From Daedaleopsis sinensis (lineage: Eukaryota > Basidiomycota > Agaricomycetes > Polyporales > Polyporaceae): a DNA stretch of 64,000 nt. The position numbers and the translations under genes were made by a program. Positions 1-64,000 of the stretch are shown in pieces; within the stretch, counting starts at the first letter, position 1, and every line of letters begins with the position of its first letter. The stretch is taken from contig CM066302.1 in NCBI GenBank assembly GCA_033807695.1, positions 4,278,001 through 4,342,000 on the forward strand. The letters are read 5' to 3'. Under the pieces are notes generated by a model, which saw nothing but the letters and a program-made list of their open reading frames with translations, did no database searches and had not been told where the DNA came from.

Positions 1-543
1 TGTCGAGCTTGGATCGGGCGGGGAGGCGCTGGTACCAGGATTACTGGGGGAGGTAGATGTCGGAGGGTCTGGGTGGGAGTCAGAGGTAGAAGCTCGAGTC
101 GGACTTGTAGTCGTTGCCGTAGGAGGAGGGGGTGGAGGGAGTGCCGTCGTCGTCGTCGTCGTTGGCGGAGGTGGCTGAGATCCGCCCAGACAGCTGTCAT
201 CGTCGCTTGCGAGTACCGTGAAGGGATGTGTATTCCCGCGGGCACCGCTGGCGTCGGTGACCTGGAACTGAGACGTCTTGCCTCCAGCGAGTCTGCCGTC
301 CCATGTCGCAGATGTGCTCGAGGTGCTGGCGAAGGTTTCGAAGTGCGCGCCGGTGGGCCCGTCGGCGGGAACGAGGATGGAGAAGGTAAATGGGGGCGTA
401 CCGCCAGAGATGGTAACGATCGTCTGGCTGCATTGTTGCGGAGTGTTCGATAAACTGATTTGTGGTATCGCAGCGGTGCTTGAAGGGAAAGAGAGTAAGA
501 GACCGATGGCGAAGTTGGTCCATGTGTGGCTTCGCGATGACAT
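1..543 (-). CDS. Single-pass surface protein, N-terminal part (runs off window)
   Basis: The reverse strand is open from an ATG at 543 to the window edge (181 codons, no stop), so only the N-terminal part is seen. A signal peptide (FAIGLLLSFPSSTAA) is followed by a small beta-sandwich-like ectodomain of about 100 residues. It has a Cys near residue 41, the motif GGTPPFTFSIL, and a closing DDDSCLGG. A Pro/Thr/Ser-rich stalk follows (TTTTTALPPPPPPTATTT). The Cys...GGxPPY pattern is common in Agaricomycete surface proteins and recurs in the gene at 14,181-15,742. By analogy with that gene, a membrane helix and cytoplasmic tail should lie beyond the window. Function is unknown; a wall-stress sensor or receptor-like role is only a guess. 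Confidence 0.7.
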   Translation of the reverse strand, partial: MSSRSHTWTNFAIGLLLSFPSSTAAIPQISLSNTPQQCSQTIVTISGGTPPFTFSILVPADGPTGAHFETFASTSSTSATWDGRLAGGKTSQFQVTDASGARGNTHPFTVLASDDDSCLGGSQPPPPTTTTTTALPPPPPPTATTTSPTRASTSDSHPDPPTSTSPSNPGTSASPPDPSST

Positions 544-2069
544 GGAGGGAAACTAAGGATATATCGGTACCCCTCAGTAATGGAATCGTACGAGGTACTA
601 GCCAACGTTCGTCGACGCACCTTGCAGAGTATGAATATGCAGACCTCCAGCCTCCTATCCTCCAGGGTCGGCGTTCAGAATCCCAGTACGGAGTATGAGC
701 AGAGCTGCGAGCGGTACCCTCTTAGAGTATACTGTGAAGTTCAATTGCATCAGCATATGGACAGGAGGATGCTTGGAGACATTCGTACCTTTCGACCACA
801 CCAGGGATGTCTATCAGGTGCTCGAAGCGGACGGGAAAGGGGAGGATAGCGTGGACGCCCACGTCGGGTTGGCCAACGATATTAGTAGTGGGAGGCCGTA
901 AGAACATGTGCGAAGTTATACCGAGTGGTGGCCAGCCGACGTCGCTGAGAAGTGAGATACGACCCTCGAATCGATACGATAGTGTCATCAAAGACAAAGG
1001 CCGATGGCCGTTTGAGCGGTTGAAGAGGTGGCATCTGCCAGACAGTAGCCGATACTGTCAGCTCGCAACAACACTGCCCGTTCCAGTAAGAGACGTAATA
1101 CGTAATCACGGGCACGGATGATCATATATGCCATAGGAATGCTTCGAGCTGAAGGGTATCCGGGTGCGCTCACTGGTCCAACAGACGCGGTAGGGCCCCT
1201 TGATGGAGTTTGTATCTGTGATGATAGAAGAAGGGAAGGTCAACGTGTCTAATGGGTATAACTTACTAACCAGACCTTAGCGGTCTCACAAATGTTCGGT
1301 TGCCAGACTTCCCATGGTCACAGGGCAAGATACACTAGGACACATTCTACGCATAGAGAACAAGGCCTGCATCCGACGATCGTTGACGCTGTCATACAAA
1401 ATGAGTGCCTGGCAAGTGCCTGGGGTCGTCATCAATTCATCAGGCGCGCGGTAAAGCTGTCGCTGCTCCTGAGGCACATACCTACACAGACATAGACCTT
1501 TTTCACCCGCCAGTGAGTTTGCAGTCGTGATCGACCAGAATAAAACGACGTGATCAACTGGAGTGCTATCACCCGGAGCAGCTGCGCACTACAGCTCAGT
1601 AACAACGTGCCCGACAGAGTCCAGAAACACTGTACTCACCTGCGCGCTCGTAGCTCGGGGTATCTCAAGCCCTGTATACGTTGACACTATTTATACAGCT
1701 TTACCCCATGAGAATACAATGTTGAATGGGAGAGCATAGGCTGTTGTAGCGACGAGCATTGTCCGGGGCTCTGGACGGCGTAACCCGTTTATCAAGCCTT
1801 TCCCGGCAGCGCATACGATAGTGACACGTACCACGTTGATGTTCCGGTGGTATAGCAGCGCACTTCGTTCCTCCCCAATGTGGACCGAGCGAACGGGGAG
1901 TTAGTTGCGTCCTCGCTCGCCTTGATGAGTAGCTCCTGAGAAGAAGCTTGTTCGAACTTGGTTTGGAGTGGGCCATTCCTGGCAAGGACGATTGATGAGG
2001 ATGGGGGGACTGAGGAGCTGATATGTTAGATGATAGATAGTAATAATAAATTATAAGATGTAATATAAC
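544..2069. other. Intergenic, no supported gene
   Basis: Only short overlapping reading frames of up to about 100 codons occur here. None has a recognisable motif, a credible splice pattern or a paralogue in the window. The last 100 bases are AT-rich and lie just past the stop of the helicase fragment, so they may be its 3' flank. Confidence 0.5.
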
Positions 2070-3857
2070 CTAAAGCTTAGTATACAGTAGAATGCTCATC
2101 TTATACTTACCGGCCTCCTGCAATTTTTTCCCTGACCAGTTGACAATATTACCGTAGTACAGAACCTTCCCATCATTTTCTGCACCATCGTGGTACCAGA
2201 CATCTCCTGACTTGTCAATAAACCTGCAGACAAAGTGAGAAGGAGTAAAGTAGATTATACCACACAGCCGGTACATCTGGTCAATATCAGGCCATACAAT
2301 CTGAGACTCTACTGTTATTTTCTGCTGTGCACGAATAGCTATAATGTTAGGTGAGTCGGTATAAGATAATGACCTGTGCATTTGACGCTTGCATTGTGGG
2401 CATTTCTTCTCAGATTTCTGGGAGAGCAAAGCACTGATCCATTGTGTGACTGTTTTCCCTTGATATCTACCGGATGTGGCTGGACTATTTTTCCACACAT
2501 AGTCATCACAAATCCATACTGCTTCAGCTTTGCTATTAGCAGGGCCATCATGGTCACATGCTCGGCATTTGTAGCACTGCTGTAGAATAGGGATGTCAAT
2601 CTTGATAATGTTCTCTAATAAGAGATATATATCAGTAGGCTCGCTCCCCCGAGGTCCTAGGTCAGGATGTGACACAGCCAATCTATTTCTCAATGTATCC
2701 CGTGCTCTCTGCAAAGTCATTGACTTGTTGTCCGGAAGAGTACCATCAAACAATACACCTAAGTCCGTGAGAATTTGACTTTGCTCTGGCATGTGATGTA
2801 TCCATGCCTCACGGCAGTCAGTATACAGGGTGAGCAACACAGTAAGCAGACTATCATATGCACAACTGTGGTTGACAGAATCCCATGGAAAGCCTGCAAA
2901 CATCTTGCCTGCTGGAGGTTTGGTTACTTTGATTCTCTTAGCTGGCTGAGGCTTTGTGGTCTGTTCAATCTCAGTCTCCTCATCCCGCTTACGCTTAGTA
3001 GCATTAGTTCTTGTAACATTGCTGACAGTCTGTAATGCTTGTGACCCCTGTGCGGATACAAATGCAGTCCTATCCCTTTTGACTTGCGGCTTTTCAACTT
3101 TCTCCTTGGTGCCGCTGTCAGCCTTGTCGGCCTTGCTGGATGACTGGTCTTTGGAAATTTTCACCAAAGTCCAGGGAGTATCTTCGGTCACCTTTTGAAT
3201 TGGGAAAGGATCACTAGCAGTCCACTTCAGAGCACTGTGGATAGTCTTGGGTACAAATTTTTCACCTTTCCATTGGCGGAAAGAATGAATAAGTTCATTT
3301 CTTGTAATTCCCGATACTTCGGGTGATATAGTACCAAGGTACCGCATTTTTGTGATTTCATCCAGCAACTCTAGCTCTCTAAACTCTTGCCTCAATGAGC
3401 CTGCAATACCTCCTGTCAATTTCCCGCTGTCAAATGACTGGACAATGATAGTTCCCTCAAGAGTTGAACCCCGTGACAAGCAAGTGTATACAGACTGGTG
3501 TGTTTGACAATTCTGCAGGTCACACACATTACTGGGCCTTGTACGTCCCTGTGAAGCAAAGTCTGTCATAGCAAAGTTGGGTACTACCGGTACTTGGTCA
3601 CGGTTTATTTCTAGTAGCATTCCATTGGGGAGTTTGCACTTCACTTTCTTGTTTACATGCGAAAGTGGGACAACATTCTCTGGAAGACCAGGGAGTTTTA
3701 TCGGAGTGGGAGCAGCTGTGAGCTTGACAAAAAGTGTCTCTAATGCAAATTTATCCTCAGTGATAGGCCGTGATGTCCATCCTACTACTATTCCTTCCGC
3801 ACCATTGGTAACTGAGCACTGAACGTACGCGAGGCGCAGCTCCGCGTAGCTGCTGTC
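2070..3857 (-). pseudogene. SF1 (Pif1/Helitron-like) helicase C-terminus fused to a USP-like peptidase, 5'-truncated
   Basis: The reverse strand is open from 3,857 to a stop at 2,070, but there is no credible start and no helicase motifs I-IV. The frame begins with VTNGAEGIVVGW and continues into two superfamily-1 signatures: motif V (FAMTDFASQGRT) and motif VI (YTCLSRGSTLEG). This matches the C-terminal core of Pif1-type helicases, such as those of Helitrons. After a charged linker with KRKR clusters comes a domain like peptidase C19. Its Cys box reads NHSCAYDSLLTVLL and its His box SHFVCRF...WYHDGAEN; paired cysteines between them (CYKCRACDH, CPQCKRQ) look like a USP zinc finger. I infer the 3' part of a mobile-element protein whose Rep and N-terminal helicase regions were lost. 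The usual Helitron CTRR end was not found, so the element class is uncertain. Confidence 0.65.
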
Positions 3858-4379
3858 TTACCTCAAGCAGGTGTTGATATGAGACGTACTATAGTCTTGT
3901 TTCGTGGTCTGTAGTACGGTGTAGACGTTAAGTGTAGGTGAAATCGTGGCATTCACCGGTGATGATCTTGAGAAAGTTAAACCTTGGTGAGCGTCTGATG
4001 TCCTGATCTCAACCGTCACGAGCGCTCGTTCGCACTCTCTATCGAGAACACTCAATCATATATGTCTTCGAGCTTCAACCTCCAAAATACTCTTGTAAGA
4101 GGGTATCCTACTCCCTCTGCCTTCAACTGATGGACTTTCTCGCAGAAACGACATATCACTAGCTAGTAGAGCAGTCTCGTACAATGAACCAATATAGCAG
4201 GTGGTACAGACAGTGTTGTCTTAGTCCAGTATCAAGGCCCGCAGAAATTACCAGCAACATTGTCTTCTCCTACAGAGTGCTCTTACACCTTGACTCAAGA
4301 CCAGTCAGGCCTCAGTCACGATCACAACTGATCTGGGCCGGGTCACGTTGCAATCACGACCAACTTGTGTTGATTCGTG
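3858..4379. other. Gap between helicase fragment and MULE-like element
   Basis: No gene is supported. The left boundary of the MULE-like element should lie here or in the first repeats that follow. I looked for an inverted match to the sequence around 11,480-11,520 and found only a weak similarity near 4,312-4,326, not enough to call a terminal inverted repeat. Confidence 0.4.
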
Positions 4380-4595
4380 CTCTACCCGCATCCGAATGCG
4401 CACACTCCGCGTCGGGTCGCGTTCACTCCGCATCGAGTCGTGTTCGGTCCGCGTTTAACCGCGCTCACTCCGCGTTAGCTCGCGTTCACTCCGCGTTGGC
4501 TCGCATTGACTCCGCGTTGGCTCGCGTTGACTCCGCGGCGGTTCGCGTTGACTCTGCGTTAGCTCGCGTTTATCCGCGTTGACTCGCGCCGCATC
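4380..4595. repeat. Degenerate tandem array, left subterminal region
   Basis: About fifteen imperfect units of 12-20 bases are built around TCGCGTTGACTC and CCGCGTTGGCTC. They alternate a CGCGTT core with an ACTCCGCG spacer. The same core in the same orientation recurs on the far side of the transposase gene at about 11,320-11,470, and I saw no such array elsewhere in the window. Paired arrays around a transposase gene suggest binding sites. Confidence 0.65.
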
Positions 4596-4740
4596 CACGT
4601 TGTATCACTTCCGCATTCACTCTGATCTGAATGTGAGTACTCCAAATTTTTGGGTGGTCGGGCCCGTCTCGTATCCGGTCGGATTGTCGGATACTTTCCG
4701 CTGTATGCCTCCATTTCAGGTGTACCGTTATCCGCGATAG

Positions 4741-5391
4741 ATGTGTATATGTAGCCATGCTCTCTGGTTCATGGGAACATCATCTCCAGGGTGTATCAAG
4801 CTCAAGCTCATCGCACAAGAAATACAAGAGACCGTGAAATATGGCCTGGGTATGATATCTCTTCGGTCACTGGCTACCCGGAAGTTTATTGACACATACT
4901 CACAGGGTTTCATCAAGCACATACTGTCCTACTTTACAGAGAAGGAAGCAACTCCTCTACCCGAAGAATGTCGCAATGCGACACATAATGAGCCCGTAAT
5001 ATCTACTGCCCGTACTCAGCAAGTAGTCGACACAGGTGAGCTTATTCCCTGGACACACTGTACCGCCTTACTGTCTCTAATAATCCTGACTAGCATCCGG
5101 AAGGATAGAGCCTCATGGGATGATCCCTATATACAATGCACAAGGTGCATTATTTCGTTCTTGAAAATACGAGGTATAGTCACTGAGAGCACTGGCATCA
5201 CAGGCAATATAGTGGGTTTACATTTGGCCTCATCGCCGAACGAGTATGCGAGGCCAATTGGGGTGTATCTTCCGCAAGTCCCCCCCAATGCCTCCCGCAC
5301 ATCTGCAGTTCGTGTTGCTCCGGGAATACACACAAACCTCCCAGGTAATGCTCGTTCCGTATGCGACAACAGCAGCCAGAAACTGACCTGA
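4741..5391 (+). CDS. Unassigned 216-residue ORF upstream of the transposase
   Basis: An ATG-initiated frame of 216 residues overlaps the first 31 bases of the transposase gene in another frame. It is hydrophilic with scattered Cys and His and no recognisable motif. It might be the 5' leader of the element, an accessory ORF, or chance. Its codon use does not resemble the adjacent transposase frame. I keep it only because it is the one long frame in this stretch. Confidence 0.2.
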   Translation: MCICSHALWFMGTSSPGCIKLKLIAQEIQETVKYGLGMISLRSLATRKFIDTYSQGFIKHILSYFTEKEATPLPEECRNATHNEPVISTARTQQVVDTGELIPWTHCTALLSLIILTSIRKDRASWDDPYIQCTRCIISFLKIRGIVTESTGITGNIVGLHLASSPNEYARPIGVYLPQVPPNASRTSAVRVAPGIHTNLPGNARSVCDNSSQKLT

Positions 5392-8300
5392 ATGTAGGTA
5401 TTCAACCAGTCGCTCAAGGTGCGAACAGCGCCTCTCAACCGGCACCGGCAAAACACGACGTCTCAGGCGACCCAACACAATCAGTCATCACGGGTAGCAA
5501 CCAAGATTGGGATGGATGGCCAGATGGGACCTTCGAGCGCACCTTCACCCTCACAGAGCTCCAACAGAATGGACAGCTCGCCGTTCACTGGTCATGTGCA
5601 GGCTCTGGCGCAAAGACTGGATCCGAGCAAGCGGAAGACTGGCGTCTTGGTCGGAAGCTCGAGCGTCGGTGTCGCGGTATTTTATCGTGCTTGAACCCTG
5701 ACTGCAAGGTCATCGTGCGGCCGAAGGTTAAACTTGGCGACATTGCTCAACAGCTCACAAGAAAGTGCATTTGCGGAGCGGAAATGCGACAAACACCGTG
5801 CAAGGCCCTCCAGACGTTAATGCGCTTCCGGCATGGTGTCCACTTTATTCACAGAGGCTACCACACCCATCCTCGTCCTACACACATTCTCCACCTTTTT
5901 GCGGACGAAGCGAACACTTTCGAGCAGCTGGTCACACAGAATCCTCGATCTGGTCCATTAGAGCTCCTAGTAGGGGTCCGAACCCTTCAGGGGCCGGGAG
6001 GGTCTGCGGCAGACATCTCCCCCGTCTTCCACAACAAGGATCGAATCTCGCATGAGCTGAAGAAGGTCCGTGCGAAGGATGCTACCCGCAACGGTGCAAG
6101 TGACTTCAGCATCGAGGCATTCTCGGAGTTCTGCAGCGAACACCCAGGCCTCATCATACACTCCGTCATGCGCGAGATTGTTGTGATCTCCATGCAGCAA
6201 CCTCTCATGCTCTCTGAGCTCGTCAAGGAGACTCGCATTACCTCGGAGCCGGTGAACGGCATTGTCTCTGATGCTGCTCATGGGTTTTGGAAGCAGAGAA
6301 ACTGTCTGCTCATCATCAGCTCTGCTTACTCGTCGACTCTACACTGCTGGGTTCCGGGCGTGCTCTCTTACTCCAACGGAGCGACAGCGGACCACTACCG
6401 GCATCACTTCTTAGCTCTGTTTCAGAGCATCGCTCGAGAACGGAGCAACAGAAATTGGGACACTTCTCGTGATGAGGACTTCGTGAATGTGAGTAGATTT
6501 TCATTGGTACTGGAGGCAGTAATAACTCACTGATCACAACGAATTAGGTCGTCGATTTTAGCGAGGCAGAGCGGACCGGCTTCATAGATGCATACGTAGA
6601 ATTTCGACAGACTGAGGGAACAACTCGCTCTCCAGCCGACCTCCGCAGCGCCGCCGGACACTTACTCAAGGGCTGTCAACAACATTTCCGATCTGGGGTC
6701 ACTCGTCTATCGCGCATAGGATCGGTGGTTCAACCTGACAAGGAGCGACGGTTCCGTACACTCACTGAGGATCTACTCACTGCAAACAACCTTGAAGACT
6801 TCCGCCTCGTTGCTGAAGACCTTCTTAAAGAGTTCCCTCGCGCAACTCCATGGCTTAGCTGGTGGCTCCGAGAGGAACATGCGTCCATGTTATTCCAATC
6901 ACAACGTCTCATGGAGCCCATCCTGTGGGAGTCCGTTCCGAGCACTACCAATGCAGAAGAAGCTATGCATTTCAAGATATACACTGCTGTCGGGAAACAC
7001 CACAACTTTATGGAAGGCATGCGTGCACTCGAACGATTTGTGAGGCACTATGACAAGTTAATTGCAAGTGCAACCGGTAATTACTTTTCACGCTCAGATG
7101 CTTATGCTATATACTCATATACTGCTGCAGTTGGCACCAAGATAAGCTATGGACAGCCAGAGCGTTGGAAAGTGATCGCCAAGCAGCATGGCCGTACGAA
7201 ACTCAATCGCCAGCCACATCGTCTCACAGACAAGTCATCCAAGCCTTCCAAAGGTATCCGGAGAGTGGCCTCTCGATATAAAAACGACGGTCGGCCGCCA
7301 GACACGGCGAAAGCCCTCGTTCAGAGGCGAAAGCGCAAGGGCAGCAAAGTTGCAACGCCGTCAGAGAGCCTCAGTACCACGGAATGGAGCGGCCTTCTAA
7401 ACACACCTGACGATGTTTCACACAACCAGACTGTGTTGTTTCGGAACTCTCCCACCTTCCACACATCCTCGCCACCTGCAGTGGGATCAAACTCACTCGC
7501 ATCAGTTAAATCTGCGCCACAATCGGCACCATTGGGCCGCCTGCTCCCCAGCTACAAGTGGATCAACAACTCGTGCTGGCTCGACAATTCGCTGGAGACA
7601 CTCTGGAATCTTATCCGGCAGGACTTCAATAGCTTTGCTGAATGCTTCTCCAACATCCACAATCCTGAGGGCGCTGGAATCTATCAGCTATATCAAATGT
7701 TTGATCGCCGTCGCACGCTCTACATCGAGTCCAGCTCCAACTACTCTGTTCGGGTGCTCAGCGAGCAGCGTGACGGATTCCGGGTCATGCTAGCTGACCG
7801 ACGACTTCACCACAATCGTACTATTATCTCTCGAGCTGACGAGAGCGACAATTTAACGGTATGTAATGATATTATACTCATCACTCCATATGAAACTTAC
7901 CATGTGATATGTCTATAGGTATGGCTAGGCGACTTGCTTGTAGCATCGGCTACTCCAGACCCTGTTAAATTTGGATTGGCGCATGCCTACTTCCGGTGTT
8001 ACTACATTCAAATCTATTCGTGTACTGGACGATTCAACGACACCCCTCATCCCCACTACCGGGTCACCAACCGACTTCCATTCCGCTTCCATATGCAGCT
8101 CACTAGTGCTGATCATGCTGCACATGGCGGAAGTACACTGTCCTGGTTGCGAAGCATAGTCGACATGAAGAGCCCTGCTGAAGAGCTCGGTGAATGCTGG
8201 AGAAATACCGAAGACTATGTCCATAGGTCACCTACATCTGATGTGGTACATCGATGCTCTGGACTTCCAGCTATAAAGGAGGTCTATGTGTCCCTCCCTA

Positions 8301-10770
8301 TCGCTCTCATGCTCGAAACCCCCGCTACAAGATGGGACTGTCCTGAGAAGATTGTCGTATACACGAAGAACATCAAAACTGGACGCCCAGAAGTTATCTA
8401 TGACCTTGTCAGCCGGGTCTTCTCCTCTCAGGTTCAAGTCGAAGACTTCGACCCGGATGATGCTCTTGCTTTCCAAGCAGCTCAAGGACCTCCGCCGCTC
8501 GCACACTTTATCTCTCGCCATGTACATCACACTGCCAAAGACCCTGGGCCCCTCCGCGGACGACAGGCTCACATAGCACTCTATGATGACATCGCAAATG
8601 GAGGTCTATCCATTGTGTCTTCCAAGAGCAAGGTTTCGACACACCTCGCCGGCCCTGAAGAGCAACTCCAGCCTCCCCTTCCGCCCAGATATCACACCTG
8701 TCTAGTGGCCTATCACCTACGCGGCGGCCGGGCTACACAGCAGGCACTCTATCAATATCAGCTCGCCATGCTACAGCAGCTGCATCACATCAAGTTGTCA
8801 GATGAACGGCTGGAGCGGATCTCTCAAGCACAGACAGGCCTGAACCTTAACGGTGTCTTTGTCGTTCCTGAGAAGGATCGACCATGGCACTCGCCCCGTT
8901 CAAACATGCGGCAGCGGTTCACAGACTACGAGACACATGCGCAAACACCCCGACCTATGGGCCGAGGCAGAGGGGTGGCTCCGGGTACTGCTGCGACTCG
9001 GAGACTTAAACGTCCGCCACAAACCCCCGAGTCCGAAAGTACAACATCACCTTCCTCCCAAGACCGCAGTCATTACACCTCAAGCTCAGCACATCTCTCA
9101 CCCATCCGGGACGACACCGGGAATCATGACAGGAAGAGTACAAGCGATGATGAGCAGCCTGCTCGGAGCGGGTCACCTCATCCTGTTCGTTGCAGGTGCG
9201 GCACTGAAGGAGACGGAAACATGATGACAGATGGACTTGAGACCATCCAGTGCGACTCATGTCAGCAGTACTCGCATCTTGCCTGTCAGCGCAATGGACG
9301 TGCCAATGGGTTGTCTGAGGCAGAAAGGTTTGAGTGCGACGAGTGCACCGGTCGAAATATACTCCCATCTTATCAATTCGAAGCCAATGATAGGTATGTC
9401 ATTACAACATTATTAGAGCCCCTCCTGACCGTGATGTTGTATCTCTGCTGCAGTCATTCTGACCTCGACGCAGAGGATAACGATACAGAATCCCAACCAT
9501 TGAGTCGCCGACTAGGGTATGTTACTGACACGGTGCCATCTTATCATGAACATGATGTTTATTGACACAATTGATTTAATAGCCCGGGTAAGGGTATCTT
9601 GTTCCGTCACGGTGACTTCTGGTATCCCGGACGATTGCTGCAACTTGAAGCATCATCTCCTCATCGTCTATGGCGTATCCGTCCCTGGAGACTTAACAAT
9701 TACTGGACCTCACCTCCCGCTGACCGTCGACTCATTCCAGAGGCCGACATAGTGGACGACCTATGGAATGATCGTAAAGGACGCCGCAAAATCCGGGTGA
9801 GCTTCGAATTCTAGACAACCAACATTTGTGTTATAGCCTGACATTTAACACAGCTTGGTAAATGGTCTCTTGCCTCGCGTATGGAGAGTGAAGAGGATAT
9901 ACTGGCCGACCCGGGTGCACGCCCATACACACAAGAAGTCGATGAAGCGCTAAGCCCACACACGGAAACCTTACAGTTACTATTTGCGTGGGAGCCAGGA
10001 AACCCAACCACTTTGAACACGGACGAGGTTCCTGTCCTCGCACTCGTCCAGAGCAAGCAGACGTCCTCCATCTATGCATACCGCGCAGGTGTTGTGCCAT
10101 TTGTAGGAAATCTCGACATAGATTCACGAGCGCAAATCCACAACTGGATAGACGTCAACATACAAGGTGCCAGGGCTAATCGACATCTCTGGATCGGCCG
10201 ATATCTCGTCGCTCATGCAATTACCCTACTACTGGTGGCACGTATGCGACCAGAGTCTCCGAGTCCTCCTTCTCACAGCGAAGAAGAACTTCTTAAGGAA
10301 GCCTGGAAGGTTCAGCTGGGCCCGTCCGGAGACATCTCACAAGCTGACCTCTCAGATGGTTCCGATCCGACTCAGCCTGCCCTCAGACCTGTTGATGTCG
10401 ATGCAGAGTGCGTCAGAGCTCTTGAACGTCGCATGTTCGAGCGTTCAGCCGCAGCCGGAGAGGCAGGGTGGTACCAATGGGGGCTCGACTCTGGAGAGCA
10501 TCAAGACCAATGGGATCCATATGAAGACACCCCCAGTGATTGGATCGTTGGTGATTGGTGGCCAGACGACGAAGAGGATCTCATGAAGGTATGCTAACTT
10601 GTCCTTGATAGACATCATGAGCATATCTGATTGTCCTCTAGACAGGCCGTCGCTTTATCGGGTTATCTGACCCTCAACATCAGACGAAGCGTCGAGAAGA
10701 CCAACCGGGGTTGAAACGAAAGGCGCCATCTCCTCGCCCTGTGAATAAGCGGCGCAAAGTGGACGGATAG
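5361..10770 (+). CDS. MULE transposase fused to USP-like peptidase, PHD finger and BAH/Tudor-like region
   Basis: Seven exons (5361-6488, 6548-7858, 7919-9393, 9454-9516, 9583-9796, 9854-10588, 10642-10770) keep frame throughout and give 1,684 residues. Residues about 100-175 form a GCM-like zinc domain (CLNPDC, KCICGAEM, IHRGYHTH). A MULE-type DDE core follows; probable catalytic acids are Asp304 (IVSDAAHGFW), Asp379 (VVDFSEAER) and Glu513/514 (TTNAEEAMHFKIY). Residues 700-1045 look like a C19 peptidase: Cys719 in WINNSCWLDNSLETLW, His1009 in AHFISRHV, Asp1036/1037 in LYDDIANGG. A PHD finger spans 1238-1290 (CRCG, CDSC, HLAC, CDEC). A short region starting FRHGDFWYPGRLLQ resembles a BAH or Tudor-like reader. 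The C-terminus carries basic nuclear-signal-like clusters. The transposase call is firm; active peptidase chemistry is inferred from box motifs only. Confidence 0.85.
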
Positions 10771-11199
10771 CGATGTGAGACAGGCCCGCCGTGACATCAC
10801 GCATGGTGTGCTGTTTCACGCAACAAGTATTGCAACCTGAACCCCATGTACCTATCTCTCAGTTTACATATCTCCATCTTACTATCTATTGTCAAAAAAT
10901 CCTCCTAAGCACTCAGGCTCTCGACGACCACTCCGCTTTTTGTCGCTGTTCTCATCCACATTTCAGAGTCGTCGCACTTATCCGACAATCCGAGGACTAG
11001 TAGGTGCAGCCATCTGAGCAACAGCCCGCCGCTCACTGCCCGCTGCCCGCCGCACAGGCACTCATACCGTGACAGTCCGTGGACTATGCACTAGCATCTG
11101 AGCAATACCCCGCAGCCTCCATCCCGCTGCCCGCCCCACCAGTGTGACTCTCCGCTGCATGGCTACTCGTTCAACTGTCATCCTTATTTGTCGCACCAA

Positions 11200-11475
11200 C
11201 CTCGGCTACACGCGTTCGTGACCGCGTCAATCGCGTAATATATACAGTGCTCTTTCGCACTTACCTTCTCTTCCTGTCGGCTCTTTGCACTAGTCCTCCC
11301 AGCCACAAAGCACGACGCACTGCGGTCAAGCTCACGTTGAGGTCGCGTTACCCCCCATTGAACCCGCGTTGAAGCCGCATTTAGGTCGCGTTGACACCGC
11401 GTTGAGTACGCGCTCACTCGCGCAGGTTCGCGTCGCGCCGCGTTGACACGCGTTGCTCCGCGTTGATTTTCCTGT
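11200..11475. repeat. Degenerate tandem array, right subterminal region
   Basis: Units around CGCGTTGACACC and CGCGTTGAAGCCGC repeat about ten times, most densely from 11,320. They match the left array at 4,380-4,595 in sequence and orientation. The interval 10,771-11,200 before it has loose CCCGCTGCCCGCC repeats and no gene. Confidence 0.6.
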
Positions 11476-11799
11476 GCCCGGTTACCGTCACTGACCGATA
11501 CGCTCTGTCACCATCTCCGACTTCTCTCTTGTGGTCGTTTCTTGATGGTATCCCTGGCTCGCATCGCAGTGCGGTCCCAGACATTGATAGGGAGCCTTCG
11601 TGCTTTGCTCACGAGTTGAACCCTTTGGCTTTCAAGAGTCCTCATCTTATGAGCGATACTAGATCTGCTCTCCGAGTTGGTTAAATGTACGTTCGCGCCC
11701 TATGCAGGCCCATCGGTTTGACAGACACACTGATATACTTATTACTCCTCCTATACCTTGCAGTTGCCATCCGGTCCTGCTGAACGGTGCCACTGAACG

Positions 11800-12627
11800 G
11801 TGCCCTGTGTACTCTTGCGCGCAGCTAAACCGTCCCGCTCTGGGACGGCCTTGATCATAATTGGGGCCGTGGCGGGTGGATCGGTCTTTCTTCTGCTCGT
11901 CTTAGGCCTTCTGTACAGGAGGTATCGCCGAAGTCGGAGGTCGGAACGTGCAGATGGCGCGTCTACGTATGATCATCTCGACGGTACGCTGGAACTCTGA
12001 CTACGGATCTGTGTGGTGACTCACTCGCAGACTACCATACCTACTTCGTCCATCCTCTTCTCATAGTACATCCGTTCAGGCCCTGCGACAATCGTCTGCT
12101 GTGGTGGAGTCCTCCACTAGACCTAAGTCCATGATCAACAATCGCTCCATGATAGAGCAGGCTCCACACGCATAGGAGATTGAGGGCTCCGGATCACGCT
12201 CCGAGATCTTCAACGCTATCTTCGTTTACTCGACGCTCTCTGCCACTAGCCCGGCTATCGAGCGAGCTATGCCTGTGCCGCCGGAGTCCGCTGCCGAGCA
12301 TCGAAGAGCCCTTGAAATTTCCTCCTTCTCACAGCAAAGCACGCAAGCCTTGTCACGCTCAGGCGGCAGTCCATATCCCCTCCCATACCCGAACGACTCA
12401 GACCTCCCTGTCGGCCCGCCGCTGCCACGCTATGGCAGCCCCGCACCGTCTCAGTCTCCGCCGCCGCCGTCATACAGCGACTTCAGAGGTGTTCGTTAGC
12501 TGAAGGGGAGGTGGATAACGGTGTGCCTCTGGCTGGACGTCGTCCTGATTATGCTCATGCTGGCGCGGAGGCAGCTGACTTAGACTCGGAAGTGCTCCCA
12601 GTCTCACCGCCCTATTCGCGCTATTAA
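11800..12627 (+). pseudogene. Remnant of a single-pass membrane protein (helix and tail only)
   Basis: From 11,800 a frame encodes a membrane helix (ALIIIGAVAGGSVFLLLVLG) followed by a basic stop-transfer run (YRRYRRSRRSER), ending at a likely donor near 11,985. From about 12,269 a Pro/Ser-rich tail frame follows (LPRYGSPAPSQSPPPPSY) and stops at 12,497. One frame away the family box continues (EVDNGVPLAG...LPVSPPYSRY) to a stop at 12,627. The ectodomain and signal peptide are absent and the tail carries a frameshift, so this is a broken gene. Its 5' side faces the right end of the MULE-like element, which may have removed or displaced the missing half. Confidence 0.65.
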
Positions 12628-14180
12628 TTCTCCTGCCATCCACATCACGCCCCAGGCACGGCTCTTATTTTGATTAGGAGCGACGTGAATCTTCTGGATG
12701 AACGTAAGGTAGAGTGGAGTTTGTCCTCCGCGGATGCTACTGCTAGAAGTACCGGGTCAAGTTCAAGGTGGCCACGAAACGTGACGGGCGTTATGTGTAA
12801 CATGTGACATATGTGACGTTCACTGGACGCGCGGCGGCGCGGAGCTGGTTGTACGAGCAAACTTCCCTTCCCTCCAGCCATCATCTTCATCTTGCAGTTT
12901 CCTCTATCGTTGGATTGAAGCATCCAGTGACGATTGGAGATCTGACTCGGACTTTCTGTGGACTGACCAAGTACTGGCAAGACGACCAACTTTCCCTCAG
13001 GCTCACTCCGCCGGCCTTTCCTCACACGCCTCGCGGCCGATACTATGGAAGGCGCGGTATTGACTCGGCTGGCTTCTGTGTACAAGATAGAACGTGGTGA
13101 GTGGCTCTAAACAGTGTACTGTAGTGCCCCTCGCAATATTAGTAGCGCTACACTGAGCGCCGTGTCGGCGATTCTGATTTATGCTCTTGGTAACGCATAT
13201 CACGCTTCCTTATATGTCTCTGCAGACTTCTCGTATCGAAGACGGACTTATGTCACGACGCGCCCTCCTGATCACCTTGGGGGTGACATATGCGATACAT
13301 GGCACTGCCTGGAACCAGTTTTGCATGGAACTTTATGGCGTCAAGCGCACAGTTCCGGCCGGGTAACACTGGGCTACTTCTAATCGGTCAGAGCTTGTAC
13401 GTATCATTGCAGAGCAGTCACCAGTCACCAGATAGCAAGACTTTGGACTTCACTGTCAGAGACCAACATAAGAAGACCAAGCTTCCATGTCAGCGGTATG
13501 TGATTCTGCTCTCGAATGCCTAGATTCACGAATGATCGAACGAACTCTTCCTGACAGGCCGAGCGGGAGGTCGATACGCGCACTCAATGCAGCAGTCCTG
13601 ATGCGGGCTGTATGCCACCTTCGAGGTATACCCATGCGACACCTGTAGAAACCGCGACGTTCAGAGAAAGGGTCTCCTTCTCATGAAGATGGCTCCCAAA
13701 CCGATTCCCACCATCACACTACCAGCTTCACACTGCTGCTACTCGTGTCTCCGGAACATGATGGCGTTGGACGTGTTTCAGACAGCTGCCAGACAGGCCA
13801 TGCTGCTTGATTGTTCGTCCATTTATCGACGTGTTCTGTGAGATTCTCTCCCTAACGTATTCGCTCGGCAGTGAAGGTCTAATCGCCACATCCTTATACA
13901 GCCGTACTGAGGCACTCCTCCACACTGTTCCGACAGTCGCACATGCACCATCCCTACTAGGTGAGTTATCTCTCTCACTTGCCTCGCTCTATGTATCTGT
14001 ATCGTGACCCTTCATTGTTAGTCATACATCTGCGTTGCAGCAACGATGCCTGTTAGATCGACGGGAAGAGTCAATCTATGCACCAATGCGGACGAGAGCA
14101 ACATTGGTTATCCCAGAGTCGGGATCAAATCGCAGCACCGAGTGGTAAGTGCTACAAGTACTTGTAGGATTGGCCGCTGA
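12628..14180. other. Intergenic, no supported gene
   Basis: Several short frames of up to about 145 codons overlap on both strands without motifs. Donor-like sites occur near 13,960 and 14,144, so small upstream exons of the next gene are possible, but none could be joined convincingly. Confidence 0.4.
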
Positions 14181-15742
14181 TTGAAATGCGCTAAGCTGGC
14201 TGCACCCTCCAAGAATGCTCGTCATATCTCACACTGTCCGCAACCAGCTATCCTTCTACATCGAATTCTATTGCTCATATGTCTCTCTCTACTTGTCCAC
14301 CCGACCACAGCGGTAGCAACGCTCGACCTGCGCGTCGCCCCGAACCCGCCGCGACAATGCCTATCCGTCGTGTTGATTGGAGAGGGCGGTATACCTCCAT
14401 ACGCCTACTCCGTTATCGTTGGCATCAATCATCCTGAACCTCTTGGAATCTCAAACGATGAGATAACGTATTTCGTCGCCGTTCCCGAGTCTACTTTCAT
14501 TGCATTCCAGATCGAGGACTCGGAAGGAGGTCTGATCCAGACGGGTCAAGTCCACGTCGCCGAAGGGAGCGACGGCTGTTTGGATAGCGTGACAGCGTCT
14601 CCGACTGGTGGGCAAGAGCCGCCTACAACGAGAACATTACAGTCGCTGACATCCTCACATTCCACCAAGCCTACTACGAGCGACCCTCTACCGACGACCT
14701 CATCCACTGACACCACGAGCTCAACAGGCCCTCCACATACGTCGACACCACTGACGACGGCCACCACTACTCAATCCGCTTCTCTTGGGTTCACCCCCAC
14801 ACTCCCTGGGAGTACCACAAGCACAATCAGGTCATCGAGCTCGAGTACACAGACGGGGACTGCATCCGGTCAACCGTCGAGTGCGTCTGGCACCGTGGTG
14901 GATCATTCTTCCATGGCGAACATCCAGACTTCATCCAACTCGCCCTCTACTACTCCGTCCGTGTCTGTGGAGCCTACGCCTACAGGAGCACGCTCCCACA
15001 ACATAGGACTCATAGCTGCATTTGCTGCGCTAGGGTTCGTCATTCTCCTTGTCACACTGGCTCTACTGTTTCGGAGATACCGACGCCGCAAGCGGCGACG
15101 AGACAACGGAGAAGCTCTAGCTGACGGTGCACACGGTGAGCATTTGTGACTAACAGCTATTTCGCGACACAAAACTTATGTATATCACTAGAGAAAGTGA
15201 ACCTGCCTTCTTCACATCTACCACCGCCACAAGTGCCATCTCTGCCCTATGAGCAGCCTTCGACACCGAACCCGTCCAATCCTCCAGTTCCTCCGGGAGA
15301 TCCACTGTCGGATCCACAAAAGACTCGCACGGAAGGTGTCGGTAGCATTCAGGTGCTCGCTGATCCGGTTACCCCTGCGATAGGAACACAGGCCGCACGG
15401 CCGTCCTCCTGCGCAAAGTCCGGGGCGGGTGACGAGCAGAACTCTCGGAGCGACCAAACAGACGTCTCTCGACCCATTGGCAACTCGTCCACTGGCAGCT
15501 CAAGCTCTCCGACATCTCCAGCACACACTCCTGCTTCACGCCCCCAATACTCGTCGTCGAGATCCATCAGTTCAGAGACCACCTCAGACGGAGCCCCCGC
15601 GTACCAGCCGGGACCGATGATTGTTTATGAAATGGACGGCGGTATATGCCTGGTGGGCGGTCCTCCGGAGGAGTACAGTGGTAACGGTGCGACTGCAGAG
15701 CAGCTGGCTCTGACGCTCCCGCCACCGTATCAGCGTTTTTGA
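14181..15742 (+). CDS. Single-pass surface protein with Cys...GGxPPY ectodomain
   Basis: Two exons (to 15,135, and 15,192-15,742) join in phase across a 56-base intron. The N-terminus reads as a signal peptide (ILLLICLSLLVHPTTAVA). A beta-sandwich-like ectodomain follows, with QCLSVVLIGEGGIPPYAYSV and closing DGCLDS, matching the partial gene at 1-543. A long Ser/Thr stalk, a membrane helix (NIGLIAAFAALGFVILLVTL) and a basic run RRYRRRKRRR come next. The cytoplasmic tail ends with the family box MDGGICLVGGPPEE and the terminus LTLPPPYQRF. No in-frame ATG precedes the signal peptide (14,181 is a TTG and a stop lies just upstream). Either a small upstream exon supplies the start or the start is lost. 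Function unknown. Confidence 0.65.
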
Positions 15743-16489
15743 GCATCTGTACCATACTCTGACCTGATGGCTGGAATTTAGTGCGGCCATTATCGGTCGG
15801 TGCGAGCTCTCGCATGCGACAATGTCCTCACGTCGGTGCACGAGGATCATCGATCATCCGTGCGCACTCAATGAGGGTTCAAGATCTCTAGCTATAGCTG
15901 CCTTCTAGATCTGGTATCATCATGGATGAGTCGAAGAAGAAACACGCTGGGGATGGTGCAACGCGTGTAGAATATTGTCGTAGGCTGTTCCAGGTGTTAG
16001 GGGTCTGAATGTTTGTGGTGTATCAGCGCCGGTCTGCGTAGAGTGCTCAGCATTTCAAAACGGAGATACCACGAAAGTCTCTACCGGTCGTCTTCTCATC
16101 TATACTCCCACTTCTGTTCATGGCTGGAGCTCCGAGCGGCGTCTTTGATTCGGAGGTACCCACGAGGTGACACATGTGCACAAGGCCATGCGTGACTGGT
16201 CGGCCATCCCGGGTAGACTGGGCTTGAGGACACCTATACACCATCTCGTGAGCACCACTCCACACGCGCAAAACGCACCTGCACTCCTCCTTTACCGACC
16301 TCCCCCAACCCGCGAGCCGGCGTGGGTGACAATAACAAAATAGCATGTATGCAATTGAGATCGCCCATGCCGACGAGAGGTACTCAGCTATTAGTATGTA
16401 CACACGCCACCGAGCGAGAGCAACCGCCCGCGACGTCATCCTCCTGGTATCCTATATCCATATCCAACTTCAAAGTGATCCATCGCGGG
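15743..16489. other. Intergenic between convergent membrane-protein genes
   Basis: No supported gene. The plus-strand gene ends at 15,742 and the minus-strand gene ends at 16,490, so this should hold both 3' untranslated regions. Short frames here have no motifs. Confidence 0.5.
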
Positions 16490-18464
16490 CTATCGGCGCA
16501 CGAGCAGCTCCGTGCCCTCGCTGTCGGACGAGTGCCACGACGAGATGCGCACGCCGTCTATCGTGCTCGCCCCCGCGCTCAGCCCACTCGTCGCGCTCAC
16601 CGCGCTTACTGCACTCACCCCGCTGAGTCCGCTCGTCGCGCTCGTCCGACTCAGCGACCGTCCGAGCCCGAGCGCAAGATCTGAGCCCGTGCTGGCAAGC
16701 GATAACCGCGGTGGACCCGCCTCTATTCGCGCGATGCCTACGTCCGGGCGGGGCGACTCGTACCGCGGGAGCGGCTCTCGCTCTTGGTCTTGCTCGAGCA
16801 CGGAGTCCTCGTCCGAGCGGAACGGGTCCACGTCGTGTCTGAGTCTCGGCGTGTGTCCGCGTGCGTGTGTGAGGGTGCGGTCGTGCGGGGAGCGGAAGGG
16901 GTCGACTGCGTTGTGCGGTGGCGGATGTGGGTATGATTGAGGAGGAGGGGGCAGGTGCGGGTCGTCGGCGGAGCGGAAGGGGTCGTCACTCGACGACGCA
17001 GACGCGACGGACGCGCCCGTCGGCTGCGAGACGAGCGTGGCGGACCCGGAGGTGCGGGAGAGGGCAGAGCCGGCGCGGACGCTGTACGCGTTGTCAAATG
17101 CGGAGGGCGAGGCGGACCACGTCGGGCTCGCGGGCGCTTTCGCGGCTAGACGGAGGTGCGGGTCGAGGGCGAGGGCGAGTGTGGGTGCGGAACGGACAGT
17201 CGCGGAGGAGGATGGGTACGAGGAGGAATGCGGCGATGGCGATGGCTTTGTTTGTCTCTTGGCGGCGAGGAGGGCGGAGATGGATGCCGAGCCGGGGTAG
17301 GCGGGGGGATTTGACATGTCTGTCAGGGATTCGCGTGAGTACGCGATCGTAGATGGGAGAATATCGCAACGCAGCTCAACAAGGCGGGAATAGCTTGTCC
17401 GAGTACATACAGACGTGACCAAATGTCCGTCTCGGACGCAGCTCCAAGCAGAGAGCAGCTGGACACCAGGGCCTATATCACAGAAATGCGGCGTACTGAG
17501 GGCCGTACGACAACCGGCGACGTGTACAGTCGCCGTTGCACAACGCACCGGCTTGCCGCGCTCACAGCACGATCGCATCACGACCTCTCGAATTGGAGAG
17601 ACAAGGATGCAGTCCATGCGACGGCATCGGACGGCAGTGAATGGCTTACAGACGACTCCCCGTCAGCACGCACGCAAGTGAGCGTCGGAAACGCGTCTCT
17701 CGGACCACCCCTCCCGATCGTACAGTCATACGACTGCAGCGTGTGGGCAAGAAGAAAGATATGGTGCGAGTGAACAGGGGGAAAGAAAGATTAGACTCAC
17801 CTAACGACGTGACGTTATGCGCCCCCATCTGCGCCATCTCCTCGTCCGACATCTTCTTCCCTGCCGCCCCCCGCCCGCTCCCTGTCCCCGATGCGCCCGC
17901 GGCGAACCGTGCGTCCCCGTACTTGAAGCCGAAGAGCGTGCCCGAGCCGAAGGTGCCTCTGCGGAGAAACCAGAGGAAGACGCCAAACGCGAGGAGCGCG
18001 AGGAGCGTGGCCGCGGCGATGATCCCCGTCTGCGAGGCCTGTGACCTGGCGTGTTCAGGGGGCCCGTGGTCGAATGGTCGCGGGGGCGGCGAAGTATGCA
18101 CAAGGGGCGGGGAGGTGCCTGCGGAGGGCGTCGCCGTGCCGGACGCGGAGGCCGTGGGGTAGACGGTGCTGGAGATGTTGCTGGGGGTGCTTGAGCTGTC
18201 GATGTACCTGGTCGAGGTGGAGAGGAGAACGTACGACGAGTTCGAGGTGATGACGTGAATTGATGACGAGGGCTTCTGGGGAGGAGGACAGAAGTGGAAG
18301 TCGGTCGAGCATCGGGGGTCTCCCTCGATGGGAAAACCGCGAGAATGGCGGGAGGGGGATGGGACGTCGGGCGGAGGAGTGGGTAGGAGAGAGGAGATTG
18401 GTGATGAGGGATCGTGGGCGCGTGCAGGTGGGGTAGGACGGAGAGAAGGAGGGGGTACGGCCAT
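16490..18464 (-). CDS. Single-pass membrane protein with long Ser/Asp/Pro-rich tail
   Basis: Exon 1 (18,464-17,801) and exon 2 (17,319-16,490) join in phase 1. The 481-base intron is long for this genome, so a small middle exon may be missed. The ectodomain is Pro/Ser/Thr-rich with two cysteines (PRCSTDFHFCPPP). A membrane helix (IIAAATLLALLAFGVFLWFL) leads to a tail with repeated DPFRS motifs, low-complexity SAVSAVSATSGLSAG and the C-terminus IDGVRISSWHSSDSEG, possibly a diverged family box. No signal peptide follows the ATG at 18,464, so a 5' exon with the secretion signal may lie upstream. The DPFRS repeats could be docking or phosphorylation sites; function unknown. Confidence 0.6.
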
Positions 18465-20367
18465 GGTTTTCGCGATGGTAGAGGTCGAATGGACGTCTCT
18501 CGCCCCGGGTGGGCTTGGAAGGATCGGTGACGAAGAGAAAGGAGGCGTACCAGATCACTGTAGTCGTACGCGTTCGATCATTGGAAATATGTTATGCAAT
18601 TGAAAAACATACCTCAGGCAAGCTCCGTGCAAAGTATACGAATCAAAGTCAGACGATGGACAGGTGCACTTCGGTCTGTAGTGACAGATCCGATATCGGA
18701 AGGATGGCAGCAAAGGAGAGCACAAGAACAGCAGACCTCAAAATCGTCGTCAGGATGCTGACAGCAGAGCGTCAGGAGATGGCATCCAATCTCCTAGATG
18801 GCCGCGAGTGTTGTGAACAAACTTGACGACGTCGAGTGAGAAGAGGGTGTTCAGAGAGTCAAGAAGGCGCAGACCTGCTGGGGGGAGGAAGAGAGAAAGG
18901 CGGCGAGTAGAGACCTCATGGGGATCAGCTGCAAAGGAAGACGAGGGTTTGATGCGAGACGGCGAGCCCATCTCCTGAACGGGCTTCGACGACAACGTGG
19001 CGGTGCCCGTCGCCCGACCGCCCATCTCGGCCCACAGCACGATACATTTTGAGACCGTCGACGCGATACATACTTAGCAGCCCAGAGCGACGAGCGAATC
19101 TCGAGAGTGGAAGGCGTGCATCAAGTGTTCATCGTACTACTGCGAGCGATGTAGAAAAAAGGATAACATCGTGGCTGCGGTCGTCGTCAGCGTCTCGCAG
19201 TTGATCGCAATTCAGCGCAAATCGCCGGGCTGACAGGCGCCCAAGAGTAACATATACATCGTTCTTTCCTCTCCTGCTTTAACACTCCTCCTCTTCATGC
19301 TTGCTATCTAATGATGTTGGATGCCAATCACCTATATGAGCCAACTCGTATGCGACCTAGTATTGTCTCCCGCCACAAGCACACCGATACCCCGCGGAAT
19401 AGCGACCAGCAACGCCGCAAGCAGCCTATCTTGCAACGTTCGACTCAAGCTCGACTCCACCTTGCAACGTTTCACTAATATCGTGGTTATCATACTTGCT
19501 TTACTACAGGGTGAGTCATACATATCTCGGTTGCCTTGCACCTCTCCTCGTCATTGAGAGCTCGAACAACGCCGCGCTGGGCTCAGAGAGAGGCAGGAGG
19601 AAGGCAGCTCACCTCATCCCGGGATCATCGCTTATCGACGTATGTTCGACCCTATCCTCCTCTTAAAGGCGTCAAGTCTGAGAGCCGACTCGCCGGTTGA
19701 GCATATCACTGCAAGGCCTCCTACAAGTGAACAGAACTCGGTGACGCAAAACCGTTGGACGACATCGTGCACGGGAAGGCGTGTTGCACTTGGGGCCTAG
19801 CTTGCTTTAGAGGTGAGTATGATACCACCTTGTACCAGTCTACATACATCGATGTACTAGCTGGAGGCCACAAAGGACGTCCCGCGCATCTGAGTCGTTG
19901 TCTACACAGCGAGTAGTACTTGCGTACGTACCAAGCTAAGGTTCGGGCAATTGGCATGTGTTCCCCTAGCTCACACAGACTCTTACTATATCGCAGGCAT
20001 CCACCCCCGCGCCGCGCAATAACTCTCTTGTGCAGGGTCTAAAACCCATCAGGGCCTCGCAAGTCGCATGCGCCGGGACATCTAAGATCCAGCCCCTATC
20101 ATAACTTACACGTTCTACCCACAACATCCTCGAAGGCTGGCAGTGGAAGCGGAGCGCCGGGCGCGGTTGCCTCGGACTCCTTGCATATGCGAGTGGCATC
20201 TCCCGTCCCACCGAGCTCCTCGCACTGACTGAAGCCACCCGTCAGTGCTCAGTCACATCCAGACGAGATGGATGCGCACGCACAGCGGCAAGGTATAGTC
20301 CCCTTCATCACCTTGGCACGTCACCACGGGGCGGTCCCTCTGTTTGAGTTCGCAGAAGGCGCACCGC
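18465..20367. other. Intergenic, no supported gene
   Basis: Nearly 2 kb with only short frames. A possible upstream exon of the minus-strand membrane protein would lie between 18,465 and about 18,900, but no signal-peptide-like frame could be joined. Donor-like sites near 19,510 and 19,810 may be chance. Confidence 0.4.
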
Positions 20368-21301
20368 CTACCCCCCGCGCCCTTCCCAAGACCCCCCCTG
20401 AACAAACGAGCTGCGCTTCCCTCCGTACGTCCCCGACCATCGGTTTGGCTGGTACGTGCTCGGCGGCGGGGCCTGCAGCGCGCGCACGTCGAGTGGCCCA
20501 GCCAACCGCGAGCGCGCGGGCGCCTGGCCAGCCGCAAAGGCGGCCACGTCTCCTTCGACATGCGTGTCCGCAGCGCGATTCGTCGACGGCGCCCCGTGCG
20601 CCGCAGATATGGGATACATCAACTCCGGCGGAAACGCGGCGGGGCTGTAGCGACGGCCGTCCCCGGGGCCCGAGGGCGCAGTGCTCGTCGGGGTGGCGAC
20701 CCCCGCGGAGCTTCTGCGAGAGTTCCTGTTCGACGAGATGATGATCGTGGGCACGGCGCTCGTGCGCTCGCTGCGGCTGCTCACGCTTGCCGCGCTCGAG
20801 GAGACTTCTGAGATGCGGGACAGCCGCGGGGCGGCCAGCAGCGCGCCGTGCAGCGGGAAGCGCATCCGGCCGCCCTTGCCTTTCGGCCGTCCGTAGGACT
20901 GCCTTCGTGGTGGGAGCGGGCCCAAGCACTGTACCGGCTGCAGAGGGGTGGGGTAGGAGATGTGCAGCACGCCCTCGAGCTGCGTGTGCTGGGACATGCG
21001 TGGGGGGGAGTCCGCGCGTGCGTACATGGGACGGGGGAACGCGTGGGTGTGCTTGGACGCTGTTGCTAGGGTTTCGTGAAGTGAACGAGAGGTGCGTGTT
21101 CAACGTTCGACGTTCAGAAGTGTGCTCGCCCCCGCTGGGAGTGAAGACGAACTCACGTAGTGACTCCAGGGAGGCCTCATCTTTCGTCTTCGCTGGCCTC
21201 CGCTTGCGCTGGTTGAGCCAGAGGAGTGTCGCAGCGAGCCCGAGGACGAGCGCAACGGCGCCGCATGCGCTCACTTCGATGACGACGAGGGGGTCAGACA
21301 T
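20368..21301 (-). CDS. Small membrane-anchored protein with N-terminal helix
   Basis: Exon 1 (21,301-21,157) and exon 2 (21,065-20,368) join in phase 1 across a 91-base intron. The protein starts MSDPLVVIEV and enters a membrane helix almost at once (ACGAVALVLGLAATLLWL), then a basic stop NQRKRR. The remaining 230 residues are a Ser/Arg/Pro-rich, probably disordered cytoplasmic tail. There is no ectodomain unless an upstream exon was missed. Topology resembles the tandem genes at 21,945-24,277, but the C-terminal acidic-Gly-Gly box is not seen. Other long frames over the same bases are codon-bias shadows. Function unknown. Confidence 0.55.
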
Positions 21302-21944
21302 ACGCACGGCTTGCTGTGGGTGGTGCGTTGAATTCACCTACGAGGATGAGGGTGGGTCTGTCCATCTCCGTTCGCCCTGTTCTATGATAGTTCCAGTACC
21401 TGGTCGAGAGGAAGTGAGATGACGAGGAGGATGCAACGAAAGATGAGATACAGATACGGGTTGCTGACGGAGAACACCATATACCCGTGGTAGAAGTGCG
21501 GTCTGCGGCGTTGACGGGAGGCTACGCATTGCTATGTATAGTGACCGTAGCGGGGCATGGCAGATAACCGCGCACGACGCTCACGTTTTGGTTTGCTCAC
21601 AGCAACTCTGTGAGCAGAAATGGTATAGCAACGCCCGGGGTATGGCAAGTTACCGATGCCTTTACTGATATTTGACAGATCGTGTGTGTACATGCCCAAC
21701 TAAGTATGTGGAATCACAACTCGCCTTTCCAATGTTCTTCACTGTGATGATGCTGATGCTGCAGCAATGCCACCATCGTGAACAGGTCTAGTGATTCAAA
21801 GGTCCGCCTGCGATACGAATCCCTCCGTCTTACAAGGGCCATGGAAAAACTCTCCATCCGTCGTTTATGCACACAACGGATAATCACCGAGTCTTGAGAA
21901 CGCACTTCACGAACATCTACATGCGGGCGAAGATCACATAACCT

Positions 21945-22938
21945 CTACTCGGGCTCATATAAGGGCGGTTGTGCACCATCGGAAGGATCCCTGTCAATGG
22001 GACCACCTCCAAGACGAACCCCGCCATCCCTGGACTTCTTGCGCCCCGCTACCAGCTGAGCTAGAGAGACTGCACCGACTGAATCACCGGTATGTCCTAC
22101 TCCACTCCGCGGCTCCGCCAACCCCACTGTCCAATGTTGCCGCGACTGTGAATTCCGCGGGCCTCGTGGCTGTGCCCTTCCTCTTCTGCCTCTCACAAAG
22201 GCCGACGGAGGTGGACTGGTAAAAGGGGTATTTGAGTCTGCGGAATAGCGGTAGACTGGATGAGTAGATGAAGGTCGAGACGAAGGAGTATAGTCGAGTA
22301 GATCAGGCTCTGAACGGCGAGTGCGGTAGGATGGCGGTACCGTAGACACCGATGCAATAGACTCCGTATCTGAGTATGGGTCCTGGATCATGGAGGAGTA
22401 GGAGTTGGAGTATTGCGGTATATCGGGAGAGGAAGTGTTTTCGGTGTCGACAGCTGGAATGGAGATTGGTGCAGGAAGTGTATAGCAACTGGCCGGGTCG
22501 GCGTGCCCCTCGGGGACTGGGAGAGGGGGCCGATTCGTCGAAGGAGTGCAGGATAAATCCCCTGAATATATACTGAAGTCTTCCGATATCGCATCCGGCG
22601 TGGTAGCTGCCAGCAGACCACCGACAACTTTAAGGTGCCCACTGCGCAATGGCAAGTTGGCTAGCCTATATTGCTCGCGTTCTTGCAAAGGCATCTCTAC
22701 GGAGGAGATGTGAGTGAGATGTCAAAGGCTACTTCATCTTCCTATATAGGATCTTACTTACCCAGAGGCAGAGGTGGGTGATTTCTCTTGTGTAAGGTAC
22801 TATTCAGCATCAATCCAGCAAAGAACCCTACTATCAGGCAGCCAGCGACAACTGTTCCCGACGGTTAAGCTGATACTCGAGGACATCGGCAAGCATGTAT
22901 TACTCACCTATGGCCCCAACGACGCCTGGGCCTAACAT
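21945..22938 (-). CDS. Tail-only single-pass membrane protein, tandem copy 1
   Basis: Three exons (22,938-22,908; 22,851-22,762; 22,696-21,945) join in phase to give 290 residues. The ATG precedes only ten residues (MLGPGVVGAI) before a membrane helix (VVAGCLIVGFFAGLMLNS), so there is essentially no ectodomain. The tail contains VSTVPPSYRTRRSEPDLLDY, a Pro-rich segment and the family box RDGGVRLGGGPIDRDPSDG, ending AQPPLYEPE. The neighbour at 23,409-24,277 has the same exon pattern (31 and 90 bases) and about 60 percent tail identity by eye, so the two are tandem duplicates. PPSY and PPLY are WW-domain-type motifs, which would suit an adaptor protein; that role is inferred. Confidence 0.75.
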
Positions 22939-22990
22939 AGAGGCTATAGAGGGAAGCTAACACTGGCACGCTTCGAAGGGAACCCGCTGT

Positions 22991-23058
22991 GGTACCATAT
23001 CGTTGCGGTACCGGGCGCCATGATCGGTATTCCTATCGCAGCGGTCACCGGTGTATAG
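22991..23058 (-). promoter_or_regulatory. Conserved upstream segment of tandem copy 1
   Basis: About 50-120 bases upstream of the ATG at 22,938 lies a segment also found upstream of the sister gene (24,327-24,410). Shared blocks on the plus strand are ATATCGTTGCGG, GATCGGTA or CATCGGTA, and CCGGTGTATAG. Conservation exceeds that of nearby introns, which fits a promoter, though recent duplication alone could explain it. Confidence 0.4.
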
Positions 23059-23408
23059 CTTTAGTTTTGACAGCTAAATGTGGTTCTATCGATATAGAAG
23101 TATCCTCAATGATGTGAGATGTTGATCAGCTCGCGGGCGGGAAGGATCACAGATCGGTACTACTACTTCATCGTGCACTTAAGCTCCGCACAGGCGCATC
23201 GGCGGTGTATCGCGGATGCTTACCCCTCATCAATGCAGATGTTTTGAGTACTGAGCTTTCAATTTCAGCGTGCGTGGTATTCGAGGGGTATCCTATAGCA
23301 AAACCGCGCACAAGTGGTATTCATGGTTAGCCTATTACGGAAGACCACATACGTAAAGCCTATGGCCCCAACCTCTTGACCTAAAGCATTGGACAGTGCG
23401 GGGCAAGA
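23059..23408. other. Intergenic between tandem copies
   Basis: No gene seen. It should contain the 3' untranslated region of copy 2 and the distal promoter of copy 1. Confidence 0.5.
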
Positions 23409-24277
23409 TCACATCTCAGCCTCGTATAATGGCGGTTGCGCACCGTCGGAAGGATCCCTGTCAATGGGGCCACCTCCAAGACGAACTCCGCCATCCCTGG
23501 ACCTGCGCCCGACTACCAGCTGAGCTAGAGACACTGCGCCGGCTGGACCAACGATAGGTCTTACTCCACTGGCCTGCCCCACCAAGCCTGCTGTCTTGTG
23601 ATGTCGCGACTGCGAGATCCGCGGGCCTCGTGGATGCGCCTCCCAAGTTCTTCTACCTCGCACAAAAGCGGACGGAGGTGGACATGGAAAGGGTGTATTT
23701 GAATCTGCGGGATCGCCGTAGGTTGGAGTGGTAGATGACGGTAGAGGCGAGGGCAAATGATAATCGAGTAAATCAGGCTCTGAACGGCGAGTGCGATAGG
23801 ATGGTGGTACCGTCGAGACCGTTATGGTAGACTCCGTATCTGAGCAGGAGTCTTGCAATATATCGGCAGAGGAAGTGTTCTCGGTCTCAACAGCTGGAAT
23901 GGCGATTGGCGTAGGAGGTGTGCTGTGACTGGCCGGATCGGTGTGTGCTTTGGGGGCACGTGAGGGGGAGACTAGCCGATTCGTCAAAGTAGGAGAGGAT
24001 GGGTCTCCTGAAGATGCATCCCTTTCCTTGAGTTCGTCTACGGCGGAGATTTGAGTGAGATGTCCAAAGCTACTTGATCAGCCTATAAGGGATGCTACTC
24101 ACCTAAAGGTAAGTGATTCCCCTTGCTATTTGCGTTAAAGCTAGCATACCACAACGCAACACAGAAAGCCACTATCAGGGATCCAACGACAACTATCCTC
24201 CGTTCAGGTTGATACACGAGGAAATTGGCAAGCAGGTACTACTCACCTGGTACAGCAATGCCCGATGAGTCCGACAT
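23409..24277 (-). CDS. Tail-only single-pass membrane protein, tandem copy 2
   Basis: Three exons (24,277-24,247; 24,192-24,103; 24,037-23,409) join in phase to give 249 residues. It begins MSDSSGIAVP and goes directly into a helix (VVVGSLIVAFCVALWYASF). The tail shares with copy 1 the segments PPSYRTRRSEPDLLDY, PPPSAFVRGRR, the box RDGGVRLGGGPIDRDPSDG and the end AQPPLYEAEM. It is shorter than copy 1 by about 40 residues. Exons 1 and 2 are exactly 31 and 90 bases in both copies, while the helices have diverged. This suggests duplication followed by selection mainly on the tail. Function unknown. Confidence 0.75.
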
Positions 24278-25258
24278 GGAGTGTATCGAGGAAGTTAACG
24301 CTGACACGATGAGTCGGATGTCAAGATGATATATCGTTGCGGACGGTACGAAGCCGGGCGTCATCGGTACTATTCATACTGCACCTATTGCACCGGTCTC
24401 CGGTGTATAGATCAGCTAACTGTATTATAAGCTTTGAGATATGGGTTTGCTCGGTAGAAGGATGGAGGCCCAATATACATAAAGTAACTTGATCATCATC
24501 GCATAGCCTGCGAACCTCTCATGGATCTGGCAGATGTGTTATGAGAAGAGACGAGCGCTGTCGAAGGCGGGTTAGAGATGTCCGAACGATGTTATACACA
24601 CAACGTACGAAGAGATCAAACAATGTTGCAATGAGTCCAGTGGCAAGACCAACACCCGGCGTCGCAGAGTTACTTGAGGGGCATCGCGGTCGGAATGTTA
24701 GTTCGCATACACACTGCGACCTTAGAATAGCGATCAGTGGGAATATAGGAAGTCTGCGACCTTGATTAAGTTCTGGAAGGCATGATGCACAATACGACGT
24801 GGGGCACATGATATCAGATATCATATCGCCTCTCCAACGACGAGTTGACGGCCTCGTGAGCATCGAGGAGACGCGACATCAACCTTGGCATTTCACTGGT
24901 CAGTGGCAGATGTCCTTTCCCGTTACTCACAGAGCTCCTTTCTCCTGACAACCGATTGTCCGCGAGATTTTGAAGAATCATGACTATCACAAAGCTTCCA
25001 AATTAGTGATACACAGACAAATGGCCAAACGAACAGCACGTACTGAATAGTCAACACCATCGTGTAAACTCGCCGCTGTCATGGATGTAGTCGAGGGTCC
25101 AACAAAGTTCTGCCTTCGCAGTGACTGCGTCAAAGAACATGAGCTTCCGGGACAAAGAGCGGGCGAGACCGCGAATCACGGCCAATCTGTCAATCCTTCC
25201 AGCGCGAGCACATAAACGATTCGGATTTGCCTCCTCGGCTCACGCCCCTAGCAGCAGC
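24278..25258. other. Intergenic with shared promoter block
   Basis: The segment 24,327-24,410 matches the upstream block of tandem copy 1. The rest holds no supported gene; the genes on either side are transcribed away from each other, so this is a divergent promoter region. Confidence 0.45.
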
Positions 25259-26860
25259 ATGCTAAAGTGCCTTCGTCTCCGTAGCACACTCCTTGCGACA
25301 TTCGTGGGTCTCGTAGTCTGCGACCCCGTCATCGTCCTTACCATAGATGATGCAAACCCCCAGATAGAGTATTCGGGTCCGTGGACGAAAAACCCGATAT
25401 CAGACCCCCAGAACTTGAACAATGGAGGCTCACTCTCTTTAACAAACACCCCCAAAGCATATGCAATCTTCTCGTTCTCCGGAGGTGAGTGCTCCACCCC
25501 TCGCTGAACCGGCAGCATTCCAGCTTACGAGTTCGAACGCAACAGCGACCACAGTGTCCGTGTTCGGCTCGTTCCCGGCTGCAGGGACCTTCAACATGCA
25601 CTCGGTGTACACCATCGACGGGACCAACGCGACGGAATTCATGCCCCCCTCGACGATCTCGCACCCGGAGTACCGCCAGCGATTCTTCCAGTCGCCGTTA
25701 ATCTCCCCCGGCAGGCACCAGCTCACGATCACGAACCTCGCGCAGAACTTCTACCTCGACTATATCCAGATCACGATGGCGAATTCACCGACGTCGTCTG
25801 CACACCCTTCGTCGACGTCGGCGGCGGCACGCAGCGGCGGGACATCCATCACGCCGTCGGGGTCCTCGATAGTGACTCAAAGCCAAACATCGCCTCAATC
25901 GGCGACTAGCTCCGTGCCGCCACCCTGGTCGTCCTCGCAGCCTATTTGGACGGCCGATAGTACCTCGACAGCGAGCGAGTCCACCACGATAGCATCGGCA
26001 CTCACCTCATCTTCTCCCTCCGGCCCCGTGGAAGCGCTCACGACGAGCGAGAGTTCGTCATCGCCCGCGGGCTTAACGACAACAGGAGTTCCCCAGACGG
26101 CCGCTGCAGAGACGCAAGGGTCGCATGATACGATAAGTCCAGGCGCGTTGATCGCGGTCGGGGTCGCGAGCTCCGCGCTCTTCCTCTGCCTGATCGGGGG
26201 CATATTCCTCTGGCGGTACCGCAAGCGCACGCAGACGAAGCGGCGCAAAACCAATCTCACCCCCTTCTGTGAGTCCCGTCACATTGACTAGGGAATGTGA
26301 ACAATGGTGACACTCACGTTTGGCTGCGAGCAGATAATAGCCCATCCTCGAGATATTCCGAGAAGCGTGGCCGCGCGGGGGCCCGACGCTCGGTCCGCCG
26401 CGATCCGTCGCCGACGTCCACGGCACGCTTGAGCGTCCCGCCATACAGCTCCATGGACGAGCTCCGGAACGACGGCCGGAGCAACGCACACAGCTCGACA
26501 TCCGCAGAGTGCGTCCCAGGCCACAACGACGATCGGACAGGCAGCTTCGACCCGGCCACATACGGGACACTGGCCTCGCAGTCGCCCGTCTCACCGCAGC
26601 GTCGACACGAGAGCGGGACGTACGCATACACGTCGGCGGACTCGCCTGTCGCGACGTCGCCTGCGACGTCAGGCGGCATTGGGAAGCAGAGAAGGTGGCG
26701 GAACGACGTCGCACAGGAGATGGCGCCCCGGCGGTCTTTGGACGGAGGCGTCCGGGTCGCGGGCGGCCCTCAGGCTGACGATGACCCGGAGATGAATGAG
26801 GATGAGGTGAGGAGTACGGCGACTCTTCCGCCTCTGTATCAACAATACCCCGCGCTCTGA
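25259..26860 (+). CDS. Single-pass surface protein with galactose-binding-like ectodomain, copy A
   Basis: Three exons (25,259-25,484; 25,546-26,268; 26,331-26,860) join in phase to give 492 residues. A signal peptide (STLLATFVGLVVC) precedes a beta-sandwich ectodomain starting TIDDANPQIEYSGPW, with VSVFGSFPAAGTF and closing NFYLDYIQIT. This layout resembles galactose-binding-like or carbohydrate-binding folds common in Agaricomycete surface proteins. A long Ser/Thr stalk, a helix (GALIAVGVASSALFLCLIGG) and a basic run RKRTQTKRRK follow. The tail ends with SLDGGVRVAGGPQADD and LPPLYQQYPAL. The first intron (61 bases) was placed by comparison with copy B. A sugar-sensing or wall-sensing role is inferred. 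Confidence 0.8.
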
Positions 26861-27603
26861 CGTCTGCCAGGAGCTCGATTTTCGTTCGGGGACGTTTCTT
26901 GCTTTGACTGGGAAATGGTGTATGTCCCACTGATGTCGATCTTTCTGGTCTTGTCCCTTCGCGGTCGCTCCTTTAAACACTGCGACGTGATTGATATGTA
27001 CCGGTACGGGCTGAGTGTGGAAATGTACTTACTATGTATGCGTAGCATCGCACCGCTTGTGTACACCAGTTGTCTATTAACTGCCAGAAAGACTCCACCG
27101 AGGACATGATGCCTGGCGGAAGTAGGCGCGAGAGTGATAAATGAGAATGCCGTGCTCGGCAGAACATAGACACAACCATCTTCGACAGATGTTCTCAATT
27201 GAACGGCGGAATGTGAGTCATCTGAAAGTGAGAGAAGTGAGTATTTGCCGATCACTGGCAGTAAGCATGTTAGAAGAGACTCTGAAGCGAGGTGTGAGCA
27301 GCATTAGATAAACACTCACGCAGCTACTAGAACCACGACTGTAAACAGTCATGAAAGGACATCATACCAATACTAAGTATGGGAGCAGAACATCAACAAC
27401 GCCATCCAAGGGCCCTCCTCGAACTTTGTTATGACACGCCAGCGCAGACGTCGGCGGGAATAGACACGCTAATAGATCAGTAGCGGAAGTCGTTCCCGAA
27501 CAGGATCTCCGCCTCCACGAATCACGGATTATCTGATAATCCTCGCCCCAGACAACTTAAGCATCCGTCTCCATGATGCTCACTCCTCTGCAGAGCAGCG
27601 ACG
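26861..27603. other. Intergenic between copies A and B
   Basis: Contains the 3' flank of copy A and the promoter of copy B. No further gene seen. Confidence 0.5.
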
Positions 27604-29177
27604 ATGCTCACCCTCCCTCGCAGCACGGTCTTCGCTGCCTTAGTCGCCAGCGCAGCAGCCGACATGATCGACATGATCGACGACTCAGACTCGAGGATAG
27701 AATACGTAGGGAGCTGGGTGAAGGACCCGATACCCGACCCTGCCAACTACAACTATGCCGGCTCTCTGTCGTTCACCAACTCCACGGGAGCCAAAGCCTC
27801 GTTCACCTTCACAGGCGGTACGTTCCCGAGCACCGAACACTCGAACAAGCCAGCTGAACAGAATGTAGCCATCCAGGTAGCTGTGTTCGGGTCGTTCCCC
27901 ACTGCCGGGACATTCGCGTTCCACTCGCAGTACACGGTCGACGGCACGGACCCCGTGTCGTTCATGCCTCCTAGCACAATCACCAAGCCGGAATATCGAC
28001 AGGAGTTCTACGCGTCCGCGAAGCTCACCCCCGGGACGCACACGCTCACGATCGAGAACCTGGGGCAGGAGTTCTACCTCGACTACATCCTCCTGACCCC
28101 GGCTCCCGCGAGTCCCGGTTCGAGTTCTTCTCATCCTCCAGTATCCACTATGCCAACACCTACGACTGCATCTCCGACTCTCAAACAGAGTCCGGAGCCC
28201 GTTTCGCATGGACTGAGCTCTGCGAACACTCCATCCGACGTCGCGGTACAGTCGACATCGGAGACGACTCATACCGACGCCGCGTCGCAGAGTGTGACGG
28301 TTTCAGGTTCAAACTCATATAGTGCAACACTCACCTCTTCTGGATCATTCGTCGTTGGATTCTCATCCACCCCATTCGCAGACGGAAAGGACGTTACGGC
28401 GTCGTCGAGTTCCATAGCAAGCTCATCCGGAGGCGCAACCGCTAGTGTTGAAGATCAGGGTTCGCAAGGATTGATGCCTGGGGCGTACATCGCGATAGGC
28501 ATGGCGAGCCTCATATTGTTGGTCATCTGTATCATTGGTGGTATGTGTCTGTGGCGACGTCGTAGGCGTATACGGACCAAGGCCGACGTGACACCGTTTG
28601 GTGAGCGTGACATGCGAAGGGCGAACAAGGAGTCAGGACACTCACCAATTCCGCAGATCCTGGTCTCATGTCGCTAGCCAGCGACGATTCGGAGAAGCAT
28701 ATGCTCGCACGAGACTCGGACTATCGCAGCTCGTCGGGGACTACTGGGCCTCCATACAGCCTGGCAGACGAGTTACACCGCGAGGAGGGCGAACGCAGAC
28801 GACAAAGTGTTGATAGCACGGCTGGTCGGCTAGGAGATGGGGTCCAGGGCGAAGAAAGCCGTGAACATGGACGCACCGACCAAACCGGATACGAGGCCCT
28901 TACCTCTTCCTCGTCTACCTTTCCCCTCACCTCATCACAGCGCCGTTCTGCCCTCTCTTCCATCGCAAGTTCTCCTGCCGGTGTTGTACAACCGAAAAAA
29001 CCAAGGAACCCGTCTGCAGAGGTGACAAGTTCTGGACGGAGGCGGTCGTTGGATGGCGGAGTACGCATTGCTGGGGGCCCTCCAGGGATGCGACGGGTAA
29101 CCGACCTTGATGAGATGGAAGTAAGAAGTGCAGCGTCTACGCTGCCACCTCTGTACCAGCCCTACCTACCATCTTGA
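27604..29177 (+). CDS. Single-pass surface protein with galactose-binding-like ectodomain, copy B
   Basis: Three exons (27,604-27,817; 27,869-28,600; 28,657-29,177) give 488 residues. It parallels copy A: signal peptide (RSTVFAALVASAAA), ectodomain with DDSDSRIEYVGSW, VAVFGSFPTAGTF and EFYLDYILLT, Ser/Thr stalk, helix (AYIAIGMASLILLVICIIGG), basic RRRRRIRTK, and a tail with SLDGGVRIAGGPPG and LPPLYQPYLPS. The intron positions match copy A. Intron 1 is 51 bases, keeps the frame and has no stop, so it could be retained to add 17 residues. The comparison with copy A, whose matching intron must be removed, favours splicing. A and B are tandem paralogues in the same orientation. Function unknown. 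Confidence 0.82.
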
Positions 29178-29329
29178 CACTCTTTTAGCATCCTTCGTTC
29201 AAGGGAGACTATGCATCTTTGCGTCTCACCCGGACTCATCGAACAATCACAGACACTGTCCTTCTTGTAGCCTGTAGACAAAATAATGCAAGAGCAATTT
29301 CTAGACGTCAAGAGGAAGTTGTGGGAGAG

Positions 29330-29485
29330 GAGAGGAGGAGGAGGAGGTGAAGGAGAAGGAGGAGGTGATTATTTCGATTATTCGTCATTACCAGCGTCTA
29401 GACCTACCGTCTAGTAGTAGTTACTAGTTACTAGTGATTAGTCACCATGACTAGTAAGTAACTAGTAAGTACTAAGTAGCTGCAG
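29330..29485. repeat. Purine-rich run followed by ACTAGT-type palindromes
   Basis: A GGAGGA-type run is followed by repeated CTAGT, ACTAGT and AGTACT palindromic hexamers over about 90 bases. No gene is seen from 29,178 to 29,560. Such sequence could form cruciforms or be a decayed inverted repeat; no function is supported. Confidence 0.45.
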
Positions 29486-29559
29486 TACTTCACTACAAAT
29501 TGAAGCTTTGTAGTACAGAATTATGTACATGTAGTCTCCAAGTCTCGCCCTCGCCCGTC

Positions 29560-29987
29560 CCCCAGTTCCGTTGCCCCACTCCACGTCCAGCTGGATCAAC
29601 ACCGCCTCAACCGCCGCCGCGTCGTACGCCGTCCCGCTCTCCTTCGTCCCCGCAAGGCATTCGACAAGCGCCGGCCAGCGCGGCTTGTACTACTACATAG
29701 TACGTGCCGACGAGCCCCGCCCACGCCTTGGACGCGTATTCGTTGATCTCGCCGTACGGGCCCCAGAGCGTGAGCTGGGTGCGCGCGTTGTACTCGAGGG
29801 TACGCATCCTTTTCTCGCTTCGTTACGGTACGTCACAATAAGCGCGTTGTAATGGTCGATGAAGCGGTTCGAGAGCAGCTGACGCGCGACGTCGACGACG
29901 TCGTACTCGAACTCGAGAGCAGCTGACGCGCGACGTCGACGACGTCGTACTCGAACTCGGGCACGAGGAGGAGGAGCGGGTTCAAGA
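29560..29987 (-). pseudogene. Alpha-N-acetylglucosaminidase (GH89) C-terminal relic
   Basis: Reverse-strand frames reconstruct the C-terminal part of a NAGLU/GH89-type enzyme: FEYDVVDVARQLLS, FIDHYNALI, LEYNARTQLTLWGPYGEINE, YASKAWAGLVGTYY and YKPRWPALVECLAGTKESG. The (N/R)(T/N)Q(I/L)TLWGP...YA.K.WAGLV pattern is a good match to the family. The fragment lies in more than one frame: a perfect 44-base duplication at 29,871-29,958 shifts it, and a small TAGTAG duplication near 29,695 interrupts it. No catalytic domain is present. It ends only about 24 bases from the BTB-like gene. GH89 enzymes remove terminal GlcNAc, so loss here says nothing about other copies in the genome. Confidence 0.75.
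29871..29958. repeat. Perfect 44-base tandem duplication
   Basis: Two identical 44-base units (29,871-29,914 and 29,915-29,958) begin GAGAGCAGCTGACGCG. The unit length is not a multiple of three, so the duplication breaks the GH89 frame. Confidence 0.9.
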
Positions 29988-30010
29988 CAAGGATCTATCG
30001 ACGAGGACTA

Positions 30011-31289
30011 TCACTCTGCTGTCGGCTCTCGAAGAGCTTGTTGAACTAGCGCATGGAACTCCCGCCACCAATATCCCCGCGCGCGCTCCCAGTCTTTCTC
30101 CCACTTCCGCAAACACTCGTCGCACCAGGCAATCTCCATGTCAAACTTCCGAGAAGCAATAGGGTTGTACCGCAGCACGTCCGCCTCTCGTTTCGGTACG
30201 CTGTCAGCATTCAACTCGAGGCGCCACCATTCGATCCGGGCCTCGCTCCGAGCGCTCGACTCGCAATACCCGCGCAGACGAGTGCAGGTCTCCGAGCCCC
30301 GGCTGAGACTGACACACTTGCTGACCTCCTCCCCGCGCTTAGTCGTCGTTCCAGGCGCGAGAAGGAGCTGCTTGAGCCAGAGCGCGCGCATAGGCTCGCG
30401 GACGCGCTCGAGCACGGCCATGTCCTCCGGGGCGATGTCCAGCTTCTTGATCTTCTTCTCCTCCTTGAACACCCAGTGTTTGTGGAGCTCTGCGTTCGAC
30501 AGCAGCTCGTACAGGGCGCGCGTCATGACCCACTGGCCCGAGCCGCGCCGTTTGTGGAAGTTGTGCTCGCGCGCCATAAAGAGGAGCGTGCACACATGGG
30601 CGAGAGGCCGGGGGCGCGATGGGAAGCCACTGTGGCCCCACATGCGGCCGAGCAGCGTGTCGATATTGTTGAGAACAGGGACGGACGAAAGCGCGTGGGA
30701 GGTGATGAGCAGGTCGAATAGACGGTCCTCGGAGTGAGGTGCGTCGAGGTAGGCGCTGTGGTGATGATCGTCCTTTAGCGTGCGAAGGCCGTACTGAGTA
30801 AGGGGGTGAGAGCACGTACGCCATGTCATCACTCGCGTCGAGCATCTCCGTGAAGCCGTGAGCGGTCACCGCTGCGGGGAGCTTGTATACCGGCGGTCTC
30901 GAGCGTCGAACGGCCTTGTTCAGATTCTTCAGGATGTGGTATGCGATGTGGTTGGATGCCTTCACTAGGCGACGGGTCGGGACTTCGCGGGTCTCGTCCT
31001 GCACCCTAACGCGTATACTTGAGTGCGGATAACATCGCATCACTGTCGACACGAGAGTATGCCGTTCTGTCGAGGCGGTGGACGAGCAGTCGTTCACGTC
31101 ATTGTGCGAACTCTCGCTTCTGCTTCGCACGGACCGACCCTTTGAGTCCTTGGAGGATCGTTTCTAGAACCGGTTTATCAGCCAAATGGGAAGGGGGTGG
31201 TGGACCCAGCAGATGTGGAAACTCACCGACTTTGCGGAGTCTGTGCGACGGGTGAATACACCCTTGATAAAGGAGGCGATGGAGAACAT
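30011..31289 (-). CDS. BTB/POZ-like domain protein, copy 1
   Basis: Three exons (31,289-31,227; 31,163-30,820; 30,755-30,011) join in phase to give 383 residues. After a Ser/Arg-rich N-terminus comes a region like the BTB domains of Agaricomycete proteins: a strand-rich start (SSIRVRVQDETREVPTRRLV), RPPVYKLPAAVTAHGFTEML, then SEDRLFDLLITSHALSSVPV, where the motif matches the (E)ED(E/R)LFALL helix of this class. The C-terminal half is helical, with WWRLELNADSV and CDECLRKWEKDWERARGYWW. The paralogue at 56,247-57,566 has the same intron phases. BTB proteins often act as Cullin-3 adaptors or dimerising scaffolds; no partner can be inferred here. The BTB call rests on pattern similarity. Confidence 0.65.
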
Positions 31290-32062
31290 GGTGCAACTGA
31301 AGTTCAGCGACGTCGATGGGCGGAACAGAGTTTGTGAAAGTACGCACTGTGGCCGAGCGAGCTTTTCAATAGCAGTATGAGTGGCTCAGTGGCACAAAGC
31401 ACCTCGAGCCTCAAGGAGTGGCAAGCTAAAGCTTGCGGTGCCTCCTTACACGTAATCAGGGTTTCACCTGTGCTCATAACTCTAGATGTTGTATTCATAT
31501 GACGCTTTTGTCGGCGTTCAGGAGCCGTTCCCGTCGCTGGCAGCTTTCATACATAAGTATGTATCACTATCGGAGTCGAGGGAGAGAGGTCAGCGATCAC
31601 TGGTAAGACTTGAGTACACCTGTAAGTACTTGTGTATCTTGAGCATCGTGCCTATTACTTATTCCCGCCGCCATCTCCGCAATCCTGCAGGCACAATCAA
31701 TTGCCGGTCTTGACCTGCTAGTGCGAAGCTCCGAGTCTCTTCGAGACCAAACGCTTGGGAAATCACGGCACCTAGATTGAAATTGCCATCTCAGCATACG
31801 AACATCCTCGCCTCCACCATCACATCTGTGAAACTGAGCTCTGTCTGGTTCTGTGAGACCGTCACGAACTCAATCTCACCTGCATCATCATCTGCCACCG
31901 ATGCCGCCGAGCCCACCCACACTTGTGACTTAAGTATAGATCCTCAGGGGCCCCGGTCCTCGTCAGCATAGCCTCCCCGTCTGCACCTACGGCAGCTCTC
32001 GACCTGCGCCACCACAAACTCTGACTGCAGCTCTCACTAGCTCTCACTTCCTCTCCAGCACC
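31290..32062. other. Intergenic, divergent promoter region
   Basis: No supported gene. It separates a minus-strand and a plus-strand gene, so it should contain both promoters. Pyrimidine-rich sequence precedes the ATG at 32,063. Confidence 0.5.
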
Positions 32063-32989
32063 ATGCCGGTCCCCGCGCGCGGCCTCCTCCTGACCTACAC
32101 CGAGCCCGGACGGGCACTGGCTCCATCCACGTACGAAACATGGCACGATACCCAGCACGTCTGGCGACTCCTGAACCTCCCAGGCCCGCTTTTCCTCTCC
32201 GCCACACGCTGGACAGCTGCGGATACCAAGACGCCAGGGCACATCGCGATATACGATCTCGCCTCCCCGAGCGCGGTGTACGACCCGGGCTACGCAGCGC
32301 TCCTCGAGCCCGACTCGGGATACGACTACGACTCGGATCGGACGAGCGAGGAGAGAGAGAAAGAAAGTAGACGGCGGGAACAAAGGACAGGGACGAAGAA
32401 CGACGTACTGCAGAAAGTGGAGTCGATGGAGCGCAGGGTGTACGAGCTCATCGCGGACGAGTCCCGCGCAAGCCGCAACGTGAACGCCCCTGCATTCGAC
32501 CACGACAGGAACGAGAGCGACGAGTCGGAAGACGGGCACGGCGCAGCGCCGTGGTGCGAGCCGGGGAGGTACATGACGGTCATCGAGGTGGAGATGATGA
32601 CGTACGCGGAGGGCGAGTTCAACCGCTGGTTCGACGAGGAGCACATCCCGCTCCTCGCACGCGTGCCCGGGTGGGTGCGGAGCCGGCGGTTCGTCCTCAA
32701 GGAGGTCCTAGGAGCGGATGGATGGGACGGGGATGGGGCCGATACCGACCAGAACAGCGAGAGGGCGCGGAAACATGTGGCGGGATGCGGACGAGGGAGG
32801 GAGGTGAAGGAGGAACGGCCGCCGAAGTACCTCGCTCTTCATGAGTGGTCGTCGTTGGATGCCTTCCGATCGAAGGAGTTCAAGCGTGCGACGACGACGC
32901 CGTGGAGGACGCATGTGCTCAAGGAGGACCGGGTTTTGAAGTACGAGATTCGGGTGTTCAAGATAGCGGGGAACTGGCAACGGTTCTGA
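32063..32989 (+). CDS. Duplicated DABB/EthD-like protein, copy 1
   Basis: A single intronless exon encodes 308 residues. Two ferredoxin-like (dimeric alpha+beta barrel) units can be seen. The first, STYETWHDTQHVWRLLNL, is degenerate at the usual WYDNEH site. The second is better kept: FNRWFDEEHIPLLARVPGWV followed by RSRRFVLKEV and KYLALHEWSSLDAF. A charged, low-complexity insert (about residues 90-165) separates them. The paralogue at 53,508-54,221 has both sites intact. Proteins of this type are small, often oxidative or degradation-associated, with unknown substrates. The cytosol is likely since no signal peptide is seen. Confidence 0.75.
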   Translation: MPVPARGLLLTYTEPGRALAPSTYETWHDTQHVWRLLNLPGPLFLSATRWTAADTKTPGHIAIYDLASPSAVYDPGYAALLEPDSGYDYDSDRTSEEREKESRRREQRTGTKNDVLQKVESMERRVYELIADESRASRNVNAPAFDHDRNESDESEDGHGAAPWCEPGRYMTVIEVEMMTYAEGEFNRWFDEEHIPLLARVPGWVRSRRFVLKEVLGADGWDGDGADTDQNSERARKHVAGCGRGREVKEERPPKYLALHEWSSLDAFRSKEFKRATTTPWRTHVLKEDRVLKYEIRVFKIAGNWQRF

Positions 32990-33769
32990 TTCTACTTATC
33001 TGCAGCGTTGGCATCCTTTACTTCATGGGTTATGGAATGACATGCTCTCATGTTTACTTAGAACAATTTCGGTACTGTACTAGCCTACCTATACATGCAT
33101 TATAGTAAGCTCGCATGGAGTAAGTACGATAAAAAGACTCACTAGTATCTCCGCACACGCGTAAAGACCAGCCCCGCCGACGATCTCACACCTTTCCCCT
33201 TCTCCATTACCTCTATCGTCGACTGTTCATGGCGTCAAGATTTAGAGAATGCGGCGGATTTTGAGGGGGGGGTAGTGACCAGATAATGACACGCAAGTTC
33301 GCAGCCGGGAACGCGACCAGTGAAATTCGAACAGCAGGTAACCGAGCATCGACAAGAGACCGTTCAAGCAACAATCGGACGCTCAGCACACAGTAATCGT
33401 CGCAGCGTATACGTCAAAACCTGAGCGACGTCGGTGTAGCTCGATGAGGAGGGAGGAGGAGAGGAGGAAAACTTCGTTGGCGGCAGCCACAAGCGTGTTG
33501 TTTACCACTATTTGTCTACTACGAGCGCTTGACCCAGTTGGTCCCCCAATTAGACTGTTTGGCAGATCGTTATCACCGTGACCTCAACTACACACCGCCA
33601 TTAGGATATGGCGCATATCTCCTTGTAAAACTACGGGAAAGCTCGCATTTTAATAAGTCTTTACGAAGACGTTTAAATAGAAGGTAGAGGGGTAAGGCAG
33701 TGCTACTGCATACCCTCCTAGGCTCCTCCTCAGCCTCCGCAACTTGGGGCCTAGTAGTAGAAGTACCCT
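32990..33769. other. Intergenic with short dispersed repeat
   Basis: The segment around 33,430-33,519, purine-rich sequence ending TTTACCACTATTTGTCTAC, resembles 36,680-36,780, which sits similarly downstream of another esterase copy. No gene seen. Confidence 0.45.
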
Positions 33770-36233
33770 TCACATGGGGTTTGTGAGACTCAACTTCGTC
33801 AGGTAGGCAATCTCAGCTGCGCGGTACGTATCCGGGGTGAGACTGAACTGCGGTTGCCCGTCATTGAAGGTGAGGAGGTGGCGGTCCTGTTGGGTATACC
33901 GCGGCCAGGGGAAGGCGTCGTCTCCGTTCGGATCGAGCGTCGCCGCGAAGCGAATCAGATAGTCCGTCATCGACCCGCCTCCGTAGACGTTCGCCATCTC
34001 GGTGCCGTGAGCCTAGAATAAGAGATCGTATGCTCAGCAGGGCCGCTTGTCAGAGGAACGACTCGGATGTACGTACCGCGCCGAGACCCTCGACTTGGTC
34101 CATTCGATACACTGCGATACATGCTGTTCAGAGGATTGTTCGGGACCCGGGTTTCGAATGTTGCGACGTACAATACGAGTATACAGGGCTCTTTTTTGAC
34201 AGTTCTTGAACAAATAGACGAGTCGGCGCTGTGAAGAATAAGTCGCCTTGGAGCGCGGACATCCGCTTGTACTGGGGCGAGTACGCAAACGCATCACCGG
34301 TTCCAAATGGCGATCCCGTTGCAGGGTCTGCAGGGTATAGCTCAAGCACTTTAGTGATTGCGGCATCCGATGCGTTGGGGAAGAATGTCGGCTGTACGTA
34401 GTCGCGGAATTCTTCATCGGTGCTGAGAGAGAGTACGTTCAGAAAGGTCCTAAACACGTCGTGAAGGGTACTCACATTACGTTAAGTGTCGGGAATGAGA
34501 ATAGCGATCCTTCGTCGCCGTTTGAACCTGCAATCTGGTATCAGCGTTTGGCCAGTGACATCATAAGAGGCGAGACTGACCGACTACTACCGGAACTCGA
34601 GCAACCTTGCCAGCCAATAGCTGGCGGTGTGACGGTTCAGCAAGGAAGACACCATCAGCGCGAGGGAAGGCAGGGAGGTTGAGTTGCTATAGACAAATAA
34701 TTCTTAGCGTCCCGTCTATGTATCTCTCCATGCGAGGCAAGTACTTACATTGTAACCCGCAATCACCTTGAAGCTGTTCTCCATTGCCGCTTGTATGGAC
34801 GCGGTCTCGACCGTTCTGAGGCAGCTCAGAGTGTCGTCTGCTGCCGAACATCCTGTGCGCCGCACGATATCGTCATAGGCGAACTGAAGATACGGATTGT
34901 CCACAGTGCCGGTGGGAATGACGGTGCCGGACTGCATGAACGCAGCACGAAACAGCCCTTCGGTATCACCATCGTTGGCTAGCATCTGCATCGCGACCGA
35001 TATCGATCCTGCGCTCTGGCCCCAGCTGGCAAGCACGGACAGCGTTAGAGACTTCTAGTAATCTGTGAATATGGACATAGTATGCGCACATCATGACCTT
35101 CGCTGGGTCTCCGCCGAACTCAGATATATACTTTTGAATCCAACGGAGCGCCTCTCGCTCTGGAATGGACGGATACCGATCAGTTAATGTTGGACGAATA
35201 GAGAAGTTTACGCACGGTCGTGTAGTCCGAGATTACCGACACCGGCTTCTTTCACTTCGCGCCCACCGAGGAATCCAAATGCTATGAGTTGCTCCATCAG
35301 TCAAACAGTGCTACCTATATGTCCAGCGTTGAGGCGTACCATTTAATCTATCGAGAACCTTCTTTAATCATCCAATAAGTCTGTGAACGACGCATAAGCA
35401 CTGACCTGTAATTAATCGCAACATATATAATCGGTTGTCCGATCTCTATGGACCTCGTGACGATCACTTCACCCTGGAACCTGCAGGGGTTGGTCAATCA
35501 GCTTGCCGTTGACGCTAAAATAAGCGGGAGACGAACCCCGAGTTACACCCAATCTGAAACCCGCCTGCGAAGCTGTTAGAGATGTTCTATATGCTGAGAG
35601 TGGACGCGAATACCTCCGTATATCCACTGCAGCGCATTGCTCAGCTTCCAACAGCAAAATACGAGGATGATCGCACGCACCACTACAACTGGAAGCTTGG
35701 ATTCGGACGTAGTACCGGCGGGAACAACGATATTGAGGTTGAGACCTGAAGATAGAAATAGCGTCAGCGTGTATCCATCGGACGTTGAGCGAGGCAACGG
35801 TGTCGTTACAGTCTTCGCTCTGAGGAACGGCGGGACCATGGCCGAATGAGGCCAGGAACTCGCCTACAGCGGTGGGGACGTCCCCGGGGAACGCAGAGGA
35901 CATGACCTGCTGCTGTATGCATTGGTTGCCATATGTAGTTGCATCGATCATCCCGTTGTACGCTGAGGGCGGCTTGGGTAGTCGGAACCGCAAGTCGCCA
36001 ACTCTGTTTAGATGTTAGGGTCACAATCCGAGCTGACGGGACAAGGAGCGAGGGACGTACGGAGGTTCAGCAAATGGGATACCGAGGAACTGTGTCACGG
36101 AGCCGTTGACTTTTCCGATGACCGTGGCATCGTCCAGGATGACGGTAGGATGCGACGCGTTCTCGGCGGGCATCAACGACCCGAAGGTCAGAGTACCCAA
36201 GAGGTTCGCAAGGAATTGTTCAGTGCGCATCAA
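33770..36233 (-). CDS. Type B carboxylesterase/lipase, copy 1 (many introns)
   Basis: A multi-exon carboxylesterase (COesterase family) starts at an ATG at 36,233 and stops at 33,770. Early exons (36,233-36,061; 36,003-35,810; 35,745-35,681; 35,626-35,614; 35,564-35,549; 35,480-35,406) match copy 3 in size and phase. Conserved blocks are FLGIPFAEPP, LRFRLPKPP, SEDCLNLNIVVPAGT, WIYGGGFQIG, GNLGLHDQREALRWIQ, the nucleophile WGQSAGSISV, the acid in NGDEGSLFSF and the His in GLGAAHGTEMANVYGGG. The N-terminus looks like a signal peptide, so secretion is likely. The join between exon 6 and the AFGFLGG exon is unclear: no strong GT-AG pair keeps frame near 35,290-35,406, so either a weak donor is used or there is a lesion. 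Enzymes of this family hydrolyse carboxylic esters; the substrate is unknown. Confidence 0.7.
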
Positions 36234-37012
36234 AGGGATCTGCGTGTGTGCGCTTCGTGAGGGTCGTGATTGGGTCTCTTATAAGTACCTGCTCGAATGT
36301 GCTGTCGCTAGCGCTCCACTGCTAACCGCAGAGAACCTCGGAGTTTCGCAACCGTTTCGGCATACTCCATGACTCGCCGACTCGGACCCGCGCATCGCAC
36401 AAATGGATCACGATGACTCCGCGCCGCTCACACATAGGTCTTGGATGAGAAATCATGATACTGAGAGCGGAGAAAGCTCAACATAACGGACCATGAACAT
36501 CATGATCATCGAAGAATCGATGATCATAACTTGTTGGAGGAGCTCCGAGTCGACTCGTCGGGAGGTCGGGACTCCGTTGAGTCGTTCCGCGCTCGGCTAC
36601 TAGTGGATTGGAATGAGTACAACGGTTGTTTGTTTCGTATCAATAAAGTTTATCAGTGACAGGAGTCTGAGGTGGAGGAGCTCGGCGAGGAGGAGGAGCC
36701 CAGTGGGAGGAGCAGTGACTCGGCGGAGTAGTAGGGGCCACTGCGCGTCAGGCTCAGGCTGTTTGTCACTATTTGTCTACCATTGACAGACTCGCCGCCG
36801 ATTCCGATACACTGTGATCCTTAGAACGGTCTCTTTACTTGACAACGGTATAATATTCACAGCAGAATTGTAGTGCAGAGAAATCATACGCAAGCATTCA
36901 AAAGTGTGCAGCTGTGAGAGACCGTCCGACTCGGAGTTAGATCATGTAAGTACTAGTAGATTGCACTGGCCGTGGCGCAACGGCCAGTGAACTGCTCTAT
37001 CGCCATAGGGAT
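36234..37012. other. Intergenic, contains copy of the esterase-downstream repeat
   Basis: The 36,680-36,780 segment, ending TTTGTCACTATTTGTCTAC, resembles 33,430-33,519. No gene seen. The promoter of esterase copy 1 lies at the left. Confidence 0.4.
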
Positions 37013-37066
37013 CCAAAATTTCGCAGCACGAATCAGGTAGTCCGTCATGAAGCCCCCGGTGTGGCG
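37013..37066 (-). pseudogene. Carboxylesterase C-terminal sliver
   Basis: Reverse-strand sequence encodes GGFMTDYLIRAAKFWI, matching the GGSMTDYLIRFAATLD block of the intact esterases. It is cut off after about 18 residues and lies directly beside the 3' end of esterase copy 2. It is a separate relic rather than part of copy 2. Confidence 0.5.
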
Positions 37067-37077
37067 CACGCAGCACC

Positions 37078-37790
37078 CTACATAGGATCCGCAAGGCTCA
37101 GCTCCGTCAGGTACTCAATCCCCTCCGCGCGGTACGTATCAAGCGTGATGCTCAGCGGGACCGCAGAGTCGTTGAAGGTGAGTAGCTGCGGGGATGTCTT
37201 CGTGTACAGCGGCCAGTCGGTGGCCCCATCGCCGTTCGGGTCGAGCGTCGCGGCGAATCGGATGAGGTAGTCGCCCATGTCGCCGCCGCCGTAGATGTTC
37301 GCGAGCTCGGTGCCGTGTGCCTACACGGACATGAAGTGCACATGAGCACGGGTCAGCTATGCTACTCGAACTGGCAGGAAGAAGCCTACGCGCAGCCCCA
37401 ATGCCATCGACTTGGGTGATCCAGCTCACTAAACGGTACAGATTTCAGTTGGAGTCAGTGGTGAGAAACAGCATCACAACAAGAAAGGGAGAGACGCACA
37501 GTATAAGTAGACCGGCTGGCTTTCTGCGAGCTTCTGCACGAAAACCCGGCGGAGCGCCTGCTCGATATAGTCGCCCTGGAACGCGGACATGCGCTTGTAC
37601 TGCGGAGAGTACGCGAACTCGTACCCGGTGCCGAACGAGGAGCCGGCGGCGAGGTCGGACAAGTAGAACGCGAGGATCTCGGCAACGGTCCTGCGGGGCG
37701 TGGCGGTGAAGAAGTTGTAGTTGACGTACGAGAGGAACTCGTCGTCGGTGCTGGGTTTGGAAGAGCGGGAATTCTAACACTAGAAGTGAC
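37078..37790 (-). pseudogene. Type B carboxylesterase, copy 2 (C-terminal exons only)
   Basis: Only the last three exons of the esterase are present: one starting with CAG|CACCGACGACGAG near 37,755 (DDEFLSYVNYNFF, YSPQYKRMSAFQGDY), one with VSWITQVDGIGA, and one with AHGTELANIYGGGDMGDY to the stop at 37,078. They are close to copy 3 (46,973-49,530) in protein and DNA, introns included. The catalytic Ser and Glu exons are missing. Immediately upstream, 37,800-38,010 matches the 5' flank of copy 3 (about 49,630-49,850). The locus is therefore a duplicate that lost its middle, joining promoter flank to C-terminal exons. Confidence 0.75.
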
Positions 37791-37799
37791 CATGACTAG

Positions 37800-38010
37800 A
37801 ACACGGATGGCTTACTTAGTTCTAGTATAGATAGAGCGGCTCCCTATTCTACATTCTCGAACGCGGTAAACACGGGACACCGCTGAATTCCCGGAGCGGG
37901 ATCTGTGGCTCCGTCGTTCGGACTGTAATTCGGAAGGCTCCGTAAATGCGAACAGCGACGCGCAGAGAGAACGTGGACCTTTTAGCTTAATGAGAAGATG
38001 ACCAAACTGA
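37800..38010 (-). repeat. Duplicated esterase 5' flank
   Basis: Shared strings with about 49,630-49,850 include TTCTCGAACGCGGTA, ACACGGGAC and GGCTCCGTAAATGCGAACAG, with small indels. In copy 3 this sequence lies 100-320 bases upstream of the ATG; here it abuts the truncated coding part. Confidence 0.7.
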
Positions 38011-39820
38011 CATTCTGCGTGAGACGTGGTCGATACTGGTGTGACCAGGAAGAGGAGCGGTGGGCCGCACGCTGAGGGAATAGTTAGCTACTAGCCCACA
38101 TAAACAGCCAGTGACCATACAAGTAGAAGACGTACCAATCAATAGACATTCAGTACGTCAACGCTGCAGACTGTGACGCTCGTGGAGGACCAGCACACAG
38201 ATGGCAAGTTGTGAGGTAAGAAGTAGAAATGCCGGCAAGGGTGTTATGCATAAGACATTCAAGTTGTCACTTGCAAGAGGTAGGTCACAGGCGAGCAGCC
38301 ACATGAGGCGCTGGAAACAGCCGCGCAGATCACATGATCGACGCGACGCGTTGTTTACATCCTTCGCGTATCAAGGTTTGTTACTGGACAATATAAAAGG
38401 AGAGTGTGGACACTGGAAAGGACGGGCTCAACAGACCCGGAGCTCATCGTCGTGCTGGCACCTATGCTTGATTGCCCCCGGCGTAAGGACCAATAGCTCT
38501 GAGGAGGACTCCGAGGCCACAGTAGCATGAATATGACGTGGTGAGTGTTAGAGGTAAGCGTTCGTGTGTCTGCGTGTAGCTCAATGCTTAACTTACTACA
38601 CACAGTCATTCGCTTTATACGCGCTACATACCTGCAGTACTGTCGTCTTCTCGATTGGACCAGCGAAAATCTCGGCAGCATCTTATACTCTGGGTGCCTG
38701 ATCTGTCAGTGACTCTCCTGGTGCGAATCTCGCTCGTTCTGAAAAGATACCTCATTTCTGAAAGGGCAATCTGGGGCTGCTCAGACGTGCATAGTTCACT
38801 CCGGGTGCTAGCGTCCGTTCCTGTCAGATAGTATGGATCTAGGAGGTGCGTACTCCATACCGCATAGATGTCCGAGCCTCATACATTGTTGCACGCATGG
38901 CTCACACTCATCCGTGATATTCCCTGTTCTATCGGTACGATAACATGAAATTGGGACCAGGATTGCGCGCGTGCGTAGTCTGTCGGACGTGCCGCTCCGT
39001 GTGGCTCTAGCACACCCAACAGTGGAAGTTCACCTCGCCTCGCACGAGTACGATATTGATTAGATGTTTTGCATGCACAACGTGCACGTCCCACACCGCG
39101 TCTCGCGCCTTCTCAGCAGAGCATGGGAGCAGCTCTCTTGCGCCGTCTTGCACGCGCGGATCCAATCCTACGCCCAACTCACTGCGGCTTGGTCTCGTAT
39201 TCGGGTCTGCGCAGCTCGTCGCAGGCTTCGCCCCTCGGGGTCGATGTTCCTTGTGGACGCTCCGCGAGAGTCTGGAGGCACGGGTTCAATCTGCAGCAAG
39301 CGGGTCGGCCCTGAAGCGCGTACGATGACGAGACCTCCCGGCTGCTCCTCTCCATTGACTGTACAGGCTAGACATCAGCGCGAAATACCCGTCGATAGAA
39401 CACATATTTAACCACTCGCGCTTACGCTTGTTGAATGATCCCACTTGTGAGCTATGCAGACCAACTAAGGCCGCCCGCCTGTCGAGAAATCACTCACTGA
39501 TCCCGCGTATACAGCAGCAAGAGAGTCACGTACCTCGTGCTTCGCCATCTTTGCTCCCAACGCGTTGAGGGGATTTGCATCCTCAGCGGCATTTGACAGA
39601 CGAGGACGTGTGAATGCGTCTCGACGCGTCCCGACGCGTCCGAACGGCTAAGCAGTTAAGGATTAGTGTTTGAAGTGTGTGATGAGGAGCGGTGGAACAT
39701 ACCTTTCAAGGATGCGAGTCGAAGTGATGCGCATCTTAACGGAGGCGGAACGGGCCGCGGGCGGAGAAGGGATGAGGTCGCGTGACGAGCCCAGGATGAC
39801 TCATGTCGAGTGCGGGAGAA
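38011..39820. other. Intergenic, no supported gene
   Basis: Short frames only. The plus-strand frames near 39,060-39,410 overlap in all three phases, as expected from composition rather than coding. Confidence 0.4.
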
Positions 39821-39972
39821 CAAGCCTCCTCTCCGTCTTCTCCGAGCACAGCTCAGTCTCCGACGCCGAGTCCAACGACTGGTACGACAACGAGCACGTC
39901 CCTCTCCACCTTCCCATTCCCGCTTTCCAGTCCTGGTCCCGTTGGGTGGCCATGGACAACCAGGAGCAGCAC
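39821..39972 (+). pseudogene. Fragment of a DABB/EthD-like gene
   Basis: The sequence encodes LLSVFSEHSSVSDAESNDWY, DNEHVPLHLPIPAFQSWSRW and VAMDNQ. This nearly copies the N-terminus of the gene at 53,508-54,221 (LLFVFSEPGSVPDAEFNDWY). Similarity stops after about 50 residues at EQHLSRK, so only the first half of one domain unit is present. It is a truncated duplicate. Confidence 0.75.
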
Positions 39973-40683
39973 CTGTCACGAAAAGTGAGCAACATTAGTG
40001 AGCGCATACTTCTAGTCCCTGCTCACCAGTAGCTTGAGGGCCAAGAAGTCCGTGGGGTACAAGGTGAAGTATCGTGAGGTCTGGTGGGCCATCAATCCGT
40101 AGAGCCTGCTTCAACACTGTGTAGAGCAAAATTGCCCCCAAAGGTGTGTTGAAGGTCGGCAACTGAGGGAGGCCATCGTGCACGTCGGACGTGGCTAACG
40201 GCGGGGCCATGGTCGTGTATCGGAAAGAGGTAACGAGGCACGAGTGAGAAGGACAGAGAGTGGCGAACAGGAGCGCACCACTTATCTGCTTTTTGGAGTT
40301 GGTGTGGGTACGTGGTGGTCCCTGATAGAATGCTGTCTGACCTCCGGTGCAGGTGTGGGCATTAGGCGCCAGGACTCGTGGGTGGTTCATCACTAGCTAC
40401 CCCACTCGGTATCAGTCTCAGAACAGAGCACAATATCGCCCAGTGATGAGTCGATTGGGTGGCTCCGGCAGTCCAGCAGAACCATCTCCGGGTGGTTCGA
40501 GGGGCGTCCAGTCTCCGGGCGTCCCGAAGGCGTCTCCCTTCATCTTCGATTCATACAGATACTTCGGAGGATGTCTGACCCCCGGGGACCGCTGTATGCC
40601 AGTTAACTGCATCAATTTGTTCAAAACCCGGGACCGTTTCCGACTCTCACCCATGAACCTGTCCACGTTCCGTCCCTTCCTCC
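39973..40683. other. Intergenic; possible decayed membrane-protein start on minus strand
   Basis: A minus-strand frame from an ATG near 40,210 reads MAPPLATSDVHDGLPQ and then LGAILLYTVLKQ. This faintly resembles the N-terminus of basidiomycete seven-helix DUF6534-type proteins. No further helices follow, so I do not call a gene. Confidence 0.25.
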
Positions 40684-42902
40684 ATGTCCGTCGCCACAAA
40701 GTCTGAGGTTGTCGTCCTCGCTCAGGAGGGTCCTGGCGACGCCACCGCTGCTTCCCCCAAGAAAGGCTTCCGCTTTTGGATGATATTCCTCTCTATATGC
40801 CTTGCCCTCTTTCTTTCTGCTCTCGAGAACTCCGCTGTGTCGACTGCTCTGCCTACGATTGTCAGTGAGCTCCATGGCGACAACTTTCTCTGGGTGGGTG
40901 CCGCGTACGCCCTTGCTTCTACGGCCTTTCTCCCCATGAGCGGTGGTGTGTCGGAAGTAAGTCATCATGTCCTCCCATCACTCCATGTTCTTATATCCCA
41001 CAGATTTTTGGCAGGCGGCCAGCGATGCTATTCTCAATCTTGGCTTTTGTTTTGGGCAGTGCGCTGTGCGGTTCGGCTCGCAACATGAACTGGCTCATTG
41101 CTGCACGAAGTATGCTTCATGTTTCCATGTATATACGCTCACTGACTTTGTGCAGCGCTCCAAGGACTTGGTGGGGGCGCCATCCTCTCTGTCTCATCCA
41201 TCATCGTCTCAGACCTCGTTCCGTTGAAGGAACGTGGTGCCTACAATGGTCTTATTGGCATGTACGTCTTGCGCTTCCTCCCACTCGATCGACCACTGAC
41301 TTGCGCTCTAGGACGTGGGCAATTGCCGCCGGCATCGGGCCTGTAGTCGGTGGGGCGCTGGCAACTGACAGTCAATGGCGTTGGCTCTTCTGTACGTGCT
41401 AAGGCTTTCCTAGTATATCTTTGCCGCAGTCCTTACTACCTGTACAGACTTGAACCTCCCAATATGCGGTGTCACGATCGCCATGATTTTTGCTTTCCTC
41501 AAGCTTCCGACGCCTGTTGGTACATGGAAGGAGAAGCTCGGTCGCATGGACTGGATGTAAACAAACTTCACTCGTCCCCATGGACATTTCACTGACTATG
41601 TGCGCGATACAATAGTGGAAACTTCTTGGTCATCGCCTCTACTACCGCGATTGTGCTCGGGCTCACTTGGGGAGGTGTCGTCTACACCTGGTCCTCTCCT
41701 CGTGTTCTTGTTCCTCTCATTCTCGGGTTTGTGGGTCTGTTTGGTTTCTTCGTGTACGAAGCTAAGTGGGCGACCAACCCCATGGTACGTATGCACCGTT
41801 GTGCTGCGACAACTTCGTCCGCTCAATCGTCTTCCAGGTTCCTATCTCCCTCCTACAGAACCGCACGAGCGTGAGCGGGTGAGCACTCATTCATAGACAT
41901 CTGAAGACACATCACTTACGCAGATGATGAGCAGATACATCCAGACCTTCGTGCACCCACTCGTCGCATTGACCCTCGTATGTATGTAGACACTCGCTCT
42001 GCGATACCGTACCGGGCCACTGATGTGTTACCAGACTACGTCCCGGTGTACTTCCAAGCATGCAAGGACGCAAGTCCCATCAAGTCAGCTGTCTACAGTC
42101 TTGGCTACACCATTGCCATAGGCCCTGTCATCATCATCACCGGCATCTATGTTGCCGCGCTGAAGATTTATCGTCCGCAACTCTGGCTTGCCTGGGTCCT
42201 GTACATCATCGCTACCGGAGCCTTCACCATCACTCGTGCGGACACGCCCATTGCACAGTCTATAGGCATCACAGCCCTCATCGGTGTCGCTGGCGGGATC
42301 ATCTACGGTAAGTGCTATGGACGCACACACCTTACATCCTTCACCGTTTCATTTCTGGCTTACATCTCCACCCTGTGTAGCCGCGACGTACTTCCCCGTC
42401 CTCTCTCCGCTTCCCGTCTCCGAGAACGCACATGCGCTCGCCTTCTTCTCTTTCTGCCGCTCCTTCTCCGCCGTACGTCCTTCCACCAGTACGCGCTTCT
42501 AGCGTCCCGCACTCACATCGGGTCATTGTTGCTTGCTAGGTCTGGGGTATCTCTATTGGTGCAACCGTCCTCCAGAACGAGCTCTCGTCCCGCCTCCCAC
42601 AGGAGTTCCTCGACATGGTAGGTGGGAGCGGATCGGGTGTCGACCTCGCGTACGCCGCGATCCCGCTCATCCCGCACCTCCCCCCGGACCTCAAAGAGCA
42701 AGTCCGTCAGGCGTTCGGGGACAGCACGGCCATCATCTGGAAGGTACTTACCGGCCTGCTTGCGCTCGGCGTCCTCGCATCATGGTGTATGGGCGATGTC
42801 CCGCTCCACGACCTCCGGGACGAGCGGTGGGCGCTGCAGGAGGACGCCGTGGCGGGCGAGAAGCCGCGCCAGTCCGACAACAGCTCCTCTGTCGAGGCAT
42901 GA
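40684..42902 (+). CDS. MFS transporter, DHA2-like, eleven exons
   Basis: Eleven exons (40684-40956, 41004-41109, 41156-41261, 41312-41391, 41448-41556, 41616-41784, 41838-41878, 41935-41981, 42035-42307, 42381-42472, 42540-42902) stay in frame and give 552 residues. MFS signatures are clear: LFLSALENSAVSTALPTIV in helix 1, LPMSGGVSEIFGRRPAM (motif A), ARTLQGLGGGAILSVSSIIV (motif B region) and GIGPVVGGALATDSQWRWLF (motif C). About 14 helices can be counted, as in the DHA2 drug:H+ antiporter branch. The C-terminus is hydrophilic (DERWALQEDAVAGEK). It probably exports or imports small organic molecules at the plasma membrane. Proximity to the peroxisomal hydrolase at 44,428 suggests, but does not show, a shared pathway. 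Confidence 0.9.
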
Positions 42903-44427
42903 GCTACGCTGTGGGTTATGCCGGGCATGGATGTGCATATGGTGGGATGGAGGATGGAGGAAACACATGACATTGCATTGCATATATCGAGCGCATACAT
43001 ATGGTACTACGGCAGTCGGTCTCTCGCGACGGTTAGACAAGATAGATAAAGGTAGATAGCATAAGATATATCATCATACTGCGATGTTTCAATAAGTACT
43101 GTGACCTCCACCTAGAGGCTTTATGTAGCACAGTACTTACCTTGACAAGGGTGTTCGAGGTCCTCCATGGCTGATGTGTGACAGGTGTAGATAGCTCTTC
43201 GATGTACGACAGAATGTGGTCAAGAAGCATGCCAGCGCGAACTATTTCAAGATGTGTGTCCCATGTACACTGACGAGAAGCGGTCTATACGTACGCTAAT
43301 CCACGTCCAACAGCCATCTCCTCTGTCCACCTGCTATGTCCCGGCGTCTATCCCAGGGACGAAGCTTCCCAGACTTAACGTCGCTCTCGAGCTCTCCTCG
43401 ATATCTCTCTCCCGTCCATTCGTCCACGTCTGCATGCTGTAGGGTCATCCTCACTAGAACCACTGTCACTAGCGCCATGTGGCACCCTAGTATGGCAACG
43501 GCGTTCGCGGCGAGATGGAGCAGCGCTGATGCTCGTTCAGTAATGTTGCCGGGGAAGAACAAGAAACCACATGCTGTGTAAGAGAGTTTCGAAGCACGGC
43601 ACAGCACAGCTGCGTACATGCTGGTTTCTGAGATTTTGGAACACAGTGAGAGATAAGAGAACTACTTACGTTGGGCAGCCCTAGTAGGCCCCGCGAGTGT
43701 TCTGAAGGTGACGGCGTATCGCGGAAGGTTTCCGCAGTCTCATACTCTGTCATATGCCAAACCATAGAGAGAGGATGTCACCGTGTCGCAGAGACGTCGG
43801 TCTGTCAGTCAGCACTCAGCGTGGTCAGGAGCTCGTACTTCGATCAACCATCATGCTGACCAGCACGACCAGCGATGCGCCGGAGCCACCCACAAAGATG
43901 TTTCTCAAGCACTCACCGTCTCTTCTTCCGAGCAGGGTCAGTGTAGAAGTCAGGGAAGCGATGATAATACGGAGAATAATACAAGCGCTATTATCGTTCG
44001 TGCGAAATGCTGGGCCAGACTAGGAGAATGTCCTGCATGGATTTCCCCCGAATCGCGGGTGTGGGCGTAAGTGGTCACCTTGGCATATTTGTGTGAGAGG
44101 TCTCTGCACAATTATTGTGGAAGAAACAGTTCTTGTGCCTGCGCCGGAGCTGTGAGTCGGACGTAAGTAGAAGAGCCAAAGCTCGGACGAGCGGTGGGCC
44201 GGTGGTACTCACCTTCCTCTATGCAGCCCGATCAAGTTCTCGAGCGCAATGGTGGTCCGGATATCACGTTCAGGCTCCCAGGTGCGTCTAGGCATCTACC
44301 GTGCCATTCATGCAGTCGACAGGCAGCCCACAGCATGACTGAACCTCGGTGAGTACATACTAGTACGGTCTGAGAGCCGTCGGCGTCACCGTCACTCTCT
44401 CTCCATCCACCACTCCTCGAGGCAACT
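42903..44427. other. Intergenic; decayed membrane-protein-like frames on minus strand
   Basis: A minus-strand frame at about 43,600-43,300 has two hydrophobic runs (ALLHLAANAVAILGCHMALV and a shorter one) and an acidic tail. A second frame upstream cannot be joined cleanly to it. This may be a remnant of a multi-pass protein, but no family is recognised. Confidence 0.25.
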
Positions 44428-45803
44428 ATGGCATCCGAGTCGCTCAAGATGGAAACCTTCGTCCTCCGCGGACCGAGTCAAGATGGGGGACTTGATGTCG
44501 CTGTGGCTCGCTTCCGGCCCGACGATGCCCCTGCCGCGGACTCTGCAGCTGAACGCGTATCGCTGCTCTTCTTCCATGGCATATCATACCGTATGTCTCT
44601 CCCTCTGCAAGGTTGTGTTTGCTGATCACTCGGGGGTAGACAAGGAGACATGGGTCCCCACTGTCGAACATCTGTTCGAGCTGCAAACGATGGTGCCCAA
44701 CAAGAAGTTTGTCATCGTCGAGGCCTGGTCTGTAGAGTCCCCAAGCCATGGACAGTCCGCCGTGCTCAACAACGATCGACTGCTTGCCCATCAGCAGGGC
44801 ATCTGTGAGCTCTGCCAACGCATTGGGAACAACACTGCACGCTCACGTTGTACATAGCGCCCCACGAGGTGGCCCGGGCGCTGCAGGTCTTCCTGAAGTC
44901 CGGCCTATATGCGGGGACGTCCCTGATCGGTGTGTCGCACTCTGCCGGCGTGGCAGTAATGTGAGTCCTACGAACGCATGTATGCATAGTCAGTGCTGAT
45001 ATCATATTGGGTCAATGCACAGCTCACTCTCGACATTGGGCTATGACCTGGGCAACCTGCCGTACTCCTCTCTCATCCTCGTCGAGCCTCCCGTTATGAC
45101 ACGCGAGCTCTTCGATGTCGTGTCGAAGACGTCGAAGCCGTGGGAGATGCTCTCCAAGGCGGCGATGGCGCGCAAGGATATCTGGCCTTCGCGGGAGAAC
45201 GCCCGGGAATGGCTATCTGAGCGCATCCCGTGGGGCATGTGGGACCCGCGCTCCCTCGATCTATTCGTCGTAAGCTCCCCCGTTCTCTCTCGTCCCTTCT
45301 CGAGGTTCACGTGAGCATGTGTCCGACAGCAATATGGGCTGCGCGACTTGCCAACCTGCCACTATCCCGACAAGACAGAGGGCGTCACGCTCGCCTGCAC
45401 TCGCCAGGAAGAGGCCGCGCTGTACATCTGGTATGAGGATGGCTTCGACAGCCTGGATCGTCTGAAGGAGGTCTGTCGAGCGATTCCCGTGCACTCCATC
45501 TTCGGCGAGCGGGAAGACATCATGTGTGTACCTATGGCATACGAATCCCAAGTTCGTGCTGATCGAAGACACTCATAGTCCGGAGTTTGTGAAGAACGCG
45601 TTGGTACAGGGCAACAAGATGGTGTCCATGGCCACGGTGGCGAACACGGGTCATTTGGTACGTTCCACTCGGGGGCACGAAAGTGTCCGCAGCTCATGCA
45701 ATTCTTCCAGGTCGTGCAGGAGAACCCTAAGTCTCTCGCGCTTGCCATCTGGGGAGTACTGCATTCGGAGCGCAAGCTGCCCGGTCCGATAAGCAAGCTT
45801 TGA
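44428..45803 (+). CDS. Alpha/beta-hydrolase with C-terminal peroxisomal signal SKL
   Basis: Seven exons (44428-44590, 44640-44804, 44858-44960, 45023-45269, 45330-45523, 45579-45657, 45711-45803) stay in frame and give 347 residues. Features of an alpha/beta-hydrolase are the oxyanion region LLFFHGISYH, the nucleophile elbow GVSHSAGVAV (Ser138), the acid in GEREDIIPEF (Asp289) and the His in NTGHLV (His316). The cap region carries LAHQQGISPHEVARALQVFL. The protein ends GPISKL, a canonical type 1 peroxisomal targeting signal, so action in peroxisomes is likely. Related fungal peroxisomal hydrolases act in secondary metabolism and lipid breakdown; the substrate here is unknown. It lies 1.5 kb downstream of the MFS transporter in the same orientation. 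Confidence 0.85.
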
Positions 45804-46972
45804 CTCGGAATCGTGAATTATATGCAATTGGCAGGGTAATGTATTTTACTTACATCATGCACCGAGGTCGACCATGTCTTGCTGTCCACTGTGTGAGCTA
45901 TTAAGATCGCAATTGAAGCAGTCGAGATGGCGTGTAAATACTGCCCACGCGTCCAGATGGTTCTGCATGGTCCAATGTGCCACAGAACGCTCGACATGTC
46001 GACGAACGCTTGACGATGGCACACGACGTCGACAGGGGAGGATGACCCGGAATTCGGAACGACTGCAGATTGCGGATAGATAGCACGACGCCGATGGCTT
46101 CGTGTTTGCACGCGGAGTAGTGCCAGTAAGATGTGAAAGCCTGAGTGTCTCAGCCCTGTGCAGATGCGGATGGTTCTTGGAGAAGGTCGTGTGGTAGCGA
46201 CTGCTGCAACTCTCCGCGCTGACCACGGCGAAGCACCATGAGATAGGAGATGGCATGCTAGAAGGAGGAACACAACCACGTTTTTGCAGTCGGAACGCTC
46301 ACAGTCCAGAGCTTATAGACGCGCGCCCTGGGTTGTAACTTGTGGATAGTGGATAAAATCAGAAGAATGGAAATGCGGTGTGAGGGAGTCGAGAGCGTGC
46401 TCATCGCAACAGGATATAGGCTATGGTGTAGAAACCGGGAGCTGAGAGGCACCCTCGATGGGAATGGAGGTGCGAGCAGCACCGTGGGCATGAGATGGGA
46501 CGAGGGACGCAAGGACGAGAGATGAGAGAAGCACAAGAGAACGATGGCGAAGCAAGACTTGCAAAGTTTAGTACACATCGTGATCAACAAGGCAGATCAT
46601 GAAAGGAGCAGACGAGGAGAAGAAGAGAGGGGAACAGCGACGAGGATTTATCGCGCAACCCCACACGTCGCAAAACCTTTAACCCGGTCGTCACAGCGTC
46701 ATCATGGGTATCGTATAGAGCATCGGGGGCTGGATCCTGTCCTGCAGCGCGCCAGGGGCATACGTCGGCATCGCGTACTGGTACTGCAGCGCGGGCTCGG
46801 CCGGCGGATAACGGTGCAGGCCCCAGTGAGCGTGAGCGTGAGCCTGCTGCGCGTATCTGGGCGGTCAGAAGAGCAGCAGCATGTCAGTCTAACCAGCACT
46901 GGACACTGATGACGCGAAAGAAACACTGACCCGACAGAGACAGCGGCCTCGTCTAGCGGCGCACACAGCACC
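45804..46972. other. Intergenic; orphan exon-like segment at 46,700-46,865
   Basis: On the minus strand, 46,865-46,700 reads as a plausible last exon after a CAG acceptor (YAQQAHAHAHWGLHRYPPAE, then ALQYQYAMPTYAPGALQDR) with a stop. The donor that would precede it lies in the esterase 3' flank, so the rest of any such gene is missing. No other gene is seen. Confidence 0.3.
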
Positions 46973-49530
46973 CTACATGGGATCTGCAAGGCTGAGGTCC
47001 GTCAGGTACTCAATCGCCTCGGCGCGGTACGTATCAAGCGTGATGCTCAACGGGACCGCAGAGTCATTGAAGGTGAGCAGCTGCGGGGATGCCTTCGTGT
47101 ACAGCGGCCAGTCGGTGGCCCCATCGCCGTTCGGATCGAGCGTCGCGGCGAATCGGATGAGATAGTCGCCCATATCGCCGCCACCGTAGATGTTCGCGAG
47201 CTCGGTTCCGTGCGCCTACACGGCCGTGAAGGACACATGGGCCCGGGTCAGCTACGCCGGTCGAACCGGTCAAGAAGAGGTATACGCACGGCACCAATGC
47301 CATCGACTTGGTTGATCCAGCTCACTGAACGGTACAGATCGCAGTCGGAGTCAGTGGTGAGAAACAGCATCACAACAAGCAAGGAGAGACGCACAGTATG
47401 AGTAGACCGGCTGGCTCTCTGCGAGCTTCTGCACGAAAACCCGGCGGGGCGCCTGCTCGATATAGTCGCCCTGGAACGCGGACATGCGCTTGTACTGCGG
47501 AGAGTACGCGAACTCGTCCGCTGTGCCGAACGGGGAGCCAGCGGCGGGGTCGGACGGGTAGAGCGCGAGAATCTCGGCGACGGCCGCGCGGGGCGTGGTA
47601 TTGAAGAAGTTGGAGTTGATGTACGAGAGGAACTCGTCGTCAGTGCTGGGTTAGGATGAGGGGGAGCTTTAGCACTGGAAGTGGCTGACTGGTGTAACGA
47701 CAGTACATACGTCAGGTTCAGAGTGGGGAAAGAGAATGCAGAGCCCTCGTCTCCATCATTCCCTACGGCCCCAGGATGTCAGTCCGACAATGACGTGTGC
47801 GGGCGTGGACGCGAACTCTCACCATTCACGACAGGTATCTTCGCGATTCGTCCGTCAAGCATCTGGCGCATTGGCGACTCTTTGATGAACACCCCGTCGA
47901 CCCTCGGGAACCACGGAGTATTGACTTGCTACCAGACCGTAAGCGTCAACACATGCACACACGGCACGAGCGACGGAGTCAACTCACCTGGAAGCTCACG
48001 AACGTCGGCGTCCGATCCATCGCCGCCTTCAGCGAGGCTGCCGGGACAGTCCGCAGACACTGCAGCGTGTCACTCACGCTCGCACACCCCGTGTCCGCGA
48101 CGATGCCATCGTATGTCGACTGGAGGTACGCGCTGTCGACGGGCGCAACGGAAAGCGCGGAGCCCGACTCCATGAAACCCGCTCGGAAGAGGTTGTCGGA
48201 GTTGCCGTCATTGTGCAGCATATGGAGAGCCACGGACATCGCGCCAGCGCTCTCACCCCATCTGCATTGGACGTGAAAGTGTCAATGTCGATGTCACGGA
48301 ATCAGACGGTCAGACTCTGAGAGACCTGCACGGTTTGGGCGAACGTACATCATGACTTTGGCGGGATCGCCACCAAACGCGGATATGTACTTCTGGATCC
48401 AGCGTAGTGCCTCCCGCTCTGCATAAATGCGACCGTATGTAGCGTTTGTGAGGTCTTCGTGACGAGCGCAAGGGGAACTAGCAAAACGACACGTACGGTC
48501 GTGTAGACCCAGGTTCCCTACTCCCGCTTCTTTAACCTCCTTTCCACCAAGGAAACCAAAAGCTGGATCGCTACCTGTCAGCTTTAGCGGAGGGATACCG
48601 CTAGGTTATGCGCTCACCGCTCAGTCTAGACCAGCAGGGATATGTGTTAGCTGACGACTACATCGGGGCGCCGCGGCGTACCTGTAATTCAGCGCAACGT
48701 AGACAATTGGGTGGCCAAGCTCGATGGACCGCGCTACGACGACATGGCCCGGTTGGCTAGAACAGCGGGCGTTAGGAAGTGAATAAGGGGGTTTAGAGCA
48801 ATTGGCAATACTGACATGGCGTTTGAGCCGACTTGAAATCCACCTGACATTAGGTTGAGGGTGAGTCAAAGGGCCTCGGGGTGAGTCATTGACGTGAGAT
48901 TACCTCCGTAAATCCACTAAAGAGTTTCAGCTTAGCTATAGTCGTGGCATGCACACGTAGGATGGTACTCACGACTGCAACTGGGAGCTTGGAGTCTGGC
49001 GTTGCATTCGCCGGAGCGATCACGTTCAGGTTGAGGCCTGTGGGAATGAGAGATGAGAGATAGCCGAGCTATGGAGTCAGAGTACGCACAATCCTCCGTC
49101 TGAGGTATGTCCGGTACTTGGGAAAAGCCACCCAAATACTCGCCCACCGCCGCTGGCACATCGCTTGGAAATGAGAGCGCCGGGAAGGTCTGTTGGATGC
49201 ACTGATCACCAAACGTAGTCGCGTTGATAGTGCCACTAAACGAGCCGATGGGCTTCGGTAGACGAAGACGCAAGTCTCCGACGCTGAGCGATGTTCCAAG
49301 TGAGAACCAACGTTGCAAGTGAGAGCGAAGAAAAGGACGTACGGAGGTTGGGCGTATGGGAGGCCGAGGAACTGCGTCACAGTCCCGTTAGACTTGCCGA
49401 TGATACTTGCATCATCAAGCTTAACGGTAGGTGGAGATGCCAGCGCACGAGCCCCGTGCTGAGTCGGCACAGCAAGCGCAGAGCCCCCAAGAAGGACGGT
49501 GAACAGGAGCGAGACACGCAACAGTGACAT
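46973..49530 (-). CDS. Type B carboxylesterase/lipase, copy 3 (intact, fourteen exons)
   Basis: Fourteen exons (49530-49343, 49283-49090, 49037-48973, 48916-48904, 48843-48816, 48756-48682, 48570-48497, 48418-48349, 48261-47988, 47928-47823, 47762-47711, 47645-47395, 47324-47290, 47215-46973) sum to 555 residues in one frame. A signal peptide (LLRVSLLFTVLLGGSALA) indicates secretion. Family blocks are FLGLPYAQPP, LRLRLPKPIG, TEDCLNLNVIAPAN, WIYGGGFQVG and GNLGLHDQREALRWIQKYI. The triad is Ser240 in WGESAGAMSV, Glu368 in NDGDEGSAFSF and His477 in AHGTELANIYGGG. The 13-base exon encoding WIYG is shared with copy 1. It hydrolyses esters outside the cell; the specific substrate is unknown. It is the likely parent of copy 2. 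Confidence 0.88.
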
Positions 49531-50487
49531 GGTCTGCGATCCTCTGAGAGCTTGAGAATGTCTTTGAGTTCTTTTATACCTAGTCAGCGCTCTATATTGG
49601 CACACTGAGCGTCGAGAACACGGGTAGCTTACTTGGTTTTAGTACAAATGGAGCGGCTTCCATTCGAAATTCTCGAACGCGGTAGACACGGGACGCCGCT
49701 GAATGCCCGGAGCGGAATTTGTGGCTCCATTCCATCTTCCTAAGAGCCAACAATCGCCGTTCGGACTGTAACGAAGGCTCCGTAAATGCGAACAGCGAAC
49801 GCGCGGAGAACGCGGACCTATTAGCTTGATGAGAAGATGGCGTCGCCAGAGATCACCGGGACATGCGGCGTGAGTGAGAAGCTGGTATAAAGCGGCTGCT
49901 CGTGACCAGAAGTTGCTGCCATGAGAAGAGGGAGTTGTAAATATGCGGGGCATGATCGCCAGGCTGTGATTGTCGGTCAGGTGTCGGGATTAGTGAGTAG
50001 GAAATTACAGGGCGGGTAGTACAAGTACTGTGTCACGCAGTAGATGAGATGGGCCGCAGAAAGAAGTATCTATATAAAGGATCAGTGAGGCAGAAGGAGC
50101 GGAGCGATACAATGACTACTTACTGTGCGCAGCTTGCTGACTAGTTCTTGACGGTCGACCAAGAAACACACTTAGCGCTCTTTGGCCGCCACATAGACGG
50201 TGTTTGTGCTTGCTTGGAAGGTTCCCACGGGCATACTTCTCTCCCCTCCGTCTCGTCCTCCTCCTCTCTTCCTGAATTCATCAATCCCATAATTACCTGT
50301 GGATTCCCTCGTCCAGCCTCTTCCGGAATCCACACTGTGCGCATACTCGCAGAAGACTACTAGTAAGTACTGCTCGACTGATGCACACGGCTGTGAAGCC
50401 TCTGCGAACAAGGAAGACGAACGGACTAGCACGGTGAGTATGTCCACAATTGAGGACTGAGTCGGATACAAGCGGTCCGGCCGGGAT
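49531..50487. other. Intergenic: esterase promoter and LINE 5' flank
   Basis: The segment 49,630-49,850 is duplicated at 37,800-38,010. A TATATAAAGG stretch lies near 50,071. No gene seen before the reverse-transcriptase frame. Confidence 0.45.
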
Positions 50488-52248
50488 ATGGGAAAGCATG
50501 TTCTATCGGATACCGAGGGTTCTCTCGGCCGCTGCTCCCACTTGATGCAAAACGGTTTTCGGGCCGGTCATCGCACAGAAAACAACGTCTTCACCCTCCG
50601 TGCGGCCATTGAGCTCACTCGATCAGAGAACGGGACACTGTGGGTGGTTCTCGTGGATCTCAAGAACGCCTTCCCGTCGGTGGACCAGGCAAGGCTGTGG
50701 AGGAAGCTTCATGAATATGGCGTATCTGGTCCACTCATTGACTGGCTGAAGATGATATACGACCGCATGCGCTATCTCGTACGCTTCGGCGGCAACTTCG
50801 CAGCAGACCTGTTCCGATCACTGGCAGGCATCTTGATCGGTGACCCAGCGTCCCCCGTGCTGTGGAATCTCTTCTTCGCAGACTTCCTCCCACCCGACCA
50901 TCCTGACGACATCATTCTCGATGGCATCCGCATACGCTTCCTGGCTCACGCCGACGACATCCTCTTCCTGTCGCGCTCCAAGGCCGGAGTCTTGTCCAAG
51001 CTCAACGCCCTTATCGAGTGGTGTGCGAGAAACGGTGTAGAGATCAACATCTCGAAGACCTTTCTCATGATCTTCGGTGCTCTACCCAACGACACCAGCC
51101 TTCTCATCAACGGTCGGCAGATCTCGCTCGTGCAGAGCTCTAAATACGTCGGTACCCTATTGTCCTCCACGCAGCGGCACATCTTCGCGCTACACCGTGA
51201 AGAGAAGGCCGCGAGTGCACGTCGAGTGGCAAACGCGTCCCTAGCGCTGGAAAGTTACATTGGGAGCATGCCGCCAAACATTGCGAAGACCATATATCTT
51301 GCACAGGTGGATCCGCACCTCACGTTCTCGTGTGCAGTGGACCTCGACGTCGATGACAACTCATTCGCTGCCCTGCAGTCGGTTCAGCTCACCTTTCTCA
51401 GGAGGACGCTCGGACTCTCTGCACACTCACCCTCCTCTATTCTGCACATCCTCCTCGGTATCTGGCCTCTGCACTATAGACGGACGGCACTAGCTCTCGC
51501 CTATCTCACCTATATCATCACCACTCGTCCTGTGCTCCCTTATGCGGCACTAGCGGAGTCCTATCGCCTTGCAGACAGGGGGCTACCGTCCTGGTGGGGT
51601 GATCTTGTGTTCGTGCTGCAACATCTCCCATCTCCCATCCCCTTCACCGTTCGGCCTTTCCCAACCGAACAACGTGTATGCGCGGCGACAACAAGCCTCG
51701 CCGAGTCCTTGGCGATGCACCTTGCCGGGGTTGTGCGCTCCTCACCCAGGATGATCGTGTATAACCAAATCCATGGTGTCATCCTCCCACACACCCCACG
51801 ACTGGCAGATCTGTTCAAAACAGCGGGCTATCTTGCTCTGACACGCGATCGACGACGGGCGATGGTTCGTCTTGTGGCAAGCGAGCACCCGTACGCTATC
51901 CAAGTCCTGCGCTACGGTGGTACACCCACTCCGCGTGCTTGGCGCATCTGTCGCTTCTGCCGCGCGAAGGAGGCCGTGGAGGACGAGGAGCATGTGCTAT
52001 TTCTTTGTCCATCACAGGTACTGTGTGATAAGAGGTCGCACATGTTCCAAAAGATGCGAGAGAAGCACGGGAACATAGGCGGTGTGCGTAACTCACTGTC
52101 CCACTGGTCGTTCGTGGGATACGTATGCGAGAAACCGGATCTGCTCGCATTGTTCGCAGACTTCGTTCGAACTACATACAAATTGTGTAAGCAGCACGAA
52201 CCGCTGCGTATCTCCACTCAGGCTCAGTACGACTCACTACCAATGTAA
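50488..52248 (+). CDS. Non-LTR retrotransposon (LINE) reverse transcriptase, 5'-truncated
   Basis: A single open frame of 586 residues. Reverse-transcriptase blocks are MQNGFRAGHRTENNVFTL, VVLVDLKNAFPSVDQARLW (first catalytic Asp), GDPASPVLWNLFFADF, and the active-site box FLAHADDILFLSRS (about residue 156) with the catalytic pair DD. The usual YADD reads HADD. Domain order then gives a thumb, an alpha-helical region and a C-terminal CCHC-type zinc knuckle (Cys488, Cys491, His502, Cys507). The endonuclease and earliest RT motifs are missing; similarity begins abruptly near 50,515, typical of 5' truncation during target-primed reverse transcription. The downstream 500 bases may be its 3' UTR, but no poly-A tail or target duplication is seen. 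The lack of internal stops suggests a recent insertion. Confidence 0.85.
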   Translation: MGKHVLSDTEGSLGRCSHLMQNGFRAGHRTENNVFTLRAAIELTRSENGTLWVVLVDLKNAFPSVDQARLWRKLHEYGVSGPLIDWLKMIYDRMRYLVRFGGNFAADLFRSLAGILIGDPASPVLWNLFFADFLPPDHPDDIILDGIRIRFLAHADDILFLSRSKAGVLSKLNALIEWCARNGVEINISKTFLMIFGALPNDTSLLINGRQISLVQSSKYVGTLLSSTQRHIFALHREEKAASARRVANASLALESYIGSMPPNIAKTIYLAQVDPHLTFSCAVDLDVDDNSFAALQSVQLTFLRRTLGLSAHSPSSILHILLGIWPLHYRRTALALAYLTYIITTRPVLPYAALAESYRLADRGLPSWWGDLVFVLQHLPSPIPFTVRPFPTEQRVCAATTSLAESLAMHLAGVVRSSPRMIVYNQIHGVILPHTPRLADLFKTAGYLALTRDRRRAMVRLVASEHPYAIQVLRYGGTPTPRAWRICRFCRAKEAVEDEEHVLFLCPSQVLCDKRSHMFQKMREKHGNIGGVRNSLSHWSFVGYVCEKPDLLALFADFVRTTYKLCKQHEPLRISTQAQYDSLPM

Positions 52249-53507
52249 TCCACTTACATACCTATGCTTGTTTCTCGCCCCTGTCACCTCGGTGAGCGGG
52301 CACGGATCCGATTAACCTGTCAGACCCTATCGTCCTGGACACATGCCTGTTGACGTCAGTCTCGCGCGGAAGCGGAGACGAGGTGGCCTTCTAGTAAGGC
52401 TACTGGTGACGGCCTACCACTGTCCTCAAGGAGGCGGCTGGGCGGCGGCAGACATGTGTTCCTGTCCTCTCGCCCGCTGCCACTGGCGACGTGGGCGAGG
52501 CTCTTCGTGGAGACTTATGTCTCAACAACTCCTGGACGCGAGTGAGTTATGTGTGGGTACTCAGAAGAGGCCCTGCACACCTTGGTTTTTTGTACATTTT
52601 TTGCCCAAGGTTTTAGCTCGTGGTCCTACCTGTGTTGTGCGGGCCAGGGAGTTGTCGGAGTTCTTGGACCAGGGAGATAGACGGATGGCGGGCATCTAAG
52701 CCGTGGTCGTGGCTTGTCGGTATTGTACACGTAGATAACTAATTGGGCGTCTACTTGTAACGTATATCGATTAAGCCGAATAACCTTCCTCCTCCCACTT
52801 GACTCAGCACCCCTAAGGTGCGTATAAATCTCGCTAGGTTCTCCTCGAGCCCGCTCCTACACACCCTCCCAGACCCAAGAAACTTGTGAGGTGAACGCGA
52901 TGCTTCGCACGCCATATGCGATTCCATAGACAAAAACATGGACAGGTAGAAGTTCAAAGAAGATACGTAGGGTACTACTGGAGTGATATTAGTATACGTC
53001 TATCCTCCGTGCCAACTCGGGACAGCCTGATGACCTGGACACGATCGGTTAAAGCACACTTAAGTACTATGCACTGGGTCGAGTTTTGCTTCAAAGTCTG
53101 TAGACAGTACTTTATTATCAATTTGTATTCTTGGGTCACCGTAGACATGCTAGCACCCCTTCAAGATAGATTATTTGAACTCAGTATCAGGTGCCGTGCC
53201 TCGGGCAGGCTTCGCCAGCCCTCGGCTAGCGCCGCGGAGCAGTTCAACTACGCCTACAAAGTAGGAGGTAAGCTGTGGCACGATTATGGAAAGACGACAA
53301 CGCTGAAGATTCCCATGGGCAACGGAAAGGGGTGGTACGTTGCAATTGTCGGGGACGCTCTCGACCATGAAGTACGGATCGTGCAGCATGATCTCTACGT
53401 GACCCGATTACACCCGTCAAAAGCGGGTAAACCCGGGTGCCAACATTTGTCACGTGAGGCCAGAAACCATCATGGTAAGACTTACCGATTCTATAAATGG
53501 AATCGCA
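52249..53507. other. LINE 3' region and promoter of the next gene
   Basis: The first 500 bases probably belong to the LINE 3' untranslated region. Between 53,190 and 53,460 a plus-strand frame (FNYAYKVGGKLWHDYGK) is open but has no recognised family and runs out of frame into the next gene. Confidence 0.35.
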
Positions 53508-54221
53508 ATGTCCAAGCCCGGTCTCCTCTTCGTCTTCTCCGAGCCCGGCTCAGTCCCCGACGCCGAGTTCAACGACTGGTACGACAACGAGCACGTCCCT
53601 CTCCGCCTTCCCATCCCCGCCATACAGTCCTGGTCCCGCTGGGTGGCCACGGACAACCAGAAACCGTCCTATCTCGCCCTCTACGACCTCACCGACGCCG
53701 ATGCTCTCAACCACCCCCCGTACTCGACGCTCGCCTCCACCCGCAGCGCACGCGAGACGGAGCTCATCAAGAAGGTCGGGATCCTCGACCGCCGCGCGTA
53801 CGATAAGATCGACGTGCCCGTCCCGCCGAGGGCGGGCGACGCGTACGACGTCCGCAAGCCCGGCCCATACGTCATCGCCGTCTTGATGGAGGTCCCCGCA
53901 GAGTACGAGGAGGACTTCAATGGGTGGTACGACAAGGAGCACACAGAGCTGCTGTCGAAGATCCCGCAGTGGGTCAGGACGACGCGGTATGTCTATCGCG
54001 AGGGGGCAGCGACGGGCACGGACGAGAGCTTGAAGCCGAACGGGCCCGGAGGCAAGGCGCCGAAGTACCTCGCCCTACACGAGTTCTCCGATGGGGACAC
54101 CGCGGCGACGCCGGAGTTCCAGCATGCGGCCTCTACGGAGTGGATGGCGAAGGTGAAGAGGTATGCGACGATTTTCGACATACGCCCGTTCAAGTTGTTG
54201 AGGACTTGGGAGAGGGCGTGA
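53508..54221 (+). CDS. Duplicated DABB/EthD-like protein, copy 2
   Basis: An intronless gene of 237 residues, taken to start at the ATG of MSKPGLLFVFSEPGSV because this start matches the fragment at 39,821. Two similar ferredoxin-like units are present: FNDWYDNEHVPLRLPIP...WSRWV with YLALYDL, and FNGWYDKEHTELLSKIPQWV...YVYREG with KYLALHEF. Each has a WYD.EH signature typical of dimeric alpha+beta barrel proteins such as EthD. A third copy (39,821) is a truncated relic and the gene at 32,063 is a diverged paralogue. Probably a cytosolic enzyme or binding protein; the substrate is unknown. Confidence 0.82.
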   Translation: MSKPGLLFVFSEPGSVPDAEFNDWYDNEHVPLRLPIPAIQSWSRWVATDNQKPSYLALYDLTDADALNHPPYSTLASTRSARETELIKKVGILDRRAYDKIDVPVPPRAGDAYDVRKPGPYVIAVLMEVPAEYEEDFNGWYDKEHTELLSKIPQWVRTTRYVYREGAATGTDESLKPNGPGGKAPKYLALHEFSDGDTAATPEFQHAASTEWMAKVKRYATIFDIRPFKLLRTWERA

Positions 54222-54860
54222 TGTCAAGCGGTTCTGACCAGGTAAGTGATCTGGCTCGTGTAATGTTGGGATCCTGATGCTCATGAGACGCCTGTTCAAC
54301 AGATTGTTGCGAGTACCAAGTAGAAGACATGTAAGATAATGACATGAACAGACCACACGACTGGGCCGTTCAGTCAACACGATGTATGAGATGACACATG
54401 AACACATCGAGCGAAACTCATATCACACTGCTCGCTTCTCTTGCAACAGGGTTTGTGGGTGAGTATGGCATTCGGAGACCACCAGTAAGCACATCGCGAG
54501 AGACCTTGGACGTCATTTTGTCATGGTTTTCGCGGCGGGTGAGGTACGTGTAGGGCAAGGTCGGAAGTTCGAGGTACGAATGCTGCACATGACCGTTCCT
54601 GAGTTTCTAGAACTCACGCCACACCTGGGAACAGACAACGGGGACGTCTTATCCTGCGAGGGTGTGAATGTGGGCGGGCTCTACTCGAGACATTGTCGCC
54701 CGCGTAGTGGAGCTTGCCTTCCGATACTCGACTATGACTGCTTTCCCGCTGTTAGGAACTTCCACAAGCAACCACGACTCGGCGGAAAGCCACCAGAAGA
54801 AATCAAGGTGCATAACATGATCATGGTTACAAGGCGTTATCAGTTTACAATTCGTTGAAC
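54222..54860. other. Intergenic between convergent genes
   Basis: A 111-codon plus-strand frame at 54,523 has no motif and lies in the 3' region of the methyltransferase gene. I see no supported gene. Confidence 0.4.
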
Positions 54861-55696
54861 TCAGTAAACGAAAGGAACAACACGATAGGGCGTCCTCTTC
54901 GCCCACTCATCCCACTCCTTGCCAAACTCCTCCCTCAACATCCGATCCTCCCTCGCGGCTCCGTACACAAGCCACGCAGTCACCACGCCCAAGTGCCCGA
55001 TCAGCCCGGCGCCCACGACTCGTCCTACCTGCCCGTCCCACATCCCCGCCTCGACGTACAGCGAGCCGCTGCTCGAGAGCAGCGCCACGACCCCCACTAC
55101 GAGCAGCACCTGCCCCGCATACCCCGGATGGCGCACGAGGCGGTACGGGCCCGCGGTGACCAGTGCGTGCTCCTTCTGCACGACCATCTGCCACACGAAC
55201 AGCCGGCCGAGCGTGCGCTGCGACCACACTCGGAGCAGTGCCCCTGCGATCCCGAACAGGCACCCTGCGGCGGATGCGCGGGTGAGCCCGAGCGGCAGTC
55301 CGACAGCCTCTGTCGTCGCGGAATTATCTCCTGCGAACGTGCTGGCGATGGCGTGGTAGAGGAAGGAGGCGGGTGGGAGGTGTTGGGTCATGAGAATAGC
55401 GGCCTCGGCGACCGCCAGGCCGCATACGAGTGTCTGTTGAGGAGAAGGGGGATTCGTCAATTCACGGCGGATGCGAGAATCGGCTCGGACACTCTACATA
55501 CCCGCTCGAGGACCCCCAGGACCGCCCTGAACTCCATCGAAAAGCGCGACTGCGGCTGCGCGAATGTGGACTGTCGCAAGTATTTCGGGCCGACTATGAT
55601 TTCTCGAGGCGACATGGCGTAGTACGTGGGCACCGCATAGCCTACCAGCAGGAGAGCCTTGAGCAAGGGGAGCGAGGGAACCGACGTGGTAGACAT
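54861..55696 (-). CDS. Isoprenylcysteine carboxyl methyltransferase-like membrane protein
   Basis: Two exons (55,696-55,502 and 55,433-54,861) join in phase 0 across a 69-base intron with a GTATGT donor, giving 255 residues. The C-terminal half has the family signature GPYRLVRHPGYAGQVLLVVG, followed by a helix pair and REDRMLREEFGKEWDEWAKR, matching ICMT/PEMT-type enzymes that use S-adenosylmethionine. About five membrane helices are visible, starting with LLKALLLVGYAVPTYYAM. ICMT methylates prenylated C-terminal cysteines (Ras, mating pheromones) at the ER. Several ICMT-like paralogues exist in many basidiomycetes, so this may not be the housekeeping copy. Confidence 0.85.
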
Positions 55697-56246
55697 GGGG
55701 TGGGTGACCGCGGGCGAAGACTAACCTGTGAAAACGTCAAGGTCAGGTTGCGGGTTTATATCCTCATCGTACTTCAAGCTTCAGGGACCAGGAGAAGAGA
55801 AGTCGGACTTCGAATCCTAAGTAGTATGGCGGTCATTGATATCACTCGATATCTAGACACGGGTTTAGTGCGACTGGTCGACTCTTCAACTTCAACGCTT
55901 TAGGCAGGTAAGTAAGCCTGCCGCATTGTCTTTCGTGCGAGACGTCCTCCATGGGTTCACTCTTACCGCAATTGGATACCTATCCGTTTTTAGGCTATGC
56001 TATAATTGAGATACCGCGTCATATCCTCGCCGCCTGACTCCCCGGGCGTGGTGGTGAGCCTGCGTCCATCGCACGGGCAGCCGTGCATGGAATAAATAGA
56101 GTAGCTTTGGGCACTTCAGAGCGCGCACGAAGTGTACATAGCAGAGAAAATACAACAAGAGCGAATATAGTCCTCAACATCCTGCTCGACGTCTCGATAT
56201 TATCCCCGGAATACAGTAAGCAATCCGATCAGAACCCGTCGACGGC

Positions 56247-57566
56247 TCACCACTTGTTCGATCTCGCGAGGCCCTCCTTGACCAGCGCATGGAACTTGTA
56301 CCACCACTCGACCCTCTTCCGCTCCCACGTCGCCTCCCACTCCGCCAAACAGTCCTCGCACCAGTCCTTCTCCAGCTGCCGCCTCCGCTGTGCGACGACG
56401 TTGTACCGCAGGATGTCGTCCTGCTCCGCCATCCCCTCCCTCCGCATGAACTCCCGCCACATCTTCGTCCGCTCCTGGCTCCCCGCCGCACACGCCGCGC
56501 GCCCGTACGCCCCCGCGCGCCGGTGCTCCGCCTGGTCCGCGCACCGGGAGCCGCCCCAGCGACGCGTGCGCGGGGCGCGGTCGACGAGCTGCCGCCAGAG
56601 CGCGGCCATCGGCCGGCGCGCTTGGTAGACGGCCATGACGTCCGCGCCCGCGAGGTCGAGGGACAGCGACGGGCGGCGGTCCTGCTTGAGCCGCTCCCAG
56701 AACTCGGACGTCGAAAAGACCTCGTAGAGCGCGTGCGTCATCGCCCACGCGGGGCGGCGGAGGTGCAGGCCGTGCGCACGCGCGAGGCGGGCGAGCGCGA
56801 AGGCGTGCTCGAGCGGGCGAGGGTGCGAGGGGAGCGCGGGGGAACCCCAGAGGCGGTCGAGCAGGATGTCTGCGGCGTTGAGCACGGGGGTGGAGGAGAG
56901 GGTGTGCGCGGTGGTGAGCAGGGCGAAGAGCTCGTCTTCGGTGTGGTGTGCGTTCAGGTACCCGCTGCGTGTGGGGTCAGGGGAGTGAACTCGGGCGGGG
57001 GACGGGGACAAGGGACACGCACATGATGTTCTTGCTCGCGTCGAGCATCTCGTAGAACCCGAGGATGGTCACCCCGCGAGGAACCTCGTACACGGGAGGA
57101 ACCATACCTCTCTCGAGGTCGTCCAGACTGTCCATCAGAGCTTGCGCGATGTACGTAGAGGTCTCGACGATGCGGCTCGTCTTCACCGTGACGACCTCAC
57201 GCTCGATGGCGATGCTGACGTGCGGGTACGGGTACACATGCGCAGCTACAGAGGCCAAGTCGTAGTGCTGGTCCGAGCGCATCGTAGATGAGCCAGAAGA
57301 GAATGAGCCGAACCCGTTGCGGGTGTGGCCATAGGTCTTCCGTGGAGGGGGGAGGCGCTCTTCCCAATTCTTGTGCGGTACTCGGGTGGAGGTGGCCCGG
57401 GTCGGTCCTCGAGCCAAGCGACGGTTGTCGGTGGAGGACTGGGTCGCTGACTGGCCATATACACCGTACTGTTAAAGTCAGTGATCAGCCGGTACTCTCT
57501 TAGACGTCTAGTAGCAGTAGGGACACTCACTCGTTTGGAAGAGCGGGCTTGGGAGGGTGCGAACAT
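56247..57566 (-). CDS. BTB/POZ-like domain protein, copy 2
   Basis: Three exons (57,566-57,531; 57,468-57,023; 56,964-56,247) join in phase to give 399 residues. It mirrors the gene at 30,011-31,289: first exon phase 0, second exon phase 2, and matching blocks HVSIAIEREVVTVKTSRIVE, PPVYEVPRGVTILGFYEMLD, TEDELFALLTTAHTLSST and a helical C-terminus with CEDCLAEWEATWERKRVEWW. The antisense strand is also open for long stretches because of codon bias and is ignored. As for copy 1, a scaffold or Cullin-3 adaptor role is only a family expectation. Confidence 0.68.
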
Positions 57567-58429
57567 AGCTATCCGAGACGATGAAGGGCGTTCGCAAGAG
57601 GGAGTTCTCCTCGTAGACGGGGAAGATTGTCGCCCTCTAGATTGACGAGCACCCGAACTTTATATGCGAGTACTTCGAGACGAGTGGCTCAGGTGGCACA
57701 ATGCAAGATGAGCTTTCGCTTTTCGCACGTGATCGTCGGCTCGCTAAAGCTGGAGGGTGGCCCTGATCCTGTGCTCTTCCTTAGTCCTCACAGGAGCCGG
57801 GAAGCTGGTGAATCCGAGCCCAGAAGTTACGTCGGGGAATAGTTTCAGATCATGACTCCCAGGAGCGGCGAATATACAACAAACCGCGTCACGGCAGTGT
57901 AGATCTTGCCGCTACCGCAAGTAGAGATACGAGTATGTCAAGGTCGTGATGGAGTCAAGTCATATTCGTCGCTAGAGGGATACTCACTACAGGTGGTACT
58001 TGGGTGAGGAGATGAGGTGGGACGAGGAGAGAGACGTCGCGGTCACTGCATCATGCGCTTTGGCAAGGGCGGCTGATCGATGGAGGATAGTACATAGTGT
58101 ACCACAAGTAAGAGGAGAACCTCATGAAGCTTTAGTAGACTCGAGAACCTGGAGGAAGAGAAGACTAGTGCTATTTAGGTGTGTCGGATATCCACTCGCG
58201 AAATATGTGGGATGATGTCATCGTGACTTGCCTATTCAACTGTAGGTTCGACGAGTCAGCGGCGAGGGAACACAGCAGATGCCAGCGCCCTACGCATGTC
58301 TTCTTCAAGTCGCTGAGCATAGAGGTCTCGCTCGTCGTTGTCCATGTTCGCAAGACGCTCCGACATCTCCTATACATAATCCGAAGTCAGCAGACTGTCA
58401 ACACAGGCGAAGGATCACCAACCTAGGAA
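57567..58429. other. Intergenic, no supported gene
   Basis: Only short frames without motifs; it contains the promoter of the BTB-like gene at the left. Confidence 0.45.
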
Positions 58430-58850
58430 GTCGTCCGTTCGTCTCCCGCAGCAGCAAGTCGTCGCAGGTAGACCCCCCCACAGTAGAAGTGCTGTATCAT
58501 CCTCCTCGCCGCGACGGAGTCTCTCATAGCTGCTTCTGCGGATCGCACCATGCGAACGTCGCATGCGCTTGCTCTGCGTCGATCTTGAAGCGCTTGACGA
58601 AGGGGATTCCGTCCACCCCGACACGCCACGCTCGTACGTCTCCATCTCCAGGCGGATGCGCATGAGCAGCAATACGTGCCCGGCCCCCCGCGGTACTCGA
58701 GCTGACTCATCTGCACCGACGATGCGCGGCGGCGCACCTCGGGGATCGCAAACTTGGGCTGCATGGGAAGTGATGTAGAGGTGGTGGGTGCTGTGTTCCG
58801 ACTTGTACATCTGAGGATGAAGCCAGAACACCGATGCCTATGCCGTTGTG
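58430..58850 (-). pseudogene. Decayed paralogue of the MYND-protein C-terminal domain
   Basis: Three frames together recall the C-terminal domain of the neighbouring MYND gene. VQMSQLEYRGG matches VKMSKIQYPKD, HVLLLMRIRLEME matches SYFIMVQMTPEL, and GIPFVKRFKID matches DFVPFVKHFGID, in the same order and spacing. The frame changes between each block and a stop follows CDPQKQL, so this copy cannot encode an intact protein. It lies tandemly, about 240 bases from the gene's stop codon. Confidence 0.55.
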
Positions 58851-59090
58851 AAAGCGAGGGGGAGTGCGAGACACTTGATATGTCTCCCACTACGGTGAAC
58901 TTACAGAACGATCTCTATGACGATCGACTCCAAATTTGGACATTGCTAGGAACGTCCTCGTGTTGCTACATCTCTTGTACACGACAGCACAAATTACATG
59001 CGTATTTCTTCTGTCAAGAGTATTGCGTTCAGCTTGCTTGCGACGCTGTTCACACCAAGAGAAGAAGAGGCGCACCTTACTCGAAAGCAA

Positions 59091-60154
59091 TCAATCGACC
59101 TCGTCGGCTAGCTGGCCTGTTTCCTCGGACTTCTCTACACGAGTCGCACCGTCCTTCTGAGAAAGGCCACCATTTCATCGAATACTCGTGTCGTTTTGAG
59201 CAGAGGCGAACGTACCTTCTCATGCGTCCAACCCCCGCAGCAACAACCTGGCACACCGCGAGCCTTCCCGCAGCAGAAGTTCATCTTGAGACCCCCGTGA
59301 AGGATGTCCTTGAGCTGCGCTAGCGGCGCACGGCACGCGCGTTTCGCCTTGGCGTGGTAAGTGTCGATGCCAAAGTGCTTGACAAAAGGGACGAAGTCCT
59401 CGGGACCAACGAGTTCTGGAGTCATCTGCACCATAATAAAGTACGACCCCGTGCCAGCGTAGTCCTTCGGGTACTGGATCTTGCTCATCTTGACGCCGTG
59501 GGGGTAGGAACTAGCGACAAAGTGGGGAATGTACTCGCTGCGCGTCACGGGATTGTTGCGTTCCATCATACATGCCGAGCGAAGTTCAAACTTCTTCTCC
59601 ACGGGAAGCGTGGGATCGTTCTTGTACACTACATGGATGAAGATGAAGGTATAGTCGGTGACGTCGGGGAAAGGCTGATCGAGACGGAAGTATAGCCCCA
59701 TAGCGGCGTTCATCAGCGAGTTGTTATGGTGCTTGACCCACGCGGTGAAGTCGGGCCAGGCTTGTTTGTTGCCAGTGACTCTGGTCGCTTGGTCGCAATA
59801 GGACGCGAAGTATTTGCAAGTGTCCTTGTGGCCGGCGCGCCAGGCCGCCCGCTGACACTCTGTCGACTAGGGGTGGCAAAGAACCTCCCCATTTAGAAAA
59901 AGACGCGGGCGTAAACGCGTAAATGGCGAGGTACTCACGCAGTAGTGGTCCATGTAGCATTTCCCGCATCGCCGAAGCTTGAATTTGGTGCCGTATCCCC
60001 CCGCGTTGCTCGTACTATCCTCGCATCGGGACATCTGGTGACAATTGTGACATTGGGCGTGGGTGTGTAGTGGCACTGGCAGGTCGTAGAACAGACCCTT
60101 CTTGCAGTACGAGTGCGAGCAGTTGACGACATCGTCAGAGGAGTCCGGGTCCAT
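59091..60154 (-). CDS. MYND zinc-finger protein
   Basis: Three exons (60,154-59,939; 59,866-59,216; 59,156-59,091) join in phase 0 to give 310 residues. The MYND finger spans the first join: CHNC...RRCGKCYMDHYC followed by STECQRAAWRAGHKDTC, with the usual C-x2-C, C-x2-C, C-x3-C and H-x3-C spacing. A second domain of about 200 residues follows (MNAAMGLYFRLDQPFPD, HGVKMSKIQYPKD, FVPFVKHFGID). A Cys/Gly-rich stretch CCGKARGVPGCCCGG is unusual. The C-terminus is acidic. MYND fingers bind proline-rich peptides, so a regulatory or scaffold role is expected; no target can be named. Confidence 0.8.
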
Positions 60155-61536
60155 GGCGCAGGGGCTGAGGAGATTCTGACGATCTGAACAGATGACAATA
60201 ATGTCGAGGTCCGAGGAGGGCGAGAATTTCCACCAGACCGTGAGCGTGCCTATTTAGTGACCATAATACAGGGTTAGGGTCTTCTTCTGTAATGGCATGG
60301 GCGCTCAGACGGCAGACGCACCTCCAACTCTCGCTCTTTCCACCCACTGGGCACAAGTTTCTACATCTGAGCTAGACCTAGCCGACCGTGAGCGAGTGGC
60401 AAGATGGAATGCACAACATCAATGCATCAAGAGTCATGGGACATCAGTTATGTTCGCCCCGCGTCCGCCGTCCAGTAACAGCGGCCACTGGAGGGCCGTC
60501 ACTGCGTATTATGTAGTAGGTTCCTCTTCGATATGTATGCTGTCGTACAGGGTACACTGACGTTATAACAGTGTAATACTCACGTTGGAGTACTGCTCCG
60601 AAGCCATGTGCTCGGATTTATCAGGCCTCGCCGGTATGGTAGGCGGGAGGGCCACGGATGAATTTCACATTTCACCTTTGTGACTTGACGCTCATCGGCA
60701 CAGCCTCCGGGACTTCCCCGTCTGGGCGCTTCCACATCTTGTCTCCTCCCACAAGGTACTGTCTGCGACGACATCCTATCTCCTCTCACTCCGTAGCTGT
60801 GACGTGTGTCTCGGCTGCTTCTCTCCTCATATATATTGTGTTGCGAGCTCGTCATCACTATCGCTTCTGTGTGTCACTTGAGGAGGTGGTGATGAGGGCG
60901 AAGTAGCAGCTGCTGGCAGGCCATGGTTACAGGTATGTCTATCCGCAGACGAGTACTACCCACAACATGGTGGGTGTTACTTGTTTCCTCTTTCCTCTTC
61001 TCACATGTCATGATTTAGATCCTACACCAACCTTCTGAGCCTAATCAAGGGTGCTCTACAGAGGTGGTCAAGTTGTCATACCTAATATGGGCATCGCCTC
61101 AGCGCGTAGCAGCTTCCTAATTAGGAAGCACACTCCGGACGAGTACGCTCGCGACCTCGCATACCCTATCCATCAATGTCAGCATTGATATAGTAGTGTG
61201 CGTTGAAGAGAGGAATTCTACAGCAAAGCTTTGGAAGGGTGGTCAAGATGCAGTCATAGATGGCAGGATTCTGAATCAAAACATTGTTGTGCTTTGACTG
61301 TGGCCAGGCCCGCTCTTGTCTCGTACTTGTGAGTCCCGAATATCATGATGTTTTGGCCACTCTCTGCTTGCAAGCATGGCTTTGATATACTCCACAAAAT
61401 ATATATCCTTTGGTATCTATGCTTTGAGGAGCCACTTCGCTTCCTACGCTTTGCATGTGGCCTGAACTTGAACATATAAATGATGGGACTGAGACGCACT
61501 GGTGAGCCTCAACACATATCCCGACCATTCTCTACC
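60155..61536. other. Intergenic, no supported gene
   Basis: Short frames near 60,300-60,560 and 60,658-60,906 carry no motif. Divergent promoters of the MYND gene and the zinc-binding fragment lie at the two ends. Confidence 0.45.
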
Positions 61537-61816
61537 ATGTCCAACAACGATGTCTGCGAAGGAGAAGATGGTTGTGGTGGCACCTTCCCTCGTAAAACTC
61601 ACGAAGGATTGTGCGGCCGCTGCACTCTTATCTTGCAGGCCGAAACAGACGAAGACTACATACGAGCTGAGAAGATCAAGGTATGCAGTGTTCCTCTCAT
61701 GTCTACTCTTGTTTGTATACTGACTATCCTACGACAGGGCTATCCGCAGTGTGAGGACTGTGGGGCTGCAGGCAAGAACTTCAGGGACGACCTCTGTGGT
61801 ACTTGTAAAGAAGTCG
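61537..61816 (+). pseudogene. Truncated zinc-binding N-terminal module
   Basis: Two exons (61,537-61,680 and 61,738 onward) join in phase 0. They encode a Cys-rich module with GCGGTFPRKTHEGLCGRC, YPQCEDCGAAGKNF and DDLCGTC. This matches a module I recall at the N-terminus of Agaricomycete kinase-like and transposon-adjacent proteins. After CKEVV the frame runs into sequence antisense to the integrase-like protein and stops at 61,920, so the downstream domain is missing. The module is probably a remnant; it could still be transcribed. Confidence 0.5.
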
Positions 61817-62875
61817 TTAGGGGTACCACCAGACGGCATCTCCTTGTTCGGCTGGCTGCGAACACGGTGACAGTTCCAGTAGTCCTTGAAGTGGTCAAGC
61901 TCGGCCTGAATGACCTGTGACCATAACCACTGGAAGAGATTGCTGCAAGTCAATGTTCGTGTCAGTAATGCCAAGCAACAGCAGAGAGCAATATCAAGTA
62001 CATGTCGATGTTGTCCCCTGCGTTGAATAAGCCATTTGTCTTGCCCTCCATAAGTGTGGTTTGAAGAGTCCATCCGACGTGCTTCAACCAGCGGGACCAG
62101 AGATTCTCAATCGTGACATTTCGAACACTTGGAAGGGAGATATGTGGGGGGTACTCGTCAAAGCTCATTTCCGGAGCAAAAGCCCGCCTATTGAAGGACA
62201 CTCAGTTAGCCTGGTAGGACAGCTGGACTCGAAAGCAAAATAATACACACCTCAGAGCCTCCTGGATGGCTTTCATCTCGGGAGTCTCAGAGCCTCCATC
62301 AAACGTCACCTGGACTGGAATTACTACAAAGCAGAAGGTAGATCAGAACAGAGTATACAATCATGAGTTATCGAGTACTATAACATGAACTCACTGCCAT
62401 GTGCAACGACGAAGTCTATATATATATGCCCAACAACCATGGCGTGACGTGAGTTGCTGACACAGACAAGATGCAATATTTTGCCGGACCACTTGTCGCG
62501 CATGCCATAGATGTGAAATCCAACAGGCTGGCCCATCTGGAGAGCGAAGGGACCTAGCTTCTCATGGCCATCCACACTGATTTCATCCCAGATGCCCAGG
62601 GCAGTGAGAACCTTGCGCACGATTGCCTGACGGGTGTTGAGACGAGGGTTACGCAGAGAAGCACCCATTGGATCATTGTCTCGCATTACGGAGCGCACAA
62701 CGGACCTACCAGCAGCAAATCAGTACTATACTCACATCTAGATCATGGCTACAAACCTGGGGACTAATACACCCTCAAGACCAGTGTTGTGCTGATGGCT
62801 TCAGCAGGTGGTTTGCGAACTGTCGGTATGTTGAACTTGGCATTGAGATTCTTCAGCTTGCTTTTCCTGGTATTA
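61806..62875 (-). mobile_element. Integrase-core (DDE) transposon protein fragment
   Basis: Four exons (62,705-62,395; 62,323-62,251; 62,187-62,002; 61,942 to about 61,806) join in frame. They encode RSVMRDNDPMGASLRNPRLN, a catalytic Asp in ISVDGHEKLGPF, a second Asp in VTFDGGSETPEM and a Glu in IENLWSRWLKHVG, ending SQPNKEMPSGGTPNDFF. This is the retroviral-integrase-like fold seen in many Agaricomycete proteins. An N-terminal piece near 62,870-62,770 (SKLKNLNAKFNIPTVRKPPA) is present but not in a clean frame with the rest. After NDFF the frame enters the antisense of the zinc module, so the C-terminus is also cut. It is probably non-functional. Confidence 0.6.
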
Positions 62876-64000
62876 CATAGTCAAAAACCGATGATATATG
62901 TGGGATACATCAGCAAAATCGCACCATAGGTTACGGATGTTACAGCAAGTTATTTCTTATGGACCAGGTTTGATGTTACGAAAATGTAGCTTACCACATG
63001 TTAGAGTATCTTAGGGAAGTTACAAAAATTATGGTATTAACCCACTCACTGACACACTATCTAGTGCTCACCCAACGGTCAGACACAGAGCATTTCTGGA
63101 GTGGACAACAGTGTAGCGGTAACAACTAGATATGTATGCGCAACTTGCATGCTTGCAGTACCCTTTTGGATGGGTAAGCGCCAGAAGGTACTTGCCCTGA
63201 ACTCACCCGGTGATTCCCGGACATGTTGACGCCAGTGTTCGATTTTGCCCTTTGACGACTCGCTGTCGTCTCTCCCTCCTCCCTCCCTCCCTTCGCTGGG
63301 TTTAGGATGTCTCCCTCTCCTCTCTGGGTCTAGGATGGGACTCACTGTGCCGCTGTTTCTCAGGGACAACTCCGCTGCTCTAGGACTACTCTGTTGCTCT
63401 AGATCTGTGCTGTACTATGTCTAGCCGATTTCTCTAGCTCAATTTCTTACTCTCTTTACGCTATGGACTTACACGGTGCTGGTGGGGGTTGTGGATGGGA
63501 CTTGGAGAGCTGGTGAGTACATGCCGTTCTCCCCTCTACTGTTCTCTACTGACCCCGCCATCATCCATGGTAGAACTGCCATCCAGCTACGTCGACGGTC
63601 AGTTTTTCTTCCGCAAGGTTGTACTCGTATGGTACGTAAGTTACGATTTTATGTCTCCCACTCTGAATCTGATCCATGCTCGCAGATGTGACAGGGCGCC
63701 CAATCTGGTCTTCGCAAGCTGCACGGGCCCCTCGTAATCCAGCTCTCCCATCGCGAACCATTTCACCACGGTATGTCCGGTCAAGCTTCTTCCCTCGTAG
63801 CCTTGGCTAAATATGCGACTCTAATGTTGCAGGCGACTCACAGCTCGGGGTAGACGGTGTTAGGCACATGAAGAACTCTCACCCGGCTCATGTTTGGGGG
63901 ACACATCGTCTATGTACCAGTTTTAGTGTAGTTCATGTATGTTGGTCGTACTATCAATATAAGTTTGCATTTCTTGATACAGTGCACTGTGTGATGTCTA
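62876..64000. other. Right end of window, no supported gene
   Basis: AT-rich sequence to 63,060, then short frames. A plus-strand stretch at 63,570-63,740 (ELPSSYVDGQFFFRKVVLVW) may be coding-derived but is too short to assign. Confidence 0.35.

What the first reader, a model, noticed from the sequence alone, without database searches (positions are those of the whole stretch)
5361..10770. One polypeptide joins MULE transposase, USP-like peptidase and PHD finger
Seen: seven exons remain in frame to give 1,684 residues with GCM-like zinc domain, DDE acids, Cys719/His1009/Asp1036 peptidase boxes and a PHD finger, followed by a BAH/Tudor-like region. Known: MULE transposases usually lack peptidase and histone-reader domains. 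Inference: the element could read chromatin through PHD and remove ubiquitin, for example from histones or from itself, to favour integration or survive silencing.
Basis: partly seen in the sequence, partly recalled or inferred. Interest (0 to 1): 0.75.

Follow-up and report, generated by a model that had tools for sequence, protein, structure and literature searches.

The report
Jumping gene carrying deubiquitinase and reader
A mushroom genome holds a cut-and-paste jumping gene whose single large enzyme also carries a ubiquitin-protease-like domain and two modules of the kind that read chromatin marks, which suggests, but does not prove, that the element interferes with host protein and chromatin control when it moves.

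Summary
One spliced gene encodes a GCM-type zinc domain, a DDE transposase core, a USP (C19) peptidase fold, a PHD finger and a further barrel domain. The gene model needs correction. The start is at 4841, not 5361 (which lies in an intron). A 54-nt intron at 7077-7130 was read through. The result is 12 exons and 1,764 residues. The domain after the PHD resembles MRG-type chromo-barrel/Tudor domains, not BAH.

Transposase-protease fusions and PHD fingers in transposases are already in print (Ginger1/Mutator with Ulp1, OTU, PHD; VTD in Helitrons). I rate this a new variant of a known kind. Deubiquitinase activity and histone reading are inferred, not shown.

The parts
4841..10770 (+). Whole gene, 12 exons: 4841-4849, 4906-5035, 5094-5144, 5204-5344, 5398-6488, 6548-7076, 7131-7858, 7919-9393, 9454-9516, 9583-9796, 9854-10588, 10642-10770; 1,764 aa
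   Evidence: the C4 copy models with 13 introns, 11 of them at corresponding places by my reading
5508..5891 (+). GCM-type zinc DNA-binding domain (aa 148-275)
6270..6272 (+). First catalytic Asp (D402, VSDAAHG)
   Evidence: 42 of 42 rows
6554..6556 (+). Second catalytic Asp (D477, VVDFSEAE)
   Evidence: 41 of 42 rows
6959..6961 (+). Catalytic Glu (E612, TNAEE)
   Evidence: 39 of 39 filled rows
7547..8740 (+). USP-fold (C19-like) peptidase domain (aa ~790-1167, intron 7859-7918 inside)
7574..7576 (+).
   Evidence: 30 of 30 filled rows, 12 gaps
8504..8506 (+).
   Evidence: 39 of 39 filled rows
8585..8587 (+).
   Evidence: D 35, N 4, K 1 of 40 filled rows
9176..9361 (+). PHD finger (aa 1313-1374)
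9583..9796 (+). Chromo-barrel/Tudor-like domain (aa ~1406-1477)
9854..10588 (+). Conserved helical C-terminal region (aa 1478-1722), no fold assigned
   Evidence: secondary structure; 63% identical in the C4 copy
10714..10758 (+). Basic, NLS-like C-terminal tail (KRKAPSPRPVNKRRK)
   Evidence: sequence; a similar basic tail in the C4 copy
4403..4588 (+). Left subterminal 21-bp tandem repeats (CGCGTYG units)
   Evidence: shared with the C4 copy
11337..11466 (+). Right subterminal repeats
11459..11479 (-). Right terminal inverted repeat (exact match to the right-end pattern, as are the C4 copy and two small relatives)

Best explanation
The locus is a copy of a MULE-type (Mutator-like) cut-and-paste DNA transposon of mushroom-forming fungi that encodes one ~1,760-residue transposase; formal membership of the superfamily is likely but not proven. 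Shown or well supported: the GCM-type zinc domain, the DDE core, a USP-fold peptidase with an intact triad, the PHD finger, a chromo-barrel/Tudor-like domain and a helical C-terminus lie in one spliced gene; a related copy elsewhere in the genome has short terminal inverted repeats and an exact 9-bp target-site duplication, and tiny elements share its ends. Inferred mechanism: the GCM domain binds the CGCG-rich subterminal repeats, the DDE core cuts and inserts with a staggered 9-bp join, and the PHD and barrel tether the complex to methylated histone H3 in active chromatin. The USP removes ubiquitin from the transposase or from proteins beside it, most likely to keep the transposition complex from degradation or silencing. 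The window copy has an intact gene and right end but no detectable left end, so it probably no longer moves itself and could act only in trans.
Against: No Pfam MULE hit in any of the 13 full proteins scanned (the window protein and 12 of 41 homologues). Profile comparison with two of the genome's own Pfam-MULE transposases was not significant (probability 1.1, E 0.05). TIRs are short and imperfect, not the >100 bp typical of MULEs. No left TIR at the window copy. Only two copies of the coding region were found in the genome (counts are lower bounds). The USP is seen by fold only: no Pfam or PDB sequence hit. 12 of 42 rows have no residue at the USP Cys, through deletion or faulty gene models. 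The left-end pattern is weaker evidence than the right-end one: 6 hits at up to 3 mismatches against 2 control hits, though only the C4 copy and the 148-bp element match exactly. The C4 copy reads through only if a 48-nt stretch with an in-frame stop is taken as an intron. That the bracovirus protein is a Mutator-type transposase is recalled, not checked.
Confidence: 0.62

Rival explanations
1. The window copy is a domesticated host gene: a former transposase kept for a cellular job (chromatin-linked deubiquitination), no longer a mobile element.
For: Intact 12-exon frame, no detectable left TIR, low copy number, low dN across the domains against the C4 copy; close partial homologues in Daedaleopsis nitida, 77% identical over 49% and 57% over 93% of the C-terminal query.
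Against: The C4 relative is flanked by TIRs and an exact 9-bp duplication; subterminal repeats and the right TIR are still kept at the window copy; several homologues within one species, for example four entries from Mycena metata and three from Coprinopsis sp. MPI-PUGE-AT-0042, look like transposon families. dS is saturated or undefined, so the low dN mostly reflects past selection on the two lineages.
Confidence: 0.15
2. Transposase and peptidase/PHD parts are separate transcripts or genes that only look joined.
For: Some database models contain only the C-terminal part (P0047 637 aa, P0049 581 aa, P0050 311 aa); no RNA data here.
Against: P0047 starts inside the USP domain, just after its catalytic boxes, which is not a natural domain boundary, so a model split is likelier. 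Introns lie inside domains in frame, and 17 of 41 annotated homologues carry all four signature sets in one protein.
Confidence: 0.06
3. The USP domain is present but does not act on ubiquitin chains: it is a scaffold or acts on another modifier such as SUMO, ISG15-like or NEDD8-like proteins.
Against: Cys invariant in 30 of 30, His in 39 of 39 and Asp/Asn in 39 of 40 filled rows, whereas Pan2 has lost its catalytic residues (recalled).
Confidence: 0.2

Closest known systems
Mutator elements with Ulp1 (named Kaonashi-type in plants, by recall) and Ginger1 transposases with OTU, Ulp1 and PHD (PMC2836005)
   Same: DDE transposon encoding a ubiquitin/SUMO-type cysteine protease, one of 16 listed Ginger1 families also with a PHD finger; the legend of its Figure 1e names Ulp1 and PHD domains in Ginger1 and Mutator transposases; the authors already proposed a role of the ubiquitin pathway in transposition (passages and section 5 read).
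   Different: There the protease is OTU or Ulp1, not USP/C19 (one C19 case is named, fused to transposase_11 in Trichomonas); Ginger1 has a Gypsy-integrase core and 4-bp duplications; no GCM domain or chromo-barrel is described in what I read.
VTD and OTU deubiquitinases in Helitrons (PMC9741609)
   Same: Transposon-borne deubiquitinase, suggested to protect proteins needed for transposition (passages read).
   Different: Rolling-circle Helitrons, papain-like VTD with Asp-x-His geometry; here a DDE transposase with a USP fold.
MULEs such as Muta1 of Aedes aegypti (PMC5225508)
   Same: N-terminal zinc DNA-binding domain, DDE plus conserved His and Trp, 8-10 bp duplications, subterminal tandem repeats in Muta1 (passages and section 11 read).
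   Different: The Aedes transposases there are 416-554 aa with FLYWCH or SWIM fingers and the elements have long TIRs; here ~1,760 aa with a GCM domain, USP, PHD and barrel, and short TIRs. His and Trp sit at other distances.
RAG1/RAG2 recombinase (PMC11844651, a preprint)
   Same: Transposase-derived enzyme tied to a PHD finger that reads H3K4me3 and gates DNA cleavage and transposition (passages read).
   Different: The PHD is on a second protein there; different transposase superfamily; no USP domain (recalled).

Membership tests
Mutator/MULE superfamily | 8-10 bp target-site duplication | tested here: met
   GATTCAAAC on both sides of the C4 copy; 9 bp at the 148-bp relative and 8 bp at the 58-bp one. 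The window copy itself could not be tested: no left end found.
Mutator/MULE superfamily | DDE triad with a conserved His and Trp between second D and E | tested here: met
   D, D, E in 42/42, 41/42, 39/39 rows; C and H of the CxxH in 38 and 39 of 40; WW 38 of 39. D-D 75 and D-E 135 residues here, 69 and 136 in Muta1; but His 43 after the second D against 24, and Trp 32-33 before the Glu against 18, so that these are the same His and Trp is inference.
Mutator/MULE superfamily | Profile match to MULE transposases (PF10551 or the genome's own MULEs) | tested here: inconclusive
   No Pfam MULE hit in 13 proteins; hhalign of A5 against two genome MULEs probability 1.1, with thin alignments.
Mutator/MULE superfamily | Long terminal inverted repeats (>100 bp; typical of the superfamily, not defining) | tested here: not met
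   C4 copy TIR about 45 bp, 29 of 45 identical. PMC5225508 calls long TIRs typical; MULEs without long TIRs are known (recalled).
Mutator/MULE superfamily | WRKY-GCM1-type N-terminal zinc domain | tested here: met
   GCM1 1odh E 6.1e-7 and 6.6e-8; that MULEs carry such fingers rests on recall and on the title of Babu et al. 2006 in a reference list.
USP (peptidase C19) | USP fold | tested here: met
USP (peptidase C19) | Cys-His-Asp/Asn triad in the Cys and His boxes | tested here: met
   30/30, 39/39, 39/40 filled rows.
USP (peptidase C19) | Cleaves ubiquitin | not testable with these tools
   Needs an enzyme assay.
PHD finger | C4HC3 zinc pattern and PHD profile | tested here: met
   Each ligand kept in 30-34 of 32-36 filled rows; Pfam PHD over the cut-off in 3 of 12 homologues scanned and below it in the window protein; Bye1 E 2.6e-11.
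PHD finger | Aromatic cage residue for methyl-lysine | tested here: inconclusive
   Trp at the presumed cage position in 25 of 36 filled rows, Tyr in the window copy; which position forms the cage is recalled.
Chromo-barrel/Tudor (Royal) family | Beta barrel matching MRG/Tudor domains | tested here: inconclusive
BAH domain | BAH fold after the PHD | tested here: inconclusive
   The one BAH-bearing row shown (Ash1L PHD-BAH) aligned through its PHD part; the barrel matched chromo-barrel/Tudor entries.

The most novel reading that the evidence does not exclude
The element is a self-contained chromatin-guided integration machine. PHD and barrel together read the H3K4me/H3K36me marks of active genes, and the USP strips ubiquitin at the target (for example from H2B) or from the transposase. 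One polypeptide would then choose, open and hold its insertion site and resist host silencing, and this USP arrangement would be an independent invention beside the OTU, Ulp1 and VTD proteases of other transposons.
Probability: 0.25. Interest if true: 0.75.

Novelty: new variant of a known kind. Interest (0 to 1): 0.5.

Why it matters
Why several unrelated transposon classes carry proteases of the ubiquitin/SUMO kind is an open question (raised in PMC2836005 and PMC9741609). This family adds a USP-fold case in a DDE transposase, joined to two histone-reader-like modules in one protein and conserved across mushroom-forming fungi. With defined ends at the C4 copy, a small natural substrate (the 148-bp relative) and a single protein, the role of deubiquitination and of histone reading in transposition could be tested directly in yeast.

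Tried and rejected
TIR/TSD search without outside knowledge failed at both copies; a candidate at C4 (3050/10454 of the fetched stretch, score 17; best of 4 shuffles 15) was dropped once the real ends were found through the shared right-end sequence. A left-end candidate for the window copy at 4340 scored 7, inside the range 4-8 of 20 shuffles, and was rejected.

The third homologue search, with words from the USP region alone, found nothing at E <= 0.001; it did not even return the known relatives, so it says nothing about other architectures. hhalign against genome MULEs was not significant. GCM-like sites (AYGCGG, motif recalled) exceed dinucleotide shuffles in the window's left and right repeats and in the C4 left region (0 of 300 shuffles reach the count each), less so in the C4 right region (16 of 300) and not in the 148-bp element (96 of 300), so I do not claim GCM binding as shown; CGCGTYG is in excess in all five regions (0, 0, 0, 0 and 1 of 300). 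Ten literature searches were run. Those aimed at a fungal MULE with ubiquitin, peptidase or PHD domains listed no direct report; this covers only the held open-licence library, and two papers I asked for by DOI were not held. PMC10799480, on co-opted fungal transposons, was searched for MULE, PHD and ubiquitin and named no such fusion in the passages shown.

Full report
What was checked. The window belongs to a 51.6-Mb, 24-contig genome (contig C3). The best-scoring named relative is in Trametes sanguinea and the closest C-terminal ones in Daedaleopsis nitida, so the organism is probably a polypore (inference).

Gene model. The 5' end is wrong in the finding. Several homologues begin with a short motif such as MVLGFLKHVYRYF... 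followed by IPIYD..G.I.GY (for example P0020). MIPIYNAQGNIVG), over four exons, and the second copy on C4 does likewise. A further 54-nt stretch, 7077-7130, is open but is an intron: over 12 of its codons only 1-2 of 42 aligned rows have residues and over the rest 3-8, and the C4 copy has an intron of frame-breaking length there (71 nt). The corrected model has 12 exons and 1,764 residues. Residues in this numbering: D402, D477, E612, C799, H1089, D1116.

Family. One search returned 41 proteins, all with names of mushroom-forming fungi (class Agaricomycetes by recall); 12 of them, 1,426-1,749 aa long, align over 92-99% of the query at 28-35% identity. In the 42-row alignment the signature residues are present for GCM in 36, DDE in 38, USP in 28 and PHD in 29 rows, and all four sets in 18, the query included. 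Rows that miss a set include entries labelled partial and models that skip exons, so true losses and annotation faults cannot be told apart. No row was dropped before counting.

Transposase. The DDE residues, a CxxH and a WW pair are nearly invariant. The D-D and D-E spacings (75 and 135) are close to those of the mosquito MULE Muta1 (69 and 136); the His and Trp distances differ (PMC5225508, section 11). The secondary structure around the first two Asp is strand-strand-strand-helix-strand as in RNase H folds (my reading). The best viral match to the whole model is an uncharacterised protein of Bracoviriform inaniti (E 8.3e-11, 569 alignment columns, rmsd 20). Insect viruses are reported to carry Phantom, a subclass of Mutator transposons (a title in a reference list); that this protein is one is recalled, not checked. 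Against this, Pfam's MULE model does not hit any of 13 proteins scanned, and a profile comparison with two of the genome's own MULEs is not significant. I therefore call it MULE-type on ends, motifs and GCM domain, with the transposase profile unproven.

Mobility. The coding region was found twice in the genome (one search adds one weak hit, E 2.6e-4; such counts are lower bounds). The C4 copy, modelled as 1,756 aa, is 58% identical in protein (990 of 1,713). NG86 gives dN 0.19-0.46 in the domain regions and 0.67-0.77 in the N-terminus and linkers; dS is 2.3-2.7 in 4 of 10 parts and undefined in 6; YN00 ran for two parts only (dS 2.3 for the N-terminus and 1.3 for GCM). So the two copies are old relatives, both under past constraint. 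The C4 copy is bounded by GGGCATGTAGAAATCAACGCG... and ...GATTTTCCTGTGCCC with GATTCAAAC on both sides, 7,993 bp. A 148-bp element on C8 and a 58-bp one on C4 have the same ends and 9- and 8-bp duplications. The right-end pattern has 4 exact hits and 11 hits at up to 3 mismatches against 0 for the reversed control; the left-end pattern has 2 exact hits and 6 at up to 3 mismatches against 2 control hits. 21-bp subterminal repeats are shared by both large copies.

The window copy. Its right end is intact (11459-11479) but no left end was found in window 1-5000 or among the genome-wide hits. To the left lies, at 1955-3820, a piece 98.1% identical to an element on C7 with a 2,638-aa open frame that reads as a Helitron RepHel (my reading) and ends in a peptidase-like stretch; its protein is 98-100% identical to ten other places over nearly its whole length. 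The loss of the left end may be tied to that junction (inference). The window copy therefore looks immobile in cis though its protein may be made.

Known or new. Passages and section 5 of PMC2836005 list Ginger1 transposases with OTU, Ulp1 and in one family Ulp1+PHD, state that Ulp1 is found in Mutator elements, and name a Trichomonas transposase with a C19 peptidase. PMC9741609 (passages) describes deubiquitinases in Helitrons. The principle is thus known. The specific arrangement of GCM, DDE, USP, PHD and chromo-barrel in one protein was not met in the listings of the searches run here, which cover only an open-licence library.

Verdict. Real, conserved, and a good test case for why transposons carry such proteases; a new variant of a known kind. 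Interest 0.5.

Noticed in passing
window 1955-3820 (-): Truncated copy of a Helitron-like element, 98.1% identical to a copy on C7. Translated, it is 98-100% identical to ten other places over nearly its whole length, most of them inside longer open frames of up to 2,638 aa. The full frame ends in a peptidase-like stretch with Cys, His and Asp boxes (by eye), so a second transposon class of this genome may also carry a deubiquitinase-like domain; its fold was not tested.
   Followed up: partly
G000:C4:570299-578291 (L003/L004): Complete 7,993-bp relative with exact 9-bp target-site duplication; the exactness suggests a much younger insertion than the deep divergence between the two copies, i.e. 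two separate lineages of the element.
   Followed up: yes
L031 (C8:2147834-2147981) and L038 (C4:4594861): 148-bp and 58-bp elements with the same ends and 9- and 8-bp duplications: very small natural substrates.
   Followed up: partly
   Followed up: no
L040 (C1:82631) and L041 (C1:120782): Two further right-end-like sequences (3 mismatches) 38 kb apart in opposite orientation, both flanked by the same GATCCAAAC/GTTTGGATC sequence; possibly another element family or an inverted duplication.
   Followed up: no
L047-L050 (C12, C10, C5, C9): Four loci that match Pfam's MULE model in the same genome, on C12 with a 1,036-aa open frame; the C12 and C10 ones showed no significant profile similarity to the present transposase.
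   Followed up: partly
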